Source of the DNA: Gammaproteobacteria bacterium
GTDB lineage: Bacteria > Pseudomonadota > Gammaproteobacteria > Pseudomonadales > Pseudohongiellaceae
Assembly (NCBI GenBank): GCA_029244985.1
Contig: JAQWQD010000024.1
Coordinates: forward strand, 1 to 64,000
Length of the DNA stretch: 64,000 nucleotides
Reading direction: 5' to 3'
The first letter of the stretch is position 1, and the number at the start of each line of letters is the position of its first letter. Under the pieces are notes generated by a model. The model worked only from the letters and a program-made list of their open reading frames with translations. It was not told the origin of the DNA and made no database searches. A program made the translations under genes and the position numbers. This document shows positions 1-64,000 of this stretch, in pieces.

Positions 1-1
1 A

Positions 2-352
2 TTTATTTCCGAACTTAGAGACCTAATTGGGAGTACCGGCGTAACTATAGAAACTATAATGGCCTTTACACCAGCGATATCGGAAACCAACACCAGATTA
101 TTCGCAGCAATCGAATCAGTAACCCAGGAATTGCACCCTGGATCAAGAGTGCTACCTTCTGTCAGTACTGGTTTTACCGACAGTCACTTTACTCGTGATT
201 TTGGAATTGTCAGTTATGGCTTCAATCCATTAATTACTAATTCCGGCGAGCACACCGGCGTACACGGTAACGATGAGCAAGTAGGCGAAGCTGCTTTCCG
301 CCGGGCGGTAAGTGATTTTTATGCGGTAGTTAGAAACGTAGTAATCGATTAG
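2..352 (+). CDS. M20-family metallopeptidase, C-terminal part (5' end outside window)
   Basis: The reading frame is open from base 2, so this is the tail of a gene that begins upstream; the ATG at 59 in the ORF track is internal. The motif PSVSTGFTDSHFTRD followed by GVHGNDEQVG is the usual end of M20/M25/M40 zinc peptidases (carboxypeptidase G2 type), where the late histidine (here in VHGNDE) is a metal ligand. The family cleaves C-terminal amino acids or acyl groups from peptides. The signal peptide and most of the catalytic domain are off the window, so substrate and location cannot be judged. The family call is fairly sure. Confidence 0.8.
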   Translation, partial: FISELRDLIGSTGVTIETIMAFTPAISETNTRLFAAIESVTQELHPGSRVLPSVSTGFTDSHFTRDFGIVSYGFNPLITNSGEHTGVHGNDEQVGEAAFRRAVSDFYAVVRNVVID

Positions 353-360
353 CCACACCC

Positions 361-389
361 TTGACTTTTAGGCACGAAATCGACAAAAT
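361..389 (+). promoter_or_regulatory. Probable sigma-70 promoter of tRNA-Met
   Basis: TTGACT at 361-366 is separated by 17 bases from CAAAAT at 384-389 and followed by a G+C-rich discriminator (CGCGGCC). That arrangement is typical of stringently controlled stable-RNA promoters. The tRNA starts about 60 bases downstream, leaving a short 5' leader. No other gene would be served by it. Confidence 0.5.
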
Positions 390-451
390 TCGCGGCCTTT
401 CGGAGTCTAGACAACCACTAGGTAATGAGGGTTTACCCAAAATAGAACAAT

Positions 452-528
452 GGCTATGTAGCTCAGCTGGTTAGAGCACAGCATTCATAATGCTGGGGTC
501 GGTGGTTCAAGTCCACCCATAGCTACCA
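452..528 (+). tRNA. tRNA-Met (CAT), elongator type
   Basis: A complete 77-base cloverleaf is visible: acceptor GGCTATG/CATAGCT, D-arm GCTC...GAGC, anticodon arm CAGCA-TTCATAA-TGCTG with anticodon CAT, T-arm GGTGG-TTCAAGT-CCACC, discriminator A and an encoded CCA. The body closely resembles E. coli elongator tRNA-Met. The first pair is G1-U72 rather than G-C. Initiator features (C1xA72 mismatch, three G-C pairs in the anticodon stem) are absent, and so is an Ile2-like acceptor. Confidence 0.95.
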
Positions 529-570
529 AACATGACTCCAACAACCTCTGCAGACCCCCAAAAAGTCCCC

Positions 571-594
571 AAAGCCCTATAATTTAGGGCTTTT
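571..594 (+). terminator. Rho-independent terminator after tRNA-Met
   Basis: AAAGCCCTA / TAGGGCTTT forms a perfect 9-bp stem with a 5-base loop and a short T tail. It lies 42 bases past the tRNA. The A-rich left arm means it could also stop transcription from the minus-strand acylase gene that ends at 617. Confidence 0.75.
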
Positions 595-616
595 AAATTG
601 TCTGCAACGATCTAAA

Positions 617-2917
617 TTAAAACTGGAGATTCTCTTCTCTTACCAATTGCTCCTGAATTTGATCGTCAGTAAAGGGCAGATCAATCCAGTTACTTTGAGA
701 GTAAACTTTCGTGAGATCAGAGTAATAGGATGAGTCAGGTTCTGGCGACTGAGAATAAGTTAGAATCGCATCAGCATCCGGCGTACCATTCTCATTCCAG
801 GTAACAGTCTGGATATAGCTATTTCCGTGGATAATCGGATTGTATCCGCCATTCTCTGCATTGAAGCGGGCCGTAATGACACTGAACAGGCCCTGCCCTC
901 CAGCCCCGCCCGGGATACCAATCTTTTCATCATTGCGTATAGCAAACTGTACATCACCCCACGGTGCATCCAACGGTATGCCAGCTTCCTGCAAAGAAGT
1001 GATACCTGACTCTAGTGCGGAAATGACTAATTTTCGTGTTTCCTCATTCTCTATAGTAAGTCCGGATGGTGTATTCACAGGATCATCTAGATCAAAAGGA
1101 ATAGCGAAGTGTTCTGATAATCCCCTAGCGTTCTCCCAGAACCGATTAAAGATATGGGCGCCAACACTATCAATGTCTTGTCTACGATCCCAGTTAGCCA
1201 AGATCGTGCACGCCTCTTCAAGTTTTGTCTGTCCTTCACAAACCTCTAGAATTTCATCTAATAGCAATTCTGCTCCATAGTGTCGGTGATTAAACAAAAG
1301 CGCCTTCACTTTGTCCTGGGTAAATTTCTCGCCGCTGTCGATAACTTCCTCTACCATAGCCAACCCCGCACGAGTTCGCAATGACCGCACAGTCTGCTCG
1401 TTGCCGATGATGGGTGAAAATCCTTCCAGTCGGGTATTGGGGTTTGACAACCAATATGAGTCATTGCTATTGCTTACATAAGTGTCAGTAATCAGACTTG
1501 GTTGTTCTGAAGGTGGCATCAATCCTGGGTAGGCTGCACTGGGGTCTACTTGCCAGTCACAGCTCGGATCCGAGCCATTAAGAGTGATAATTCGAGGGTT
1601 CTCTGTATCAATCGCACAACGGGTCAATAGCTCGACAGAGACATTGGGAATCGCTGACATATCGGCATACAGCGCACCACCGTCCCGGTCGGCAGCAATA
1701 GTATTTACGAATGCTGCGCCTTGATGCGTCGCGAGTGCGGTCCGTAATTCTTCAACATTGCGGGCCTGACTTATGTCCCGGTACTGATCCCCGGAGCGAT
1801 AGTTCTCATAATTCACATCACGCATGACGTAGACATGCTTATCAGTCCATGGCATTCCCTGCCCGGTTACTACTGGGCCAAGATGAGTCATATGTACGCT
1901 TCTGGTTGCCACGCCATCAGGCGTCTCGACTTCCACTCCAATGACTTCAATGTCATGAACATCATCTCCCAGGCGATATGCCATTGGATTGCCTGGAACC
2001 AAGTCCAGTTGAAACATGGTAAAACGTAAGGCTGTTGAAACAGTATGGGACCAAGCAACATGCTCTGTAAAACCGATGGCTATACGAGAAGTGGTAATGA
2101 GAGCGGCTCCCATAACATCCATCTCCCCCGGATAGGTTAGATGGGCCATATGAAATCTAGACGGACCGTGCCAGGGATAATGTGGATTGCCCATCAATAC
2201 TCCACGACCACTCTCAGTCAGCGCGCCACCGAAACCCAACGCATTGCTGCCGATCATGTTGCGATCAACTTCCAGGTCCAGCGGTTGTAACTGTGCCAGC
2301 TCCAACCCAGGCTCAGAAGTGGCTATCTCATTAGTCACTCTTCCCAAACCGTAACGAATACCAACACCGATATTAATACGAGCCAGGTCACTCTCATTAA
2401 TTTGGGTTAGCCAAGGTGCATTATTACAGGATGCTGGCATCCTGCCGCGATGACGCTCAATATAATCGTTATATCCTCGCACATAGCCCAAATCCATCGC
2501 TTTCGAATCAGCAGAGCCATAGGCCAGATACTCCTCTAATTTATTCTGATTCAGCAGTGCACGATGAAAAGCATCCTGATTGATATTTGCATCTGTAGCA
2601 CCAAAATATTTAGCCTGTTCTCCACGTACGGTGACAAATTCTCTGGCGAGGACACAGATCGTATTCGACGCAGAGGCATGAGCAAAACCATAACCAAGCC
2701 CTTCCCAACTGTTCGCTTTTATATGAGGAATACCATAGTCAGTCCAACGTATCTGCACTTCATTAGCCGGGGCCAAATCGGTGACAATATCTGAAATAGA
2801 CGATTCGATTGCAGCACTCACTTGTTCTGTAGCGGGCTCTGAGCAGGCACTAATTCCTGTCACAAAAGACAAAGCCATAGGCCCAATGAATTTTTGTCTA
2901 AGAAAACTGATCTGCAT
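617..2917 (-). CDS. Penicillin acylase family lipoprotein (PvdQ/QuiP-like Ntn hydrolase)
   Basis: The 766-residue protein has the layout of the self-processing penicillin/acyl-homoserine-lactone acylases: a short alpha chain, then GSNALGFGG, where Ser224 would become the N-terminal nucleophile of the beta chain, then the typical GNPHYPWHGP. The N-terminus has a hydrophobic stretch ending in a lipobox (GISAC), so it is probably a lipoprotein on the periplasmic side. A GGAGA ribosome site precedes the ATG. The family removes acyl chains from amides such as N-acyl homoserine lactones or N-acyl amino acids; which one is used here is unknown. It is transcribed alone, toward the tRNA. Confidence 0.85.
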   Translation of the reverse strand: MQISFLRQKFIGPMALSFVTGISACSEPATEQVSAAIESSISDIVTDLAPANEVQIRWTDYGIPHIKANSWEGLGYGFAHASASNTICVLAREFVTVRGEQAKYFGATDANINQDAFHRALLNQNKLEEYLAYGSADSKAMDLGYVRGYNDYIERHRGRMPASCNNAPWLTQINESDLARINIGVGIRYGLGRVTNEIATSEPGLELAQLQPLDLEVDRNMIGSNALGFGGALTESGRGVLMGNPHYPWHGPSRFHMAHLTYPGEMDVMGAALITTSRIAIGFTEHVAWSHTVSTALRFTMFQLDLVPGNPMAYRLGDDVHDIEVIGVEVETPDGVATRSVHMTHLGPVVTGQGMPWTDKHVYVMRDVNYENYRSGDQYRDISQARNVEELRTALATHQGAAFVNTIAADRDGGALYADMSAIPNVSVELLTRCAIDTENPRIITLNGSDPSCDWQVDPSAAYPGLMPPSEQPSLITDTYVSNSNDSYWLSNPNTRLEGFSPIIGNEQTVRSLRTRAGLAMVEEVIDSGEKFTQDKVKALLFNHRHYGAELLLDEILEVCEGQTKLEEACTILANWDRRQDIDSVGAHIFNRFWENARGLSEHFAIPFDLDDPVNTPSGLTIENEETRKLVISALESGITSLQEAGIPLDAPWGDVQFAIRNDEKIGIPGGAGGQGLFSVITARFNAENGGYNPIIHGNSYIQTVTWNENGTPDADAILTYSQSPEPDSSYYSDLTKVYSQSNWIDLPFTDDQIQEQLVREENLQF

Positions 2918-3144
2918 CTGAGTTTCTCCACACCCTAAACTGATAGATATACCTGATTTGACCTTGTACCAGTCCCGCGTTCACATTGCCAGAGAAATTG
3001 CGACTCTTTGCCGGACAAGGGAGGGGCCGGCGAAGGTCGCATACGCACGCAAATAATGTACCTGACTAGAACCCTGTCGCTCGACGATAGCCACGTAACA
3101 GGTTAATCTAAAAATCTAGATTCGTTGGTGTGATAGGACCTAAA

Positions 3145-3723
3145 ATGGGATTATTTGAATATGTTGCGGTTCTTACTTCAATAAATACAGGCCTTGGCAT
3201 GGCTCAGCTGTTGCAGGGTTTAATAAGGCTAATTCAACACCCAGAGCAAGCTAAGCCCTATTGGGTTCATTTACTCTGGGTATTTTATATGTTCCTATTT
3301 GCCGTGTTCTGGTGGTGGTGGGAGTTTAACCTTAACGCCATTGAAGATTGGACTTTTGGCATCTATTTGTTCCTCATTGTCTATGCGGTTTTCGTATTCT
3401 TACTATGTTCGATACTTTTTCCAACAAACTTTTCTGGATACGATGGGTTCAAGGGTTATTTTTTTGCAAAGCGCGCCTGGTTTTTTGGATTGTTTTGTTT
3501 CGCCGAATTAATTGGCTTAGGTGATTCCTTAATCAAGGGGTTAGATTATTTTTATAGTTTGGGACTACGTTATTTTATAGCAACCACATTGCATGTTGTT
3601 TTCGCTGCAGTAGCAATTTTCACTCAAAACGAGAAGTTTCATGGTGCAATTGCTGTCGCCGCCATTACGTATCTCGTCGTCAGTGGTTTCCTGGATTATG
3701 AAACGGTCGGTCAAAATAATTAG
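3145..3723 (+). CDS. Hypothetical multi-pass membrane protein
   Basis: I do not recognise the family. The 192-residue product is strongly hydrophobic with about five or six membrane segments, the second containing a run of aromatics (FWWWWEF). The ORF track starts at a GTG at 3130, but AGGA at 3134-3137 sits at the right distance from the ATG at 3145, giving MGLFEYV, so I use that. It has no obvious partner: the acylase upstream is divergent and a degenerate amidohydrolase end follows directly after the stop codon. It may be an uncharacterised small transporter or sensor-type membrane protein. Confidence 0.6.
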   Translation: MGLFEYVAVLTSINTGLGMAQLLQGLIRLIQHPEQAKPYWVHLLWVFYMFLFAVFWWWWEFNLNAIEDWTFGIYLFLIVYAVFVFLLCSILFPTNFSGYDGFKGYFFAKRAWFFGLFCFAELIGLGDSLIKGLDYFYSLGLRYFIATTLHVVFAAVAIFTQNEKFHGAIAVAAITYLVVSGFLDYETVGQNN

Positions 3724-3907
3724 TGAAAGATTTATCGTGGCTGCAAGGAGTGGTTTCGAAGACCATGACCGTGGGTCTATTAAAGTCGGCAAGTTTGGCG
3801 ACCTCGTGGTGCTTTCTGAGTGTCACGGCAAAATGCGGGATGCCGAACTTTTCGACCTAAGAGCGGAAGCAACAATTTTCGGTGGTGAAATCGTATTTGA
3901 GCGCTGA
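3724..3907 (+). pseudogene. Remnant of an amidohydrolase gene (C-terminal end only)
   Basis: The frame reads RFIVAARSGFED, then RGSIKVGKFGDLVVLS and later ATIFGGEIVFE. This is the closing pattern of metal-dependent amidohydrolases (compare GSITAGKLADFVIL...VVGGITMF in the intact gene at 46.4 kb). The metal-binding and catalytic parts that should precede it are missing; instead the membrane protein gene ends immediately upstream in another frame. This fits a deletion that removed the front of an amidohydrolase. The 88-residue ORF in the track begins out of phase with the homology and is unlikely to be a working gene. Confidence 0.6.
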
Positions 3908-3996
3908 GCGGGTCAAGAGTTTGCAAATCGCATAAATCTTAAATTGAGGTGTCCCAAATCAGACGATAGAGGCTGAGCGCCCAGCAACACAAAAGC

Positions 3997-4389
3997 CTAA
4001 TTACTATTTGTAAAAAGACTATTACCAATCTTCTGAACAGTGGTCGTCGAGCCCGTATTACTATTGATAAAAGTAATATCTCCTATCTTGTTGATAGTAC
4101 CTGCCGTTCCGCTACTACTATTCACAAAGCCCGTATTTCCGATTTTATTAATGGTACTTGTTATTCCACTACTATTTATAAGCGTTGTGTTTCCAATCTT
4201 TTGCGCTATAGCTACTGTGCCGTCACTCTTATTAATAAAGGTTGTGCCTCCAATAGTTTGCGCGGTTGACCCATCACTACCAAAAGTAATATTGCCAATT
4301 GTTGTATACGTTGTTTGAGCAGAAGCAAAAGCACTTAACGTGAGCATAGTAGTGACAATTAAAACGTTGCGAAGAATAATATTTAACAT
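3997..4389 (-). CDS. Small secreted protein built of about 19-residue KIGN repeats
   Basis: I do not recognise the function. A signal peptide (MLNIILRN... to FASAQ) precedes about six tandem units of 18-19 residues with the consensus T-x-x-K-I-G-N-T-x-F-x-N-S-x-x-G-T. The first units are degenerate and the last is cut short. The Ser/Thr/Asn/Gly-rich regular units look like a repetitive beta-solenoid or surface fibre; that is inference. The start is the ATG at 4389 preceded by GGAG; the longer TTG form in the ORF track contains this ribosome site. It lies directly downstream of the gene ending at 4436, in the same direction. Confidence 0.65.
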   Translation of the reverse strand: MLNIILRNVLIVTTMLTLSAFASAQTTYTTIGNITFGSDGSTAQTIGGTTFINKSDGTVAIAQKIGNTTLINSSGITSTINKIGNTGFVNSSSGTAGTINKIGDITFINSNTGSTTTVQKIGNSLFTNSN

Positions 4390-4435
4390 TGTGATCTCCA
4401 ATTAGCTTTACCGTAAATAGTTTGACACTAATTTT

Positions 4436-4930
4436 TCATTTTCCTTCCGAATCAATAAGAATTTCCTCTACGAAATTCACGAAATCTTTTTCTAAAACGG
4501 GTTTAGCCCATGGGCTGTTATCCCAACAAAGGCGTACCCCGGGATTCGAGTAAAATATACTAATGAGGTTTCTTAACTCCTCAACATCAGAAGCCTTAGT
4601 TGTGGACGCGTATTGCCCCCAATGTAGCCAAAACCAGTAAAGCATAGCCCAATCAAAGCTTGCCGCTTCATCTGATGACATACTTAGCTCGGCGCCAATT
4701 TTTTCATAATAGTCTGACAACTTGAGACCCTTCGTTAAAGTTTCTACGAAGTTTCTATCCAAAGCGGTCGCCAACATAATGTCACGAACACCTTTAGACC
4801 TTTCAAGCCTATTAGTATCCGCTGCAGCATCCTTAGCATGGCGCACCTGTACAGCTAGATATGCAAGCGTAATGATAACAGCCAACGCACCAACAAAATC
4901 ACCAATAGCACCAACAGCTTCCCAGTTCAT
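4436..4930 (-). CDS. Hypothetical protein with N-terminal membrane anchor
   Basis: This 164-residue protein has one N-terminal membrane segment (GALAVIITLAYLAVQV) followed by a mostly helical soluble domain rich in Trp and Asp/Glu. Proteins starting MNWEAxGAIGxxVGALAVxxTL are, from memory, frequent in marine proteobacteria but have no assigned function. A very good AGGAGG ribosome site lies ahead of the ATG. The repeat-protein gene follows 46 bases downstream on the same strand, so they may be co-transcribed. Confidence 0.65.
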   Translation of the reverse strand: MNWEAVGAIGDFVGALAVIITLAYLAVQVRHAKDAAADTNRLERSKGVRDIMLATALDRNFVETLTKGLKLSDYYEKIGAELSMSSDEAASFDWAMLYWFWLHWGQYASTTKASDVEELRNLISIFYSNPGVRLCWDNSPWAKPVLEKDFVNFVEEILIDSEGK

Positions 4931-5258
4931 ATTTATCCTCCTAATAGATACTTAGGTTATAGGTCTTTTTATAAGATACACAAATTAACTAAACTCTCGC
5001 CCAGAATAATATGTTTGAGGGTTCGATGGAATCTACTCAGGAAATTGGCTGGACAAGTCGTCAGATGAGTTTTAAATGAATGTCATTTAAACAAATAGTA
5101 AACTAATAATTTACAGATTTTCGTTTCCTCAAAATTCAATTAAAATTTTCTCTGATTTTTATTGGAACCGACTTTTATATATCTGGATTGATACTCTTGA
5201 ATATCAGCTATCCAAGTGATATACCGCTAGTTAACCACCCAATAACAAAGGTCAAATT
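4931..5258. other. Divergent intergenic region, A+T rich
   Basis: These 328 bases separate two divergent genes and must hold both promoters, but I cannot assign a convincing -35/-10 pair. They contain the AGGAGG site of the minus-strand gene, an AAGG site 8 bases before the plus-strand ATG and the inverted repeat listed separately. No coding frame or RNA gene was seen. Confidence 0.5.
5071..5091. promoter_or_regulatory. Perfect 9-bp inverted repeat, possible operator
   Basis: TTTAAATGA-ATG-TCATTTAAA is a perfect palindrome with a 3-base centre in the divergent region. There is no T-run after it, so it is not a terminator; its size and symmetry suit a dimeric repressor or activator. The regulator is unknown. 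Confidence 0.35.
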
Positions 5259-6452
5259 ATGCAACGCAATAAAAGCTCTTTGATAACCGCCACTCTAGCC
5301 CTTTCATTGCTCGTGGTACTTGGGGTTGCCCAAAACTATTTGCAGAACTCAGTCACCGCTGCCAGCAATGGAAGAATGGTGCCTCATTTTGAAGTAGATC
5401 CGTTCTGGCCCCAGCCCTTGCCTAATAAATGGATACTGGGAAGCGCTATTGGCGTGGCTGTAGATGCACGTGATCATGTTTACATTGTTCACCGAAATGA
5501 TGATGCTAATTTTGCCACACAGGAAATCGGTATCGACAATGAAATAGCAGATTGCTGCACGGCAGCCCCACCGATTCTGGAATTCGATGCCGATGGCGCA
5601 CTTGTTAATGCATGGGGCGGCCCTGGGCAAGGCTATACCTGGCCTGCCTCAAATCATGGCATTGAAATCGCACCCAACGGCGACGTTTGGATAGGTGGCA
5701 ATGGTGGTGGTGATTCCCATGTCCTGGTATTTACCCGCGACGGCCAGTTTGTGCGTGAAATCGGCTTACCCGGTGAGCCTATTGATAGCAACAGCACAAC
5801 TCATTTCAGCCGCGTCGCTGAAATCGCAATAGAACCGGATGCAAACGAGGCCTATTTTGCCGATGGCTATGGCAATAAGCGGGTGGCTGTCGTAGATGTT
5901 GCCACAGGAGCCTTCAAACGATATTGGGGGGCTTACGGTAACCGCCCCTCAGATGACCGGGTCAAATATACTCCCGGGGAAACATTGCCACAGCAATTCG
6001 TCGGTCCCGTCCATTGCGCCGAGCCGTCAAAAGACGGACTCATATACGTATGTGATAGGGGTGCGGACAGGATCCAGGTATTTCGGCCGGATGGTACCTA
6101 TGTTAAGGAAGCACAAGTCGCCCCGATGACTGTTGGTGCTGGCGCCACTTGGGACATTGCTTTTTCCCAAGACGACGACCAAGAGTTTATTTACGTAGCT
6201 GACGGCTCCAATATGAAAGTCCATGTTGTGCACCGAGACACACTGGAGGTCATGTATGTCATTGGTGAAGGTGGCCGGCAACCCGGATTGTTCTACGGCA
6301 CTCATAGCATTGTCACCGACACTCAGGGAAACTTTTATACGACCGAAACCTATGAGGGAAAACGTGTCCAGAAGTTCGTCTACCGGGGCTTGAGACCACT
6401 TGAACAAATGCAATCTGGCCCCGCCTGGCCAGCTGGCACTTTGATTGAATAA
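5259..6452 (+). CDS. Exported NHL propeller, peptidyl-alpha-hydroxyglycine amidating lyase (PAL)-like
   Basis: After an N-terminal signal/anchor the protein is a six-bladed NHL beta-propeller. Compared with the lyase half of animal PAM it keeps the counterparts of the active-site residues: Arg79 in VHR, His133 in NHGIEI, Tyr204 in DGYGNKR, His252 in PVHC followed by DRGADRIQ, and His349 in GTHSI. In PAL the three histidines bind zinc and the Arg/Tyr pair cleaves hydroxyglycine to amide and glyoxylate. This is the most complete of the three PAL-like genes in the window. Two adjacent Cys (CC, about residue 100) lie in a loop. The true substrate is unknown; other six-bladed propellers (lactonases, gluconolactonases) are alternatives. 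It is a single-gene unit facing the receptor group. Confidence 0.75.
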   Translation: MQRNKSSLITATLALSLLVVLGVAQNYLQNSVTAASNGRMVPHFEVDPFWPQPLPNKWILGSAIGVAVDARDHVYIVHRNDDANFATQEIGIDNEIADCCTAAPPILEFDADGALVNAWGGPGQGYTWPASNHGIEIAPNGDVWIGGNGGGDSHVLVFTRDGQFVREIGLPGEPIDSNSTTHFSRVAEIAIEPDANEAYFADGYGNKRVAVVDVATGAFKRYWGAYGNRPSDDRVKYTPGETLPQQFVGPVHCAEPSKDGLIYVCDRGADRIQVFRPDGTYVKEAQVAPMTVGAGATWDIAFSQDDDQEFIYVADGSNMKVHVVHRDTLEVMYVIGEGGRQPGLFYGTHSIVTDTQGNFYTTETYEGKRVQKFVYRGLRPLEQMQSGPAWPAGTLIE

Positions 6453-6488
6453 AATTACTCGGAAAAAGCCACCCATTGACCCAGAGTA

Positions 6489-6532
6489 AGCGGCGCAACA
6501 AACTATTGCGCCCCGCCGCTCGGGTTTGTTTT
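6489..6532 (+). terminator. Probable terminator of the PAL-like gene
   Basis: GGCGCAA/TTGCGCC pair around a 7-base loop, with outer AGC/GCT pairing and an alternative AGCGGCG/CGCCGCT stem, followed by GGGTTTGTTTT. It lies between convergent genes. The T-run is imperfect, so the call is moderate. Confidence 0.45.
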
Positions 6533-6650
6533 CAGAGACCAAAAGTCTACTAACTCACTCAGAGGCTTAGTGAGAAAAATCCTTCTGGAGTGGGGCCATT
6601 AGCTATTAAGTAGTACTCCCTCTCCGAATCGAGTGGAACCAATTTTAACG

Positions 6651-8855
6651 TTAGAAAGTACCTGTCATTCGAAGGGAGATAATTGGACCTGAGCGGTAAC
6701 ATTGGTCTTCAATTTCTTCAAGGGCGCTACTAGAAATACGACCAACGAAGCGGCGGCGCTCACGACACATCTTGGCTTTTTCAATGATCTGTTGAGCCTC
6801 TAACCGAAAGGTTATGTCCTGGGGGCTTACCCATTCCACAAACGCATCCCAAAACGGGTCTCCGCTGCCGTATTCAATATCATCAATATCATATCTGAGA
6901 CGTCCACCATCAAAACTATCTTGAACATTCACACCATAATTAAGATTCAAGTTCGGCAAATCATGCCGAAAGGCATAGTTAGTGCGACCGCGCCAACTAC
7001 CCATCATTCTCCTTTCAACACCCAAGATTGGGTCGATGATTTTGGAATCTTCTACAGTTGATCGCACCGTAATGAGCAGATTTGGTAACCCAATCATACG
7101 CATCCGAACACTCGCCCTTATATCTAACCCGTACTTCTCACCATCACCGATATTCCCATTCGCACTTTGCAATTGGGCCTCATTAACTGTGACGTCCATA
7201 CGCTCTATTCGATCGTGCCAATCTTCGTAATAAAGCCTTCCACTAAACACTCCTATGTCATTTGGAAGTCGATATTCGGAATTTATCTCGTAGTTCCAAT
7301 ACCATTCTTGACGCAAATCAGTATTACCCGCTTGAACATTCGAATCTTCATCTTGATCATCAGTTGCCGCAACAAAGTCATTGAAGGTTAATTGCTCTAC
7401 AACCTTCTCAATAGTCCCCCTTAACTGCAGTTGGGGCGTTAGGTCGTATCTAAAATCTACTTTAGGTTTAACAAAGTCAAAATCTCGCTCTTTCGACACA
7501 TCGCCTCGTTGCATTATCTCTGAATCTTCATACAAGACAGAAGTTTCCAGTGACATCTCTTGGTTGATTATCCAATTGTGGATAAGGAAGGGTTCATAGC
7601 GCATTTCTTCAACAGTAGAATTAGCATTACTTACTGGCATAGGGATAAGCCCACCAACTGATTGAGAGGGCATTCCGACAACTCCGGACAATCCCAAAGC
7701 TAACTTAGAATCTAAAATAGTCTGCGCTCTCTCAGCACCGACCTCAATATCCTGACTTTCGAATAAGTCAAAGGTATAAGAGCCTCGAACAATTCGCTCT
7801 TTCGTATTACTCCATGAATCAAGAAATAGATTTTTTTCTTTGGATGTTTCGCTGAGAACATCGTAACGCTCTCTAGTATTAGCACTCTCAAGAGCATTTG
7901 AAATAAACAAAATCTTCCATCGATTCCCAGCTTGCGTGTTAAATTCATAGTCACCACCAATCTCCCAATTTCGATATATCCCGGGTGAGGTTTCTAATTG
8001 GAAAGTATCGATATTCGGACTGACTTTGAAGTCTGTGGTTTTTCTTACTGTGTCACTCGTGTGCGTACCATCGGTCCATGATGCATTTAGCCTAGCGCTG
8101 CTTTTTGAGTTAATTTCATAGTCAAGGTTTGTAGTGATACCTCCCCCTTGAGGATCTCTCTTTCGAACTTCAAGAATTCTGTCATTCGGCGAAAAATCAC
8201 CTAATATCGAATACTCTCTACTTGAGGTATAAAAATAGGGGTCATATCTCATCGCGCTAGCTTGAAAATTTAGCCCCCCTGTCTGACCACTGTAGAACAA
8301 CTCGACCCGGGGTCTTACTGTATTATCAGGAGACTGTTCTGCGCCAATGGCATATTGCAATGAAGACTCAGAGAATTGCTCGTTCAACACTACATTGATT
8401 ACCTGTCCACTCCCCCTTACATCAAGCTCGCCAGAAGTGCCCCGGATAATTTCAATGCGATTTACCTGCTCGGAGGGAATCCGGCTTAGCTGACGATCAG
8501 TGCTGTTATTTTTGCCAGCAGTCCTCTTACCATTAATCAGAATCTCAATAGAGCGACTACCGCCGCCAAAGCCCCGTCCGCCACCACCTGAGCCGGGAGA
8601 CCCACGTCTACTTCCACCAGTTGACCTGCCCCGTGAACTACTTCCACTCCCAAAACCACCCATGTCTCCCAGATCCAGCCCAGGAATTCGATCAAGCATA
8701 TCTTGAGCCGTGACCGGAGCCCATTCAAAAAAATAACTCGCCGAATATCTAACAGTCGATTCATCCCCCACATTTTCCTGAGCGAAAGAAACTTGTGCAA
8801 CACTGGCTAAAAGGAGAGAGTAGATCAAGTTGGGTAAACGAAAAAGTCTGTCCAT
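6651..8855 (-). CDS. TonB-dependent receptor-like outer-membrane protein with Gly/Ser/Arg-rich plug loop
   Basis: A signal peptide ending SFAQ is followed by a TonB-box-like ESTVRY, then a plug domain (AQDMLDRIPGLDLGD ... INGKRTAGKNN ... VNRIEIIRGTSGELDVRGSGQVINVVL) and a barrel ending in ...MTGTF with the terminal Phe typical of outer-membrane barrels. Between the two plug parts lies a low-complexity Gly/Ser/Arg stretch of about 45 residues. The start is MDRLF at 8855; the longer ORF would overlap the preceding gene. The substrate is unknown; it is probably an oligopeptide, glycan or other organic ligand processed by the neighbours. It is a clear paralogue of the gene at 40.7-42.9 kb. Confidence 0.8.
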   Translation of the reverse strand: MDRLFRLPNLIYSLLLASVAQVSFAQENVGDESTVRYSASYFFEWAPVTAQDMLDRIPGLDLGDMGGFGSGSSSRGRSTGGSRRGSPGSGGGGRGFGGGSRSIEILINGKRTAGKNNSTDRQLSRIPSEQVNRIEIIRGTSGELDVRGSGQVINVVLNEQFSESSLQYAIGAEQSPDNTVRPRVELFYSGQTGGLNFQASAMRYDPYFYTSSREYSILGDFSPNDRILEVRKRDPQGGGITTNLDYEINSKSSARLNASWTDGTHTSDTVRKTTDFKVSPNIDTFQLETSPGIYRNWEIGGDYEFNTQAGNRWKILFISNALESANTRERYDVLSETSKEKNLFLDSWSNTKERIVRGSYTFDLFESQDIEVGAERAQTILDSKLALGLSGVVGMPSQSVGGLIPMPVSNANSTVEEMRYEPFLIHNWIINQEMSLETSVLYEDSEIMQRGDVSKERDFDFVKPKVDFRYDLTPQLQLRGTIEKVVEQLTFNDFVAATDDQDEDSNVQAGNTDLRQEWYWNYEINSEYRLPNDIGVFSGRLYYEDWHDRIERMDVTVNEAQLQSANGNIGDGEKYGLDIRASVRMRMIGLPNLLITVRSTVEDSKIIDPILGVERRMMGSWRGRTNYAFRHDLPNLNLNYGVNVQDSFDGGRLRYDIDDIEYGSGDPFWDAFVEWVSPQDITFRLEAQQIIEKAKMCRERRRFVGRISSSALEEIEDQCYRSGPIISLRMTGTF

Positions 8856-8892
8856 CTTTATAAATCCATTTAATATAGTTAGAAGACTTGTA

Positions 8893-10899
8893 CTATGGTT
8901 TTGCAGAATCAATTATAGGTTGAAAGAACTCATGGTGATTCCATCGCGCTGGAAACTTCGTATCATGGTAAGCCTCGTTAGCACGACTTTTCCCTTCTCC
9001 TATAAGTTCCAAAGAGCTATTTCGAACCACAACAATATCGAGACCAGGGTGAATGTAAATATTGTTCATGCGGCTGCCCACCGAGAAAAACCAATCACTC
9101 GAATCATCAGCCCACCATTGGTATCCATATCCATAAGGAATTGAATCCGATAGCCATACTGATCGTGCTGTGGAATTTACAACCCATTCTTGTGAAACAA
9201 TTTGCTCTGCATTCCATTTGCCTTCTCTCGCATAGAGAAGTCCAAACCTTGCAAAATTTCTCGTCGTCATATCAAGGCAGCAATAAGCCATGTAATTCTC
9301 GAATTCATCTGTCCACCAACCAGCATTGATTCCCAATTTATTAAACAAAACATCTTGGGCAAATTCATAAATACTGGTGTTGGTCGCCCTTTCGATAATT
9401 TCACCCAAAAGCTGACTATCTGCATTTTGATAACTCCAGCTATAAGTTGCACCTAACCAAGGTGCTCTGTTTGGGTCTATGGCACGGTCTATGCTGTATA
9501 ATACATTGTCTACAGGCCTGTCAGGATCTGACACCCCCTCTTCATTCTCTAGCCCAACATACATAATTGTGCCATCGCCATAACTTGAAGTACCTCCTTC
9601 AATCAAACCCGAGGACATTTGAAGTAAGTTTTTTATGGTCATATTCTTCCTGTCATCACCAGCCCACTCGGTGATAAATTCTGCTGCCGGAACATATTCT
9701 GAAGAGACATAACCCTTATCTATAGCTATCCCCATTAGGGCACTTGTAAAGGATTTAGCGGTAGACCAAGAAGTTGCGATACTATCCTTAGCTGAACCTG
9801 ACGCATATTTTTCTGCTACTATGGCGCCATGTCTAATAATAACCAGGCCTTGAGTGTTTTGCGGTATGAGTTTTCCATCCACCATAACATCATTGAACGC
9901 ATAATCTATCGCTTTTTGCAGTTTAGCAGCATCCATACCCACACTATCTGGAGTCGCAGTTATCCAGGAGTCAGACGGGAAAGTCTGAATAGAGCTCGTC
10001 AGATTGGCTTGGGTTAATTCAAATATCAAATTTTCAGAGTCAATGAGCTTAAGGTCGAGCTCATAGACTTTTCCCATATACTCGAATTTGGTAATTTTTA
10101 ATACATTGTCAGAAAAATAATTCGATGTGCTAGTTGTAGGCAAAATCGTTTCATCGGCAACAGTGAGTTTAAAACATGCAGAAAGTGACCAACATCGTTC
10201 ATCAGTTGTTCGACTCGTGAGTTGAAAGGAAGCGGAATATTTTTTATCACCAGCAGTGAGATGTTTTACCTGCAGTAGCCCATCTGTAAAACTCGCAGTT
10301 ACGTCATATTCAATCACAAAACTTAATTTATTTGAGCATGAAATATCATTCCACTGTCCAGCTGCACCTAGGGCGCTCAGAGTCTCAGCGTCTTTTGGCC
10401 ACGTTTCAAGACCCATTGCTAAGCAGTCTTGGTTGCCCATAAAATTATCTGGCTCACTTGAGCCTGTTTCAAACCCTGGTCCTTGGCCCCACAGAGCCCG
10501 ATTAGTAATAGATGAAGAATCGATTTGGGTGCCATCAACCCACTGCCAATTGCCTTCAAGCACTGTATCAGACCCGCCTAACCAAAAATATTTCGCTCCT
10601 CCTCCGTCTTGAGCCACTGTCGTTATCTGGGACATTAAAGACTGAAGAAAAACATTTTCTTGCAGAGAGTCGATTTTTGCTAACGTGCCTAATTTTTGCT
10701 GTGCATGTTCTTCCGCTTCGCTCCATGTCATAGGTACATTAATCACTTCATAAGCGTGACCTTCGAAACTCTTAATTATGTTTTCACTAGCCGCAACAGC
10801 ACCAAGATCGAGCATGAACACATTAGCCAAAATTAAAATGTTTAAGCGCGCTATCCTGAGAAAAACACGAATTCTATTAAAGATGAAACAACCTCCCAA
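8893..10899 (-). CDS. C-type lectin domain fused to a serine beta-lactamase-like (S12) hydrolase
   Basis: After a hydrophobic signal sequence (to about residue 38), residues 45-198 form a C-type lectin-like domain: YxWxEAexxA-like start, WLGGSD, WQWVDGT, EPDNF, DCLAM, GQWNDISC and final FVIEYD. A linker domain follows. From about 315 comes a class C beta-lactamase/DD-peptidase fold with nucleophile motif STAK (Ser379, Lys382), the YQN triad motif and a YGYQWW strand. The fusion suggests a glycan-binding, cell-surface esterase or peptidase. No ATG lies near a ribosome site: the ORF opens at a TTG, but GGGAGG lies after that TTG, so translation may start a few codons further in. It precedes the receptor gene by 37 bases and probably shares its transcript. 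Confidence 0.8.
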   Translation of the reverse strand: MGGCFIFNRIRVFLRIARLNILILANVFMLDLGAVAASENIIKSFEGHAYEVINVPMTWSEAEEHAQQKLGTLAKIDSLQENVFLQSLMSQITTVAQDGGGAKYFWLGGSDTVLEGNWQWVDGTQIDSSSITNRALWGQGPGFETGSSEPDNFMGNQDCLAMGLETWPKDAETLSALGAAGQWNDISCSNKLSFVIEYDVTASFTDGLLQVKHLTAGDKKYSASFQLTSRTTDERCWSLSACFKLTVADETILPTTSTSNYFSDNVLKITKFEYMGKVYELDLKLIDSENLIFELTQANLTSSIQTFPSDSWITATPDSVGMDAAKLQKAIDYAFNDVMVDGKLIPQNTQGLVIIRHGAIVAEKYASGSAKDSIATSWSTAKSFTSALMGIAIDKGYVSSEYVPAAEFITEWAGDDRKNMTIKNLLQMSSGLIEGGTSSYGDGTIMYVGLENEEGVSDPDRPVDNVLYSIDRAIDPNRAPWLGATYSWSYQNADSQLLGEIIERATNTSIYEFAQDVLFNKLGINAGWWTDEFENYMAYCCLDMTTRNFARFGLLYAREGKWNAEQIVSQEWVVNSTARSVWLSDSIPYGYGYQWWADDSSDWFFSVGSRMNNIYIHPGLDIVVVRNSSLELIGEGKSRANEAYHDTKFPARWNHHEFFQPIIDSAKP

Positions 10900-11009
10900 C
10901 CATCAAGCGGACTTCTATTTCTTGGGTACATATTTTTAGCGGCACAACCATAAATAAATTAATATGAGAATAAACTCGTTAAAACCACCTATTACAGATG
11001 GAAGCGCCT

Positions 11010-12878
11010 CTATTGAGGTGGAATGAACCAGATTGGTGACGACCATCCACGCTCTTGAATGGTGCTAGGCAGATCTGGTCTAGGTTCGACGCCAGCCCTA
11101 ACAGCATCCCAGGTAGACCAGCGACAACTTGGATTTTCAATTGCGCGAACATAATAGAATGCATGCTGGGCAGAGTCATACTCTGGATCCTCCCACCGCG
11201 ATTTCAATTCGGCCGCTCCAAGTCCGGAGCTAATACTGCAGTCCTCTAAGCTAACACTAGCATTATTATCTGCGCACCGATGACTAATGGAGTCAATTTC
11301 CATGTCATCCGCACATGCAACGTCATATATTTTTTCATAGATCTGTTCGTTCTGAACCCATCCTTTAATTATTTGCAGTCGTTGAAGGGGCGCACTGTTT
11401 GGATCTTTGGCTGCCCAAGCAATAAAAGTCGCAGGTTCATTTCTATCGGTGATAACGTTTCCACCCATACTCACGCCGCCAGCATATGATTTTGCGACCA
11501 GTTCCCTATCATCCACATCAGGCAAATCATTCCCGGCAAAAAACCTGATTTTTATACGTGGACCAGAGGTGCCAAATGCCTCTTTTCTTCTCAGAGCGTC
11601 ATAAATAGATCCCCGAGTATTTTGTTCGGCCCAAACACCAGCTATGCCTGATGCGCCAAATCTCGCATACCGATCAAAATAAACGCCATCATTTTCTCCC
11701 ACTGAATCCAAAGGCAGGGAGCCCCGTTTTTGGCCGTCACTATCTAGTAGGCCAGAAACACCATAATAATTATTCTCTTCACCTACATGGGTCGAGTTGT
11801 GGTTATCACTAGACCCGATAAAGCCAAATTTAAAAGGATTAAAACCTTGCTCTGCTTCAAGCTTTATTCCATCTTGTAGTGCTTTTCGAACATAGCTCCC
11901 CTGCGGTTGGGTTGGGGTAGAACCTCCTATCCTAAATGATAAAACTTCAAACCCGGCTAATTCATCATTTGCTGACAACGCCGGGTGAGTTTCAGATGTT
12001 CCTTTTACCTGAGTTATCTCAACTAAAGGCTCGTTCCTAATGCGTTGACTCGCATAAGCAGAATCTAAAGGCCTTCCTTGGTAATCTGAAAGAGCAAACA
12101 TCAATCCATCAGATAAATTGGAATTATGCGGAATGGCTAAGCTTTCAATGCCAGCAGCACGGTTCATATCCATCCAAGACCAGAGGTCTTGAGGGTCATC
12201 AGAGTCAATTCTTGAAAAAGGGATTTCCGGTACTACTGCGTCTCTAAAAATGACGTTCCTATGCAGCATTTCTTCCTCTGGGCCTGTGCCAGTATATTCG
12301 TACGCTATAAAAGTTGTAAATTTCCCTGGTTCATAGTGTCTATTAGCACTTTCGACAATGTCATCCCAAGCGTTCTTTACAACTTGATCATCCATGATTT
12401 CGCTGCCATTCCCCGCGTTTGCAAATTGAGCAAATCTAAAGAACACGGATCGACGCTGATTTACGTCATCACCTAAAGAATCTATACCCTCCGCAACTGG
12501 ATGTTGGGAAAGAATTGAATCCCCCAAAGCCATTTCTCTAATGATTCCCAAATAGTAAGCATGGTCACTTACCCCATAAAAATCCATCGGGACATCAAGC
12601 CGCATATCAAACCCAGCAGGGTGGCGAATGCTTCCACCTTTAGCAAACTCATAAGCATCATTTGGAGAAGCTATGCCTCCAAAAATAAAAGCGTCGTAGG
12701 AATACATTGAATGGACATGTAAATCACCAAAATACGCGTTCCGCTCACTATTATATGCAACCGTGTTATTGGCGATACGATCGCTACTATCTCCAGTGAC
12801 AACCTCTGCAGGTCCGTCAGTTTCAGTACAAGATACTACAAAGATTAGAACTCCGAGGCTAAAAAATAACTTACCCAT
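11010..12878 (-). CDS. DUF3604 lipoprotein (PHP-like fold)
   Basis: A lipobox (FVVSC) follows a short hydrophobic stretch. The body has the DUF3604 pattern: AYFGDLHVHSMYSYDAF near the N-terminus, GVSDHAYYLG, IPHNSNLSDG, and GFIGSSDNHN towards the centre. The HxH and DH motifs resemble the metal site of PHP/amidohydrolase-type phosphoesterases, so a metal-dependent hydrolase is likely, but the substrate is not known. I start at the second ATG (12878), which has AGGG at correct spacing; the first ATG touches AGGA. It is co-directional with the lectin-hydrolase gene 110 bases downstream and probably acts with it at the cell envelope. Confidence 0.8.
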   Translation of the reverse strand: MGKLFFSLGVLIFVVSCTETDGPAEVVTGDSSDRIANNTVAYNSERNAYFGDLHVHSMYSYDAFIFGGIASPNDAYEFAKGGSIRHPAGFDMRLDVPMDFYGVSDHAYYLGIIREMALGDSILSQHPVAEGIDSLGDDVNQRRSVFFRFAQFANAGNGSEIMDDQVVKNAWDDIVESANRHYEPGKFTTFIAYEYTGTGPEEEMLHRNVIFRDAVVPEIPFSRIDSDDPQDLWSWMDMNRAAGIESLAIPHNSNLSDGLMFALSDYQGRPLDSAYASQRIRNEPLVEITQVKGTSETHPALSANDELAGFEVLSFRIGGSTPTQPQGSYVRKALQDGIKLEAEQGFNPFKFGFIGSSDNHNSTHVGEENNYYGVSGLLDSDGQKRGSLPLDSVGENDGVYFDRYARFGASGIAGVWAEQNTRGSIYDALRRKEAFGTSGPRIKIRFFAGNDLPDVDDRELVAKSYAGGVSMGGNVITDRNEPATFIAWAAKDPNSAPLQRLQIIKGWVQNEQIYEKIYDVACADDMEIDSISHRCADNNASVSLEDCSISSGLGAAELKSRWEDPEYDSAQHAFYYVRAIENPSCRWSTWDAVRAGVEPRPDLPSTIQERGWSSPIWFIPPQ

Positions 12879-13015
12879 AATTTGCCCTATTTCCATTCCT
12901 ATATTTATTCAGAGCATAAGACCTGCAGACGAGATAGTCTAGAAGGTAATCTTTAATCTGATTGTCGTTTATTGATACTTTTTAAAAATTTCTGATTTTA
13001 GAAATAATATTTAAT

Positions 13016-13984
13016 TTAATAAATTAATGGAGACATAATTTGCCAACTGCGATCAAAAAACCAGTAAGAAGCAATTCCGCCACTGAGGTAAATAGGGGCA
13101 TAGAAAAGCAATCGATTTCTCTTTATTCTGATGGCCATCGCGACTATCAGAAAAACTACAATTATCGTTAATTGTCCTAGTTCTAAGCCAAGATTAAATA
13201 AAAATAGCGCACTTAATTGGCTGGATTGAGGTAATCCAATTTCGGTTAAAGCGCCAGCGAAACCAAGCCCATGTAACAACCCAAAAGTAAGCGTCACAAA
13301 ACCTAAATATTGTAATTTTATAGATTTGGTTGATCTAAGGTTTTCATAAGCTAGCAAGATGATACTGCCCGCAATAACTGCTTCTACTGGTGCTTGGGAA
13401 ATTTTTATTATATCGAATACCGAGAGGGCTAATGTAATTGAGTGTGCGATAGTAAAAATGGTGACAATTTTGATGATATCTGATGGCCTATGTATCAAAT
13501 ATAGAAGCATCAAGACAAATAAAATATGGTCATAGCCATTCAATAAGTGCTCAAAACCGATAGACAAATAAACGGGCAAACCGAAATTTTCTGAACTTAG
13601 ACTAATTCTGGGCTCATCACCTGTAATTAATATTGTTGAATCATTTTCCCCCTCCTCATTGAAAGTAGTGATTCTCACAAGAGTATCTATCATGGTCCGA
13701 TCCAAACCCACAATTTCAATTTCATTTAAGGGCTGGCTTCCACAATTCAATTCAAAGGTTTCCGTAAGAGCAGAAGTATTTACAACAGAAGATATAGATT
13801 CTTGCTGGCAGTTCGTGGAAAGTGTGAGCCCGAGAAATCGACCAGCTATCTGCGGTTGACGAAATGAAGCTTCATAAGAGCCGGAACTATCACTCTGAAG
13901 AATTTGCAGGAAAGCTGGTCGTATTTCATGAGCAAAACCTTGGCTATTGAGAAATATGCTGAATAAAAACAGATATCGATTCAT
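13016..13984 (-). CDS. HupE/UreJ-type membrane protein
   Basis: A signal peptide ending FAHE is followed by a periplasmic beta-rich region of about 130 residues and a six-to-seven-helix membrane part. The membrane part has the conserved GYDHILFVLMLL, FTIAHSITLALS, PVEAVIAGSIILLAYE and FGLLHGLGFAGAL motifs of the HupE_UreJ_2 family. The family is proposed to move metal ions, and the His/Asp in the membrane motifs fits this. Its ATG overlaps the stop of the PpiC-like gene by four bases (ATGA), so the two are translationally coupled. Confidence 0.8.
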   Translation of the reverse strand: MNRYLFLFSIFLNSQGFAHEIRPAFLQILQSDSSGSYEASFRQPQIAGRFLGLTLSTNCQQESISSVVNTSALTETFELNCGSQPLNEIEIVGLDRTMIDTLVRITTFNEEGENDSTILITGDEPRISLSSENFGLPVYLSIGFEHLLNGYDHILFVLMLLYLIHRPSDIIKIVTIFTIAHSITLALSVFDIIKISQAPVEAVIAGSIILLAYENLRSTKSIKLQYLGFVTLTFGLLHGLGFAGALTEIGLPQSSQLSALFLFNLGLELGQLTIIVVFLIVAMAIRIKRNRLLFYAPIYLSGGIASYWFFDRSWQIMSPLIY

Positions 13985-14775
13985 CTAGGTTCAATTGTTA
14001 TTGAATATTTTTGAGTTAACTCTTCAACAAAATTACTTCGAGTACTTTGTTCTTGTTGATTTTTGTAATCCATAAAGACTTGATCTTGCATAGTTTCGAA
14101 TGGGGTAGCTTCTTCCTCATGAACTGCCATTAAATAAACTAAGTGAAAGCCGAACCCACTTAATAACGGTCCTTGCCAAGAATCAGTGTTTGTAGTCGTT
14201 ATTTGATTAAAAAAACCAGTTCCAAAAGTCGCATTAATTTCAAGCTTACTGAGATAGGCATATTCTGAGTTGAGCATTGAAGGTTCGCCTAAAACTCCGA
14301 TAGCTTCTCCACTATTAATTAATATCAAGGCATTATTTGCATCTATTTCAGTTTGAAAGTATCGCTGGCGAAAGGTATAACGTTCGGGCAACGTATAACT
14401 ACTAATATTCTCGCGATAAAAATTTTGTAACGCTGACATCTCTGCGGGTTCTGAAGGTCCAGATTCTGCAATGAAACCTAGTTTTTGTATTAAGCGCCTG
14501 CGAACAATAGAGTCTTGTTCATCAAGGCCCAATCTCAATGCTTCTTGATACAAGATTTCTTCTTCAATCCAATTTACGATTAGTGAATCTAACTGGGCGG
14601 GAGTTGCAGCATAACCTGTTTGTGTTTCCCAAAGTGTTGAAAATCTTTGTTGTTGGGCTGCAGTAACGGTAATTCCTTGACGGTCATACTCAGTCCAGAA
14701 ATCCACGAAAAATAGGAATGATCCCAATATTGAAAACAGAAACAATGGATGCTTTAAGACAGTGACTATAACCAT
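13981..14775 (-). CDS. Membrane-anchored parvulin-like peptidyl-prolyl isomerase
   Basis: One N-terminal membrane segment (HPLFLFSILGSFLFFVDFW) precedes a SurA/PpiC-like helical chaperone region (LIVNWIEEEILYQEALRLGLDEQDSIVRRRL) and a parvulin-like domain with PERYTFRQRYF, the degenerate GEPSML, FGTGFFNQI and GFHLVYL. Parvulins help exported proteins fold. It is coupled by overlap to the HupE/UreJ gene, a pairing I recall from other proteobacteria, so it may serve that protein's periplasmic domain. The start is the ATG; the track adds a TTG codon. The parvulin part is diverged, so isomerase activity is uncertain. Confidence 0.75.
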   Translation of the reverse strand: MVIVTVLKHPLFLFSILGSFLFFVDFWTEYDRQGITVTAAQQQRFSTLWETQTGYAATPAQLDSLIVNWIEEEILYQEALRLGLDEQDSIVRRRLIQKLGFIAESGPSEPAEMSALQNFYRENISSYTLPERYTFRQRYFQTEIDANNALILINSGEAIGVLGEPSMLNSEYAYLSKLEINATFGTGFFNQITTTNTDSWQGPLLSGFGFHLVYLMAVHEEEATPFETMQDQVFMDYKNQQEQSTRSNFVEELTQKYSITIEPR

Positions 14776-14826
14776 CAATTAGCACCAGCAGACTTATTTC
14801 TTTTAATAGTTTTCAGCGGTGAGTTT

Positions 14827-15369
14827 CTATTCAACAGCTTTTGCAGGTTCATGCTTCACATCGCTCGCATCAAATTCACGAGTCCATGCCGCAAACTCAA
14901 GCATAATTCCGTCGGGGTCCGTAAAATAGAGAGATCTAACGAAGGTGGTATCGGTTATTGTGGGACTAGCGCCTCGCTCCGAATCGTCATGATTAACTAC
15001 AGAAGTTACATCAACTCCGGCATCTTCTAATCTTTTTTGATATTCATCGATTTTTTCTGCCGGAACATCGAAAGCAACATGATTCATAGAAGCATGGGCC
15101 GAGGTGATTGGGCCTCTTCCAACTATTGAAACTGGATGACTGACTCCTGGCTGACTGTCTGGCGCATCAGGGAACCAGAAGAATGCTAATGAGTTTCCTT
15201 TACCAATATCAAAGAAAAAATGTTGCCCCATGTTGTTCGGTAACTCGATTGTTTTAAATAGCGGCATACCCAAAACCTCGGAGTAAAACTCAACAGTTTT
15301 TTCCATGTCTTTGCACACTAGGGCTAGGTGATTCAGTCCTTGAATATCAAACTTTTCGTTTTTGGGCAC
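14827..15369 (-). CDS. VOC (glyoxalase/extradiol dioxygenase) family protein
   Basis: The protein contains the vicinal-oxygen-chelate pattern: GLNHLALVCKDMEKTVEFYSEVLG at the N-terminus, a second metal histidine in MNHVAFDVP, and FTDPDGIMLEFAAW with the final metal-binding Glu. These proteins bind a divalent metal and act on small organic molecules (lyase, dioxygenase or epimerase activity). The start is a GTG with AGAGGA seven bases upstream. It is divergent from the carboxymuconolactone-decarboxylase-like gene, so both may serve breakdown of an aromatic or keto compound; that is inference. Confidence 0.8.
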   Translation of the reverse strand: MPKNEKFDIQGLNHLALVCKDMEKTVEFYSEVLGMPLFKTIELPNNMGQHFFFDIGKGNSLAFFWFPDAPDSQPGVSHPVSIVGRGPITSAHASMNHVAFDVPAEKIDEYQKRLEDAGVDVTSVVNHDDSERGASPTITDTTFVRSLYFTDPDGIMLEFAAWTREFDASDVKHEPAKAVE

Positions 15370-15520
15370 AACGAATTCCTCTTATTATATTTTGAACACT
15401 AAAGAATTAGCGCAGCATTTATATTTTAATCAACCATCATAATTGACTATCTGGGATTAAAGTCAAGAGCTTTCTTTTCTGCTATATTTGAAGCTTGTCG
15501 TTGATTACAGAGAGAAATTT

Positions 15521-16174
15521 ATGCCCCGGCTTAAAGGTGTTTCGAAAAAAGAGACTAGCGGAATAATTGCCAAGTACTACCAAGCCCTTTTTGGCGACAG
15601 AGATCCGATAGAAGAACCAGGCACAGCCACCGGAACTCCTGGAAATTGGTGGACCGTGTTCGCTAGGGTGCCTTACATCTTTGAGCATGCGACTAGCCAT
15701 TTTGGCATGTTCGGCATGTTCTCGGATAAAAGCGTGAGTCAATTAGACCCCAAGACTAGAGAACTTGGCATATTACGAGCAGGCTATACTCAAGGTAGTC
15801 AGTTTGTATTCTCCCAGCACTGCAAGGCCGCTAGGAAGTTTGGTTTAACCAACGAAAAAATTGAAGCAATTCCACACTGGCAGGTATCGTCATATTTTGA
15901 TGAAAAAGAAAAATCTATACTCGCCTGGACCGATGCACTGGTTCTTCAGGGTGGTCGCGCCTCTGACGAATTATTTGATTCGTTGCATTCGCACCTCTCT
16001 GAGGAAGACATCCTAGAGTTAACCTATCATGTCATGGGCTACAATTTACATGCTGTTCTTTGCAAAGCGCTAAGGTTGGAATTTGATGACGTACCTGAAA
16101 GAATTCGAGAAGTTCCTATTCCAGGCGATGGTGAAGTTGCTGACTGGGCGGGCTCGGCATGGAAGGAAAGTTAA
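15521..16174 (+). CDS. Carboxymuconolactone decarboxylase (CMD/AhpD-like) family protein
   Basis: The central region TRELGILRAGYTQGSQFVFSQHCKAARKFGLTNEKIEAI matches the CMD/AhpD helical core, where family members have a Glu, then CxxC or a single Cys, and a His. Here the first Cys position is Ser and the His/Cys pair remains (SQHC), so a redox AhpD role is unlikely and a decarboxylase-like role is possible. The track start is a TTG; the ATG at 15521 with GAGAG upstream begins MPRLKGV. The neighbours are a divergent VOC enzyme and a convergent isocitrate-lyase-like gene. Confidence 0.75.
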   Translation: MPRLKGVSKKETSGIIAKYYQALFGDRDPIEEPGTATGTPGNWWTVFARVPYIFEHATSHFGMFGMFSDKSVSQLDPKTRELGILRAGYTQGSQFVFSQHCKAARKFGLTNEKIEAIPHWQVSSYFDEKEKSILAWTDALVLQGGRASDELFDSLHSHLSEEDILELTYHVMGYNLHAVLCKALRLEFDDVPERIREVPIPGDGEVADWAGSAWKES

Positions 16175-16195
16175 TTCGGAGTAGGCTAGCTTAAC

Positions 16196-17023
16196 TTATT
16201 CGAAAGTAGCAAGCCCGATCATTTCGTTGTATTCCTCAAAGCTAATTTTTGAAGGAATTTTTTGGTCATAATTTGAGTTTAATAATGCAGAATAACAATC
16301 CTGCAAAGTGCCGGATATAGCAAGCAATGCCGATACTGGTCGTAAAACAATTTTAAATCCAATCTTAGCTAATTCTTCAATACTAAGTTCGGGTGTCTTT
16401 CCGCCTTCAACTATATTTGCTACTAGATTAGCTTCAGGGAATTCATTTTTTATTCTTTGCATTTCATCAACAGATTGAGGAGCTTCAATAAAAAGGATAT
16501 CTGCGCCGGCATTCAAAAACGCCTCACCACGTCTTAATGCTTCATCTAAATCATGCGTGGCTCTGCTGTCGGTTCGTGCAGCAATTAAAAAATCATCTGA
16601 ATTCCGGGACTGAATAGCGGCTTTGATTTTTGCTGTAGCTTCTTCGAGACCAACCACCTCCTTATTGTCCATATGACCGCATCGTTTTGGTATTACCTGG
16701 TCTTCCAGTTGTATGCATTGTACCCCAGCCTTTTCATAGGCCTTTACCAGTCGGCTGACATTATGAATTCCGCCATAACCATTATCGCCATCGGCGATTA
16801 GTGGTATACCTTCTGCGACATCAACAATTTGCGAAGCTCTTTCAACCATCTCTGAAGCAGTCACTAAACCGATGTCTGGTTTGGCTAATAATGAGCCTGC
16901 AACGCCAAAACCGGTCATATAAAGAGCCTTGAATCCAGACTGCTTTGCGATCAAAGCTGAGAGCGCATCAAATGTTCCTGGAATCAAAATTATCTTTTCG
17001 GTCTGAAGTAAAGATTTGAGCAT
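16196..17023 (-). CDS. Isocitrate lyase/PEP mutase family enzyme
   Basis: The 275-residue TIM barrel has the family's features in order: PGTFDALSALIA, ADGDNGYGG (metal-binding Asp), IQLEDQ, KRCGH (the signature loop with catalytic Cys), AARTDSRA and FIEAPQS. Members cleave or form C-C or C-P bonds next to a carboxylate (methylisocitrate, dimethylmalate or oxaloacetate lyases, phosphonomutases). The KxCGH loop favours a lyase. It follows the MFS transporter gene by 14 bases, so carrier and enzyme likely handle the same organic acid. Confidence 0.85.
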   Translation of the reverse strand: MLKSLLQTEKIILIPGTFDALSALIAKQSGFKALYMTGFGVAGSLLAKPDIGLVTASEMVERASQIVDVAEGIPLIADGDNGYGGIHNVSRLVKAYEKAGVQCIQLEDQVIPKRCGHMDNKEVVGLEEATAKIKAAIQSRNSDDFLIAARTDSRATHDLDEALRRGEAFLNAGADILFIEAPQSVDEMQRIKNEFPEANLVANIVEGGKTPELSIEELAKIGFKIVLRPVSALLAISGTLQDCYSALLNSNYDQKIPSKISFEEYNEMIGLATFE

Positions 17024-17037
17024 ATATTTCTACCTAA

Positions 17038-18363
17038 TCAGGAACACCTTGCCTTGTAGGGCTTTAGTAGCTTTAAATAGAGAAAAGCTGCTATTAAGTT
17101 AAAGGATGGTATAGCTATCAATAATGCTTGCCGAATCCCAGTATCACCATCAAAGAAAATATCGTTAAGTGATGCAACTATTAATGGACCCAGCGCTAAA
17201 CCAATAATACTTATTATTAAAAGGTAGAAAGCTGACAAAGTACCCCTCATCCGATTTGGCGTAGTTTCTTGCAACATTGCTGCCGCTGACGGTATCGGTG
17301 CAACCATGAACCCATAGCTCAATCCAAAAAAGATTAACGCGACAGAAGGGTTGTCTGTGAGAGTAAAAAGCGCGGCGAAAGGGCCCGCGAGTAGCGCGCA
17401 CATTATACAAAAAATGGCTTTTCCACCGACAAAGCGAACAGACAGCTTATCACTTAGCCATCCTCCCCCAACCAGGCCGATCAAACCTCCAAGAATTAGG
17501 GAAATGCCAATATATAAACCGGCTTCACTGAGAGACCAAGCATGTATTCGTATAAAGTAAACCGAAACCCAGGAATTGATCCCGACAAGAGCGAGATTAC
17601 TGAAACTGACTGCTGCATGATGAGGCCAATGAAAATCTAGATTTCTCATAAAGAATTTTTTAACTTCTGGAATTGGAACAACATCATTTCCATCCATATT
17701 CATGTTCCGAATAATTATTCTTTGAGGCTCCTTGATGAACATGGTCAATAAAGCGACAAACAAGCCAGGCAGACCTACCAAAATAAAAACCCACTGCCAG
17801 CCAGACAAAAGATTGATTCCGAATAAAGAAATACTACCCACATTATTTCCAGTAACAAAGGAGATTACCGAGCCACCTATTATAAGTGCAAGCCCAGCGC
17901 CTATTGCGGTCCCCATATTAAAGATACCCATCGCTAGACCTAATCTTTTTGGCGGGAAACTATCTGCTAGCATTGAATATGCAGCAGGACCGAGTGTTGC
18001 CTCACCTACTCCAACTCCAATTCTAGCCAGAAAAAGCTGTGTATAATTTTGTGCTAAACCACACAAGGCTGTCATAAAGCTCCAGAGTGTTATACCTACT
18101 GCAACTATATTTTTTCTTGAGCGTGTATCTACTAATCTACCGATCGGCAGAGCGACTAAACAATAAAAAATAGCAAATGAAAGGCCTAATAAAAGACTCA
18201 CCTCTGTATCAGATATTTGAAAATCTGCTTTTATTGGCTCTATAAGCAACCCGATTATCTGTCTATCAACAAAGGAAGAAACATAAGCTAAAAATAAAAT
18301 AGCTAGCGTTGTCCATGCTACTGATGGTTGTGGAAAGTCGTTTTCAACTTTTTCCTCAATCAT
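17038..18363 (-). CDS. MFS transporter, spinster/organic-acid type
   Basis: The 441-residue protein has about 12 membrane segments and MFS signatures: DRQIIGLLIEPIKADFQISD after helix 1, GRLVDTRSRKN between helices 2 and 3, ARIGVGVGEATLGPAAYSMLAD in helix 4 and a second GGWLSDKLSVR loop. The sequence resembles the spinster-like branch often found beside catabolic genes. GAGGAAGGA precedes the ATG. It is the first gene of a two-gene unit with the isocitrate-lyase-family enzyme and probably imports that enzyme's substrate or a precursor. Confidence 0.85.
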   Translation of the reverse strand: MIEEKVENDFPQPSVAWTTLAILFLAYVSSFVDRQIIGLLIEPIKADFQISDTEVSLLLGLSFAIFYCLVALPIGRLVDTRSRKNIVAVGITLWSFMTALCGLAQNYTQLFLARIGVGVGEATLGPAAYSMLADSFPPKRLGLAMGIFNMGTAIGAGLALIIGGSVISFVTGNNVGSISLFGINLLSGWQWVFILVGLPGLFVALLTMFIKEPQRIIIRNMNMDGNDVVPIPEVKKFFMRNLDFHWPHHAAVSFSNLALVGINSWVSVYFIRIHAWSLSEAGLYIGISLILGGLIGLVGGGWLSDKLSVRFVGGKAIFCIMCALLAGPFAALFTLTDNPSVALIFFGLSYGFMVAPIPSAAAMLQETTPNRMRGTLSAFYLLIISIIGLALGPLIVASLNDIFFDGDTGIRQALLIAIPSFNLIAAFLYLKLLKPYKARCS

Positions 18364-18389
18364 AATTCCTTCCTCACTCTTATTGGGCG

Positions 18390-20765
18390 CTATTCTGCAA
18401 TTTGAATAGTTAGCGGAACAGCGGAATATAGAAGCAATCCGCTATCAACGACCGTATATCCGAAGTACACATTTAGAGTTGCCGCAGTCACTCCTAAAGG
18501 TTCCACAATAAGTTCATTCAACACCATTAGATCCTCAATCCCTTTGAGTGGTCTTGGTGCAATGGAACCTACTAAATTAGGTGCTGCTAAATCTAAACCA
18601 ACGAATTGGCCTTCTGTATTTACCTGAAATGCACCTAATAATCCAGCGTCTACTATTATATGAGTTATTCCAATTTTTCCAATATGCTCGGGCGCCACAT
18701 TGATAGTGCCCTCGGCAGTGATCGCATCACTTGGCTTAAACGTTGTCTTGAAACCTAACTCTATATCTTTTATTGCTCCTGCTAAAAATTTGGCTGGATA
18801 AGATTTACCATCTGATGATCCCGTTCCAAGGGCAGGACGACTGGGTGAGAAATTCTCATGTTGGTATCGGGTGATCTTCATTGCTCCAACTGCATCAGCG
18901 CCGTTTTCCGAGTCAGACCGATCCACTCCACAGAAAACGTTATATATCTTCTCTAAAGTAACCGGATCAGAGTATTCACAATCAGAGCGAGAGGCATCCG
19001 AAAATCTTTTTATCCCCAAAGCTATCCCAAACTTTGATGGATAGGTCATGATTGTCCCAAATTTATCGAACACAGCATGGCCAGTGGCCCATGGAAAAGT
19101 ACCTGCAGTTTTCGCGTTATCTCCAAAAGTCTCCAACGACTGCTTCCGAGAGTGGCTCATTCCCAATAAATGCCCAAGTTCGTGCGCCATAACTTCTTCA
19201 TCTATGTCGTACCCCCAACTTTCATAGTGCACAAAGGCAGTTCTCTTATCTTTATTAAAACCAAAATAGCCTCTGTTATTTGTTCCAGATGCCGCCTGAC
19301 CTGCGGTAGGATCATCTTCCCCTTTTCCATCGAGTATCATTACATAATCTGCGCCTTTCAAAGCCCTGATCTTTTCACTGAACCGCCATTGGTTCTTTCC
19401 TTTCTCACCATACTCCGCCATGACGCTCTGTGTATCGTTCCACCTTTGCCCGGCGGTGCATCGTTCTTCAATGCAGTTGTTTTCGTAATTTAGTAATTCG
19501 TAGTGAACGATATTAAATTCTATTCCGGTATTACTACCCGAAAAAATTTCATTTACTGTAGTGAAAGCGTTATTAATTTTAGTCTCTGGATCAACAGAGA
19601 TGTCTTCTTTAAAATTTTTGGTGTAAAAAACAACCACATCAATTACGACATCCTTATGAGCACCGGAGTTTTTATCGGCAGCATCAAATCCTAGTAGATC
19701 CTCATTGAAATCACTTATTCCATCAGTGTCAGCATCCTTCAACACATCAAGAATCGGGATCGGTCCTGAGAAATAACCACTATAACTGCCGTATGCGGAT
19801 CGATCACTCCCTGACTCCTTTAAATAACTAGAAGGATAGGAAAGCCCGCCGTATTCCAAATCATCTAATGTTAAGTCTATCTTTAGGCGACTTTTCACCG
19901 TCAAGCTTACACTTGAATTCGCAGGTACCGGGTCAATAGTGCAAGTGATTTCCCCAATTTTTCGAAAAACATCAGTAGCCGCAAACTCACTCTCTTTGCA
20001 ATTACTAGGAAGAGAGACAAAATTAGAATGATTTGAAAAATTATAAAATCCCCCGTACTCTGCTTCCGCCTCTGCTTCCGCATACGCACCACCTACAGTC
20101 AATGTTAGTGCTTTTGTTGCAGTACCAAAAGGATTGCTAACAGTGAATGTCCACCCCAAATCTTCACCAATGAGCGCATAGTATGAATCCACTAGTTCAG
20201 CGGACGCAGTTATAGTCAGAGCCGGCTCTTCTAGCGAAAAAATTGATACATCCTTAAAAAAGTCGTTGGTCTCTTCATCATGGAAGTCATCATTAATAGG
20301 GGGAGGTGTTTGTCTGACTTCACTATAAATCCATCCGATGTATGAGGACTGATCTGGATGCTTTTTAGCAATAACCTGATAGGAGTCTTCACCGGCAACT
20401 ATTGAAGCTAAAAAATAAACAGCGCCTGCGGTCATCGAAATCGTTTGAAGCCCATTGGTAGAATTATTGACCGCATTCCATCCGATGTCACCATTAGGAA
20501 AACTTAGAATATTTGCAATTTGGAAATCGATGGAGTTATTTGAGTTTATCCTAATTTCTATTTGGCCTTCTTGCGCGAGCGAGTCGAGATAGAGTGAAGA
20601 GATTTCAATTGGTGAAGCTGCGAACGCATTATCTGGCGTCTCTATTGAAGTTAATATCTCTGAGTACTGTAGCTCATTAACGATTTCCCATACTGGATCA
20701 GCAAAGGCAAGTCCTGAAATACAAAGTAATTGGCCATATAAGAGTATACGCAAAAGATAAGGCAT
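18390..20765 (-). CDS. Exported metzincin metalloprotease (reprolysin-like)
   Basis: A signal peptide (to FADP) leads into about 320 residues of beta-rich, CARDB/DUF11-like sequence, with an Ala/Glu repeat (YAEAEAEAEY). A calcium-binding DADTDGISDFNED motif at about 344 follows, then a protease domain from about 370. The zinc site HELGHLLGMSH (528-538) is a full HExxHxxGxxH, and TIMTYPS is the Met-turn, so the metzincin assignment is firm. The order (accessory domain, TSP3-like calcium site, catalytic domain) differs from most secreted proteases, which end in export domains. It probably digests protein outside the inner membrane. It is transcribed alone. Confidence 0.85.
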   Translation of the reverse strand: MPYLLRILLYGQLLCISGLAFADPVWEIVNELQYSEILTSIETPDNAFAASPIEISSLYLDSLAQEGQIEIRINSNNSIDFQIANILSFPNGDIGWNAVNNSTNGLQTISMTAGAVYFLASIVAGEDSYQVIAKKHPDQSSYIGWIYSEVRQTPPPINDDFHDEETNDFFKDVSIFSLEEPALTITASAELVDSYYALIGEDLGWTFTVSNPFGTATKALTLTVGGAYAEAEAEAEYGGFYNFSNHSNFVSLPSNCKESEFAATDVFRKIGEITCTIDPVPANSSVSLTVKSRLKIDLTLDDLEYGGLSYPSSYLKESGSDRSAYGSYSGYFSGPIPILDVLKDADTDGISDFNEDLLGFDAADKNSGAHKDVVIDVVVFYTKNFKEDISVDPETKINNAFTTVNEIFSGSNTGIEFNIVHYELLNYENNCIEERCTAGQRWNDTQSVMAEYGEKGKNQWRFSEKIRALKGADYVMILDGKGEDDPTAGQAASGTNNRGYFGFNKDKRTAFVHYESWGYDIDEEVMAHELGHLLGMSHSRKQSLETFGDNAKTAGTFPWATGHAVFDKFGTIMTYPSKFGIALGIKRFSDASRSDCEYSDPVTLEKIYNVFCGVDRSDSENGADAVGAMKITRYQHENFSPSRPALGTGSSDGKSYPAKFLAGAIKDIELGFKTTFKPSDAITAEGTINVAPEHIGKIGITHIIVDAGLLGAFQVNTEGQFVGLDLAAPNLVGSIAPRPLKGIEDLMVLNELIVEPLGVTAATLNVYFGYTVVDSGLLLYSAVPLTIQIAE

Positions 20766-21113
20766 TGATTCTTCTCGCTCTGATTAAACACTTAGTTTTT
20801 TTAAATAAACGCTGGATTTCGTTGCGCGCGCATTATGTCATATAATTGGCAATAAATACCCAGAGCTTTTTATAGTAGGCCTCATTTTAGGCTCAATCAT
20901 TTCCAAATAACTTTATCTTTTCCAATCTCTTTTCTGTCTTTAGTAACTACTGCGAAAGATAAATGCATTTAAAAATAAGAGTGACTAAACCAGTCAAAAA
21001 AATTCAATTCAACAAATTGCCATTTTCTTCAAGCCTGAGAATTGTCTCGGGATTGAGAGAGTATCGATATTCAAGTAATCTATGACAAATATTTTTGATC
21101 GTTAAGTAAATTC
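20766..21113. other. Divergent intergenic region
   Basis: These 348 A+T-rich bases lie between the divergent protease and DLQGVW-protein genes. Near the plus-strand gene is an imperfect inverted repeat, CCTGAGA-ATTG-TCTCGGG (21034-21051), a possible operator. TATAAT occurs at about 20840 without a good -35. No coding frame was found. Confidence 0.4.
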
Positions 21114-22094
21114 ATGAACTTTCTTCCTCTTCCGTTAAGTTTTTTATTGATACTAATTCCTAATCTCGGTCTCGCTGCCGATAATTACACAGTGCCTAAA
21201 ACTGAATGGGGTTTGCCGGACTTACAAGGCGTATGGAATTTTTCTTCCAATACACCAATGCAACGCCCCTCCCAATTTGGTACTCGACAATATCTTACTG
21301 ATGAAGAAGTTGCCGAGCGACTATCTAGATCTGCTGCGAACGATGCAGCGTCTGACGCAGCCATTCCAGGAACCGGTGTTGATGAAGCCTATAACGATTT
21401 TTGGATTGAAAGCGCTGGTCTTGGTCTCGCCCAACAAACTTCTCTCATAATATATCCTGAGAACGGTCGCTTACCCTCATTGCAAGATGATGCTTATCGA
21501 ACTGCATTTGGCAGACCACCAGAGCGACCTGTGCGCAGCGCATTAGGGGCGGGGTTTGCAACTGATGGGCCGGAGGATCGCCCACTTTCCGATCGCTGTA
21601 TTCTTGGATTTAACGCAGGACCTCCCGTTACGCCCAGTTTTTACAACAACAATCTTCAGATCGTACAGAACAGGGATCACTTAGTCATAATCACAGAAAT
21701 GGTTCATGACGCTCGAATCGTGCCGCTTAATGATAGTCCAACTGCGCCGCGAGAGATCGGCTTCTGGACTGGCGACTCACGTGGTTATTGGGAAGGAGAT
21801 ACCCTCGTTGTAGAAACTCAAAACTTCAACGGACTAACTAATACATTTTCATTGCTAGGATCTTCTGAGAATAAACACTTAACTGAAAAGTTTACTCGTG
21901 TTGCACACGATCAAATCAATTATGAGTTTACTGTTGATGATGCTTCAACATTTACTGACAAAATTGTTGGCTTGATTCCAATTTTCAAAGTGGCAGGCCA
22001 AGTTTACGAATACGCATGCCATGAAGGTAACTATGGGATGGTAAATATTTTGCGCGGCGCCCGGGTAGCGGAACAATCGACTGACCCTAATTAG
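21114..22094 (+). CDS. Conserved exported protein of unknown function (DLQGVW family)
   Basis: A signal peptide (to LAAD) is followed by a single domain with PKTEWGLPDLQGVWNF, RLPSLQDDA, SDRCILGFNAGPPVTP, YNNNLQIVQ, RGYWEGDTLVVETQNF and a C-terminal YEYACHEGNYGMVNIL. I recognise the pattern from Acidobacteria and marine Gammaproteobacteria, where it is usually 'hypothetical'. A paralogue lies at 39.5-40.5 kb with the same motifs in order. The conserved Cys, His and Glu near the end (ACHEGNYG) could bind a metal or substrate. The beta-rich sequence suggests a lipocalin- or propeller-like secreted binding protein; that is a guess. It is not in an operon. Confidence 0.75.
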   Translation: MNFLPLPLSFLLILIPNLGLAADNYTVPKTEWGLPDLQGVWNFSSNTPMQRPSQFGTRQYLTDEEVAERLSRSAANDAASDAAIPGTGVDEAYNDFWIESAGLGLAQQTSLIIYPENGRLPSLQDDAYRTAFGRPPERPVRSALGAGFATDGPEDRPLSDRCILGFNAGPPVTPSFYNNNLQIVQNRDHLVIITEMVHDARIVPLNDSPTAPREIGFWTGDSRGYWEGDTLVVETQNFNGLTNTFSLLGSSENKHLTEKFTRVAHDQINYEFTVDDASTFTDKIVGLIPIFKVAGQVYEYACHEGNYGMVNILRGARVAEQSTDPN

Positions 22095-22129
22095 TCTAAC
22101 ACTGTATCGTTCTCAACCCTTTATATTCT

Positions 22130-23947
22130 TTACTTTAGGGCAAACACCCATAACGCTGCAGCCTCTTGATTCTCTGGGACGAAACCTGAAAACTTATTTT
22201 GCAGTCCTAACCAAACGCCAGTGTGAATATTAAGCTGTCCAGCTACAACTGCAACGTATTGTATTCCATCTACACTATAGGTGATTGGAAATGCAGCAGG
22301 TATGGCGCCAAGTTGAGTTTCCCAGACGATTTCACCAGATTGCTGGTCAAATGCCTTAAAAGAATTATCCAGATAACCTAAAAATACCAGCCCCCCCGCG
22401 GTTGCCAAACTAGCCGATGCCGGAACCACTTCTTGACGGTATTGCCATGCTGGCTCCCGAGTATTCAGATCTATAGCTTGCAAACGCCCGTAGTTTCCGT
22501 CTGTATCCGGAACTGGTCTAGTGTCTGCACGCATTCCCGTTGTAAGCAATGTACCGGAATCATCGAGCAAGGTATCCATGCAGACTTCGAACATGGGGAC
22601 AAATAACAAGCCGCTGTCATTGTTAATAGAAGAAGCATGCCAATTTCGCCCTCCTTGATAATACGGACAAACTGTCCGAATCTCTTCTGCATCGAGCGTC
22701 ACATTGGGATTAGGAATTTTCTCGCCGGTTTCTGGATTGATGGCAACAAAGAGATTTTGTAATCCGGTGTCGACAGAGAACAAATACTCGCCAGTTTCGG
22801 CGTCCAAAGCATCAAACAAAGCTGGTTTTCCTGCGGTGACAACCACCTTCTTCAGTTCGCCATTTATTTCTAATTCGACAATTGAGCGCTCGAATATCCA
22901 ATCCAGATCAAACTGATCATTAGCTACGTGCTGGTAGTACCACACCAGTTCTCCGGTCGCAGGCCGCAGTGCTAGGGTAGTATTAGTATACAGTGCATCA
23001 TTGTTGACTCCATCTACGCCCAAAGAATAGAGCAACGGACCCGTATTATAGGTGGGTGATACACCGTAGAAGACTAAATCTAGCTCGGCATCGTACGCTC
23101 CTGTATTCCACACTGATCCCCCCTGCCTTTCTTCTAAGGGGATATTATTCCAGGTGTTACCGCCTGGCGCATCAGGCCTCGCTAATGTATTAAAGCGCCA
23201 GGTCTCCTTTCCTGTATCAAGATCAATAGCAAAAATAAAGCCGCCACCTGGTACAAAAGATGCCGCCATGCCCTGAATAACTTGACCACCAGCAACAGTT
23301 GGCGCGCTTCTCAAAGCATACCCTTCATTACCACCAACATCGACTGCATGGTCCCAAATTACTTCCCCAGTACGCGCATTTAAGGCAACCATGTGCAGAT
23401 CTGACGTTGGCACCAAAACCTTGTCTTCGTGCAGCGCTATACCAAACTTGTGACTAGTTACTGCATTTCCATCATGACTGTAGCGCCATAACATTTCTCC
23501 ATTGGTTGCATCTAAGGCCAGCACCACATCTCCTGCGCTGTAAAGAAACATGATCCCATCATGAACCAGTGGCGTAGGCATATTATTGCCCGCCGTCACC
23601 TCTTGATGCCAGGCAAGCTCAAGTTCAGCGACGGTGTCTCTATTTATCTGATCGAGATTAGAAAAGCCAAGATTATTGTAAGTGCGGCGCCAAGTGAGCC
23701 AATCAGCATCTGGTGGATTTTGTAAAAGCTCATCTGAAACCGATGAGTAGTTCCGAAGCAAGGGATTTGTGTCTGGATCCGCGTTGATTGAATCAAGAGA
23801 ATTTGCAACATTTCTGCCATAACGCTCGATTATCCCGCCCGAGTTTTCATTTGGCTCTGCATTGTCATCTTGCTGAGCATTAGCCCCGGTATGAATTTTC
23901 ACTACCAGGAAGAAAAACAGAAATATTTTAGCAAGTACTCGCTTCAT
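22130..23947 (-). CDS. PQQ-dependent dehydrogenase (quinoprotein propeller)
   Basis: A signal peptide is followed by an eight-bladed quinoprotein propeller. Its opening WLTWRRTYNNLGFSNLDQINRDTVAELELAWHQ and repeated blade motifs (ALDATNGEMLWRY, ALNARTGEVIWDH, AIDLDTGKETWRF, ATGGLVFLGYLDNSFKAFD) are those of methanol/ethanol-type PQQ dehydrogenases. There is no C-terminal cytochrome domain, so it must pass electrons to a separate cytochrome c. It should oxidise alcohols, aldehydes or sugars in the periplasm with PQQ and calcium or a lanthanide. It is downstream of the SnoaL-like gene by 63 bases on the same strand. Confidence 0.85.
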   Translation of the reverse strand: MKRVLAKIFLFFFLVVKIHTGANAQQDDNAEPNENSGGIIERYGRNVANSLDSINADPDTNPLLRNYSSVSDELLQNPPDADWLTWRRTYNNLGFSNLDQINRDTVAELELAWHQEVTAGNNMPTPLVHDGIMFLYSAGDVVLALDATNGEMLWRYSHDGNAVTSHKFGIALHEDKVLVPTSDLHMVALNARTGEVIWDHAVDVGGNEGYALRSAPTVAGGQVIQGMAASFVPGGGFIFAIDLDTGKETWRFNTLARPDAPGGNTWNNIPLEERQGGSVWNTGAYDAELDLVFYGVSPTYNTGPLLYSLGVDGVNNDALYTNTTLALRPATGELVWYYQHVANDQFDLDWIFERSIVELEINGELKKVVVTAGKPALFDALDAETGEYLFSVDTGLQNLFVAINPETGEKIPNPNVTLDAEEIRTVCPYYQGGRNWHASSINNDSGLLFVPMFEVCMDTLLDDSGTLLTTGMRADTRPVPDTDGNYGRLQAIDLNTREPAWQYRQEVVPASASLATAGGLVFLGYLDNSFKAFDQQSGEIVWETQLGAIPAAFPITYSVDGIQYVAVVAGQLNIHTGVWLGLQNKFSGFVPENQEAAALWVFALK

Positions 23948-24010
23948 AGGATCAACCCAATTCTAACCACCGATTGCAATGCACGAACTTACGCAGCTTT
24001 AAACACCTTC

Positions 24011-24535
24011 CTAATCTAATGTATCTCGATACAACGTTCGGTGTTTGATTTTCCAGCCCGCATCGGTTTTAACAAATTTATCTTCATAATAACCTGATCC
24101 AACAATGCTTGGTGGACGCGCGGTCACATCCATCAAAATGTAGTAAGCGCGTGATTCCGCCCCCTCTGCAGTTGCTGAGATTAGGTAGCTTCCATTGAGA
24201 TGCCGCCTACCAACATCGCCAGTTTCGCCCTGGTAACGTCGAGCACGGTCTGCCTTTAGTCCATCCATACCAACAATGTCACCGCCTTCGCGCGTCATGA
24301 TGGCATCTTCAGCAAAAGCTGAAAGAAATAAATCTGTATCGCGAAAATCACTACCTTGGTTGTAGCGTGAATAGAGAGCTTTGATTTCTTCGTAATCTTG
24401 GCCAGAGAGTGCTTCGGCTTCGCCATGATGATCTGCTTCCGCGGGCTTGATGTTGTTAACGATTATTATGATGACCCCGAAGAGTATAAACAGCACTGCA
24501 ATATTAGCTTTTCCCATTATTGATTTGGTTGGCAT
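24011..24535 (-). CDS. Membrane-anchored SnoaL/NTF2-like protein
   Basis: An N-terminal membrane segment (IAVLFILFGVIIIIV) is followed by a SnoaL-like cone fold: EIKALYSRYNQGSDFRDTDLFLSAFAEDAIM, then GRRHLNGSYLI and a closing GSGYYEDKFVKTDAGWKIKHRTLYRD. The fold forms a pocket for isomerases, cyclases or dehydratases, or simply binds ligands; the activity cannot be told. AGGAC lies upstream of the ATG. It is the first gene of a likely two-gene unit with the PQQ dehydrogenase, so it may act on the same compound. Confidence 0.8.
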   Translation of the reverse strand: MPTKSIMGKANIAVLFILFGVIIIIVNNIKPAEADHHGEAEALSGQDYEEIKALYSRYNQGSDFRDTDLFLSAFAEDAIMTREGGDIVGMDGLKADRARRYQGETGDVGRRHLNGSYLISATAEGAESRAYYILMDVTARPPSIVGSGYYEDKFVKTDAGWKIKHRTLYRDTLD

Positions 24536-24599
24536 GAGAAGATGTCCTTTTTAGAATTCCAAAGAATTCAGAGTAGATCGATAGACTATTTATGTCCAT

Positions 24600-24633
24600 A
24601 AAAAAAGGCCTACTAAACGGTAGACCTTTTTTT
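24600..24633. terminator. Bidirectional rho-independent terminator
   Basis: AAAAAAGGCCTAC and GTAGACCTTTTTTT pair across a 6-base loop with one mismatch, with A- and T-runs on both sides. It separates the small lipoprotein gene from the SnoaL-like gene and would stop minus-strand transcripts of the lipoprotein. Confidence 0.75.
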
Positions 24634-24660
24634 GCGCATTGCCAACACAGCGGCAACCTT

Positions 24661-24951
24661 TCAATTCTGTATTACACCGTCGGCGCGTACTTCCCGCAAA
24701 GCTTCTTGAGCCTCTATGGCCATTCGGTCACGCTGTGCAACCGTCATGCATACAAATTCACGTATATTCGACCCAATCACAGACTCACGCCCGCAAACCA
24801 ACATTTCGCCCGGAGAACTCACTGTAGCGTTGTAGGCATCAGCCTGACGCTGAGAAGAAATCGTAGGTATTCCTCCATCGTCGTATTGGTCTAACCACCA
24901 TTGACAACCACTTAATAAAAAAACCAGACTAATCATACCTATTACTTTCAT
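24661..24951 (-). CDS. Small lipoprotein of unknown function
   Basis: The product begins MKVIGMISLVFLLSGC, a clear lipoprotein signal with lipobox LSGC, so it is anchored in the envelope. The mature part of about 80 residues has two more Cys (LVCGRES and EFVCMTV) that could form a disulphide, and an alpha-helical end (RDRMAIEAQEALREVRADG). I do not recognise the family. GAGA lies six bases before the ATG at 24951; the track uses the ATG two codons earlier. A terminator follows, so it is a single-gene unit. Confidence 0.65.
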   Translation of the reverse strand: MKVIGMISLVFLLSGCQWWLDQYDDGGIPTISSQRQADAYNATVSSPGEMLVCGRESVIGSNIREFVCMTVAQRDRMAIEAQEALREVRADGVIQN

Positions 24952-25165
24952 AACCATTCTCTAGTTAATAGCTGGAAGCCAAAAAAAGCTTATCTGCTAT
25001 AGTTAAAACAGGCGCCAATATAACATTACAACACCAATATAATTAGTAAAAACTAAAAATTATTCTAATGCAGAGAAAAAACCTACATTGCTTGCCTTGG
25101 AAGGACAATGCTACTTTTACATCCTCAATACTGCTTCTTTCCCTAATAATAAAGATTTAGAGAAT

Positions 25166-27349
25166 ATGATAATTTCATTTTATTTACGAATTCCTAAAAA
25201 AAGACTGATTCAATGGGCTCAGATTAGGGCGGTAAATTCCTGTCGATTCTGGCTAGCTAGTATTTTTTTGCTGACACTGCCACCTGCTACCTTTAGCCAG
25301 CTGCAAGGCATTGAAGAAGGTAGTTGGCAATATCTAGGCGGGGACTCAGGTCATACACGCGCCTCGCCGCATCTTTCCCAGATTACGACAGAAAATTTCG
25401 ACGAGCTGGAAGTCGCCTGGACTTGGCGTGGAGACAATTTTGGACCAAACGTTGAGTATACCTTTCGATCAACACCCATCTACGTAGATGGAATCCTTTA
25501 CACGGTAGCAGGTCAACGCCGCCAGGTGGTCGCGATCGATGCAGCCACTGGTGAAACCTTGTGGACCTTTCGAGAACCTGAAACCATGCGCTACTTGCGC
25601 TCACCCCGAACAGATTTTGGTAAAGGCGTCGCCTACGGTGAAATTGATGAACAAGGGATTATCTATGTTACCTCCCCAGCCTTCTTTTTATGGGCACTAG
25701 ATGCAAGAACTGGCGTTCCACTAAAAAATTGGGGAAGCGAAACGGGGATTGATTCTTTTTCCGAATCCGGTGTGGTCGATCTCATTCCTCATTTAGTAAA
25801 TGACTGGCCACGCTGGTTAGAGCGAGAAGGGGCCTATGATCCTGACCATGGAATTCCTCAAAAATTAGGTATGGTAACTGCATCGGCCCCACCCATTGTG
25901 GTTAATGGTGTCGTAGTTGTGCTAATTGGCCATGAACCGAGTTACGACCAAACCCGCATCGAAAACGTACCAGGTGATATTATGGGCTTTGATGCACGAA
26001 CTGGAGAGCAACTGTGGAAATTTCATGTTATTCCTAGACCTGGGGAATTTGGTCATGAAACATGGGAAAACGATGCCTGGCAATGGTCCGGTGATATGTC
26101 CTCATGGGCACCAGCCTCAGCCGACCCTGAACTGGGACTGGTGTACATAGTAACGAATGCTTCTACCGTCCAGTCCTATACAGGCCATCGGCCCGGCCAT
26201 AATTTATTTGGCGGTAGTGTTATCGCGCTGGATGCAGCGACCGGTGAACGGCGCTGGCATTTTCAGATTCATCACAGCGAACAATGGAATTATGACATTC
26301 CAACCGCGCCGATATTGATGGACTTAAACATAAACGGACAAGCAGTCCCAGCGCTCATTCAAAATACTAAACAGGGCTTGATTTTCGCTTTTAACCGCGT
26401 CACTGGTGAACCTCTTTGGCCAATTGAAGAACGACCAGTTATGCAAACTCAAGTGCCCGGCAATTACACAGCAGCTACCCAGCCATACCCTACCCGGCCC
26501 GAACCCTTGGACCCCATTATCATTAACGGCATCACTGAGGAATTTCTTCTCGACTACACTCCAGAGTTGAAAGCACAGGCTCGGACTGTATTAAGCGAGT
26601 TTGAAGTTGGTGGTTTGTATGTTCCTGCGCTGCCCTACCCCCATGCTAATAACTATAGAAACGTAGTGGGGTGTGTCGGTGGGTTAAACATCTATCACCC
26701 ACCGGTAGCAGATCCTACTTCAGGTATTTTATATGCCTCGCATCGACGTAGCTGCAGTGCACCTGCGTTTATGGAACCAACTAATGGTATTGATGAAGTA
26801 AGAGGCCTACCGGGATTATCTGAAGAAGCCTGGCGTGGACGAGAACGGCACACACCAACCACCGGAACTACTGTAGCTGCCTGGGCGCCAGGTAGGTCAC
26901 GAGAATTTCTACCACTTATAGATAGACTGCCGGTCTATAAACCACTCTTTCAAGGTATGGCTGCCTACGACATGAATACCGGCGAGAAACTTTGGGACAT
27001 TCCAATTGGGGAAACACCTGAAAACATAAAAAATCATCCATTACTGCAGGGAATCGATACTTCTGCTACCGGCGGTACCGGGCACTCTATTCAAATGATT
27101 ATGGGGGATTTGCTAGTGCAGACTACCGAGGACCTGCGTGGTGATGCAGAGTTAAACGAGAATAATAATCCAGTGCTCAATGCTCGTGACCTTAGAACTG
27201 GCGAGATCCTTAACCGTGTCGAAATACCAGCACCCGGCCAATACGGCATGATGACCTACATGCACAAAGGAAATCAGTACATCGTTTTGCAATCAGGCAG
27301 CGTAAAGAGGAGACAGACAGGAGCATTATTTGCCTTGCGACTGCCGTAA
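25166..27349 (+). CDS. PQQ-dependent dehydrogenase (glucose/alcohol quinoprotein type)
   Basis: After a membrane/signal segment (FWLASIFLLTLPPATFS) the protein opens EGSWQYLGGDSGHTRASP, the usual entry into a PQQ propeller, and carries blade motifs such as VVAIDAATGETLWTF, FLWALDARTGVPLKNWG, MGFDARTGEQLWKF and VIALDAATGERRWHFQ. A Cys-containing loop (VVGCVGGLNIYHPP) precedes the last blades. It should oxidise an alcohol or sugar in the periplasm. The track start is a TTG well upstream; I prefer the ATG at 25166. It is convergent with the PAL-like gene and close to the haem/copper genes, which could accept its electrons (inference). Confidence 0.85.
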   Translation: MIISFYLRIPKKRLIQWAQIRAVNSCRFWLASIFLLTLPPATFSQLQGIEEGSWQYLGGDSGHTRASPHLSQITTENFDELEVAWTWRGDNFGPNVEYTFRSTPIYVDGILYTVAGQRRQVVAIDAATGETLWTFREPETMRYLRSPRTDFGKGVAYGEIDEQGIIYVTSPAFFLWALDARTGVPLKNWGSETGIDSFSESGVVDLIPHLVNDWPRWLEREGAYDPDHGIPQKLGMVTASAPPIVVNGVVVVLIGHEPSYDQTRIENVPGDIMGFDARTGEQLWKFHVIPRPGEFGHETWENDAWQWSGDMSSWAPASADPELGLVYIVTNASTVQSYTGHRPGHNLFGGSVIALDAATGERRWHFQIHHSEQWNYDIPTAPILMDLNINGQAVPALIQNTKQGLIFAFNRVTGEPLWPIEERPVMQTQVPGNYTAATQPYPTRPEPLDPIIINGITEEFLLDYTPELKAQARTVLSEFEVGGLYVPALPYPHANNYRNVVGCVGGLNIYHPPVADPTSGILYASHRRSCSAPAFMEPTNGIDEVRGLPGLSEEAWRGRERHTPTTGTTVAAWAPGRSREFLPLIDRLPVYKPLFQGMAAYDMNTGEKLWDIPIGETPENIKNHPLLQGIDTSATGGTGHSIQMIMGDLLVQTTEDLRGDAELNENNNPVLNARDLRTGEILNRVEIPAPGQYGMMTYMHKGNQYIVLQSGSVKRRQTGALFALRLP

Positions 27350-27429
27350 TTTTTGATATCAAGTTAGTATTTTGCCGCCTTTGTTGTTTGCTTGAGAGCC
27401 AAATTTAAGCGCTAGTCTTAAAATCCGTT

Positions 27430-28473
27430 TTAATTCAGGACGTGGCGTTCCAGCATGCGGCGTCGAACCACAGCTCCGTATACATTGCCTTCATGGTCAA
27501 CGCCCACACCCTCAGCCCCAGAATGATCATCTCGAAGTGGCTCCATGTCTTCGATAAATACATCGACACTGCCATCAATCGCCGAACCGATGCGAATACC
27601 CTTCATTATTCCCATCAATTCTTTAGCACCAGTGTCAGGACCAGACTCAGAGTCAGCAACGTAGATTCGGTCATCAGGTGTGATGAATATGCCACTGGGT
27701 CTACCAAATTGACGCCACTCATCAATAAACTCCCCTTCCTGGGTGAATAACTGAATGCGATTGTTTTCACGGTCACCGACAAACAGTCGGCCGCGAGAAT
27801 CCATCGCGATGGTATGGGGTTCGCTTATGAGGCCTTGAGCTGAACCCTTGCTGCCCCATTCTTTTATATAGTCACCGCTGGCGCTGTAATGAACGACGCG
27901 ATTATTGAGACCTCCACGATGACTGTCAGTCACAAAAATATCGCCATCCTTCGGATCAACTACCACATCATTTGGAGAGTGCAGCAAATTGGGACCAGAT
28001 CCTCCCCTGCCACTTTGCCCGAGAGTCATAAGTATTTCGCCCTCGGGACTAAACTTAGTAACCTGATGCCCAATTTCTTCATTACCTCTAGCATCAGCTA
28101 CCCAGAGGTTACCTTCATGATCGACAGTGGCACCGTGGGGGAAAACAAACAAACCCGCACCGAAAGCCATTTGCAGGTTACCCTCGTAGTCGTATTTCAG
28201 AATGGGTGGCTCAGGCCGGTTTTCACAAGAGTTTTCAAAGCAGCGGTGAATTACGTAAATGAACTGCCCATTTGGCGAAGGTTCAACCGCGGTTACAGCT
28301 GCCCAAGCTCCAGTGCCCTCCGGTAATTCTCCCCAGTCTCGTTGCGTGACATATGGTCGTGGTAAGTCATTACGCACACCGTGCACTGCAGACTCAATAG
28401 ATTGAGCAACCGCAGTCAGCTTGAAAGCCATTACTGCAAGTACCGTTGGAAAAACCGTTAGTAAATTCATCAA
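27430..28473 (-). CDS. Exported NHL propeller, PAL-like but with active-site losses
   Basis: A signal peptide (to AVAQ) leads into a six-bladed propeller resembling PAL: HR at residues 76-77, FPHGATVD (His113), EPHTIAMD (His220) and DRENNRIQ, which is nearly identical to the DRENGRIQ of animal PAL. The Tyr motif is replaced (DSHRGGLNNR), and the place of the third zinc histidine appears to read AEGVGVD, so full lyase activity is doubtful. It may be a binding or modified lyase. It is divergent from the PHM-like haem/copper gene across 205 bases, an arrangement suggesting shared control. Other NHL-type lactonases are an alternative. Confidence 0.75.
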   Translation of the reverse strand: MMNLLTVFPTVLAVMAFKLTAVAQSIESAVHGVRNDLPRPYVTQRDWGELPEGTGAWAAVTAVEPSPNGQFIYVIHRCFENSCENRPEPPILKYDYEGNLQMAFGAGLFVFPHGATVDHEGNLWVADARGNEEIGHQVTKFSPEGEILMTLGQSGRGGSGPNLLHSPNDVVVDPKDGDIFVTDSHRGGLNNRVVHYSASGDYIKEWGSKGSAQGLISEPHTIAMDSRGRLFVGDRENNRIQLFTQEGEFIDEWRQFGRPSGIFITPDDRIYVADSESGPDTGAKELMGIMKGIRIGSAIDGSVDVFIEDMEPLRDDHSGAEGVGVDHEGNVYGAVVRRRMLERHVLN

Positions 28474-28678
28474 GATTAGTCCTAATATGCTGAGTCTCTA
28501 AATAATCCTATCATTCCAAAATCTTCCCGCCCACCACTAGATCGACGACGCCGAATACCTCAATTTGCTTGACTCCGGGAATACCACCCAGTTTAATCAG
28601 GAATTGGAATATTTAAAGCGTGGGTCACACCAAACGACTACCCTCTATATAACCCAATCACTCTTTTAAGAGAAAATT

Positions 28679-30031
28679 ATGAATAATATCAGCAGGCTTT
28701 TTAACTCAATTGCCCTTATTTCGATACCCGCATTCGTTCAGGCACAGGCTGCCGAGCAGCAGATCACCTACAATGGCGAAGCAGGCCGTATTATTAATGA
28801 GAACTGCGTAGTATGCCATCGAGAAGGTGGCATAGGTCCAATGCAATTTGAGTCCTATGATCAAATTCGGCCCTGGGCACCCTTGATTCAGCTAAAAGTG
28901 GCTAATCGAGAAATGCCACCCTATGCCTATGATCACGGCATTGGTATTCAAAACCTGCAAGGCGATTGGCGTCTAGAACAAGAAGAGATTGACACTCTTG
29001 TAGCCTGGGTTAATCAAGGCGCTCCTTTGGGTGATCCCGATTCGCCCCTAGCTGCACCACAATTAAACGACCCTGATGCGTGGAATTTTGTTAGCGAATT
29101 AGGGGAACCAGATTTAGTAATTCCTTCAGTTGCTATAGATATTCCTGCGAATGGCAATGATTTATGGAGCACCCACTATGTGCCGAGCGGTATATCAAGC
29201 GATCGCTGCATAAAAGCAGTACAAGTTAAACCTCGAGGCGATGCAAAGTCAGTTGTTCATCATGCAAACTCAACTATAGACGTATATAACGATGACGGTG
29301 AATTAGAGCGTTATAGCATGCTTACTGAATATGCGATGGGCAAATGGGGTGAGTTAGTACCCGAAGATGTTTGTCGTACGATTCCAACTAATTCCATGGT
29401 GCGCTGGAGCATTCATATGTTTCCTGGCGGTCTTGGGAGCATAGCACCAGGTACTATCATAGAAGATAACGTGGTAGAAATTGGCCTATGGCTACACCCT
29501 GAAGGTTATGAAGATAATGTTGGTTATACCCAAGACTTAAAGCAGTACAACATTCAATACGAAAGAGCAGAGCGAGACTTGCGTTTAGTTATTCCACCTC
29601 ATGGCTATACGATGACCCAGGGTTTTCACTCTTTTGATCACCCGGTTCGCATAGACAGCTTTCAACCCCATGGTCATTTGCGCATGCGCTCAGCATCGTT
29701 TGAAATTTTCTACCCTAAAACTGGTCAAACAGAAGAAATAAGCCAAATTTCTAATTGGAGTGCAACCTGGCACCATAGTCATATTTATGAACCGGACGTC
29801 GCTCCTTTGTTACCAACTGGGGCAGTGCTCGTACTAAAGCAATGGTACGACAATACTGCGGACAATCCGAATAACCCAGACCCGGATCAATGGGTGTTCG
29901 GGGGCAGTAGAACGGCTGATGAAATGACCCATGCCTGGATAGCAGTAACCCACTTAGATGAAGAAGGCTATGAAAAATTAGCTGCCGAGCGTAAAGAAAA
30001 AGAAGCTCGCTCATTTGCTGGTAACGATTAA
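28679..30031 (+). CDS. Cytochrome c domain fused to PHM-like type II copper monooxygenase
   Basis: A signal peptide is followed by a mono-haem domain (CVVCH, residues 43-47, with Met79 in REMPP as a likely axial ligand). From about 160 on there are two beta domains with motifs matching the copper ligands of peptidylglycine alpha-hydroxylating monooxygenase: His194-His195 (VVHHAN) and His273 (WLHPEG) for CuH, and His331/His333 (QPHGHL) and Met416 (ADEM) for CuM. The phrase LVLKQWYDNTADNP is also typical of bacterial relatives. A fused haem would supply electrons directly instead of ascorbate. It is first in a three-gene plus-strand set and divergent from a PAL-like gene. The substrate is unknown. 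Confidence 0.75.
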   Translation: MNNISRLFNSIALISIPAFVQAQAAEQQITYNGEAGRIINENCVVCHREGGIGPMQFESYDQIRPWAPLIQLKVANREMPPYAYDHGIGIQNLQGDWRLEQEEIDTLVAWVNQGAPLGDPDSPLAAPQLNDPDAWNFVSELGEPDLVIPSVAIDIPANGNDLWSTHYVPSGISSDRCIKAVQVKPRGDAKSVVHHANSTIDVYNDDGELERYSMLTEYAMGKWGELVPEDVCRTIPTNSMVRWSIHMFPGGLGSIAPGTIIEDNVVEIGLWLHPEGYEDNVGYTQDLKQYNIQYERAERDLRLVIPPHGYTMTQGFHSFDHPVRIDSFQPHGHLRMRSASFEIFYPKTGQTEEISQISNWSATWHHSHIYEPDVAPLLPTGAVLVLKQWYDNTADNPNNPDPDQWVFGGSRTADEMTHAWIAVTHLDEEGYEKLAAERKEKEARSFAGND

Positions 30032-30154
30032 ACAGAGACTTCTGAAGAGGACTCTCTGCGCAATAAAACCCAACTACCTAAAGATAGTATTTTATAGTAG
30101 CTGCTGAAAATTTTATTATATGAATTTCAATTAACGCCTGCTGGAGAAAGCACA

Positions 30155-31552
30155 ATGAAACTCAGCATTAAGAAAACCCTTTCTTTTATTATCGGACTAC
30201 TTGCTTTTCCCATGGCCGGCTTTGGTCAGAGCGATAGTGTGACGTTCCACAAAGACATTGAACCAATCTTGCAGCGTAGTTGCCAAAACTGTCATCGGGT
30301 TGGTGGTGGCGGTCCTATGCCATTAGTGACCTATGATGAAGTCGCTCCCTTCGCCGGTTTAATCGAGTACAAGACAGGACTGCGAGACCGAGCTGGCGCC
30401 ATGCCACCATGGTACGTAGAAAAAAATATCGGCATTCAGAGCTTTAAAAACGATAACTCACTTAGTGATGAGGATCTCGCCGCCATATCTACTTGGGCTA
30501 GGAGCGGAACCCCACAGGGAGATCCTTCAGATGCCCCAGAGCCTCTGATTTTTGATGACAGCATCAAGTGGAAAGCCGGCACACCAGACCTAGTCGTCAA
30601 ACTACCTGAAATTACCAAGTTGGCCGGAACTCCTGACTGGTGGGGCGAGCTGGAAACCGTCCCAACCGGGCTGACCGAAGACCGTTATGTAAAGTCTGTG
30701 GAGGTGGTTGAGGTTAACGATGTTGACATGACCCAACTTGCCGGTACCGTTGGCGGGCGCTACATATTCCATCACATGCTCTGGTTTACCGCAAAATTGG
30801 ATGAGGAAGGAAATCCGCAGCGCGGAATGTTCAGTAATCCATGGCCAGTGCATGAAGTCGGACGTAACGCCGATATCTTCGACGATAATACAGGTCGTCT
30901 TTTAGAAGCAGGATCAGCGATAGTGTCTGACTCGATTCATTTGCACTCCAACGGCAGAGATACCACTGGTCACCTGGAGATTGGTTTTACTTTCCATGAT
31001 CGGGACTTCGAACCCAAGTATAGAGACACGATAAATTTTACCGGCAATGGAGTTGATATAAGTATAGTGCCAAATCAGACAGATCAAGAACTTCATGCCT
31101 ACAGCATTCTTGAAGCGCATACTAAGATTGTCTCTTTCGAACCTCACCTGCATGCACCCGGAACTCGTATGTGTCTGGAAGCAATCTGGGGTCATCAAGT
31201 CGAGACACTGTCCTGTGTAGGATACGATCACAACTGGGTGCGTACCTATCAATTTGAGGATTCTGCGGCGCCGCTATTACCTAAAGGCACTATCCTTCAC
31301 ATCACTGGTTATATGAATAATACGGAGACTAATATCAACATCCCAGACCCTCGCAATTGGCAGGGATCTGGTAATCGTTCCACACAGAACATGTTTCTCG
31401 ATCTCGGCATTCGTGTATCCATGAATCAGGAGCAATTCCTTGAAGCTATGGAAGAGAGACAAGAAGTTCTTAATTTGGGCCCGAACGATCATGTTATTGG
31501 ATGCCCGCTCTGCACGGCGACTTTGGTTTCACTCGTCGAAGCTGAAGATTAG
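30155..31552 (+). CDS. Second cytochrome c/PHM-like copper protein
   Basis: The architecture matches the upstream gene: signal peptide (to FGQ), CQNCH haem site at 43-47 with MPP later, then copper motifs FHHMLWF (His206-His207, almost the HHMLLF of animal PHM), HLHSNG (His262/264), EPHLHAPG (His331/333) and TQNM (Met413). It diverges strongly from its neighbour elsewhere, including a C-terminal CPLC motif that might bind metal or form a disulphide. The two proteins may be a heterodimer or act on different substrates. GGAG precedes the ATG, and the next gene follows after 11 bases. Confidence 0.75.
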   Translation: MKLSIKKTLSFIIGLLAFPMAGFGQSDSVTFHKDIEPILQRSCQNCHRVGGGGPMPLVTYDEVAPFAGLIEYKTGLRDRAGAMPPWYVEKNIGIQSFKNDNSLSDEDLAAISTWARSGTPQGDPSDAPEPLIFDDSIKWKAGTPDLVVKLPEITKLAGTPDWWGELETVPTGLTEDRYVKSVEVVEVNDVDMTQLAGTVGGRYIFHHMLWFTAKLDEEGNPQRGMFSNPWPVHEVGRNADIFDDNTGRLLEAGSAIVSDSIHLHSNGRDTTGHLEIGFTFHDRDFEPKYRDTINFTGNGVDISIVPNQTDQELHAYSILEAHTKIVSFEPHLHAPGTRMCLEAIWGHQVETLSCVGYDHNWVRTYQFEDSAAPLLPKGTILHITGYMNNTETNINIPDPRNWQGSGNRSTQNMFLDLGIRVSMNQEQFLEAMEERQEVLNLGPNDHVIGCPLCTATLVSLVEAED

Positions 31553-31563
31553 TTGGAGAAAAA

Positions 31564-32496
31564 ATGAAATTATTAGCTGAAAAAATTAGAAGCAGGTGTA
31601 ACTCTCTGTTACTTGCAACGCTATTGCTTTTCTCGCCTGCCGTGCTTACTGCAGAAACTTTACAATATGGTGCACCTGTCTACCCTTCCTTTGAAGGCTG
31701 GCGCCCCAATCCAGACGGATCATTCAATCTCATGTTCGGATACATGAATGAAAATTGGGAAGAGCAACCATTAGTGGAAGTTGGAGACAATAATTTTTTC
31801 TCTCCCGGCGAAGCTGACCGAGGTCAACCGACAAATTTCATGCCCCGCCGAAATCGTTTCACTTTCGAGGTTAAAGTACCTTCCGATTGGGGTGATCGTG
31901 AGCTGGTTTGGAATTTAAATATCAATGGCGTGGAAGCCAAGGCCTATGGAACCCTGAAGCCTGATTACCTGGTTGATAACATGATAATCGCTTCTGAAAC
32001 TGGGTCTCTAGGAATTGGAGTCAGCAGCCCTGAATCCAGGTCGAATACCCCTCCAGTACTCACATTTCAGGGTGATGATGCGCGCACGGCTAAGGTAGGT
32101 GAGGCAATAACCCTTCGGACTCACCTTGAAGATGATGGCTTACCGAGATCAAGGCTTAGATCTTCTAGGTCTGAGAGTGACCTGCATCGGGCCATGTTTC
32201 GCGCTCCTCAAAAACCCACTGTAAGTAAATTAAATGCCCTATTCCTGAGTTGGAATATCTACCGCGGAGAAGGCAGGGTGACGTTCGATCCTCCACAAAC
32301 AAAGGTATGGGAAGACACCCGCGTATCGGCTAACTCCCCCTGGGGTGGACTGTGGCTGCCGCCAGTAATCCCTGATGATGGCATAATTGAAGTAACTGCG
32401 ACTTTTGATGAGCCTGGCATCTATACTCTCTGGGGACGGGCAGATGACGGTGGGCTCTATGCCGACACCTATTTGACTGTCACTGTCACTCCTTGA
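31564..32496 (+). CDS. Conserved secreted protein linked to the PHM-like pair
   Basis: A signal peptide (to LTAE) is followed by beta-rich sequence with the block VYPSFEGWRPNPDGSFNLMFGYMNENWEE, then DRGQPTNFMPRRNRFTFEVKVP and a C-terminal domain closing EVTATFDEPGIYTLWGRADDGG. I have seen this block in secreted proteins near similar cytochromes but know of no assigned function. Two Ig-like domains seem likely. Its tight spacing (11 bases) behind the second haem/copper gene and a GGAG site suggest it is made with them as an accessory or substrate-binding subunit. A strong terminator follows. Confidence 0.7.
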   Translation: MKLLAEKIRSRCNSLLLATLLLFSPAVLTAETLQYGAPVYPSFEGWRPNPDGSFNLMFGYMNENWEEQPLVEVGDNNFFSPGEADRGQPTNFMPRRNRFTFEVKVPSDWGDRELVWNLNINGVEAKAYGTLKPDYLVDNMIIASETGSLGIGVSSPESRSNTPPVLTFQGDDARTAKVGEAITLRTHLEDDGLPRSRLRSSRSESDLHRAMFRAPQKPTVSKLNALFLSWNIYRGEGRVTFDPPQTKVWEDTRVSANSPWGGLWLPPVIPDDGIIEVTATFDEPGIYTLWGRADDGGLYADTYLTVTVTP

Positions 32497-32532
32497 GAAC
32501 AGCTCCCAAACCAGCTAAATTAGCTTTCATCT

Positions 32533-32562
32533 AAAAAAGCAGTTCAATCGAACTGCTTTTTT
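32533..32562 (+). terminator. Rho-independent terminator of the haem/copper gene set
   Basis: AAAAAAGCAGTTC-AATC-GAACTGCTTTTTT is a perfect 13-bp stem with a 4-base loop and a T-run. It ends the 28.7-32.5 kb unit. Confidence 0.9.
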
Positions 32563-32600
32563 CTTCCCTGGATTTTAGTGAAAGCATATTGAGTAAACCA

Positions 32601-34226
32601 ATGGCTGCAGAAGAAAACACAACCTATCAAGAAATCTATGACTCTTTTACTTGGGATAGACCCACTCATTTCAATTTTGCTAATGACGTTGTTGATAAAT
32701 GGGCACAGCAAAACCCAAATAAACAAGCTCTGTTTTGGGTAGATGATAACGGCAATGAAAAGACACGGACATTTGATCAAATTTCAAGGAATTCAAAAAA
32801 AATTAGCAATGCCTTGACAAATTCTGGAGTAAAACGTGGAGATGTCATCATTTTATTATTGGGGCGAGAGGTGGAATGGTGGGAAGCTTTTACAGCAGCT
32901 CTCCGAATGGGCGCAGTTGTTTCACCCGGCACTACTCAACTCTCAGCGAAAGATATCGAGTATCGTTTAGGTGCTGCTAGCGCCACCTGTATTGTTACCA
33001 ATGCTGCTAATGCAGAAAAAGTTGATGAGGTTGCTGCCTCTTGCCCAACACTTGTAACAAAAGTACTTGTAGATGGTCTGTGCGATGGCTGGCTGCATTA
33101 TCCAACACTCCTGGATAAGTCAGCGGAAGACTTTGCGGAAATAAATACAGCATCCAATGATGAATCGATGTGCTATTTCACTTCTGGTACGACCGGCTAC
33201 CCCAAAATGACTATTCATACCCAAGACTATGCACTTAGTCATCAGGTCACTGGCGCTCACTGGTTAAACCTTGGTGAAAACGACTTACATTGGAATATAA
33301 GTGACACCGGCTGGGCGAAGGCAGCTTGGAGTAGTTATTTTGGTCCCTGGACTTGTGGGGCAGCCCTGTTTATTCATCATTCTGCCGGTTTCAATCCTGG
33401 GCAAACATTAACTTTTATTGAGAAATATCCTATTACTACAATGTGTGGTGCTCCCACCATATATAGGATGCTAGTGCTAGAAAAACTATCTAATTATGAT
33501 TTCGGCGAGTTAAAGCATTGTGTTGGTGCGGGCGAACCTCTAAACCCCGAAATTATTGATACATGGAAAAACGCAACAGGAATTACTATTCGAGATGGTT
33601 ATGGGCAAACAGAAACTGGCATCCTCTGTGGAAATTTTCATTTTATAGAGCCGAAGTTTGGTTCAATGGGAAAGCCAGCACCCGGAATCCATTTATCAGT
33701 AATAGATGAAGATGGTAATGAAGTGGCCACTGATATCGAAGGGGACATTGCCGTGCGAGTGGTGCCGGATCGACCCCAAGGGTTGTTTAAGGAATATAAA
33801 AATGACCCTGAGCGCACTGCTGACACTCGAAGGGGCCCTTGGTATATCACAGGAGATCGCGCCACCATTGATAATGAGGGTTACTTCTGGTTTGTATCCC
33901 GTGCCGATGATGTAATCCTGTCTGCCGGATACCGTATTGGGCCATTTGAAGTAGAGAGCGCACTAATCGAGCATGTTGCCGTGGCTGAATCTGCCGTCGT
34001 ATCGAGCCCCGATGCAACCAGGGGTGAAGTGGTCAAGGCCTTTGTGGTGCTTGTACCAGGTGCCGAAGCAAGTGGCTCTTTGGCAAAAGAATTACAAGAT
34101 CATGTAAAAAAGGTCACGGCTCCCTATAAATACCCGCGCAAGCTGGAATTCATCGAAGCTCTCCCAAAAACCGTCAGCGGCAAGATTCGTCGTATCGAAT
34201 TGCGCGAAAAAGAATGGAGCAATTAG
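32601..34226 (+). CDS. Medium-chain acyl-CoA synthetase-like AMP-forming ligase
   Basis: The 541-residue product has the ANL superfamily motifs: CYFTSGTTGYPKMT (P-loop), YGQTETG (A5), YITGDRATID (A7), DDVILSAGYRIGPFEVE (A8) and PKTVSGKIRR with the C-terminal catalytic lysine. The acyl-adenylate domain resembles medium-chain or benzoate-type CoA ligases. It activates a carboxylic acid with ATP and CoA in the cytoplasm. Two starts are possible: TTG at 32589 or ATG at 32601; the latter has GAG at proper distance. The methyltransferase-like gene overlaps its 3' end by 13 bases, so the two are coupled. Confidence 0.85.
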   Translation: MAAEENTTYQEIYDSFTWDRPTHFNFANDVVDKWAQQNPNKQALFWVDDNGNEKTRTFDQISRNSKKISNALTNSGVKRGDVIILLLGREVEWWEAFTAALRMGAVVSPGTTQLSAKDIEYRLGAASATCIVTNAANAEKVDEVAASCPTLVTKVLVDGLCDGWLHYPTLLDKSAEDFAEINTASNDESMCYFTSGTTGYPKMTIHTQDYALSHQVTGAHWLNLGENDLHWNISDTGWAKAAWSSYFGPWTCGAALFIHHSAGFNPGQTLTFIEKYPITTMCGAPTIYRMLVLEKLSNYDFGELKHCVGAGEPLNPEIIDTWKNATGITIRDGYGQTETGILCGNFHFIEPKFGSMGKPAPGIHLSVIDEDGNEVATDIEGDIAVRVVPDRPQGLFKEYKNDPERTADTRRGPWYITGDRATIDNEGYFWFVSRADDVILSAGYRIGPFEVESALIEHVAVAESAVVSSPDATRGEVVKAFVVLVPGAEASGSLAKELQDHVKKVTAPYKYPRKLEFIEALPKTVSGKIRRIELREKEWSN

Positions 34227-35017
34227 TTTTGATTAGGCGCTTTCTGGCAATGTTGGGCTTCTTGACTATCAGCCAGTCATTGTGTGCTGCTGCGATCGAT
34301 GAAGCCGCTGTTCTTGCAGCAATGAACAAGCAGGATCGCTTACCCGATGATATTACTAGAGATGCAAGAAGTCAGCCGCAAGATGTAATTCCTTTATTAG
34401 CCTTAGAGACAGGAGATCGAGTGGTGGATATATTCGCCGGCGGAGGCTACTACACAGAACTCTTAGCCTCTGTTGTAGGCCGCCACGGCGAAGCTTTGTT
34501 GCACAATAATAATGGTTTCGAAGCTTGGGGCATCAACGGCCTAACTGATCGTTTCGCTTTGGGGCGAGACACTGGCAATATCATACGCCACAACCGCAGC
34601 GGCATTAATCTCGATTTAGGTGAAGCCTCCTTGGACGGCGCACTGGTAGTAATGGCTTTCCATGATCTTTACGTTGTTCCAAAACGTTATAACGGCGAAG
34701 AGTATGTTCCCGTTGGTAATCCAGCAAATACAAAATATTTTCTTGAACAAGTTTTCACTGCCCTAAAACCTGGCGGAAGGTTCGTAGTAGTTGATCATGC
34801 TGGAGACGCCTTGATGGATCATGACGTTATTGCAGATTTACATCGCATAGAGGAATCTTTTGTTCGCAGTGAAATTGAGGATGCCGGATTTATTTTTATC
34901 AGCTCGTCTGAAGCACTCCGAAACGAAGCAGATGATCGGTCTATGATCGTCTTTGATCTGGATGTTCAGTTTAAAACTGATCGCTTCATTTTTGCATTCG
35001 AAAAGCCAGCGAAGTAG
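34214..35017 (+). CDS. Class I SAM-methyltransferase-like protein with export signal
   Basis: Motif I reads VVDIFAGGGYYTELLA, and ALKPGGRFVVVDHAGD is the usual post-II region, so the Rossmann methyltransferase fold is clear. The N-terminus (FLAMLGFLTISQSLCAAA) looks like a cleavable signal peptide. That is at odds with a SAM enzyme, since SAM is cytoplasmic; similar predicted exported methyltransferases are known to me in proteobacteria, with unknown role. The ATG lies inside the end of the acyl-CoA synthetase gene, showing translational coupling. The target is unknown. Confidence 0.75.
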   Translation: MEQLVLIRRFLAMLGFLTISQSLCAAAIDEAAVLAAMNKQDRLPDDITRDARSQPQDVIPLLALETGDRVVDIFAGGGYYTELLASVVGRHGEALLHNNNGFEAWGINGLTDRFALGRDTGNIIRHNRSGINLDLGEASLDGALVVMAFHDLYVVPKRYNGEEYVPVGNPANTKYFLEQVFTALKPGGRFVVVDHAGDALMDHDVIADLHRIEESFVRSEIEDAGFIFISSSEALRNEADDRSMIVFDLDVQFKTDRFIFAFEKPAK

Positions 35018-35302
35018 ATCAGCCAGAATATAAAAGATCAATTAGATCTGCTCTAAACATTTCCGGCATTCGACGACCTGACCTAAAATTATTAGTTGAA
35101 TCAGAGTCAATGATCCTCAAATTCTTCTTTTCCCCGCGCAAGGATAACATTTATGAACCCTTATACAGGGCGGCTTGAGGTAGTCGATAGCAAAAACTAG
35201 AGAAGCCTGTTGTGCAAGAAAGTGAAACGACCCATGGTTCTGTGATAGTTTTTAGCTTGAATACTCAGAATTAGAGAGTGCAACTAGGTAAGGATTAACA
35301 GC

Positions 35303-37609
35303 ATGCAGAAGTTTGGAATTGGTCAGCCGGCAACAAGAATTGAAGACAATCGTTTTTTGTCCGGCAAGGGAAGCTATATCGAAGATATAAACATAAAAGG
35401 ACAGAGCTACGCAGCATTTGTGCGATCACCTCACGCTCATGCCACCATCTCTTCGATAAACATATCAGAAGCCAATTCCCTCCCTGGTGTACTAGGTATA
35501 TTCACCGTTGAAGATTTGAAAGCAGATGGCATAGGCAATCTACCTTGCGCTGCGCCTGCTATGAACAAGGACGGAACACCTTGCGTAATGCCTCCTCGTC
35601 CGGCATTGGCAGAAGGTCGTGTTCGACATGTAGGTGATGCTGTTGCAGTAGTTGTTGCAGAAACTCGCGAACAGGCACTAGATGCGGCAGAACAAGTTTG
35701 GGTGGAATATGAGTTACTAACCGCAGTTGTGGAAACCGACAAGGCGATGCATGAAGGCTCGAGCCTAGTATGGAAAGAAGCTCAGGAAAATCAATGTTTC
35801 GATTGGGAAGCGGGCGAAGCAGAAGCTACGGAACAGGCATTTTCGGCTGCGAAGCATATTGCAGAGCTGGATTTAATTAATAATCGCGTTGTACCAACTT
35901 CAATGGAAACACGTGGCGCAATTGCCTCTGTTGAGGCAGAAACAGGTCGCCTGACTCTGCATGTGTCCTGTCAAGGTGTGCATGTCATGCGACGCTTGCT
36001 CGCCACTCAAATTTTTAATGTTGCGGAAGAAGAAATTCATGTGATCTGCAATGACGTGGGCGGCGGTTTCGGCATGAAAATCTTTTTGTTTCCAGAGTAT
36101 GTTTGCACACTCTATGCCGCCCGCAAATTTGGCCGCGCAGTTAAATGGATTTCTGATCGCAATGAAGCCTTCGTCAGTGATAGTCATGGGCGGGATCATG
36201 TTACCCGCATGCAGCTCGCTCTGGACCAAAATGCCAAGATACTTGGATTAAAAGTAAATACTGTAGCGAATCTTGGAGCTTACTTATCAAATTTTGCACC
36301 CTTTGTTGCTACTGCCGCTGGTGTACCTATGTTGGTGGGCTGCTATGCAATACCTACTGCCTACGTCGAAATACAGGGGGTTTTTACCAACACTACACCG
36401 GTGGATGCCTATCGCGGTGCTGGGCGACCAGAAGCGATCTATGCCATCGAGAGATTATTGGATGCTGCTGCATTCGACTTAGGCTTGTCACCGGCAGAAA
36501 TACGTAGACGTAACTTTATAACGCCAGAGGCAATGCCATACTCTACTGCTCTGGGCGCTACTTATGACTCTGGCGAATTTCAAAAAAATTTAGAAGATGC
36601 TCTAGAGATGTCTGATTGGAATAACTTTGATTCACGGCGAACTTCTGCAAAAACTCGAGGAAAACTTTTAGGCATCGGCTTAGCTAGTTACATCGAAAAA
36701 TGTGCTGGCGGCTCCCCGGAACAAGCTCGACTAGAAGTTTCAGAGGAAGGACATGTCACCTTATACATTGGAACATTATCAAATGGTCAAGGCCATGAAA
36801 CTGCATTTCGCCAAATCCTATGTGATCGTCTTGGCGTTGCCTTCGAAAATGTGTCAATCGTGCAAGGAGATTCAGACCTAATCGAAACTGGCGGAGGAAC
36901 CATGGGATCACGCTCAGTCCCTGTAGGTGGATCTGCCATTGGTGCAGCTTCCAAAAAAATAATAGATAAGGCCAAAGAAACCGCCGCCGAACTTATGGAA
37001 TCTGCAGTTAGTGATATCGAATTCGATGATGGTGAATTTAGAATTGTTGGGACCGATAGAGTTCAAAGTTTTAATGAAGTAGCAAAAGCCGCTGCATCGG
37101 AGTCGGGAGTTGCTTTCGATGAAAAGGAGACCTTCACCCCTGATGAAGCCACTTATCCGAACGGCACACATATCTGCGAACTAGAGATCGACGAGGCCAC
37201 CGGCGTAATCGAATTAGTCGATTATTCAGTGGTGGATGATTTCGGCAAAGTTATAAATCCTCTTCTATTAGAAGGCCAGGTGCACGGCGGTATCGCTCAA
37301 GGACTGGGTCAGGCTTTACTGGAAAGCTGCGAGTACGAAAAGGAATCTGGACAGTTGTTGTCAGCAAGTTTTATGGACTACACCATGCCCCGAGCCGATG
37401 ACTTTCCGCCGATACGATTTAATCGCAATGAAGTACCCTGCACCACCAATCCGTTAGGCATAAAAGGTGCAGGAGAAGCCGGCGCAATCGGCGCACCTCC
37501 AGCTATAATTAATGCCATTGTTAATGCGCTAAGTGATTACGGAGTCCGTCATGTAGATATGCCGGTTACGCCGAACAAACTTTGGGGCTTGATGCAAAGC
37601 AGAAACTAA
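35303..37609 (+). CDS. Molybdenum hydroxylase large subunit (CoxL/XdhB family), alone
   Basis: The 768-residue protein spans the whole molybdopterin-binding subunit: GIGQPATRIEDNRFLSGKGSYIED at the start, FVRSPHAHA, RPALAEGRVRHVGDAVAVVVA, DVGGGFGMK, PVDAYRGAGRPE, and late LGIKGAGEAGAIGAPPAI holding the catalytic Glu. AYRGAGRP rather than AYRCSFR makes it a form II enzyme and not true CO dehydrogenase, so it likely hydroxylates an aldehyde or N-heterocycle. The FAD and 2Fe-2S subunits that normally flank it are not in this window. AAGGA precedes the ATG. Confidence 0.85.
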   Translation: MQKFGIGQPATRIEDNRFLSGKGSYIEDINIKGQSYAAFVRSPHAHATISSINISEANSLPGVLGIFTVEDLKADGIGNLPCAAPAMNKDGTPCVMPPRPALAEGRVRHVGDAVAVVVAETREQALDAAEQVWVEYELLTAVVETDKAMHEGSSLVWKEAQENQCFDWEAGEAEATEQAFSAAKHIAELDLINNRVVPTSMETRGAIASVEAETGRLTLHVSCQGVHVMRRLLATQIFNVAEEEIHVICNDVGGGFGMKIFLFPEYVCTLYAARKFGRAVKWISDRNEAFVSDSHGRDHVTRMQLALDQNAKILGLKVNTVANLGAYLSNFAPFVATAAGVPMLVGCYAIPTAYVEIQGVFTNTTPVDAYRGAGRPEAIYAIERLLDAAAFDLGLSPAEIRRRNFITPEAMPYSTALGATYDSGEFQKNLEDALEMSDWNNFDSRRTSAKTRGKLLGIGLASYIEKCAGGSPEQARLEVSEEGHVTLYIGTLSNGQGHETAFRQILCDRLGVAFENVSIVQGDSDLIETGGGTMGSRSVPVGGSAIGAASKKIIDKAKETAAELMESAVSDIEFDDGEFRIVGTDRVQSFNEVAKAAASESGVAFDEKETFTPDEATYPNGTHICELEIDEATGVIELVDYSVVDDFGKVINPLLLEGQVHGGIAQGLGQALLESCEYEKESGQLLSASFMDYTMPRADDFPPIRFNRNEVPCTTNPLGIKGAGEAGAIGAPPAIINAIVNALSDYGVRHVDMPVTPNKLWGLMQSRN

Positions 37610-37633
37610 TTGGGCAATCTTAGACTGCGCCCA

Positions 37634-38041
37634 CTAAGAGCGATGACTAACTTTTTGATTGGGCAGTACCCAAAACCAAGATACAACCACAGCTAAACCA
37701 AACAGGGTATAGGCGATTGCAAATACCCAGAGTGGAAAATCATAATAAAGCAGGCGTTCTAACCAATACTGCACGAAAGAAACTTCGTAAGTAAGCCTTC
37801 CCGCCTGTTGGCGTAGCCACATCTCAAGCAGTGTCAGCGGACAAATTCTACCTAACCAAGTCTGCACTACAACTACGGCTATCGCGACCAGGTGGAGTAT
37901 CCTGAACCATCGATTCCTTGCCAATTCCCATTCTAATATTCCACCTAGAATTATTGTCAGCAATCCTAAAACAATGAATATCACTACAAAGGTATGGAGC
38001 ATCAATATTGCATCAGCAGTGATTAAGTAGAATTTAGTCAT
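37634..38041 (-). CDS. DUF2784-type small membrane protein
   Basis: The product has about four membrane segments with the DUF2784 pattern: ADAILMLHTFVVIFIVLGLL, RILHLVAIAVVVVQTWLGRICPLTLLEMWLRQQAG and ERLLYYDFPLWVF. The function of the family is unknown. I use the ATG at 38041, which gives the usual family N-terminus; the track start is a TTG overlapping the preceding cytochrome stop. It is last in a minus-strand run with a cytochrome, a PAL-like propeller and a DLQGVW protein, so it may anchor or assist periplasmic electron transfer (inference). Confidence 0.75.
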   Translation of the reverse strand: MTKFYLITADAILMLHTFVVIFIVLGLLTIILGGILEWELARNRWFRILHLVAIAVVVVQTWLGRICPLTLLEMWLRQQAGRLTYEVSFVQYWLERLLYYDFPLWVFAIAYTLFGLAVVVSWFWVLPNQKVSHRS

Positions 38042-38064
38042 TAAGTTAAAGTCATTCACAGTGA

Positions 38065-38469
38065 TCAATCAAAACTTTCGATTTTGAGGCGACCTAAATA
38101 ATTTCTAGGCTGCAGCGGTTCTTCTCCAGCTGGATAACCACTTATGAAAAGTACCCACGCAACTATGTCTAGGTATTCATCATTACTTAGTGATTTGGGG
38201 TTATCGGCAGGCATGTTACCGAGTATTCGATACCAATAATCCAATACTGTCATACCCTGCCAGGATATAAGTGAATTGCGATAAAATTCTGAATCATGAC
38301 AATGAGCACAATTTAAAGCGAAGAGCTCAGCACCTGCGGCTGCTTGCTCAGTAGTATAGATGCCATCCAAGATACTAGTCGCTTGCCCGAAAGAGTTTGT
38401 CGAACAAAGAAAAGTGAACAAGCAACAAAAAAGCAAAGCCGACGACGACTTTGCTTTTTTGGCAGGCAT
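38065..38469 (-). CDS. Mono-haem cytochrome c
   Basis: A signal peptide (SSSALLFCCLFTFLCSTNSFGQ) is followed by CAHCH and a helical cytochrome c fold of about 95 residues with GNMPADNPKSLSNDEYLDIVAWVLFISGYPAG, where the Met in NMPAD is the expected sixth ligand. It should carry electrons in the periplasm, possibly from the PQQ enzymes or to a copper enzyme. The start is the ATG at 38469 or the one three codons earlier. The first codons are covered by a long terminator-like hairpin (separate entry). It sits 12 bases after the PAL-like gene. Confidence 0.8.
   Translation of the reverse strand: MPAKKAKSSSALLFCCLFTFLCSTNSFGQATSILDGIYTTEQAAAGAELFALNCAHCHDSEFYRNSLISWQGMTVLDYWYRILGNMPADNPKSLSNDEYLDIVAWVLFISGYPAGEEPLQPRNYLGRLKIESFD
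38427..38460 (-). terminator. Terminator-like hairpin inside the 5' end of the cytochrome gene
   Basis: On the minus strand AAAAAAGCAAAG and CTTTGCTTTTTT form a perfect 12-bp stem with a 10-base loop, ending in six T residues. It lies about 7 bases past the cytochrome ATG at 38469. It may end transcripts of the upstream PAL-like gene or act as an attenuator for the cytochrome. Confidence 0.5.
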
Positions 38470-38481
38470 AAATAGCATTAA

Positions 38482-39444
38482 TTAATGGCGGTGGATAAAC
38501 TTGTGTAGATCAGGCTTTATTGTGTCAGCGACATAGATTACACCGCCAGGCGCAAGAGTCATGTAATGGGCCTCACCAAATTCACCGAGCTTTTTCCCAG
38601 GTTCACCAGTTGCCGCAACAACTTTGCCATTTTTATCCAGCTTCAAAATCTCCCCTGCAAACCCACTCACCATCCACAAGGTGCCTTCTTCATCGAAGTG
38701 TAATCCGCAGGGCCAGCCCTTATAATGCCATTCCTTAAGGTAAGCTCCTTCATCGTCAAATATTTGAATGCGGCGATTCTGGCGATCTGCAACATAAATC
38801 AGCCCCTCACCGTCTACAACGATTGAATGAGGGGTATCGAATTGACCAGGCCCTGTGCCCGACCCACCCCATTTCTTCATAAAACGACCCATTCGATCAT
38901 ATTTTAATAATTGTGGTGTACCTCGGCCATGACCAACCAAGATAAAAACTTCACCTTCATCATTTATGGTTAAATCTGTCGGCTCAAACAGTAATCCATC
39001 TTCTGGTTCTCCAGCTTCGCCCATTCTGCCAATAGTAAGCAGCACTTCGCCATCGAGATTCATTTTGCGTACGGTGTGTCCATTAACGTCGGTGGTCCAT
39101 ATGTTGCCTTGAGGATCAAGACGCATACCATGTGGCCGCACGTAATCCCCCTGCCCCCAGGTCCGCAGTAGCCGACCCCGCGGATCGAACTCCATTAGAG
39201 GGTTTGGACCACGATTGAAAAGAATCAAATGATTGTCTTTAGTCCATACAACACTGGAGGATGCTCCTAACTCGACACCTGAAGGAATTTTTAACCCATG
39301 CTGCACTGGGACATATCCCAGATCTGGAGCAAGCTCCATTTGCAAAGGATCTGGACCTTCCAGCACCTGAGCTCGCGCACTCAAGGAAAAACCCAATGCA
39401 ATAGTTGTGCTGAGGGAAATTATCTTGAATTGCTTAAACTTCAT
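38482..39444 (-). CDS. Exported NHL propeller, PAL-like with three zinc histidines
   Basis: A signal peptide (to SARAQ) leads into a six-bladed propeller. Counterparts of PAL residues: Arg78 (FNRGP), His105 (RPHGMRLD), His206 (TPHSIVVD) followed by DRQNRRIQIF, and His293 (EAHYMTL). The Tyr motif has become VGHGRG, with His172 in its place. The metal site therefore looks intact while the acid/base residue differs. The ATG at 39444 has GGAG upstream; the track's longer form adds an implausible N-terminus. It is between the DLQGVW-protein gene (25 bases) and the cytochrome (12 bases), all minus strand. Confidence 0.8.
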   Translation of the reverse strand: MKFKQFKIISLSTTIALGFSLSARAQVLEGPDPLQMELAPDLGYVPVQHGLKIPSGVELGASSSVVWTKDNHLILFNRGPNPLMEFDPRGRLLRTWGQGDYVRPHGMRLDPQGNIWTTDVNGHTVRKMNLDGEVLLTIGRMGEAGEPEDGLLFEPTDLTINDEGEVFILVGHGRGTPQLLKYDRMGRFMKKWGGSGTGPGQFDTPHSIVVDGEGLIYVADRQNRRIQIFDDEGAYLKEWHYKGWPCGLHFDEEGTLWMVSGFAGEILKLDKNGKVVAATGEPGKKLGEFGEAHYMTLAPGGVIYVADTIKPDLHKFIHRH

Positions 39445-39469
39445 ACTTAGTTCTCCAAACCAATGCGTT

Positions 39470-40456
39470 CTAATCGTCGTCTTTCGGCGTACCGTTTCCA
39501 TTCATTCCCATAGATTCATAACGTCGCCATCCCGCAAGAATACCAACCATTCCATGATTACCTTCATGACAGGCGTATTCATAGACGGGATCTTCAATTT
39601 GACGTAAGGGGAATTTCGCAGACCAAGGCTGATCCCAAGAAAGCGGATCTTCGATAGTGAAATCATATTCCAGAGTGTTAGCACCAATACGCCGAATGCG
39701 TTCCTCCAACACCATTTTTTCGGAAGCACCGCGGCCATTGTCATGATAGTAAAAATGCTGGGTTTTAATGACCAATGTGTCACCTTCAAACCGGGCAATG
39801 GCGTCACCATCCCATTTCAACACTTTTGTTTGATGTTCATCATCGAAGCGAATGATGCGCGCTCGATGGATCATCTCACTCAAAATCATGATGTGATCTT
39901 CGGTTTGCACGATTTGAATATTGTTATTGTAAGCGCCTGGCACTATAGGTGGTCCTGCACCTCCACTCATCAAACACCTGTCTGCCAAAGTTCGACCTTC
40001 AGGACCAATGCTAAGGCGTCTATTTTCGGCCCTCACCTGAGCCCTTTTCCTGCCCATTTCGTTTAAGGCAGGCAAGCGACCGTTTGGCGGATCATAAATC
40101 AGTGACGTTCTGCGATCGGCGACGGTGTTCTCACCACGCTCATACCAGAAATTATTGTAGGAAATTACCCCTGGCGGATAGCCAGCACCACCAACAGAAT
40201 CGATGATGAGGTCCCGATTCTGACGACGAAGTTCGAATTCTTCCCATTCTACTGCCTGCTCGGGGGTGAGTGTTTCCAAGTGCTCTAACTCTCTGGGGCG
40301 GTTCAGCGGAGTAATGGTGCGATAGGTGTAGACACCCTGCAGATCTGGATGCCCAAATTCGGTAAGAGGAATATCAGATGATTGGGCGGACACTGCAGGA
40401 ACAGCTATCAGGCCGCCAAGGACTATGCTTAAAAGAAAGATCACTTTGGTGCTCAT
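39470..40456 (-). CDS. Conserved exported protein, DLQGVW family (second copy)
   Basis: This is a paralogue of the 21.1 kb gene. It has a signal peptide (to VSAQ), then LTEFGHPDLQGVYTYRTITPLNRP, RRTSLIYDPPNGRLPALNEMG, ADRCLMSGGAGPPIVPGAYNNNIQIVQ, ARFEGDTLVIKTQHF and the closing YEYACHEGNHGMVGILAGWR. The shared ACHEGNxGM ending and the CxxxxxAGPPxxP block are the best candidates for functional residues. GGAGG six bases ahead of the ATG at 40456 fixes the start. It opens the four-gene run that continues with PAL-like propeller, cytochrome c and DUF2784. Confidence 0.75.
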   Translation of the reverse strand: MSTKVIFLLSIVLGGLIAVPAVSAQSSDIPLTEFGHPDLQGVYTYRTITPLNRPRELEHLETLTPEQAVEWEEFELRRQNRDLIIDSVGGAGYPPGVISYNNFWYERGENTVADRRTSLIYDPPNGRLPALNEMGRKRAQVRAENRRLSIGPEGRTLADRCLMSGGAGPPIVPGAYNNNIQIVQTEDHIMILSEMIHRARIIRFDDEHQTKVLKWDGDAIARFEGDTLVIKTQHFYYHDNGRGASEKMVLEERIRRIGANTLEYDFTIEDPLSWDQPWSAKFPLRQIEDPVYEYACHEGNHGMVGILAGWRRYESMGMNGNGTPKDDD

Positions 40457-40585
40457 TGAATCCTCCGTGCTCTGGTTATTGTTAATCGGAAGAGAACTTG
40501 AGCCTATCAAATTACGCTACTGACATAATTTTTCAAGTGAAATATAAGTCACAGGTGGCTTAGGTAACACTATACCAAAGCTGTT

Positions 40586-40705
40586 TTGGTCCTGATTAAA
40601 TTCTCAAGCGAAGAACTTATCGAGGAATACCTCATGAAGCCAGAGCGCGATTATGAAGCTCAGAATTTTGAAAAAAAGATCGTTAAAATGTACCACTCAC
40701 TTTAA
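40586..40705 (+). CDS. Possible short peptide or gene remnant
   Basis: A frame opening at TTG 40586 reads VLIKFSSEELIEEYLMKPE and ends MYHSL, about 39 residues with a charged helical composition. It overlaps the 3' end of the receptor gene tail to tail. There is no clear ribosome site and no family I recognise. It could be chance or the end of a lost gene. Confidence 0.2.
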   Translation: MVLIKFSSEELIEEYLMKPERDYEAQNFEKKIVKMYHSL

Positions 40706-42929
40706 GCGAAAAGGACCTACCAAAATCTCGACACATGTACTCCACTTCTTCCAGTATGTTGTCAGCTATATTTCCTACGTAACGAATACGATCTCTGCAC
40801 ACTTGTACATCAGCAAGATTCCGTGCATCCAAGCGAAAAGTCACATCATCAAATGCAATAAATTCCAAAAAGCCAGTGAAGTATGGATCTGCATGATCAT
40901 TCTCGATGTCTTCAATGTCCCAGCGCTTAGTTCCGCCGTCAATACGATTACGCATTTCGATACCGTAGTTTAAACGCCATTGCGGAATGTCGTGGCGAAA
41001 GCCCCAATTAAATTCACCACGGTGATAATTATTAAAGCGACGAGTTTCATTGAGAAAAGAATCTTTTACCCAGGAATCTCGAACATTGGCACTAGTCGTA
41101 AACAACACATTAGGCATACCAAGGCGGGAAAGCCGCACGCTGCCTTTAACTTCAAACACGTGCATATCGCCAGTGCCAATATTACCAGCGGCAGATCTTA
41201 GATCGTTGGGCCCAGGAGAAACATCGATACGCTGCAAGAGATCTTTATGGCGATGATGGTAGAAATTTGCGCTCACTACACCTTGATCATCTGGAAGTCG
41301 ATATTCCGCCAATAAGTTGTAGTTCCACCAGTAATCTGGCCGGAGATTAGAATTGCCGGCCAAGGTATTTGAGTCTTCATCATCTTGATCGCTGGTAGCA
41401 ACAAAATCTGTGAAGCTTAATTGCCTGACAACTTTTTCTATCAGCACTCGAAGTTGTAGTTGTGGCGTGACATCAAATCGATAATCCAACTTTGGCTTAA
41501 AGAAATTAAAGTCTCGACTATTACTAACATCTCCGCTCATTGAGATTTCGGATGCCTCATAAACAAGAGAAGTTTCTAGAGACATACGGGGACTAATGCG
41601 CCAATTGTGAATCGCAAAGGGCTCATAACGAACTTCTTCTACCCGCGTGTTGGCGTTAGGGATGTTTACTGGAGATAAACCTCCAAAAGCTTGAGAAGGT
41701 GCCTCACTACCCGAGAGAAGCCCCAGCGCCAAGTTTGAATCTAAAATAGTTTGAGCGCGCTCCGCGCCAACTTCCACATCCTGGCCATTAAAGAGGTTCA
41801 TCGTGTATGAACCGCGCATTATCCGTTCTTCCAGAATACTTCCAGTATCGAGAAATAGATTTTTCTCTTCGCTGCCATTTTCCAAAATATCCCAGCGTTC
41901 GCGAGTATTGGCGGTGTCGTTTTTGTTAGCAATAACAAGTATTTTAAAACGATTACCATCATCACGACGATACTCGTAGTCACCGCCTATTTCCCAGTTC
42001 GTTTTTGTTCCAGGAATGTTTTCTCTTTCATAATCGTGTAGCAACGAACCCCCGCGAAGATCAACGGTCAATCGTTCCACTTCTGTCGGGTCGTCGTCCT
42101 CAGCAATCAAGGCATTGAATCGCAAACTACTTTTAGTATTTAGTTGATAATCTAGATTAGTCGATAAGGTGTAAGTGGTGTTATCTCGAATTCGCTCTTC
42201 GTCGATAAAATCATTGGGCAATTCGCCAGGGAGAATGCTATTTTCTCTAAGCTGTGTGGAATTGTAATTAGGCACAGCTGAAGCGTTTACGATAAAGTTC
42301 AGGTCGCCTGTTTGACCTGCGTAAGTTAGTGATCCACCAGGTTCAGTATTGTTATCGGAATAATAATTCGCGTTTACTTCGTAATTAATCGAGGTGTTTG
42401 ACATCTCCTCAAAAAGTATGATGTTGGCTATCTGGGTGCTTCCTCTTACGTCAAGATCTCCAGAGGTGCCGCGGATGATTTCAATGTAATCAACTTGATC
42501 AGCATCGACTCTGCGCAACTGAGTTTCTGTATTATTATTCTTTCCTGCTGTGCGTTTGCCGTTAATTAAAATTTGAGTGCCACTGCTACCACTGCCAAGA
42601 CCTCGACCGCCACGACTTACATTAGAAAAACTACCACCACTACTGCCACCACGACTACTACCACCACGACTACTACCACCGATGCTGGATATTTCCATTC
42701 CCGGGATCCGGTTCAACATATCTAACGCAGTTACCGGCGCATATTCGGAAAAATAAGCGGAGGGATAAACAATCGTAGAGTCATCTCCTACATTCTCTTG
42801 TGCCCAGGCATTCAGCGAAAAAGAAGCGAATAACATCAACGGCAAGAAAGGGCGAGAAATTTGTATGGCGAATGTTTTGAGCAAGCTTCCTGAGATACTG
42901 CCTCGCGAAATCCTTATACGCACCTTCAA
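40683..42929 (-). CDS. TonB-dependent receptor-like outer-membrane protein (second copy)
   Basis: This is a paralogue of the 6.7 kb receptor with the same order: signal peptide (to NAWAQ), ENVGDDSTIVY as a TonB-box-like stretch, ALDMLNRIPGMEI, a Gly/Ser/Arg-rich loop with repeated GGSSR, INGKRTAGKNNNTETQL, VDYIEIIRGTSGDLDVRG, and a barrel ending VSGTF. The start is a TTG: AGGAAG lies at the right distance and no ATG is nearby. It should import a ligand across the outer membrane with TonB energy. It lies upstream of the DLQGVW/PAL-like/cytochrome run, 226 bases away, so its ligand may be the substrate of that set. Confidence 0.8.
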   Translation of the reverse strand: MKVRIRISRGSISGSLLKTFAIQISRPFLPLMLFASFSLNAWAQENVGDDSTIVYPSAYFSEYAPVTALDMLNRIPGMEISSIGGSSRGGSSRGGSSGGSFSNVSRGGRGLGSGSSGTQILINGKRTAGKNNNTETQLRRVDADQVDYIEIIRGTSGDLDVRGSTQIANIILFEEMSNTSINYEVNANYYSDNNTEPGGSLTYAGQTGDLNFIVNASAVPNYNSTQLRENSILPGELPNDFIDEERIRDNTTYTLSTNLDYQLNTKSSLRFNALIAEDDDPTEVERLTVDLRGGSLLHDYERENIPGTKTNWEIGGDYEYRRDDGNRFKILVIANKNDTANTRERWDILENGSEEKNLFLDTGSILEERIMRGSYTMNLFNGQDVEVGAERAQTILDSNLALGLLSGSEAPSQAFGGLSPVNIPNANTRVEEVRYEPFAIHNWRISPRMSLETSLVYEASEISMSGDVSNSRDFNFFKPKLDYRFDVTPQLQLRVLIEKVVRQLSFTDFVATSDQDDEDSNTLAGNSNLRPDYWWNYNLLAEYRLPDDQGVVSANFYHHRHKDLLQRIDVSPGPNDLRSAAGNIGTGDMHVFEVKGSVRLSRLGMPNVLFTTSANVRDSWVKDSFLNETRRFNNYHRGEFNWGFRHDIPQWRLNYGIEMRNRIDGGTKRWDIEDIENDHADPYFTGFLEFIAFDDVTFRLDARNLADVQVCRDRIRYVGNIADNILEEVEYMCRDFGRSFSLKVSGTF

Positions 42930-43264
42930 AATATCTTCCTAAAGAGTAAATCTAATTTAAATACAATAGAATATCGTGGCGCAGTATACGCAAGTCTTAG
43001 CTGCGCAACTGTGACAATGTGTAAGTACTAATTATTTTTTTGGAGTGATCAAACGGTTGGAAGAAGCTTAGTAATTACTAAACTAGCAGCACTTTTTAAG
43101 AGCGCGGTGTTTAAGATGTGCCGGCATAAACAAGATCCTTGATTTACTGACTGCGCCTCTTGCTAACTTGAATACATTGCAGGCTCTATCATTAACCGAA
43201 ATTTCTTTGCCATAGCTAAATCAATCTATTACTTGTAACTCAATTGATCTCTGTGTTTACAGGT
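42930..43264. other. Intergenic region upstream of the receptor
   Basis: These 335 bases lie between the receptor and aminotransferase genes, both minus strand. They include the AGGAAG site for the receptor's TTG start and must hold its promoter, but I found no clear -35/-10 pair, no RNA gene and no coding frame. Confidence 0.4.
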
Positions 43265-44581
43265 TCAAGCAAGCTCATTCAAGGACTCTCCTACTGCGTT
43301 AATCAAACTATCGATTTGCTCTTTACTGGTTATAAAAGGTGGTGCCAACTGCAAAGTGTCTGCACCCCAGCGCACATAGAACCCTTTTTCAAAACACTTT
43401 ATACCTACCTCAAACGGGCGGCGTAAAGGTTCTCCAGGGTAGTGTTCCAATGTAAGGCCGCCGGCAAACCCATAATTACGAATATCAGTGACAAAAGGCG
43501 CGGAACGTAAGCTATGAATCGCATCTTCAAATACCGAGGACATCTCTTTTACCTGCTGAACCAAGTTGTCATTTACCAGTAAATCTAGAGCTGCGAGGCC
43601 CGCTGCGCAGGCTACAGGGTGTGCGGAATAGGTATAACCGTGAGGGAATTCCACCATATATTCTGGGCCGCCTTTTTCCATGTAGGCTTCGTAGATATTC
43701 GACCCGACAACTACTGCTCCCAATGGAATTACACCATTGGTAATTTGTTTAGCCAAAGTCATTATGTCCGGCGTTACGCCAAATTCTTCGGCTCCAGTTA
43801 AAGAACCCATTCGTCCAAACCCAGTAATGACTTCATCAAATATCAGAAGAATATTATGCTTGTCACAGATTGCTCTAAGCTTGTTTAGATATCCTTTAGG
43901 CGGCGGCAATACACCCGAAGTACCAGATAGAGGTTCCACTATCACCGCAGCAATATTGGAAGCATCGTGGAGTAACACCAATTCCTCTAACTCGTCAGCC
44001 AAATGCGCACCTTGTTCCGGCATACCACGACTAAAAGCATTCTCTGGAAGCAATGTGTGAGGTATATGATCTGAATCGATAGTTTGCCCGAACAGTTTGC
44101 GGTTGAATCCAATTCCACCAACTCCGATACCGCCAAAATTGACCCCATGATAACCTTTGTGGCGACCAATAAACTTAGTCTTACTAGGCTGACCTTGGTT
44201 GCGCCAGTATCCTCGAGCTATTTTTAACGCAGTGTCTACGGTTTCTGAACCTGAATCAGTAAAAAATACATTATCAAGTCCAGAAGGAGTCAGTTCTACT
44301 ACTTTATTGGCGAGCTCAAAACTTAAAGGATGGCCGTATTGAAAACCAGGTGAATAATCTAAATTCAGGACTTGCTTTGAAACTGCTTCGTTTATTTCTT
44401 TACGGCTATGGCCGGCGCCACAGGTCCATAGTCCTGATAAACCGTCAAAAATCTGCTTGCCTTCAGAATCTGTGTAGTAAAGCCCGTCAGCTGCCACGAT
44501 TAGTCTAGGATTATTCTTAAACTGGCGATTAGCAGTAAAAGGCATCCAATGGGCATAAAGTTCTTGCTTATCGATCGTCAC
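43265..44581 (-). CDS. Class III PLP aminotransferase (omega-amino acid:pyruvate type)
   Basis: The 438-residue enzyme has fold-type I class III features: HWMPFTANRQFKNNPR at the start, GLSGLWTCGAGHSRKEI, FTDSGSETVDTALKIARGYWR, AVIVEPLSGTSGVLPPPKGYL, IFDEVITGFGRMG and TLAKQITNGVIPLGAV with the PLP lysine. It resembles beta-alanine/omega-amino acid:pyruvate transaminases. GAGGAG lies upstream of a GTG start. It follows the Na+/solute symporter gene by 43 bases; together they would import and deaminate an amine or amino acid. Confidence 0.85.
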   Translation of the reverse strand: MTIDKQELYAHWMPFTANRQFKNNPRLIVAADGLYYTDSEGKQIFDGLSGLWTCGAGHSRKEINEAVSKQVLNLDYSPGFQYGHPLSFELANKVVELTPSGLDNVFFTDSGSETVDTALKIARGYWRNQGQPSKTKFIGRHKGYHGVNFGGIGVGGIGFNRKLFGQTIDSDHIPHTLLPENAFSRGMPEQGAHLADELEELVLLHDASNIAAVIVEPLSGTSGVLPPPKGYLNKLRAICDKHNILLIFDEVITGFGRMGSLTGAEEFGVTPDIMTLAKQITNGVIPLGAVVVGSNIYEAYMEKGGPEYMVEFPHGYTYSAHPVACAAGLAALDLLVNDNLVQQVKEMSSVFEDAIHSLRSAPFVTDIRNYGFAGGLTLEHYPGEPLRRPFEVGIKCFEKGFYVRWGADTLQLAPPFITSKEQIDSLINAVGESLNELA

Positions 44582-44624
44582 CTAATCAATCTCCTCAATC
44601 TGTTTCAATACTGGGATTCTAGTT

Positions 44625-46190
44625 TTATATCTTTGCTGCCCGCTGAGACTCGCTTGGCTTTTCAATTTCGGTATCAATGCTCGTTAGGTCGCCTCGATAT
44701 GTGGCTTCTAATGCATCATCTGGCCATAAAATTGTCACCACGTAACCGACCAGTAGTGCCGACAAGAAAGAAGGTGGCATTGTTTCTAATGCTGTGAAGT
44801 AAGGCCCTATGGTTTCCATACTCTGTAAGACAAACTTACTAATAATCGTCATACAAAAACCAGTAACCATGGATGCAATCGCCGCTCGCTCAGTAAATTT
44901 TGGCCAAAATAAAGACAAAATTATCATCGGACAAAAAGTTGCAGCGATGCCTGCCCAGCCAAAAATTACAAACCAAAAAATAGTTCGATCTGGCGACAAC
45001 ACAGAAACTAATATAGCAACTGCTAACGCACTCATCGCAAGCCCGATAGTTATGAGACGACACATCCGGGCTGCATCATTGTCAGAAAGCGATGGATTGA
45101 CAATTTTTTCATAAAGATCATGAGTAATAGCTCCAGCGACCATAACCAGTAATGAAGAAACTGTCGACATAATTGCTGAAAGAACAGCCGCAACGTAGAG
45201 CCCAACTATCCATGGAGGAAAAGTGAATTCGACCAATTCTGACAAAACATTTTGTGCTCCATTACCTAGTATTGTATCTGGATCTGCACCTTGAGTAGTA
45301 AATATGTATCGTCCCAGAACACCAATACTGACAGCGGAAAAATCCACTAAGATCGTAAAAACTACGGCTACCCATTTGCCACGATTGATTTCTGCTTCAC
45401 TGCGAATCGCAATCAAACGTGCAAAGACTTGAGGCGAACCTAAAAACCCTAACCCAATTAAAGCCATACCAATAACAACAGAAAAATTCATTAAAGTAAG
45501 ACCACCAGATCCCCATATATCCACCAAGCCTGGCTCAATGGCATACAACCCCTGATAGATAGAATCAGCATTGGAGATGGAGAGAAAGGCAACAAGTGGC
45601 AGCAACATCAAACAGAGCAACATCACTGCGCCTTGAAACATGTCGGTCCAGGCTGCTGCGAGAAAACCGCCTGCGACGCAATAAATCGTTACGATTACAA
45701 AACCAACAATTGCGCCGGTTAGGTAATTCCACTGCAAGAATGTTTCGAATGCTGAACCAGTGGCATCGATTTGAGCGGAGATATAAATAAGTACAAAGAT
45801 CGACAGGACTATTGCTGCAAGTATTCTTAGAAAATGCGTTTTTGATTGAAAACGACTCGCCATGTAATCAATCACAGTCATAGAGTCGTATTTATCTGTG
45901 AGCCGCTTAAAGCGTTTCGCCATTAAGAACCAGCATCCGGCTACGCCGAGCAGCTCACCAATCACTACCCAATAAGCTGAAAAGCCAACCATGGCTCCCA
46001 TGCCAGTCAGACCCAATAACAACCATGCAGATTCGCCGGTCGCTTGAGCAGAGAAGGCAGCTACCCAAAAACTCAGTGATTTTCCGCCGATGACAAAGTC
46101 ATTCATGTTGCGTATTCGGCACGAAGCGAGATAGCCTAAAAACATCAAGACGCCGAAATATATGATAATCATTACGTATTTTTCAAACAT
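44625..46190 (-). CDS. Sodium:solute symporter (PutP-like SSS family)
   Basis: The protein has about 13 membrane segments and SSS signatures: NMNDFVIGGKSLSFWVAAFSAQATGESAWLLLGLTG in helix 1-2, VAGGFLAAAWTDMFQGAVMLLCLM, FLGSPQVFARLIAIRSEAEI and VSSLLVMVAGAITHDLYE. This matches sodium/proline symporters, so an amino acid or similar amine is the likely cargo. The start is the ATG at 46190 (the track adds a GTG codon). It is the first gene of a two-gene unit with the aminotransferase and is divergent from the Tat amidohydrolase. Confidence 0.85.
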   Translation of the reverse strand: MFEKYVMIIIYFGVLMFLGYLASCRIRNMNDFVIGGKSLSFWVAAFSAQATGESAWLLLGLTGMGAMVGFSAYWVVIGELLGVAGCWFLMAKRFKRLTDKYDSMTVIDYMASRFQSKTHFLRILAAIVLSIFVLIYISAQIDATGSAFETFLQWNYLTGAIVGFVIVTIYCVAGGFLAAAWTDMFQGAVMLLCLMLLPLVAFLSISNADSIYQGLYAIEPGLVDIWGSGGLTLMNFSVVIGMALIGLGFLGSPQVFARLIAIRSEAEINRGKWVAVVFTILVDFSAVSIGVLGRYIFTTQGADPDTILGNGAQNVLSELVEFTFPPWIVGLYVAAVLSAIMSTVSSLLVMVAGAITHDLYEKIVNPSLSDNDAARMCRLITIGLAMSALAVAILVSVLSPDRTIFWFVIFGWAGIAATFCPMIILSLFWPKFTERAAIASMVTGFCMTIISKFVLQSMETIGPYFTALETMPPSFLSALLVGYVVTILWPDDALEATYRGDLTSIDTEIEKPSESQRAAKI

Positions 46191-46415
46191 CACAGACTCT
46201 ACAGAACCTTGAGAAGGCGAGCTTAGCCGAAAAGGCCAGATAATACCTCTCAGCGCTACAAGTTACATCCTCAATACCCTGAAGAATCCTATTACAGTGA
46301 AACTTCCATCTATTTTGAGTTACCGGAGTCGTAGCGCTATAGTTGACCCTCGCGCTTCAAAGATTCGATTAAACCTTGTCAGCGCCGAATCGACGCAAAT
46401 AAGAAGGAGTCCACT

Positions 46416-48113
46416 GTGGCAAAATTCTCTAGACGAAAATTCATTGGTTCCAGCACCACCCTGGCTGCTGCCGGGTTGGGTCTGCCGACACAATCTGCAC
46501 TTGCTCAAGCGGAACCACCAAATAGTCAAGCTGCTCCCGATTATGTAGTTATCAATGCGCGAGTTTTTACGGTTGATGAAGAGCAACCCCTGGCCGAGGC
46601 TTTTGCAGTCAAAGGTGATCGATTCGTCGCAGTTGGTTCCTCCAGCGATATTCGCAACATGGCCTCCTCCAGTACTGAAATTATCGATGCGGAAGGCATG
46701 ACAGTCACCCCGGGTTTTATTGACGCTCATTCTCATCCTTCTGGGGCTGGTGTTAATGAGCTAGTACAAGTAAATGCTGACCGAAGGTCCGTCTCTGAAA
46801 TTACATCAGTATTACAGGAGAGAGCCAATATAACCCCTGAAGGTCAATGGGTTAGGGCCTTTAAATACGACGACACAAAACTGGCCGAGGGTCGTCCTAT
46901 CAATCGATTTGATATCGATGAGTTGATTCCCAACCATCCCGTGGCTGTCAGTCATCGTGGTGGTCACACGAGCGTATACAACAGCATGGCTCTAGCATTA
47001 GCAGGGGTTACTGCTGAAACTCCCGACCCCCCTGGTGGACGATTTTATCGGGATGCGAATGGCGTACTAACTGGTTTAGTTCAAGGACCTGCTCGTTCAG
47101 TATTCAATGACCTGATTCCATCTGATTCATCCCGAGAACAAAGACGAGATGGCGTAATATTAATCTCTGAATTGATGACTCAGGCCGGTTTAACATCAGT
47201 CCACCAAACCGGCGGTGGCCGCAATGACATGATTGCATTCCAGGACGCAAGAGATGCTGGCGGTATGCGCTTTCGTATGTATTTATTCCCTCGTGGCCAA
47301 CTATTCAATGACTTAGTTAATGCTGGGGTGCGCACGGGTATGGGTGACGAAGTATTTCGTATTGGTGCGGTTAAGTTTACGGCAGATGGATCTGCTTCTG
47401 AGCGCACTATGCGAATGAGCACTCCCTATGAAGGCAGACCAGATGATTTTGGGTTGCTATACATGACTGAAGAAGAAATTCATGAGTCCGTAGAAAACGC
47501 CCATCGCAACGATTTCCAGGTAGCAATTCATGCAAATGGTGATGTTACGATTGATACGGTCTTAAAAGCTTATGAACGAGTGCAACGGCTTTGGCCGAGG
47601 GAAAACACCAGACACCGAATAGAGCACTGCTCCCTTGTCAACCCAGGATTACTGCAACGCATTAAGAATTTAGGCGTAGTACCCGCTCCATTTTACACTT
47701 ACGTGCATTATCACGGTAACAAGTGGACAGAGTATGGCGAAGAACGGATGCGATGGATGTTCGCACATAAATCATTCCTGGATTATGGCATTCCGGTAGC
47801 ACCAGCATCTGACTACACACCAGGGCCTTACGAACCAATGATGGCAATACAGAGTATGGTGACGCGCAAGGATTTCGATGGTCGGGTTTGGGGTCCGAAC
47901 CAACGAATAACTGTGGACCAGGCGATGCGCATTTGCACAATGAACGGTGCTTACGCCTCATTCGAAGAAAACTTAAAGGGCAGTATTACTGCAGGCAAGC
48001 TGGCGGACTTTGTGATTTTGGCTGACGATCCACATGATATTGATGCAGATGAAATCAAGAATATAGAAATCGTCCGCACCGTTGTGGGCGGCATTACTAT
48101 GTTTGGAGCATAG
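46416..48113 (+). CDS. Tat-exported amidohydrolase (YtcJ-like)
   Basis: The N-terminus has a twin-arginine signal (FSRRKFIGSSTTLAAAGLGLP), so the folded metalloenzyme goes to the periplasm. The body is an amidohydrolase family 3 barrel: VINARVFTVDEEQP, GFIDAHSHPSG (metal HxH), VAIHANGDVTIDTVL, RHRIEHCSLV, APASDYTPGPYEP and LKGSITAGKLADFVILADDP. Members hydrolyse amides or cyclic imides. The GTG start is preceded by AAGGAGT. The divergent symporter/aminotransferase pair might use its product. The remnant at 3.7 kb is from the same family. Confidence 0.85.
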   Translation: MAKFSRRKFIGSSTTLAAAGLGLPTQSALAQAEPPNSQAAPDYVVINARVFTVDEEQPLAEAFAVKGDRFVAVGSSSDIRNMASSSTEIIDAEGMTVTPGFIDAHSHPSGAGVNELVQVNADRRSVSEITSVLQERANITPEGQWVRAFKYDDTKLAEGRPINRFDIDELIPNHPVAVSHRGGHTSVYNSMALALAGVTAETPDPPGGRFYRDANGVLTGLVQGPARSVFNDLIPSDSSREQRRDGVILISELMTQAGLTSVHQTGGGRNDMIAFQDARDAGGMRFRMYLFPRGQLFNDLVNAGVRTGMGDEVFRIGAVKFTADGSASERTMRMSTPYEGRPDDFGLLYMTEEEIHESVENAHRNDFQVAIHANGDVTIDTVLKAYERVQRLWPRENTRHRIEHCSLVNPGLLQRIKNLGVVPAPFYTYVHYHGNKWTEYGEERMRWMFAHKSFLDYGIPVAPASDYTPGPYEPMMAIQSMVTRKDFDGRVWGPNQRITVDQAMRICTMNGAYASFEENLKGSITAGKLADFVILADDPHDIDADEIKNIEIVRTVVGGITMFGA

Positions 48114-48178
48114 AAACGAGCGCCAAACAAGAATGAATCTTTAACCCATAATTCTCTTCTATGAGCTTGGCTGCAAAC

Positions 48179-50047
48179 TCAGCGAGGAAGAGCATTTATT
48201 TCTCGTGCCAGCTGCTTCGCTTCAAATGAAGCAGCATCGGCTTCTCGGACGATACTATTGTCGAGCACACATTCGCTCACTGATTCTAGCAGTCGACGGG
48301 ATGCTTCACTGAATTGTGTAATCTCGCCTCCTTCTTGAGAAGAAAAAATTGCTAGGTCACAGCGATCTGCTCCCAACCCGTTCATTACTATTTCATCTGA
48401 TGAAATTTCGAGTATCACGGCGTTAACCGCAGGTTCACACAGCGCAGCCTGCACGCCATTGTAATTAGCAAAATTTCCAGGAGATACTAATTCGCTGTCG
48501 AGCAACAATCCGCCACTAGTTGCCAGCCCTACTTTCGAAAATTTCGCTTGTAATTGTTCCGATATTTTAAGTCCTCGCTTACTCTCTGTAGCAGAATCCA
48601 ACAACACAATAAGCACAACTTTACCTTTATTATCTCCGGGAAACCGTTCGTTAAGAATTAGTTCTTGTTCATTGAAAATTAGTTCTGGAGCAACATTTAC
48701 TCCACAGAATGCGCCACCTGCTTCCCAAAAAGGTTTACTAATATCGTTGATAATAAAATCAAGCCCAGCAACATCCATATCAATAATTGCCGTTACACGC
48801 TCGGCTAGTTGAATATTGGCTGGATGAATTTGGTCGGTCATATCTTCCGTTGTTCCTCCCGCTGAAAGCTTAGCTTTTGAACCAAGCTTTACCTCCTGAC
48901 CTTCACCTGGAACTGAACTCATCTCCATATTTTGTTTTATGAGGACGGCTTCAGCCTTACTGTCATTGGGTATTAGTTGCCAGTCATTAGCCAATCTCGT
49001 TTTGTTAGCTGCTTCAATAAGCGCATTAATGGATAAAATGCCGTCGCCTATGACATGAGAAGGTTTTTGTTTCCTCGCAGAACGAAACTTACCGTTAATT
49101 ACTATGAGCTGATGCTGATCACCAGAGATGAGCTGTTCGACTATTACCGGGCCACGTTTAGCGGCTTCATTGAATGCTTCACTTAACTCATGTTCGTCGC
49201 AAACACCGACAAAAGCATCGGTGCCTACCCCTTTTGCTGACGGTTTTACTACCACTGGGAACCCTAATTGCTGAGCTGCTTGTAATGCCATTTCAGTTGA
49301 ATTAACCACATACTGACGCGGTACTGGAATTCCTTGGCCTCGAAGTATAGTAGCCGCGGTATTCTTATCAGCGGCAATGCGAGCTGCGATATGGCTGGTG
49401 GCACTAGTAAGATTTTGATGAATCAGATGCAAGTTTGCGCCTTGGCCAAACCCCAAAATAGCGCCATCGGATGTCAGCGGTTGCCAAGGTATACTTTGTT
49501 GCTCCGCATAACGAATAAACGGAATTTGAGTCGCACGTTTTTCCAAGAAAACTCGTAGAAACTCATTAAGCAGTGTTTGCAGGCGCTGTTTCTCTACCAA
49601 ATCGGGGTTAATACAATGCAAGCAGATTTCTGCAGCGATCTGACCAGCGGCAATAGCCATATGATCAAATCGACATTCGAAAACTATATGTTCTCCCTGA
49701 TTTTCTTCCGGCTTCTCTGTCATATTGTCTAACACTTTTGCAAACCCTACCGGTAATCCGCACCAACGTTGCAAAGTCAGAGCGAGAAAATTAAGCACTC
49801 CTGCAATGGAGTTTGTTCTTAGAGAATCAGGTAAGGGTGGCAACATTGAAAGATTCAACCCTGCCGAGTAGGGCCTGTATCCATTGAGCAATTGTAGAGC
49901 AGCCTCTCTGAAACTGACATCAACAGGCCGCCTACTAATACTTACATCTAATTCTGCAACCAGTATCGAGTTGCGAAAATAGAGGTTCGCGCCCTTAAGA
50001 GTTTTTTTTGGAATATAAACAGAGACTGCTTGTTGGGAAGAATTCAA
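48179..50047 (-). CDS. Cyanophycin synthetase-like ATP-grasp ligase with degenerate Mur domain
   Basis: The product (622 residues against about 870-900 for CphA1) keeps the N-terminal part and ATP-grasp region (FPVVVKPSAKGVGTDAFVGV, AGLDFIINDI), but the C-terminal Mur-ligase domain is short. Where CphA has the GTNGKTTT P-loop this one reads LDSATESKRGLK, so ATP binding there is lost; later GLGADRCDLAIF is still recognisable. Cyanobacterial CphA2 is also reduced in this way. It may join amino acids or dipeptides without making cyanophycin. The start is TTG with AAGGA upstream. There is no cyanophycinase or arginine gene nearby. Confidence 0.75.
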   Translation of the reverse strand: MNSSQQAVSVYIPKKTLKGANLYFRNSILVAELDVSISRRPVDVSFREAALQLLNGYRPYSAGLNLSMLPPLPDSLRTNSIAGVLNFLALTLQRWCGLPVGFAKVLDNMTEKPEENQGEHIVFECRFDHMAIAAGQIAAEICLHCINPDLVEKQRLQTLLNEFLRVFLEKRATQIPFIRYAEQQSIPWQPLTSDGAILGFGQGANLHLIHQNLTSATSHIAARIAADKNTAATILRGQGIPVPRQYVVNSTEMALQAAQQLGFPVVVKPSAKGVGTDAFVGVCDEHELSEAFNEAAKRGPVIVEQLISGDQHQLIVINGKFRSARKQKPSHVIGDGILSINALIEAANKTRLANDWQLIPNDSKAEAVLIKQNMEMSSVPGEGQEVKLGSKAKLSAGGTTEDMTDQIHPANIQLAERVTAIIDMDVAGLDFIINDISKPFWEAGGAFCGVNVAPELIFNEQELILNERFPGDNKGKVVLIVLLDSATESKRGLKISEQLQAKFSKVGLATSGGLLLDSELVSPGNFANYNGVQAALCEPAVNAVILEISSDEIVMNGLGADRCDLAIFSSQEGGEITQFSEASRRLLESVSECVLDNSIVREADAASFEAKQLAREINALPR

Positions 50048-50310
50048 TCTTAAAATCCTTTTTCAGTGCCGATTAGTAACTAATGAAGTTTAACGACACT
50101 TAGGGAAAGACACCAGACTTCCACTTTATTTTATTATCGTGACACTTGCATATTTTTAATTCTTTTCACTAATTCCAAGGCCTAAAATTGACTAAAAGAG
50201 AATCAAGACATAGAGTTTCTGATGAGCAATAACATCTTTTTTCGAAGCAGTGTAGAATCGTATCTCGATTCCATTTGCAGCCCTTTATCAGAATCTATAA
50301 CTTTATCTCA

Positions 50311-50922
50311 ATGGAATATCTAGCAATAATAGTTTTCGCTGTAAGCACTTGTGTGACACCTGGCCCTAATAATGCATTGATCATGGCGTCCGGATTAAAT
50401 TATGGCGTGCGTCGCAGTCTGCAACACTTTTTGGGAATTTGTATCGGATTCCCCTTAATGATAGTTGCAGTTGGGCTGGGCATAGCAGGCCTGTTCGAAC
50501 AGTTCCCGGTTCTACACATCATATTGAAAGTAGTTGGAACAGCCTACCTCTGCTACTTAGCCTGGAAAATTGCCACAGCGCCCATATCCGAATTTAACGA
50601 AACTCATGGCAAACCATTTTCCTTCCTACAAGCAGCTGCATTTCAATGGGTAAATCCTAAAGCCTGGGTATTGGCAATTGGAGCTACGGTTACCTTCACG
50701 GTGATATCGGACTCTTATGTTTATCAGGTATTAACCATCGCTCTGATTTTTATGTTTTTCGGCTCGCCTTGCACCATGTTGTGGCTCTGTTTTGGGGCCT
50801 CCTTAAAAACTATTTTGCAGAAACCCTCCTCTGTGAGACTCTTTAATTACAGCATGGCGGTATTGCTAATTGGCTCGTTACTGCCTGTGTTCATTGAGCT
50901 TTATCAGCAATTCACTGCCTGA
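50311..50922 (+). CDS. LysE-family amino acid exporter
   Basis: The protein has six membrane segments and the LysE/RhtB pattern: AVSTCVTPGPNNALIMASGLNYGVRRSLQHFLGICIGFPLMI, LKVVGTAYLCYLAWKIATAP and FQWVNPKAWVLAIGATVTF. It would export an amino acid or derivative. The track opens at a TTG; the family N-terminus is MEYLAI at 50311. It is divergent from the cyanophycin-synthetase-like gene. A link (export of a product or of excess amino acid) is possible but unproven. Confidence 0.85.
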   Translation: MEYLAIIVFAVSTCVTPGPNNALIMASGLNYGVRRSLQHFLGICIGFPLMIVAVGLGIAGLFEQFPVLHIILKVVGTAYLCYLAWKIATAPISEFNETHGKPFSFLQAAAFQWVNPKAWVLAIGATVTFTVISDSYVYQVLTIALIFMFFGSPCTMLWLCFGASLKTILQKPSSVRLFNYSMAVLLIGSLLPVFIELYQQFTA

Positions 50923-50981
50923 TACATTAGAAACTACTAGTGAAATTTGACTACTACTTCGCCAATACTCAAAGGTAGCCC

Positions 50982-52523
50982 ATGAAGAAGGCACTACTCG
51001 CATCGTTAATAACTCTTTCAGGCTTAACTGCCTGCACACTCGCTGAGCATCCGCTACAATTAGCTCCGCTGCCTGATAAAACACCGAAGAATGTAATCTT
51101 TATCCTAAGTGATGATCACCGCTTTGATTTCATGGGTTTTACGGGAAAGGTTCCTTGGCTACAAACGCCAAACCTAGATCGTCTTGCTAGTGAGGGAGCA
51201 TATTTTCCTAACACTTATGTTACCACCTCTCTATGCTCCCCTTCCCGCGCCTCGATACTCACTGGACTTTTTTCTCACTCCCACACAGTAGTGGACAATG
51301 CAGCACCCGATCCCGGCAATCTCACTTTCTTTCCCGAGTACTTGCAAGAAGCTGGTTACCAGACTAGCTATTTTGGAAAATGGCATATGGGCAATCACTC
51401 TGACGAACCTCAACCAGGTTTCAGTCATTGGGAGAGCTTCAGGGGGCAAGGAGTTTATTACGGACCTACTCTAAATATTAATGGCGAGCGCATAACCTAC
51501 GATGAAAGTGTGTATATCTCTGACCTGCTAACGGAACACGCTGTAGAATGGCTTGAAGAGCGGGAAGAAGATCAACCATTTTTTATGTATCTATCCCATA
51601 AAGCAGTTCACAGTCAATTTGCTCCTGCCCAGCGCCACCTTGACAACTATAGCAATAAAGAAATTATTTACCCACCTTCTTTCGAAACACCACTCTATGG
51701 TGGACCCAGAATGCCCTCCTCTTCATCAACAGGCGAACCTCTGCGTGGCAAAAAATACTATGGAAATAACCGCATTCCTGATTGGGTCAAAGAACAACGA
51801 GAATCCTGGCATGGGGTCGATTATATGTATCACGGAGCCATTAATTTCGAAGATTTTTTCCATCGTTACACTGAAACACTGATGGGAATTGATGAGAGCG
51901 TAGGGCGAGTGCTGGACTTTCTCGATGCTAATGATTTGAGTGACGATACTTTAGTGATCTACATGGGAGATAACGGATTTTCTTTTGGTGAACATGGTCT
52001 CATCGACAAACGCCATTTTTATGAAGAGTCAGCGAAAGTGCCTTTATTAGTTCGCTGGCCTTCGAAATTTGAAGGCGGTACACCTATCGAATCCCTGGTA
52101 CAAAATATTGATATTGCTCCGACTATCCTTGAAGCAGCGGGCTTGAAAGCTCCTGATCACATGCAAGGTATGTCATTTGTTCCACTTTTTTCAAGACAAG
52201 ACACAACCTGGAGAGACAGAATATTCTACGAGTACTATTGGGAGATGGATTTTCCACAGACGCCCACTATGTTCGGTGTGCGAACCGATCGCTACAAGTA
52301 CATCCGTTATCATGGAATTTGGGACACTAATGAATTCTATGATTTACAGAATGATCCGAATGAAATGCAAAACTTAATCGATGCGCCTGAACACCAAGAG
52401 CGGATCGAATCTTTTGCCAAGGATATTTATTCTTGGCTTGAAGATACTGGAGGTATGAACATCCCACTCAAGAATATTGTCCGTCCGAAATTTGGCGACC
52501 ATCGTAATCAAGGCGTTTTGTAA
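50982..52523 (+). CDS. Sulfatase lipoprotein (type I, Cys-type)
   Basis: A lipobox (LSGLTAC) at the N-terminus anchors the enzyme. The alkaline-phosphatase fold has NVIFILSDDHRFD (Asp44/45, metal), the formylglycine signature LCSPSRASILTG (Cys85), FGKWHMGNH and DNGFSFGEHGLIDKRHFYEESAKVPLLV. The Cys must be oxidised to formylglycine by a maturase, which is not in this window. It hydrolyses sulfate esters, most likely of marine polysaccharides or small sulfated compounds. YciI follows after 26 bases on the same strand. Confidence 0.88.
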   Translation: MKKALLASLITLSGLTACTLAEHPLQLAPLPDKTPKNVIFILSDDHRFDFMGFTGKVPWLQTPNLDRLASEGAYFPNTYVTTSLCSPSRASILTGLFSHSHTVVDNAAPDPGNLTFFPEYLQEAGYQTSYFGKWHMGNHSDEPQPGFSHWESFRGQGVYYGPTLNINGERITYDESVYISDLLTEHAVEWLEEREEDQPFFMYLSHKAVHSQFAPAQRHLDNYSNKEIIYPPSFETPLYGGPRMPSSSSTGEPLRGKKYYGNNRIPDWVKEQRESWHGVDYMYHGAINFEDFFHRYTETLMGIDESVGRVLDFLDANDLSDDTLVIYMGDNGFSFGEHGLIDKRHFYEESAKVPLLVRWPSKFEGGTPIESLVQNIDIAPTILEAAGLKAPDHMQGMSFVPLFSRQDTTWRDRIFYEYYWEMDFPQTPTMFGVRTDRYKYIRYHGIWDTNEFYDLQNDPNEMQNLIDAPEHQERIESFAKDIYSWLEDTGGMNIPLKNIVRPKFGDHRNQGVL

Positions 52524-52549
52524 ACTAGATTTAACAGAGAGGATTTTTT

Positions 52550-52843
52550 ATGCAATTTTTAGTGATTGCCTATGATGGCAAAGATACTGCAGCAGCATCC
52601 CGTCGCGCAGCGGCGAGACCAGCGCATTTAGAAGGAGCTAACCACCTAAATAAAGCGGGCAATATTATTATTGGCGGCGCAATATTAAACGAAAATAACG
52701 AGATGATTGGCTCTACGCTTTGCGTTGACTTCAACACCAGGGAAGATTTAGACGAATGGCTATCCGAAGACCCCTATGTGACTGAAGGCGTGTGGCAAGA
52801 TATTACAGTTCAGCCTATTCGTCTTGCTATTACGCCTTCCTAA
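52550..52843 (+). CDS. YciI-like protein
   Basis: The 97-residue product begins MQFLVIAYDGKD and carries the YciI/EthD-type ferredoxin fold: RPAHLEGANHLNKAGNIIIGGAIL, then GSTLCVDFNTREDLDEWLSEDPYVTEGVWQDITVQPIRLA. His and Asp of this fold can act in dehalogenation or decarboxylation-type chemistry, but most members are uncharacterised. AGAGAGGA lies six bases before the ATG. It is probably co-transcribed with the sulfatase. Confidence 0.85.
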   Translation: MQFLVIAYDGKDTAAASRRAAARPAHLEGANHLNKAGNIIIGGAILNENNEMIGSTLCVDFNTREDLDEWLSEDPYVTEGVWQDITVQPIRLAITPS

Positions 52844-52859
52844 ACCAGAAAAACTGTAT

Positions 52860-53837
52860 TCAATGGCCAATATTATGGTTATCCAGAAAATCTCTAATCT
52901 CAGTATAGATATCGCGCATTTGGTTTGGAGTGAAGCCACCATGACCACCACCTTCTATTGTGATTAATTTGTTTTGAACTCCTGCGTTCTCCAAGGCTTC
53001 ATGGAGGCGCAGACCCTGATCAAAAGGAACAATTGAGTCTTCATTACCATGAATTGTTAATACCGGTGGCAAGTCAGCACGTATGTGATTCACTGGGGAA
53101 ACTCGCGCTGCTACAGCTACTCGATCCGGGGAACTGCCTAACCAGGCTTCCGTAAAATTACCCGATGTGCCCGGGCCTTCGCTTAATAATGAAGTGACAT
53201 TAGTGATGCCATACCAGTTAACAATTGCGGCAACTTCCAAAGGCTCCATATTGCGCGGACCTATGGGCCAGGCACGCATTCTGTCACCAGGGCACTGACG
53301 TTCCATACCTACATTACTGGTTAACATGCCTGTAGTAAGAGCCAGGTGCCCTCCAGCCGAATTACCGGTAACGACAATGTTGGTTTTATCGAAACCATAT
53401 TGCTCAGCATTCCGATAAATCCAACGAAGTGCACACCGAGTATCTTCAACCGCTGCTGGCGCATGGGCAACATCTGCTAAGCGATAAGCAACATTTACCA
53501 CGGTCCACCCCATTTCCAAATAGGGAAGAAAAGTTAACGAAGATCCTTCCTTACTGCCATTGGTCCAGCCTCCCCCGTGAATATACATAAGCGTAGGGTT
53601 GGGACCCTGAACATCTCGCGGACGATAAACATCTAACTTCAAATCCACGCCACCGGCACGGTGGTAAGTTAAATTTGGCGCGACTGAATAAGTGCTGGTG
53701 ACATCGACAAAACTGCGCTCGCTAGTCTGCGCGTGAATTAAGGCCGAACAACCTATCAGGGCAAAACAAAATGCTGCTTTCACAAAATGCATTAATTGAC
53801 CAACTTGAGGGTTTTTAATAGCGAAACTTGTTTTCAT
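52860..53837 (-). CDS. Exported alpha/beta hydrolase (HSL/BD-FAE-type esterase)
   Basis: A signal peptide (to IHAQ) is followed by an alpha/beta hydrolase core with the oxyanion motif YIHGGGWTNGS, nucleophile GNSAGGH, acid in HGNEDSIVP and catalytic His in GGGHGGF, so the full triad is present. It resembles carboxylesterases that release short acyl groups from polysaccharides or small esters. I use the ATG at 53837, which leaves a standard signal peptide; the track adds 19 residues. It is convergent with YciI (16 bases). Confidence 0.83.
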   Translation of the reverse strand: MKTSFAIKNPQVGQLMHFVKAAFCFALIGCSALIHAQTSERSFVDVTSTYSVAPNLTYHRAGGVDLKLDVYRPRDVQGPNPTLMYIHGGGWTNGSKEGSSLTFLPYLEMGWTVVNVAYRLADVAHAPAAVEDTRCALRWIYRNAEQYGFDKTNIVVTGNSAGGHLALTTGMLTSNVGMERQCPGDRMRAWPIGPRNMEPLEVAAIVNWYGITNVTSLLSEGPGTSGNFTEAWLGSSPDRVAVAARVSPVNHIRADLPPVLTIHGNEDSIVPFDQGLRLHEALENAGVQNKLITIEGGGHGGFTPNQMRDIYTEIRDFLDNHNIGH

Positions 53838-54067
53838 AACATTGCCTACATGAAATTTAACTTTTAAACATGAAAAGCCTAACTCTAGTGACAAAAATTA
53901 GACTTATCCGCTCCAAACATTAACCAATGCTAACCCTATCAAGTTAACAGGTGCAGAGCCATTTGAAGTATTGTTGAAAACACAAATAATGGTATTCTAA
54001 ATCCTCTATAGAAGTTACACCGTATTAAACCTATAAGAATAATTGCCCATGCTTTTGGAGAACAAAC

Positions 54068-55075
54068 ATGAGCCGCTCTATTCTACTGCAAACTACAAAA
54101 TCACTAGCTTTAAGTTGTTTGTTATTATCCACAAATAGTCAGTTTACGCTGGCTCAAAATTCTATGGATTGGCAAGCATTACCTAATATGCCAGCCGGGA
54201 AATGGGAACCTGGAGTCGTCATTCTTGACGATAAACTTTATTTGTTTGGTGGTTACACAGAAGGTGTTGTCTCTAGTAAACGTTCTGAATACTTCGACCC
54301 TGAAGATGGTAGCTGGACGCTAATTCAAGAATTACCCAGTGCAATCACTCACATGAATATGGTGTTGGACGGCCGGACAGTCTGGTTCGCAGGTGGATTT
54401 AAAGACGGTTATCGCGGGCATACGATTGCCGAAGTCTGGAATTACGACATCGACTTGGACCGGTACACAGCTGCACCTCTTCTTCCAGAACCACGTGCCG
54501 GTGGGGGCCTCGCTCTGGTTGGGCGGGAATTGCACTATTTTGGCGGATTGATGGTGGACCGGGATACAGATTCCGCCGATCATTGGGTCTTAAATCTAGA
54601 TGACTGGGCAAAGGGATCCACTAGGTGGGAACCCTCTATTCCAATGCCTTCACCGCGTAATCAATTTTCCACCATCGTATTTCAGGGCAATATCTACGCG
54701 ATTGGCGGTCAACTGAATCACGATAGCCAGCAATTAGATCAGCCCCGGGTCGATATCTTTGACCCAAAATCGAAGACATGGAGCATAGGGCCGCCCTTGC
54801 CAAAAGGGCATTCTCATGCTGAGGGCGCCACTTTTGTTCACGCAAATAAGATCTGGATGATTGGCGGCCATACAACACCAGCAGGTGGAACCAAGTCCCA
54901 GGACCCTGACATTCTGACTCTTGCCCCAGAAGGTCAATGGCAAAAAGTTGGCGAATTACCTAACCCTCTCTCATCGCCTGCCGCTGGCATAATTAACGGT
55001 ATGCTGTATGTTGCCGGCGGCGCGTTTGAAGGCAGTACAGTACAGGCAAAAATGTGGACAGGCGAGGTGCCTTAA
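54068..55075 (+). CDS. Exported Kelch-repeat propeller
   Basis: A signal peptide (to TLAQ) precedes repeated Kelch blades, each with GG-hydrophobic and spaced Tyr/Trp: DDKLYLFGGYTEG, DGRTVWFAGGFKDG, GRELHYFGGLM, QGNIYAIGGQLNHDS, ANKIWMIGGHTT and GMLYVAGGAFEG. About six blades make a small beta-propeller. Galactose-oxidase-type copper ligands are not visible, so a binding or scaffold role is more likely than catalysis. GGAG lies seven bases before the ATG, and a terminator follows. It is divergent from the esterase. Confidence 0.8.
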   Translation: MSRSILLQTTKSLALSCLLLSTNSQFTLAQNSMDWQALPNMPAGKWEPGVVILDDKLYLFGGYTEGVVSSKRSEYFDPEDGSWTLIQELPSAITHMNMVLDGRTVWFAGGFKDGYRGHTIAEVWNYDIDLDRYTAAPLLPEPRAGGGLALVGRELHYFGGLMVDRDTDSADHWVLNLDDWAKGSTRWEPSIPMPSPRNQFSTIVFQGNIYAIGGQLNHDSQQLDQPRVDIFDPKSKTWSIGPPLPKGHSHAEGATFVHANKIWMIGGHTTPAGGTKSQDPDILTLAPEGQWQKVGELPNPLSSPAAGIINGMLYVAGGAFEGSTVQAKMWTGEVP

Positions 55076-55084
55076 AAAGCCCAA

Positions 55085-55110
55085 AAAGCGTTACGCTTTG
55101 TTTCTTTTTT
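55085..55110 (+). terminator. Terminator of the Kelch gene
   Basis: AAAGCG-TTA-CGCTTT followed by GTTTCTTTTTT. The stem is short (6 bp) but has a good T-run, 10 bases past the stop. Confidence 0.6.
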
Positions 55111-55174
55111 ATTATTGCAGTCTGAACACGCCTAAGGTACTGTTTTCCGGTTAAGTAAGTTTAAAATTGTAGAT

Positions 55175-55204
55175 TTGCCGGATTTTAAGTTATTGAAATA
55201 TAAT
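55175..55204 (+). promoter_or_regulatory. Probable sigma-70 promoter of the DUF1592 gene set
   Basis: TTGCCG at 55175-55180, an 18-base spacer and a perfect TATAAT at 55199-55204 lie 30 bases ahead of the ATG, leaving a short leader with GCGGAA as ribosome site. Confidence 0.5.
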
Positions 55205-55233
55205 ATATTTTACCGTCGGCGAGCGGAACCACT

Positions 55234-57774
55234 ATGAAACCAATCAGAAAGAATTGGGTCAGGTCAGGCCTAGCCTTTTCAGGGCTGGTTGTGGCGTTGT
55301 TGACAATTTCAAATTCAATTCCACCAATCTCGCAAAAGGCTGCCGCCCAAGATCAATTTAATGCCGCGGATATGCAGCGAGTTGTGAATCAGTATTGTCT
55401 CGCCTGCCACAATGATGCTCTCGCCACTTCAGGGCTTTCATTACAAACTGTCGATTTCACCAAAATCGCAAACCATGCCGAAACTTTAGAAAAAGTAGTA
55501 AAAAAATTACGCGCACACATGATGCCGCCTGCTGGCATGCCACGGCCGGACTTCGATTCTTATAGGGTTATGGCCGAATGGCTGGAAAATGAATTAGATG
55601 ATGCCTGGACAGCAAACCCAAACCCTGGACGAGTGACGCCCGTGCATCGAATGAATCGTTACGAGTACAACAATTCCATTAATGGGTTGCTGGGTCTCGA
55701 TGTCGATGTGATGGAAATGTTGCCAGGCGATCCTACTGCCGATGGTAGTTTTGACAACATTGCCTCAGCCCTACCTTTTTCGACAGCTCATATGGAACGC
55801 TATATGTCAGTGGCGAGGCAAGTGACGCGACTTGCAACTGGACTACCACCTTTAAGCCCAGTTGTTTCAACTTATGAAATTCCACTTTACATGAGTCAAG
55901 ACTGGCGCCAGACCGAAGACATGCCATTCGGTTCCCGTGGCGGTATTTCAGTCACTCACAATTTTCCAGTCGATGGGGAATACACCCTAAAAATTGATTT
56001 GGAAACCAACTACCAAGACTACATTAAGGGCTTAGGTTGGGCGCAAATTCTCGACTTACGTTTAGATGGTCGACTACTGGAAAGATTTACTATTGGCGGT
56101 GATGCTCCAGGCACACCAACTCCTCTAAGTTTCAGTGGTACTGGAGAACCCGGCAGCGTGGATTGGGAGCAGTATATGTTGTATCAAGCCACCGAAGACT
56201 TGGAAATTACTGTGCCCGTGACCTCTGGACCACATTCCATAACCGCGTCCTATGTGCGGCAACAAGTTATTGAAGAAGAAATTCCACAGCCACGGCAGGG
56301 AGGCAGGCTTCCAGCAAACTCCGAAGCCTACCTTACTTATCAAAAAGTCCATTCCATAGAAGTGGGTGGCCCTTACACGAACAATGCGAGCTTCGGTGAA
56401 TCACCAAGCCGCCAACTAATATTCTCCTGCTATCCCGAACAACTAACAGAAGAGGCTGCCTGCGCAGAAGAAATTGTTTCGCGCATGGCCCGCCGAGCTT
56501 ATCGACGAGCGATTACTGATGCCGACACGAATTTACTGGTCGAATTCTTCAATCGAGGTCGAGAGCAAGGCGGTAGTTTTGATGCTGGTATCCAATTCGC
56601 TCTTGAGTTCATTCTCAGCGATCCAGACTTTCTAATTCGTTCTTACCAGGCTCCAGAAAATTTGGCTGCTGGTGAAATTTTCGAACTTAATGATTTAGAG
56701 CTTGCTTCACGCCTGTCATTCTTTCTATGGAGTAGCGCGCCAGATGAAGAATTGCTGGAACTTGCTGAAGCCGGCAATCTTTCTAATTCTCAAGTTTATG
56801 AGCAGCAAGCACATCGCATGCTAGACGATGAACGCGGAATTAATGCATTGGTAGAAGATTTTGCGGCACAGTGGCTAAACCTGCGACGTTTGGAAGAAGT
56901 AAATATAAACACCGTGTTGTTTCCACAATACGACGTGAGCTTGATGGAAGCCTTCGAAACCGAAACCGAAATGTTTGTTGGAGAAACATTGAAGACCGAT
57001 GCCAGTGTCATCGAACTACTCAATGCGGATTACACTTTCGTTAATGAACGTCTCGCCCGGCATTACGGAGTTGAAGATGTTTATGGCAGCCGGTTCAGGA
57101 AAGCGGCCTTGCCAAATACGACTCAAAGAGGCGGTATTTTAGCCCACGGCGCTCTGCTCACAGTGACATCTTATCCCGGCAGAACCTCACCAGTTCTTCG
57201 TGGCAAATGGTTACTGGATAATCTGCTAGGTACGCCGCCGCCCCCACCGCCGCCAAATGTGCCTATTCTTCCAGAGGCGGAAGCAGGTGAAATTCCAGCA
57301 TCTATTCGCGAGCGGCTGGCACAACATCGGGAAGATCCCGTATGCGCTTCCTGTCATGTGGTAATTGACCCACTAGGGTTCGCCCTGGAGAACTTTGATG
57401 TTATAGGAGCCTGGCGCGAATTTGATGAAGCAGGCAATCCTGTTGATCCCAATGGAAACTACCCTGGCGGTGTTGAATTTGCAGGATTTTCAGATTTGAG
57501 AGATTGGATGATGGATCGACCGGATCGCTTCGCCCATACCCTGACAGAAAAATTGATGACCTATGCCTTAGGCAGGCGTGTGGAATACTATGATCAACCT
57601 ATTATTCGAGAAATTGTAAGAAATTCAGCGGAACAGAATTACAGCTGGTCTTCCATCGTTCTGGGCATTGTGAGTAGCCCTGCATTCAAATCCAGCATGG
57701 GGCCCGTGCAGGTGGCAGGAAATGAGGAGAACAATGGTGAAGCTGAAACAATTGCAGCGGCAACTAGGCTTTAA
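55234..57774 (+). CDS. DUF1592-type multidomain cytochrome-like protein
   Basis: After a signal sequence the protein has a planctomycete-type haem motif CLACH (about residue 57), MMPPAGMPRP, then the run of DUF1587/1592/1588/1585-type domains: RVTPVHRMNRYEYNNSINGLLGLD, LASRLSFFLWSSAPDEELLELA, YTFVNERLARHYGVEDV, YPGRTSPVLRGKWLLDNLLGT with PPPPPPPNVP, then CASCHVVIDPLGFALENFD and the C-terminal YALGRRVEYYD. It thus has two CxxCH sites. The family is thought to act in periplasmic breakdown of complex organic matter, but its reaction is not known. It heads a plus-strand set with DUF1552, its usual partner. Confidence 0.88.
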   Translation: MKPIRKNWVRSGLAFSGLVVALLTISNSIPPISQKAAAQDQFNAADMQRVVNQYCLACHNDALATSGLSLQTVDFTKIANHAETLEKVVKKLRAHMMPPAGMPRPDFDSYRVMAEWLENELDDAWTANPNPGRVTPVHRMNRYEYNNSINGLLGLDVDVMEMLPGDPTADGSFDNIASALPFSTAHMERYMSVARQVTRLATGLPPLSPVVSTYEIPLYMSQDWRQTEDMPFGSRGGISVTHNFPVDGEYTLKIDLETNYQDYIKGLGWAQILDLRLDGRLLERFTIGGDAPGTPTPLSFSGTGEPGSVDWEQYMLYQATEDLEITVPVTSGPHSITASYVRQQVIEEEIPQPRQGGRLPANSEAYLTYQKVHSIEVGGPYTNNASFGESPSRQLIFSCYPEQLTEEAACAEEIVSRMARRAYRRAITDADTNLLVEFFNRGREQGGSFDAGIQFALEFILSDPDFLIRSYQAPENLAAGEIFELNDLELASRLSFFLWSSAPDEELLELAEAGNLSNSQVYEQQAHRMLDDERGINALVEDFAAQWLNLRRLEEVNINTVLFPQYDVSLMEAFETETEMFVGETLKTDASVIELLNADYTFVNERLARHYGVEDVYGSRFRKAALPNTTQRGGILAHGALLTVTSYPGRTSPVLRGKWLLDNLLGTPPPPPPPNVPILPEAEAGEIPASIRERLAQHREDPVCASCHVVIDPLGFALENFDVIGAWREFDEAGNPVDPNGNYPGGVEFAGFSDLRDWMMDRPDRFAHTLTEKLMTYALGRRVEYYDQPIIREIVRNSAEQNYSWSSIVLGIVSSPAFKSSMGPVQVAGNEENNGEAETIAAATRL

Positions 57775-57889
57775 GGCGGTAAATCCTGATTTTCAGGCAT
57801 TTACCATGTAACATTTAATGGTATGCACTGCGTACGAGCCGTTTTTAAAAATGGCACCTAAAAGTTATACCTACTAAGAGGTAGCGATA

Positions 57890-59233
57890 ATGAAGGCGAA
57901 ACAGAACAAGATTACTAAAGCAGTAAACATTCATACTGGGAAAGCGTTATCACGCCGTGCTGTTCTCAAAGGTGTCGGCGCCGCATTTGCCCTACCCATG
58001 CTGGATGCAATGACACCTGCTTTTGCCAATGCACCTAGCCCGGTTCAGCGTTTCCAAACGGTTTATATTCCCAATGGCATGGCCATGCAGTATTGGTCAC
58101 CGACCACGACCGGTTCTAACTACGAATTGACACCAATACTCCAACCGCTCGCCAACTACAAAAACAAAATGAGAGTAATTTCCGGATTAAAAGCCAACTG
58201 GAATATCGCACATGCCGGTGCTGGCGGCTCCTTTCTTACAGGAGTAACACAGGGTGGAAAAACCGAAGTAGAAATTTTGGCTGACGTTTCAATTGATCAA
58301 CTTCTAGCAAATGAACTTGGCAAAGAGACACAGCTTTCTTCTCTCGAACTTTCAATGGATGCCCCTGCTCTCGCTGGAGCCTGCACCGTTAACCTTAGCT
58401 GTGTCTATACCCATACACTTTCGTGGCGCGGCAAGACGGAACCACTGCCTACAGAACATAATCCACGCTCTCTCTTCGAACGCTTATTTGGCGACAGTGG
58501 CACCACAGAAAAACATGCTCGGGAAATTCGCTTACGCCAGCAATCTAGCATTCTCGATGCGGTGCTAGAAAAACTTACTAGCCTGGAAAGTCAGCTGGGG
58601 TACGAAGACCGTCATCTAGTCGATAGCTACACCGAATCAGTGCGCAATATTGAACGACGAATTCAAAAAGCCGAAGAACAAATTGACATGGATCTTCCTG
58701 AGATTGATCAGCCCGCTGGCGTTCCGCCTGTGTTTGAAGATCACATGGAAATTATGCAGGACCTGCAAGTGCTCGCCTTACAAACTGATTTAACCCGAGT
58801 CATAACATTTATGATGAGCAAAGAACAAAGCCCAAGGCCTTACCCGCAAATAGGCGTACCCGATGCTCATCACCCGCTCTCTCATCATAATAACAACCCA
58901 ATGTTGATAGAGCGCATGTCAAAGATTAACACCTATCACACCACGCTGTTCTCCAACTATCTGGATAAATTGGCAGCAATTCCAGACGGCGACGGTTCTT
59001 TGCTAGATAACATGACCATCCTCTACGGTGGCGGTCTATCAAATAGTACCATTCACTCCGGCGACAATCTGCCCATACTCTTAGTCGGTGGGGGCGCAGG
59101 TTGGTTAAAAGGTGGGGAGCATAAGCATTATGGGAATACACCGACTATGGCCGACCTGCATCTAAGTCTCTTAGATAAGTTTGGCGTTAAGATAGATCAA
59201 ATGGGTGGAAGTTCTGGTCCAATTACGCTTTAG
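57890..59233 (+). CDS. DUF1552 protein with Tat signal
   Basis: The Tat signal (SRRAVLKGVGAAFALPMLDAM) shows export of a folded protein. The body carries the DUF1552 pattern: FQTVYIPNGMAMQYWSP, LKANWNIAHAGAGGSFLTG, SSLELSMDAPALAG, HARE-type helices, IGVPDAHHPLSHHNNN, and GGGLSNSTIHSGDNLPILLVGGGAG near the end. DUF1552 and DUF1592 genes are typically adjacent, mainly in Planctomycetes, Acidobacteria and some Gammaproteobacteria. The HH- and DH-rich centre suggests metal binding and the fold may relate to DUF1501 sulfatase-like proteins; the activity is unknown. AGAGG precedes the ATG. Confidence 0.88.
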   Translation: MKAKQNKITKAVNIHTGKALSRRAVLKGVGAAFALPMLDAMTPAFANAPSPVQRFQTVYIPNGMAMQYWSPTTTGSNYELTPILQPLANYKNKMRVISGLKANWNIAHAGAGGSFLTGVTQGGKTEVEILADVSIDQLLANELGKETQLSSLELSMDAPALAGACTVNLSCVYTHTLSWRGKTEPLPTEHNPRSLFERLFGDSGTTEKHAREIRLRQQSSILDAVLEKLTSLESQLGYEDRHLVDSYTESVRNIERRIQKAEEQIDMDLPEIDQPAGVPPVFEDHMEIMQDLQVLALQTDLTRVITFMMSKEQSPRPYPQIGVPDAHHPLSHHNNNPMLIERMSKINTYHTTLFSNYLDKLAAIPDGDGSLLDNMTILYGGGLSNSTIHSGDNLPILLVGGGAGWLKGGEHKHYGNTPTMADLHLSLLDKFGVKIDQMGGSSGPITL

Positions 59234-59260
59234 AAGCCTGGCGATTTTTTACTACTATTC

Positions 59261-60649
59261 ATGATTATTATCTCGCGAAAAACTCTTCTTGTTGCGTTAT
59301 TTTTTTTCGCAAGTCAGAGTTTTGCGCAAAATCTTCCAGTTGTCATAAGTCTTGCTAAAGAACAAAAATGGAATGAACTTGCTTCCTTATTGGAAGACGG
59401 GTTCAACCCAAATGCCGTTTACGGAGATGGCACTACTGCATTGCATTGGGCGAGCTATCACAACAGTAACCAAGCTACAGAACTGCTGCTCGCTTCTGGT
59501 GCCGACGTCAATGCCACCACCGACTTGGGTGTCACCGCTCTCTGGCTCGCTGCTGAGAATGGTAGTGTTGATATAGTAAGAAAGCTCCTAAGTTCTGGAG
59601 CCGACCCCAGGATTCAACTACTTTCAGGTGAAACAACGATAATGACTGCTGCCCAAGCAGGTAATGGGGAAGTAGTGCGGTCTATCCTTGAAGCAGGCGG
59701 TGATCCCAATGTCGCCGTAACCCGCGAACAAACCGCACTCATGTGGGCTGCCGGCCTTGGTCACTCGGAAGTAGTAGCAGCTTTATTGGATCACGGAGCT
59801 GATGTGCATGCTCGATCAAGAGTTCGTGAACAATATGTTAAGTCTGAAAAAGAACAGGACAGCCATCCTTCCTATAAATATTGGATCGAACAGGGCGGGA
59901 ATACAGCACTTATGTTTGCGGCCCGATCCGGAGATATACGCTCAGCGCAATTACTCGTCGAAGCAGGCGCCGATATCAATGAGGTCTCCGCCTTTGGTAC
60001 TAGCCCAGCAATAATGTCCATCCATGGTGGCAATGCGGAAGTGTTGGATTTCTTATTAGAAAGTGGTGCTGATCCGGAATCGAATGCAAGCGGACATACG
60101 GCCCTGCATGCAGCTGTGCTACGAGGTAGCCTTGATGCAGTAAATGTCTTGATCAAACATCACGCAAACCTCGAAGCTATTTTGGAAAAACCAACACCCG
60201 TACGTAGACAGTCTACTGACTATAATTTTCATGATTCGCTATTGGGAGGCACGCCTCTCTGGCTAGCAGCACGCTTCTCAGAAGCAAGAATTATGGAGGC
60301 TTTAATAGAAGCCGGTGCCAATCCAAAAATCATTAATCACATGCGTTATCCTGCTCAACGCCAAGGCGAAAACTTCATTCGAGATGAGGGTGAGATCAAT
60401 CTATTAATGGCTGCAGTTGGCATGGGGAACTCGCGACTTCGCGTAAGCTGGGGCACACCAGAGCGCCGTGCTGGACAAATTGCTAGCAGAGAAGCTCTCG
60501 CTCTCGATGCTTTAACGATTGCTCTTGCTTCTGGGGCCGATATCAACGGAAAAAACGCTGAAGGGCAATCTGCCCTAGCCTTCGCAAAGCAAAGGCGCTA
60601 TGAATCAATTGTTACTTTTTTAGAAGCTGCTGGTGCATTAGAAAACTAG
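59261..60649 (+). CDS. Exported ankyrin-repeat protein
   Basis: A signal peptide (to SFAQ) is followed by about nine ankyrin repeats with canonical TALHWASYHNSNQATELLLASGADVNATTDLG, TALMWAAGLGHSEVVAALLDHGADVHA and TALMFAARSGDIRSAQLLVEAGADIN. Two longer insertions sit between repeats (around residues 185-205 and 300-330). It is probably a periplasmic protein-binding scaffold. It starts 27 bases after the DUF1552 gene and no separate ribosome site is obvious, so coupled translation is likely. I recall ankyrin proteins beside DUF1552/DUF1592 pairs elsewhere, which supports a shared function. Confidence 0.85.
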   Translation: MIIISRKTLLVALFFFASQSFAQNLPVVISLAKEQKWNELASLLEDGFNPNAVYGDGTTALHWASYHNSNQATELLLASGADVNATTDLGVTALWLAAENGSVDIVRKLLSSGADPRIQLLSGETTIMTAAQAGNGEVVRSILEAGGDPNVAVTREQTALMWAAGLGHSEVVAALLDHGADVHARSRVREQYVKSEKEQDSHPSYKYWIEQGGNTALMFAARSGDIRSAQLLVEAGADINEVSAFGTSPAIMSIHGGNAEVLDFLLESGADPESNASGHTALHAAVLRGSLDAVNVLIKHHANLEAILEKPTPVRRQSTDYNFHDSLLGGTPLWLAARFSEARIMEALIEAGANPKIINHMRYPAQRQGENFIRDEGEINLLMAAVGMGNSRLRVSWGTPERRAGQIASREALALDALTIALASGADINGKNAEGQSALAFAKQRRYESIVTFLEAAGALEN

Positions 60650-60706
60650 AAGAATCCCTGTAGAAATCGATGCTCTCTTTTTAAACTCCTGACTGAGGTG
60701 CAAAGC

Positions 60707-61507
60707 ATGTTTAAAAAGTGCGGCTTGATCTTTCTGACGGTCTTATTTCCCTTAAGCATTCCATTTTCTGCCCAAACCCCTGACACTGTTTTCCTTGAAG
60801 AACTCACTTGGACTGAAGTTCGTTCTGCAATTGATAACGGCACTACGACAGTTATCGTGCCAACAGCTGGAACAGAGCAGAATGGCCCTCACATGGTATT
60901 AGGTAAACACAAATACCGAATCAACGCTGGGGCCGAGCGAATTGCGAGAGCCTTAGACAATACCTTGATTGCTCCAGCAATAACTTACGTGCCGGAAGGC
61001 GATATTGATCCGCCTTCCGGCCATATGCGCTATGCTGGAACAATCTCTATTCCGCAGAGCGTCTTCATTGAAGTACTTGAGCATACCGCTCGCAGCCTAA
61101 AGCAGCACGGATTTACTGATATTTTATTTATCGGTGATAGTGGCCCGAATCAGAGGCCGCAGGAAATAGTAGCAAGACAACTTTCTAGCGAATGGGAAAG
61201 TGAGGGCGTGAAGATCTTACACATATCGGACTGGTACAAGATCGGTATTTTCGACGAGTATCTTTTATCCCAAGGTGCTAGTTATGACCAGATTGGGACT
61301 CATGCAGGCCTAAGAGATACCGCCTTACTTCTCGCTATCGCACCAGAACGTGTGCGGAAAGAAAATATCTCGCCCGGTAAAGGTTCCGATATTGATGGTG
61401 TTTCCGGTGACCCAACAATAGCTACAGCAGAGCTCGGGAGAGTAGGGTTTGATCTAATATTTAATGCCGCGATGGATCAAATACGAGAATTAATGGCCCG
61501 TGATTAA
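60707..61507 (+). CDS. Exported creatininase-family amidohydrolase
   Basis: A signal peptide (to FSAQ) precedes the creatininase fold: FLEELTWTEVRSAIDNGTTTVIVPTAGTEQNGPHMVLGKH with metal ligands Glu and His, then YVPEGDIDPPSGHMRYAGTISI, FIGDSGPNQR and GTHAGLRDTALLLA, which supplies further metal ligands. Members cleave cyclic amides such as creatinine or formamide groups. Most are cytoplasmic; this one carries a signal peptide. The start is the ATG at 60707 with GAGG seven bases ahead (the track's GTG overlaps that site). The next gene's GTG overlaps its stop. Confidence 0.85.
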   Translation: MFKKCGLIFLTVLFPLSIPFSAQTPDTVFLEELTWTEVRSAIDNGTTTVIVPTAGTEQNGPHMVLGKHKYRINAGAERIARALDNTLIAPAITYVPEGDIDPPSGHMRYAGTISIPQSVFIEVLEHTARSLKQHGFTDILFIGDSGPNQRPQEIVARQLSSEWESEGVKILHISDWYKIGIFDEYLLSQGASYDQIGTHAGLRDTALLLAIAPERVRKENISPGKGSDIDGVSGDPTIATAELGRVGFDLIFNAAMDQIRELMARD

Positions 61508-63017
61508 GAAATTAGTTTCTATCCTTATTTTTATGATTCTTAACTGTATTAGTTTTGCCTCTATTTCTGCTACAGAACTTTCGTGGGATATAGGATTAAC
61601 TGAACAGCGTAATTTAATTACTGCGAGAGGAATCATGTATGAGAAAAACGCGCCGACTATTCTTTATCTCGCAGGGCTCGAAGGTTCCTCGCAAAATTCA
61701 GCAGTGCTAAACGCGCTTCTTGAAAACTACAGCCAGTCTTCCCCTACAGATTCTGCAGTTAATTTAATCGTCATTGCCAATGCCAACCCAGATTCTGAAT
61801 CGTTACAGTTTCCGCCAACTGGTGCAGCTTTTTCTGAAAATTCGGTATCCCATGTATTGTGGCGCTGGATAGGCACCCATGCTCCAGATTTAATCGTGTT
61901 AGAAGCTGGTCAAGATTTTGGCTTTAGCACTGCATTGGAGGAGATCGGAATTGCCGGCTTCGGCAACATACCCATTGAAAGTCTTTCTGCAAGCAATACA
62001 ACGATGCAGTTTTTACGCTTCAGTTCCAATCTAGCAAGATCGCAGGCTAGGGCCGAACTAGACCGACGTACTGCTCGAACACCAAGAGCAGTAGCAGAGC
62101 AACTCGCCGCCATTTACGGTTATGATTTTTCATCTCCTGTTTATGTCCCCGGTATGAGTATTATTGGTCGACTCCGGCTTGGTTACATTGACTCTGTAAA
62201 CGACTTGTTATCGCCTTATCTAATAGGTGAATCTTTTGAAATCTCTAACGCTTCAGTAATGGCCGGTCAACTTGTGTTTGCCGAACATGCGAGAATCACG
62301 GGAAACGAAACATCTCAGGGACTAGTCCTGAGTGCGGCTAACCTGGCGTTTGATGAAAACGACCAGCCCTTTGAAGCAATGCCTATGCATTACGAAATGA
62401 GCGATTCATTTTTTATGGCAACTCCGCTGCTGGCAAAAGCAGGCGTGCTAAGTGGAGATGATCGATACTTTGACATGGCAATTCGCCATACGGCCTATAT
62501 GCGTAAACTTTTACTGCGCGACAACGGATTGTATCGGCATTCTCCAGATGCAGATGTCGCTTGGAGTCGAGGCAATGGTTTTCCAGCCTATGGTCTTGCT
62601 CTAAGTTTGAGTGAGTTTCCTAAAGCGCATCCTGCACGAGATGTCATGCTTGGCTACCTTGTGGACCATCTGGAAGCACTGCTGCCTTATCAAGATATAG
62701 ATGGTATGTGGCATGAAGTAATCGATTATCCAGGTTCTTTCGCGGAGATTACATCAACAGCAATGATCGGAATGGCGATTAAACAGGGATTGGATAATGG
62801 CTGGTTAGCTGAAACCGCCTATAGACCAGCATTGAATAAAGCCTGGAACGCAATAAAAATCCGTACCAGTTTTGATGGTATTTTTATTAACGCCTGCACG
62901 TCCACTGGCAAGATGCCTTCCCTTGAGGCCTATTTAGACCGATTGGCAATTTTTGGCAGGGATGACCGTGCGGGCGGCATGGTTATGAATTTTGCGATTG
63001 ATATGGCTGGGCTTTGA
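61500..63017 (+). CDS. Exported fusion: M14-like domain plus GH88/105-like domain
   Basis: After a signal peptide (to SISA), residues about 30-170 resemble a degenerate M14/succinylglutamate-desuccinylase fold (TILYLAGLEGS, VIANANPDSESLQFPPTG, LWRWIGTHAPDLIVLE) without the HxxE zinc pair. From about 280 there is an unsaturated-glycan hydrolase (GH88/105) type helical barrel: HYEMSDSFFMATPLLAKAG with the catalytic Asp position, and DADVAWSRGNGFPAYGLALSL. It could bind and cut uronic-acid glycans. The GTG start overlaps the creatininase stop by 8 bases, so translation is coupled. Both halves are diverged, so activity is uncertain. Confidence 0.65.
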   Translation: MIKKLVSILIFMILNCISFASISATELSWDIGLTEQRNLITARGIMYEKNAPTILYLAGLEGSSQNSAVLNALLENYSQSSPTDSAVNLIVIANANPDSESLQFPPTGAAFSENSVSHVLWRWIGTHAPDLIVLEAGQDFGFSTALEEIGIAGFGNIPIESLSASNTTMQFLRFSSNLARSQARAELDRRTARTPRAVAEQLAAIYGYDFSSPVYVPGMSIIGRLRLGYIDSVNDLLSPYLIGESFEISNASVMAGQLVFAEHARITGNETSQGLVLSAANLAFDENDQPFEAMPMHYEMSDSFFMATPLLAKAGVLSGDDRYFDMAIRHTAYMRKLLLRDNGLYRHSPDADVAWSRGNGFPAYGLALSLSEFPKAHPARDVMLGYLVDHLEALLPYQDIDGMWHEVIDYPGSFAEITSTAMIGMAIKQGLDNGWLAETAYRPALNKAWNAIKIRTSFDGIFINACTSTGKMPSLEAYLDRLAIFGRDDRAGGMVMNFAIDMAGL

Positions 63018-63142
63018 ATAAGCTTTTGTGTCGCCAGTTCGATGAAATAGCTTCTCGGAAAAAAATGGATTTTATGATTTACTAGGTGCCTGATCGGTAA
63101 GTACTAGATTTTTTATAACCTTTAGCCGGAACAGTAATAACG

Positions 63143-64000
63143 ATGAATAAACAAACTCGTAGAACGTTTATTAAAGCAATTGCTCTTAGTGCAGCTGCTG
63201 CCGCAACAAGTAAAGTAGCAATGGCACAGAATCAATTTACACTCTCCGGGGTACCTCACCCCTATCCAGATGAATGGCTACCGGATGGAGTACGTTCACG
63301 TTTTGTAGATAACGTAAATGGATTACGCATTCATGTGCTTGAAGCTGGTTTCGAAACAAGTAATCGCCCTGCCTTACTTTTGTTACATGGTTTTCCAGAA
63401 CTGGCTTACAGTTGGCGCAATGTAATGAAACCATTGGCGGATGCTGGCTATCATGTGATTGTGCCAGACCTAAGAGGTTACGGCAGAACCACGGGCTGGA
63501 ACAGCGATTACGATGCCGACTTAACCCCTTTTAGAATGCTTAACAAAGTGAGAGATGCCCTAGGCTTGGTCTATGCGTTTGGTTATGACGCTGTTGCTGC
63601 CGTAATCGGTCACGACTTTGGTTCACCGCTAGCTGCATGGTGCGCAGTGACTAGACCCGATGTTTTTAAATCAGTCGTTATGATGAGTGCGCCCTTCGGT
63701 GGCACGCCCTCAATTCCTTCTGGATTTGCCAATGAACCGGCACAAGCTACTCCTGCTCAAAGCTCAAGTATCTATGATGATCTTGCAGCACTGCCAAGAC
63801 CACGAAAGCATTATCAACGCTATTACCAGACCCGCGGCGCCAATGAAAACATGTGGCACGCCAAACAAGGACTTAACAATTTTATTCGCGCCTACTATCA
63901 TCACAAGAGCGCTGACTGGGAAGAAAACAAACCTTTCCGACTGGCAGGACGTCTGGCTGAAGAATGGGCAAAAATGCCAACTTATTACATTATGGACCTG
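63143..64000 (+). CDS. Tat-exported epoxide-hydrolase-like alpha/beta hydrolase (3' end outside window)
   Basis: The ORF track omits this gene because no stop lies in the window. From the ATG at 63143 the frame stays open for 286 codons. It starts with a Tat signal (TRRTFIKAIALSAAAAATS to AMAQ). The core has HGFPELAYSWRNV (82-94), VIVPDLRGYGRTTGW and the nucleophile elbow GHDFGSPLA with Asp158, typical of epoxide hydrolases and haloalkane dehalogenases rather than Ser esterases. The Tyr and His of the cap and end are partly outside. A signal on such an enzyme is unusual but known. It lies 125 bases behind the GH105-like fusion. Confidence 0.85.
   Translation, partial: MNKQTRRTFIKAIALSAAAAATSKVAMAQNQFTLSGVPHPYPDEWLPDGVRSRFVDNVNGLRIHVLEAGFETSNRPALLLLHGFPELAYSWRNVMKPLADAGYHVIVPDLRGYGRTTGWNSDYDADLTPFRMLNKVRDALGLVYAFGYDAVAAVIGHDFGSPLAAWCAVTRPDVFKSVVMMSAPFGGTPSIPSGFANEPAQATPAQSSSIYDDLAALPRPRKHYQRYYQTRGANENMWHAKQGLNNFIRAYYHHKSADWEENKPFRLAGRLAEEWAKMPTYYIMDL

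Follow-up and report, generated by a model that had tools for sequence, protein, structure and literature searches.

In animals, PAL ends C-terminal peptide amidation by splitting the hydroxyglycine made by PHM. This two-step PHM/PAL pathway is known mainly from animals and algae, in which PHM depends on ascorbate. The locus described here raises the question of whether a bacterial gene resembling PAL encodes a lyase of the same type and, if so, whether that lyase acts together with PHM-like enzymes. The gene lies in a 64-kb stretch of DNA, hereafter the window, from the 3.2-Mb genome of a marine OM182/Pseudohongiella-like gammaproteobacterium. A sequence-only reading of the window had described the open reading frame (ORF) at 5259-6452 as a propeller retaining the complete active site of PAL, and had taken the presence of PHM-like genes in the region as a hint of amidation in a bacterium.

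The target ORF encodes a predicted PAL-like propeller

We judged the ORF to be real; it belongs to a well-conserved family with 109 distinct members. The gene and the codons of its putative active-site residues are as follows.

5259..6452, + strand: PAL-like NHL-type six-bladed beta-propeller, 397 aa, with an N-terminal export signal or anchor (helix 5-29)
5493..5495, + strand: Arg79, counterpart of PAL Arg533 (alignment)
5655..5657, + strand: His133, counterpart of PAL zinc ligand His585 (alignment)
5868..5870, + strand: Tyr204 (in DGYGNKR), counterpart of PAL catalytic Tyr654 (alignment, family conservation)
6012..6014, + strand: His252, counterpart of PAL zinc ligand His690, followed by the invariant Cys253 (alignment, family conservation)
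6057..6059, + strand: Arg267 (in a CDR motif), counterpart of PAL Arg706 (alignment)
6303..6305, + strand: His349, counterpart of PAL zinc ligand His786 (alignment, family conservation)

A hydrophobic N-terminal helix precedes the propeller in the predicted protein, which AlphaFold2 modeled with a pLDDT of 82.9 and a pTM of 0.81. When this model was compared with PDB structures using Foldseek, rat PAL (3fvz) ranked first (E value, 4.7e-17; TM-score, 0.63/0.75; approximately 21% identity), with other NHL propellers scoring close by TM-score. The comparison with PAL made from the sequence therefore holds for the predicted fold as well, in that a PAL-type site sits in a PAL-type fold. In a sequence search of the PDB, TRIM-type NHL domains ranked above PAL through repeat matches, and we set sequence rank alone aside. 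A PHROGs search returned no match. We also considered and rejected an identity as ScyF, for which the NCBIfam match (56.5 bits) fell far below the family cut-off of 350.

All six PAL-type active-site residues have counterparts in the target

After checking the letters of rat PAL against 3fvz and 5wm0, we aligned it with the target using MAFFT L-INS-i. PAL residues R533, H585, Y654, H690, R706, and H786, which comprise its zinc ligands, Tyr base, and Arg pair, fell on R79, H133, Y204, H252, R267, and H349 of the target, respectively. The residues named in the sequence-only reading are all present in the ORF, and five of its six assignments agree with this alignment; the exception is Arg271, since the counterpart of PAL Arg706 is Arg267, four residues earlier. 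Both of these arginines are invariant in the target family. Among the 109 distinct members, H133, Y204, R267, and H349 are kept in every one, H252 in 108 (the remaining sequence has an X), and R79 in 106 (the other three rows are truncated), such that all six residues are invariant wherever the residue was read. About one-third of the alignment columns are equally conserved, so conservation of the six residues is by itself no proof of function. Given that the target and PAL share only about 21% identity, however, a match at six of six active-site positions is well beyond chance.

The positions of these residues in the model are consistent with a single site. His133, His252, and His349 lie at the start of the innermost strands in blades 2, 4, and 6 (E132-137, E251-256, and E348-353), and R79, Y204, and R267 come immediately after the second strands in blades 1, 3, and 4 (E74-78, E197-202, and E262-266). 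Judged by strand register only, the model thus places all six at a single end of the channel, rather than scattering them among separate pockets.

Other features of PAL have been replaced. The position of PAL Met784 is occupied by Gly347 in the target and by Gly, Ala, or Ser in the family, and that of the calcium ligand Asp787 by Ser350 in the target and Ser in the family; both positions also vary in other bacterial relatives. The four cysteines that form the two disulfides of rat PAL are likewise replaced, and the target family has cysteines of its own that are invariant or nearly so (C99/C100 and C253/C265). In blade 4, the invariant Cys253 and Cys265 lie on adjacent strands, where a disulfide between them would be possible. 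In a phylogenetic tree, rat PAL sits on a long branch, weakly grouped with L010/L015 and apart from the target clade.

Most other NHL propellers of the target genome have R-H-H-H-R-E at the six positions, which makes the Tyr and the third His the specific marks of a PAL-type site. Two related propellers lie in the window.

27430..28473, - strand: NHL propeller oriented divergently to the first PHM-like gene; the six positions read R-H-H-H-R-E (His for Tyr654, Glu for His786)
38482..39501, - strand: NHL propeller with R-H-H-H-R-H at the six positions (His for Tyr654)

The R-H-H-H-R-E propellers form a large set in the genome (27430-28473 and L005-L020), one of them 464 bp from a PHM-like gene, and their residues may represent a second type of metal site. 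What the analysis shows is a predicted fold, the residues, their conservation, and gene linkage (described below); the target is most likely a periplasmic alpha-hydroxyglycine-type lyase.

PHM-like monooxygenases occur in the window and throughout the genome

The following genes of the window bear on a possible partnership with PHM.

28679..30031, + strand: PHM-like monooxygenase with an N-terminal c-type heme motif and Gln/Trp at the positions of PHM Arg240/Tyr318
30155..31552, + strand: second PHM-like monooxygenase with a c-type heme motif and Glu/Leu at the positions of PHM Arg240/Tyr318
31564..32496, + strand: exported protein, relatives of which follow PHM-like genes adjoining PAL-like genes in L064, L065, L068, L069, and L078

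Besides these two, PHM-like genes are found at about 20 further places in the genome. Their assignment to PHM draws on three results. One copy passes the Pfam cut-off for Cu2_monoox_C (PF03712). In an hhalign comparison (E value, 3.7e-6, uncalibrated) with rat PHM, the letters of which were checked, the invariant copper ligands HH, H, HxH, and M fall on H107, H108, H172, H242, H244, and M314. Lastly, when one PHM-like domain was modeled (pLDDT, 70.4), its 31 best Foldseek matches in the PDB were PHM and DBH structures. Pfam PF01082 gave no match, and an hmmsearch of PDB sequences with the PHM-like profile yielded nothing useful. A CxxCH heme motif lies ahead of the PHM domain in 134 of 138 PHM-like proteins.

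PHM Arg240 and Tyr318, the anchors of the substrate carboxylate, correspond to a pair of positions that co-vary in the PHM-like family, with R/Y in 57 proteins, G/F in 31, Q/W in 9, and E/L in 7. The normalized mutual information of this pair ranks 26th of 36,315 column pairs, partly due to kinship. These four main classes suggest distinct substrate groups. The R/Y type is found in the copies at the C20 locus of the same genome, and the Q/W and E/L types in the window. Lacking Arg240 and Tyr318, the two window enzymes are unlikely to hydroxylate peptidyl-glycine, which weakens the hint of amidation drawn from their presence.

Several other genes of the window were noted. A PvdQ-type acylase (617-2917) lies 2.3 kb from the PAL-like gene, and a distant PvdQ-like gene occurs near some sister loci. 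Two exported proteins without a Pfam match (21114-22094 and 39470-40510) have relatives that recur beside PAL-like and NHL genes. The region 55234-59233 encodes a large protein in which a CxxCH motif lies close to the start; next come an HXXSHH (DUF1552) gene and then an ankyrin-repeat protein.

PAL-like and PHM-like genes are linked mainly at sister loci

The PHM-like genes reported for this region are indeed there, but the nearest is 22 kb from the target, which is a dispersed copy. Within the target's own ortholog group a PHM-like gene is nearby in only 1 of 14 loci, and the neighbors are variable. At sister loci, by contrast, the linkage is real and stronger than in the window: a PHM-like gene lies no more than 8 kb from the PAL copy in 48 of 65. 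The two genes are 335 to 360 bp apart on the same strand in L064, L065, and L068, and near relatives (71%) of the window's second PHM-like gene lie 1.6 to 4.0 kb from the PAL copy in L069 and L078. Apart from the target, the genome has two close PAL copies (71% and 66% identical), which form a tandem pair at C20:2167-4670. Two R/Y-type PHM-like genes accompany them, the first at a distance of 2.4 kb with a HupE/UreJ-type gene in between, and this arrangement is conserved through the window's family. The C20 locus as a whole (L128:2152-10115) comprises two PAL-like genes, one HupE-type gene, and two PHM-like genes of redoxin-cytochrome c architecture that retain Arg240/Tyr318, and it is a better candidate for a bacterial PAM locus than the window itself.

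Among 146 sampled genomes of the order, PAL-like and PHM-like genes are both present in all five from the window's family and adjacent in four; in the fifth (G276), the contig ends at the PAL copy. Adjacency recurs in this family in at least three different arrangements, some of them operon-like. For NHL propellers overall, clustering with PHM-like genes in the genome was not significant (P = 0.053). We consider pairing with PHM-like monooxygenases to be well supported for the sister PAL copies and only possible for the target copy.

Relatives elsewhere and alternative roles

A full PAL site is not special to the target genome. The same six residues occur in copies from Methylobacterium, Skermanella, Priestia, and Bradyrhizobium. 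In the sample of the phylum Proteobacteria, 17 other genomes have a single PAL-family copy but, at the threshold used, no PHM-like match; we inspected five of them, and these keep R-H-Y-H-R-H in unrelated gene contexts. Likewise, no PHM is annotated near the Methylobacterium and Skermanella plasmid copies. The lyase thus seems not to need a PHM partner in these organisms, and the sequences of such lone relatives suggest that its chemistry is older or wider than the pairing with PHM. These relatives, which count against the amidation hint, raise the possibility that the target works without a partner and that its substrate is a different carbinolamide or a ureidoglycolate-like compound; the PHM-like neighborhood in this family would then be incidental or a later addition. 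The variable neighbors of the target orthologs fit this explanation, but it does not account for the repeated, partly operon-like adjacency within the window's family, and we regard it as possible but rather doubtful.

A HupE/UreJ-type membrane protein also adjoins PAL-like genes across classes (L135:10399-11745, on a Skermanella plasmid, and L128:4921-6312). NHL propellers are often binding modules, and HupE-type genes adjoin PAL-like genes in most sister loci and also in Skermanella; the propeller might therefore serve not as a lyase but as a scaffold or metal-binding protein, perhaps handling metal together with the membrane protein. Mere metal binding would not require the invariant Tyr204 and two arginines, however, and this role appears unlikely. 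An ordinary lactonase/gluconolactonase-type propeller is highly improbable despite weak Pfam matches (Lactonase, 23.1 bits with the cut-off at 21.7; SGL, below cut-off), because PAL tops the fold matches, no lactonase or gluconolactonase is among the best 50, and the family never varies at the Tyr and third His that are specific to PAL.

A proposed role in oxidative removal of glyoxylate

Of the readings considered, a PAL-type lyase fits the protein best. With moderate confidence, we propose that the target is an exported, metal-dependent enzyme of this type, that copies of its family act on the products of neighboring heme-fused PHM-like enzymes, and that the role is catabolic. For the target, we infer zinc, lyase activity, pairing with PHM, the substrate, and the catabolic role as parts of the following scheme. 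The three inner-strand histidines of blades 2, 4, and 6 would hold zinc at one end of the channel. Arg79 and Arg267 would bind the carboxylate of an alpha-hydroxyglycine-type substrate, and Tyr204 would serve as the base. Splitting of the carbinol C-N (or C-O) bond would then yield glyoxylate and an amide (or an amine or alcohol). In the OM182/Pseudohongiella-type family, lyase copies would take the products of adjacent cytochrome c-fused dicopper PHM-like monooxygenases, making the pair a split, heme-coupled analogue of animal PAM through which glycine-ended molecules could lose a two-carbon glyoxylate unit oxidatively.

Catabolic removal of glyoxylate from N-acylglycines or glycolate ethers seems at least as likely as peptide amidation, in view of the many paralogs, the nearby PvdQ-type acylase, TonB receptors, and PQQ dehydrogenases. 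The expansion and variety of the PAL-like lyase family seem to favor a role in nutrient breakdown over one in the hormone-style maturation of peptides. More tentatively, OM182/Pseudohongiella bacteria, which are oligotrophic marine gammaproteobacteria, may possess a periplasmic PAM pathway in which a fused cytochrome c replaces ascorbate as the electron source of the copper hydroxylase, a separate PAL-type lyase forms glyoxylate and amides from glycine-ended peptides or N-acylglycines, and the PHM-like enzymes have diversified into several substrate classes. If our proposals are correct, a conserved bacterial locus with both enzymes, in which a heme domain possibly stands in for ascorbate, would be relevant to how PAM originated, would supply bacterial enzymes with which amidated peptides could be produced, and would reveal a glyoxylate-releasing reaction in common ocean bacteria.

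Comparison with known systems

The lyase family has already been given a name in NCBI annotation. The literature searched yielded no paper that describes PHM and PAL paired in a bacterium, or a locus combining heme-fused PHM-like and PAL genes. MdgL catalyzes a reaction similar to that of PAL and is stated to share no sequence homology with it (PMC12508155). The ScyF/ScyD/ScyE proteins of scytonemin clusters are NHL propellers like the target, to which they are linked by a weak NCBIfam match. Priestia and Bradyrhizobium genes of the NCBI "amidating lyase family" have the same six residues as the target but are only 25 to 27% identical to it, and no PHM-like gene is annotated near them; closer relatives, from Methylobacterium (48%) and Skermanella (38%), are named hypothetical.

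The bacterial PHM-like proteins share their copper ligands and fold with the PHM/dopamine beta-hydroxylase family. Unlike those enzymes, they have an N-terminal cytochrome c motif, to which the C20 type adds a redoxin-like domain, and several classes of residues at the Arg240/Tyr318 positions. Animal PAL (rat PAM residues 498-820, 3fvz) and the target have a six-bladed propeller and all six active-site residues in common, whereas the target lacks Met784, Asp787, and both disulfides, has cysteines of its own, is only about 21% identical, and is encoded by a separate gene rather than fused to PHM.

Follow-up and report, generated by a model that had tools for sequence, protein, structure and literature searches.

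Two adjacent genes of a marine OM182/Pseudohongiella-group bacterium raise the question of whether the chemistry of peptidylglycine alpha-hydroxylating monooxygenase (PHM) and dopamine beta-hydroxylase (DBH), which the literature consulted presents as eukaryotic enzymes that serve hormone and neurotransmitter synthesis and depend on ascorbate, is also carried out by bacterial proteins with a haem of their own. The genes lie in the window, by which is meant the whole stretch of 64,000 nucleotides that was analysed (contig JAQWQD010000024.1, positions 1 to 64,000) and to which all coordinates refer. ORF A (28679–30031, 450 aa) and ORF B (30155–31552, 465 aa) are both intact, lie on the + strand 123 bp apart, and each consists of a leader, a haem c domain and a PHM-like dicopper domain. 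The order of motifs in both is a signal-peptide-like leader, CxxCH, HH, a single His, HxH and Met, with the copper motifs arranged as in PHM. It seems likely that both proteins belong to the PHM/DBH superfamily and work as copper monooxygenases in the periplasm; the built-in haem c would serve as the electron feed and the product of an adjoining gene, here called C, as a partner.

The copper ligands can be placed with some precision. In PHM the CuM ion is held by H242, H244 and M314. The other site, CuH, has the ligands H107, H108 and H172, and CuH and CuM take one ascorbate electron each (PMC6123673). A PHM profile alignment, together with conservation among homologues, assigns H194-H195 of A (29258–29263) to the positions of H107/H108, H246 in WSIHMFPGG (29414–29416) to that of H172 as third CuH ligand, H331-x-H333 (29669–29677) to H242/H244 and M416 in ADEM (29924–29926) to M314, the DEM around the CuM Met being a further likeness of A to PHM. 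For B the same two lines of evidence give H206-H207 (30770–30775) for CuH and H331-x-H333 (31145–31153) for CuM, and conservation points to H262, the first His of IHLHSNG (30938–30940), as third CuH ligand and to M413 (31391–31393) as the CuM Met. The haem motifs, CVVCH in A (C43-H47, 28805–28819) and CQNCH in B (C43-H47, 30281–30295), are each followed by a Met within an MPP segment, M79 (28913–28915) and M83 (30401–30403) respectively, and all of these features are on the + strand.

Conservation was assessed over 108 full-length homologues of less than 90% identity, a set that favours copies keeping both domains and that excluded a paralogue without HxH (L032). C43, C46, H47, M79, H194, H195, H246, H331, H333 and M416 of A are kept in 107 or 108 of these (M79 in all 108), and the equivalent conserved residues of B are C43, C46, H47, M83, H206, H207, H262, H331, H333 and M413. 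Next among the His, Met and Cys residues of A come M55, at 95%, and then H418, the next best His, at 69%; to judge from the alignment, conservation of the ligand motifs is far beyond chance. The original prediction of two ORFs each carrying CxxCH and copper-ligand motifs is borne out, and its claim that the latter follow the order of PHM stands for HH, HxH and Met. It fails for the third His of A, which had been sought in WLHPEG: this residue, H273, is His in 41% of the homologues and mostly Tyr elsewhere, and the ligand is H246. That reading had also overlooked the MPP Met behind the haem motif, as well as gene C and the other paralogues of the genome, some 20 in number. All aligned B-type proteins end in a GCPLC (CxxC) segment (31499–31513 in the window) that is absent from the A-type and might form a disulfide or bind a further metal.

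Structure prediction, suggested at the outset as a check against PHM, recovered the PHM fold, a double jelly-roll. The AlphaFold models have mean pLDDT values of 83.3 (A) and 81.3 (B), and in a fold search of the PDB the top 31 matches of each are all PHM or DBH with a probability of 1.00, the best E being 1.3e-12 for the A model and 2.8e-10 for that of B, while superposition of either model on PHM gives a moderate TM-score of about 0.5–0.6 and an rmsd of 5–8 Å. The relationship surfaced only with profiles and fold search, pairwise phmmer searches of A and B against the PDB having found no PHM. A profile of the paralogues of the same genome reached DBH (4zel) at E 7.5e-5, the best sequence-profile match, and a second family profile reached PHM at E 0.0033, with lHH aligned to HH, nlHY to HY and HmH to HTH, and deM to the DEM of PHM only as a weak second segment; a profile made from A4 alone matched mainly haem domains and spurious chains. 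Pfam places neither Cu2_monooxygen nor Cu2_monoox_C above cut-off in A or B, which is a matter of detection and not of mechanism, and Pfam and NCBIfam together give nothing stronger than a faint cytochrome c match, so that, with PHM missing from the pairwise PDB searches as well, the catalytic part would escape standard annotation. One redoxin-type paralogue does pass for Cu2_monoox_C (27.3 bits, the cut-off being 23). The proposed fusion of cytochrome c with a two-copper monooxygenase domain of PHM type is supported jointly by the fold, the ligands and the profile alignment.

The haem domain itself is recognised by its CxxCH attachment motif, near-invariant among the 108 homologues, A and B scoring 18.5 and 20.4 bits with Pfam Cytochrome_CBB3 / Cytochrom_C, below the cut-off of 27. 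The closest solved haem-domain sequence is that of the hydrazine synthase alpha subunit (5c2v, E 0.0023), an enzyme otherwise unrelated to A and B. The invariant M79 of A and M83 of B are candidates for the distal axial ligand of the haem.

The source genome holds about 22 copies, and all of the 36 other genomes of the genus that were searched have 10–30 matches each. Beyond the genus, 21 other families of the order gave no match at E 1e-3, five of 273 other genomes of the class sample match (two of these over the haem region only), and in the draw from the phylum one of 248 other genomes does; the named relatives come from OM182/Pseudohongiella-type marine MAGs, Gemmatimonadota and Acidobacteriota (Vicinamibacteria). 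In the tree the A-type and B-type proteins form separate, fully supported clades on long stems, with some deep joins unsure because long branches meet there. Further paralogues of the redoxin-cytochrome c-Cu2_monoox_C type (such as L030:2482-4248) share the haem c and PHM-like core and occur in the same genome, but unlike A and B they carry an extra N-terminal AhpC/TSA-like domain and fall in a clade apart. One same-genome copy of redoxin type, L032:2029-3720, has ARMN in place of PHxH; its CuM site is apparently lost and it is possibly a pseudo-enzyme.

Directly behind B, after 11 bp, lies gene C (31564–32496, + strand), which encodes 310 aa with a signal-peptide-like leader. It belongs to no Pfam family, and a profile search against the PDB gave nothing significant. 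Residues of the types G, N, P, F and W are invariant in it. Outside the window 20 B loci were sampled, and in 18 of them C is the next gene after B; of the remaining two, one (G007) has C fragments containing stops and in the other no C was found. Outside the B-type a C-like gene stands beside 73 of 80 sampled homologues from three phyla, and it is present in 62 of the 65 homologue loci for which both flanks were available. C-like genes are also found at the 5' end of the A-type arrays examined (L205, L206, L208 and G025), mostly with a divergent redoxin-type copy adjoining. In G025 (L203-L204) five tandem A-type genes lie downstream of a single C-like gene that has such a divergent copy beside it, and L206 and L208 show smaller layouts of a similar kind. 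We infer that C is a functional partner of the haem-PHM enzymes, where it might act in substrate presentation, docking or copper loading.

Around A and B the window encodes an aldehyde/xanthine oxidase-like protein, a SnoaL protein, a PQQ-dependent alcohol dehydrogenase (22130–23947, − strand), another PQQ dehydrogenase (25088–27349, + strand) and an acyl-CoA synthetase (32589–34226, + strand). In a single-copy orthologue group of the OM182 type the genes run C, haem-PHM, PQQ alcohol dehydrogenase, and the last of these follows immediately in 40 of 43 loci, most of which are orthologues within one genus and so not independent; the one such dehydrogenase examined has a Cytochrome_CBB3 domain of its own. 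The same order recurs in a Gemmatimonadota locus (L114). In another set of loci a PQQ gene lies within 5 kb in 14 of 33, and most B-C loci of other genomes have no PQQ neighbour, the association being strong for the one orthologue group alone. Two further features of the window may be recorded here: a 326-aa protein (21114–22094) that has a signal-peptide-like leader, matches no Pfam family and has relatives turning up repeatedly close to haem-PHM genes of several phyla, and a large DUF3604 protein (11010–12896, E 2e-210) beside a HupE/UreJ-like membrane protein and a PPIase.

A working scheme would have the haem, held by CxxCH and the MPP Met, take single electrons from periplasmic donors and pass them to CuH in place of ascorbate, upon which CuM would activate O2 and hydroxylate an unactivated C-H bond. 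The resulting alcohol could then, at least in one orthologue group, be oxidised by the neighbouring PQQ alcohol dehydrogenase, a quinohaemoprotein from which electrons might pass back to the hydroxylase haem. That haem c replaces ascorbate as the donor is a reasonable supposition given that the haem fusion is invariant and that PQQ/cytochrome dehydrogenases adjoin it in one group. Whether the scheme extends to a widespread, ascorbate-free periplasmic C-H hydroxylation, in which haem-c-PHM, an obligate C and a quinohaemoprotein PQQ dehydrogenase that oxidises the alcohol and passes its electrons directly to the hydroxylase haem achieve R-CH2-R' + O2 -> R-CO-R' + H2O without NAD(P)H, is a tentative suggestion that we regard as rather doubtful.

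Other readings of the same features carry less weight. The haem might not be a catalytic donor at all, the proteins being copper/haem redox sensors or copper carriers, or the haem serving folding or O2 sensing, and the occurrence of a TlpA/redoxin-like domain in some paralogues and the missing HxH site of L032 would suit such roles; however, full conservation of the ligands in the other homologues, the large expansion and the catabolic neighbours favour an enzyme, and a non-donor haem seems improbable. The tandem arrangement had also been taken to suggest that A and B act as a heterodimer. Their close spacing on one strand fits this, as does the frequency with which A-type genes form tandem arrays of 2–5, but A and B sit in deep, separate clades and, beyond the window, are neighbours at no more than two of the sampled B loci, of which G016 is 99% identical to the window while in G012 the A gene is frameshifted. 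(In that locus, L184 or G012:C3, the A gene beside B is split into two overlapping frames and may be frameshifted or misassembled.) A heterodimer is on these grounds very unlikely; what stays next to B across genomes is C and not A, and the conserved unit is B-C rather than A-B.

Peptide amidation, with A and B working as PHM does and an adjacent NHL beta-propeller (27430–28473, − strand) distantly like PAL acting as the lyase, is suggested by the fold and ligands, by a match of the NHL protein to PAL 3fvz at E 1.5e-26 and by the recurrence of related NHL genes near some homologues (for example L112 and L114). Arg240, Asn316 and Tyr318 of PHM form its substrate-carboxylate site. These positions are Gln, His and Trp in A and Glu, Leu and Leu in B, and the absence of the carboxylate residues makes amidation unlikely. 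No PAL lyase domain is present in the A or B polypeptides, and the NHL protein is closer to the NHL domain of TRIM71 (E 1.1e-33) than to PAL, keeps two candidate zinc His residues and has the Glu of an SGAEG segment at what we take to be the position of the third PAL zinc His; its gene runs in the other direction, and most B-C pairs lack such a neighbour. Amidation by A and B is accordingly considered quite unlikely, and for the copper monooxygenase reading preferred here the probable substrate is a small organic molecule other than a peptide, differing between the roughly 20 paralogues. The window has three NHL propeller genes in all (5259–6452, 27430–28473 and 38482–39501), and Acidobacteriota relatives of the middle one are extended at the C terminus by a segment that includes a DxDGDG loop resembling an EF-hand.

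Set beside the known enzymes, A and B share with PHM (1sdw/1phm) the fold, the His-His-His of CuH and the His-x-His-Met of CuM in the same order, and with DBH (4zel) the fold and copper motifs. DBH differs in carrying a DOMON domain instead of haem c and in drawing its electrons from ascorbate. Unlike PHM, A and B are bacterial, have an N-terminal fused haem c and a conserved partner gene, and show no pairwise similarity to it by phmmer. A search of the open literature on bacterial PHM, Cu2_monoox_C and ascorbate-dependent monooxygenases, covering few of the subscription papers, turned up no account of a haem c-PHM fusion, and enzymes of this kind are apparently undescribed there. Earlier genome work on the sister family HTCC2089 reported many oxygenases with substrate unclear (PMC8371827).

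If the reading is right, it would give PHM/DBH chemistry a new electron route, with a bacterial branch, a covalent haem donor and a partner protein, and would offer studies of the PHM mechanism a natural intramolecular electron donor. For OM182-type marine bacteria, with their 10–30 copies per genome, and for Acidobacteriota and Gemmatimonadota besides the marine Gammaproteobacteria, it points to an uncharacterised hydroxylation capacity. About twenty secreted haem-PHM enzymes, almost always beside one partner gene, suggest an undescribed bacterial route by which unreactive carbon may be hydroxylated without vitamin C.
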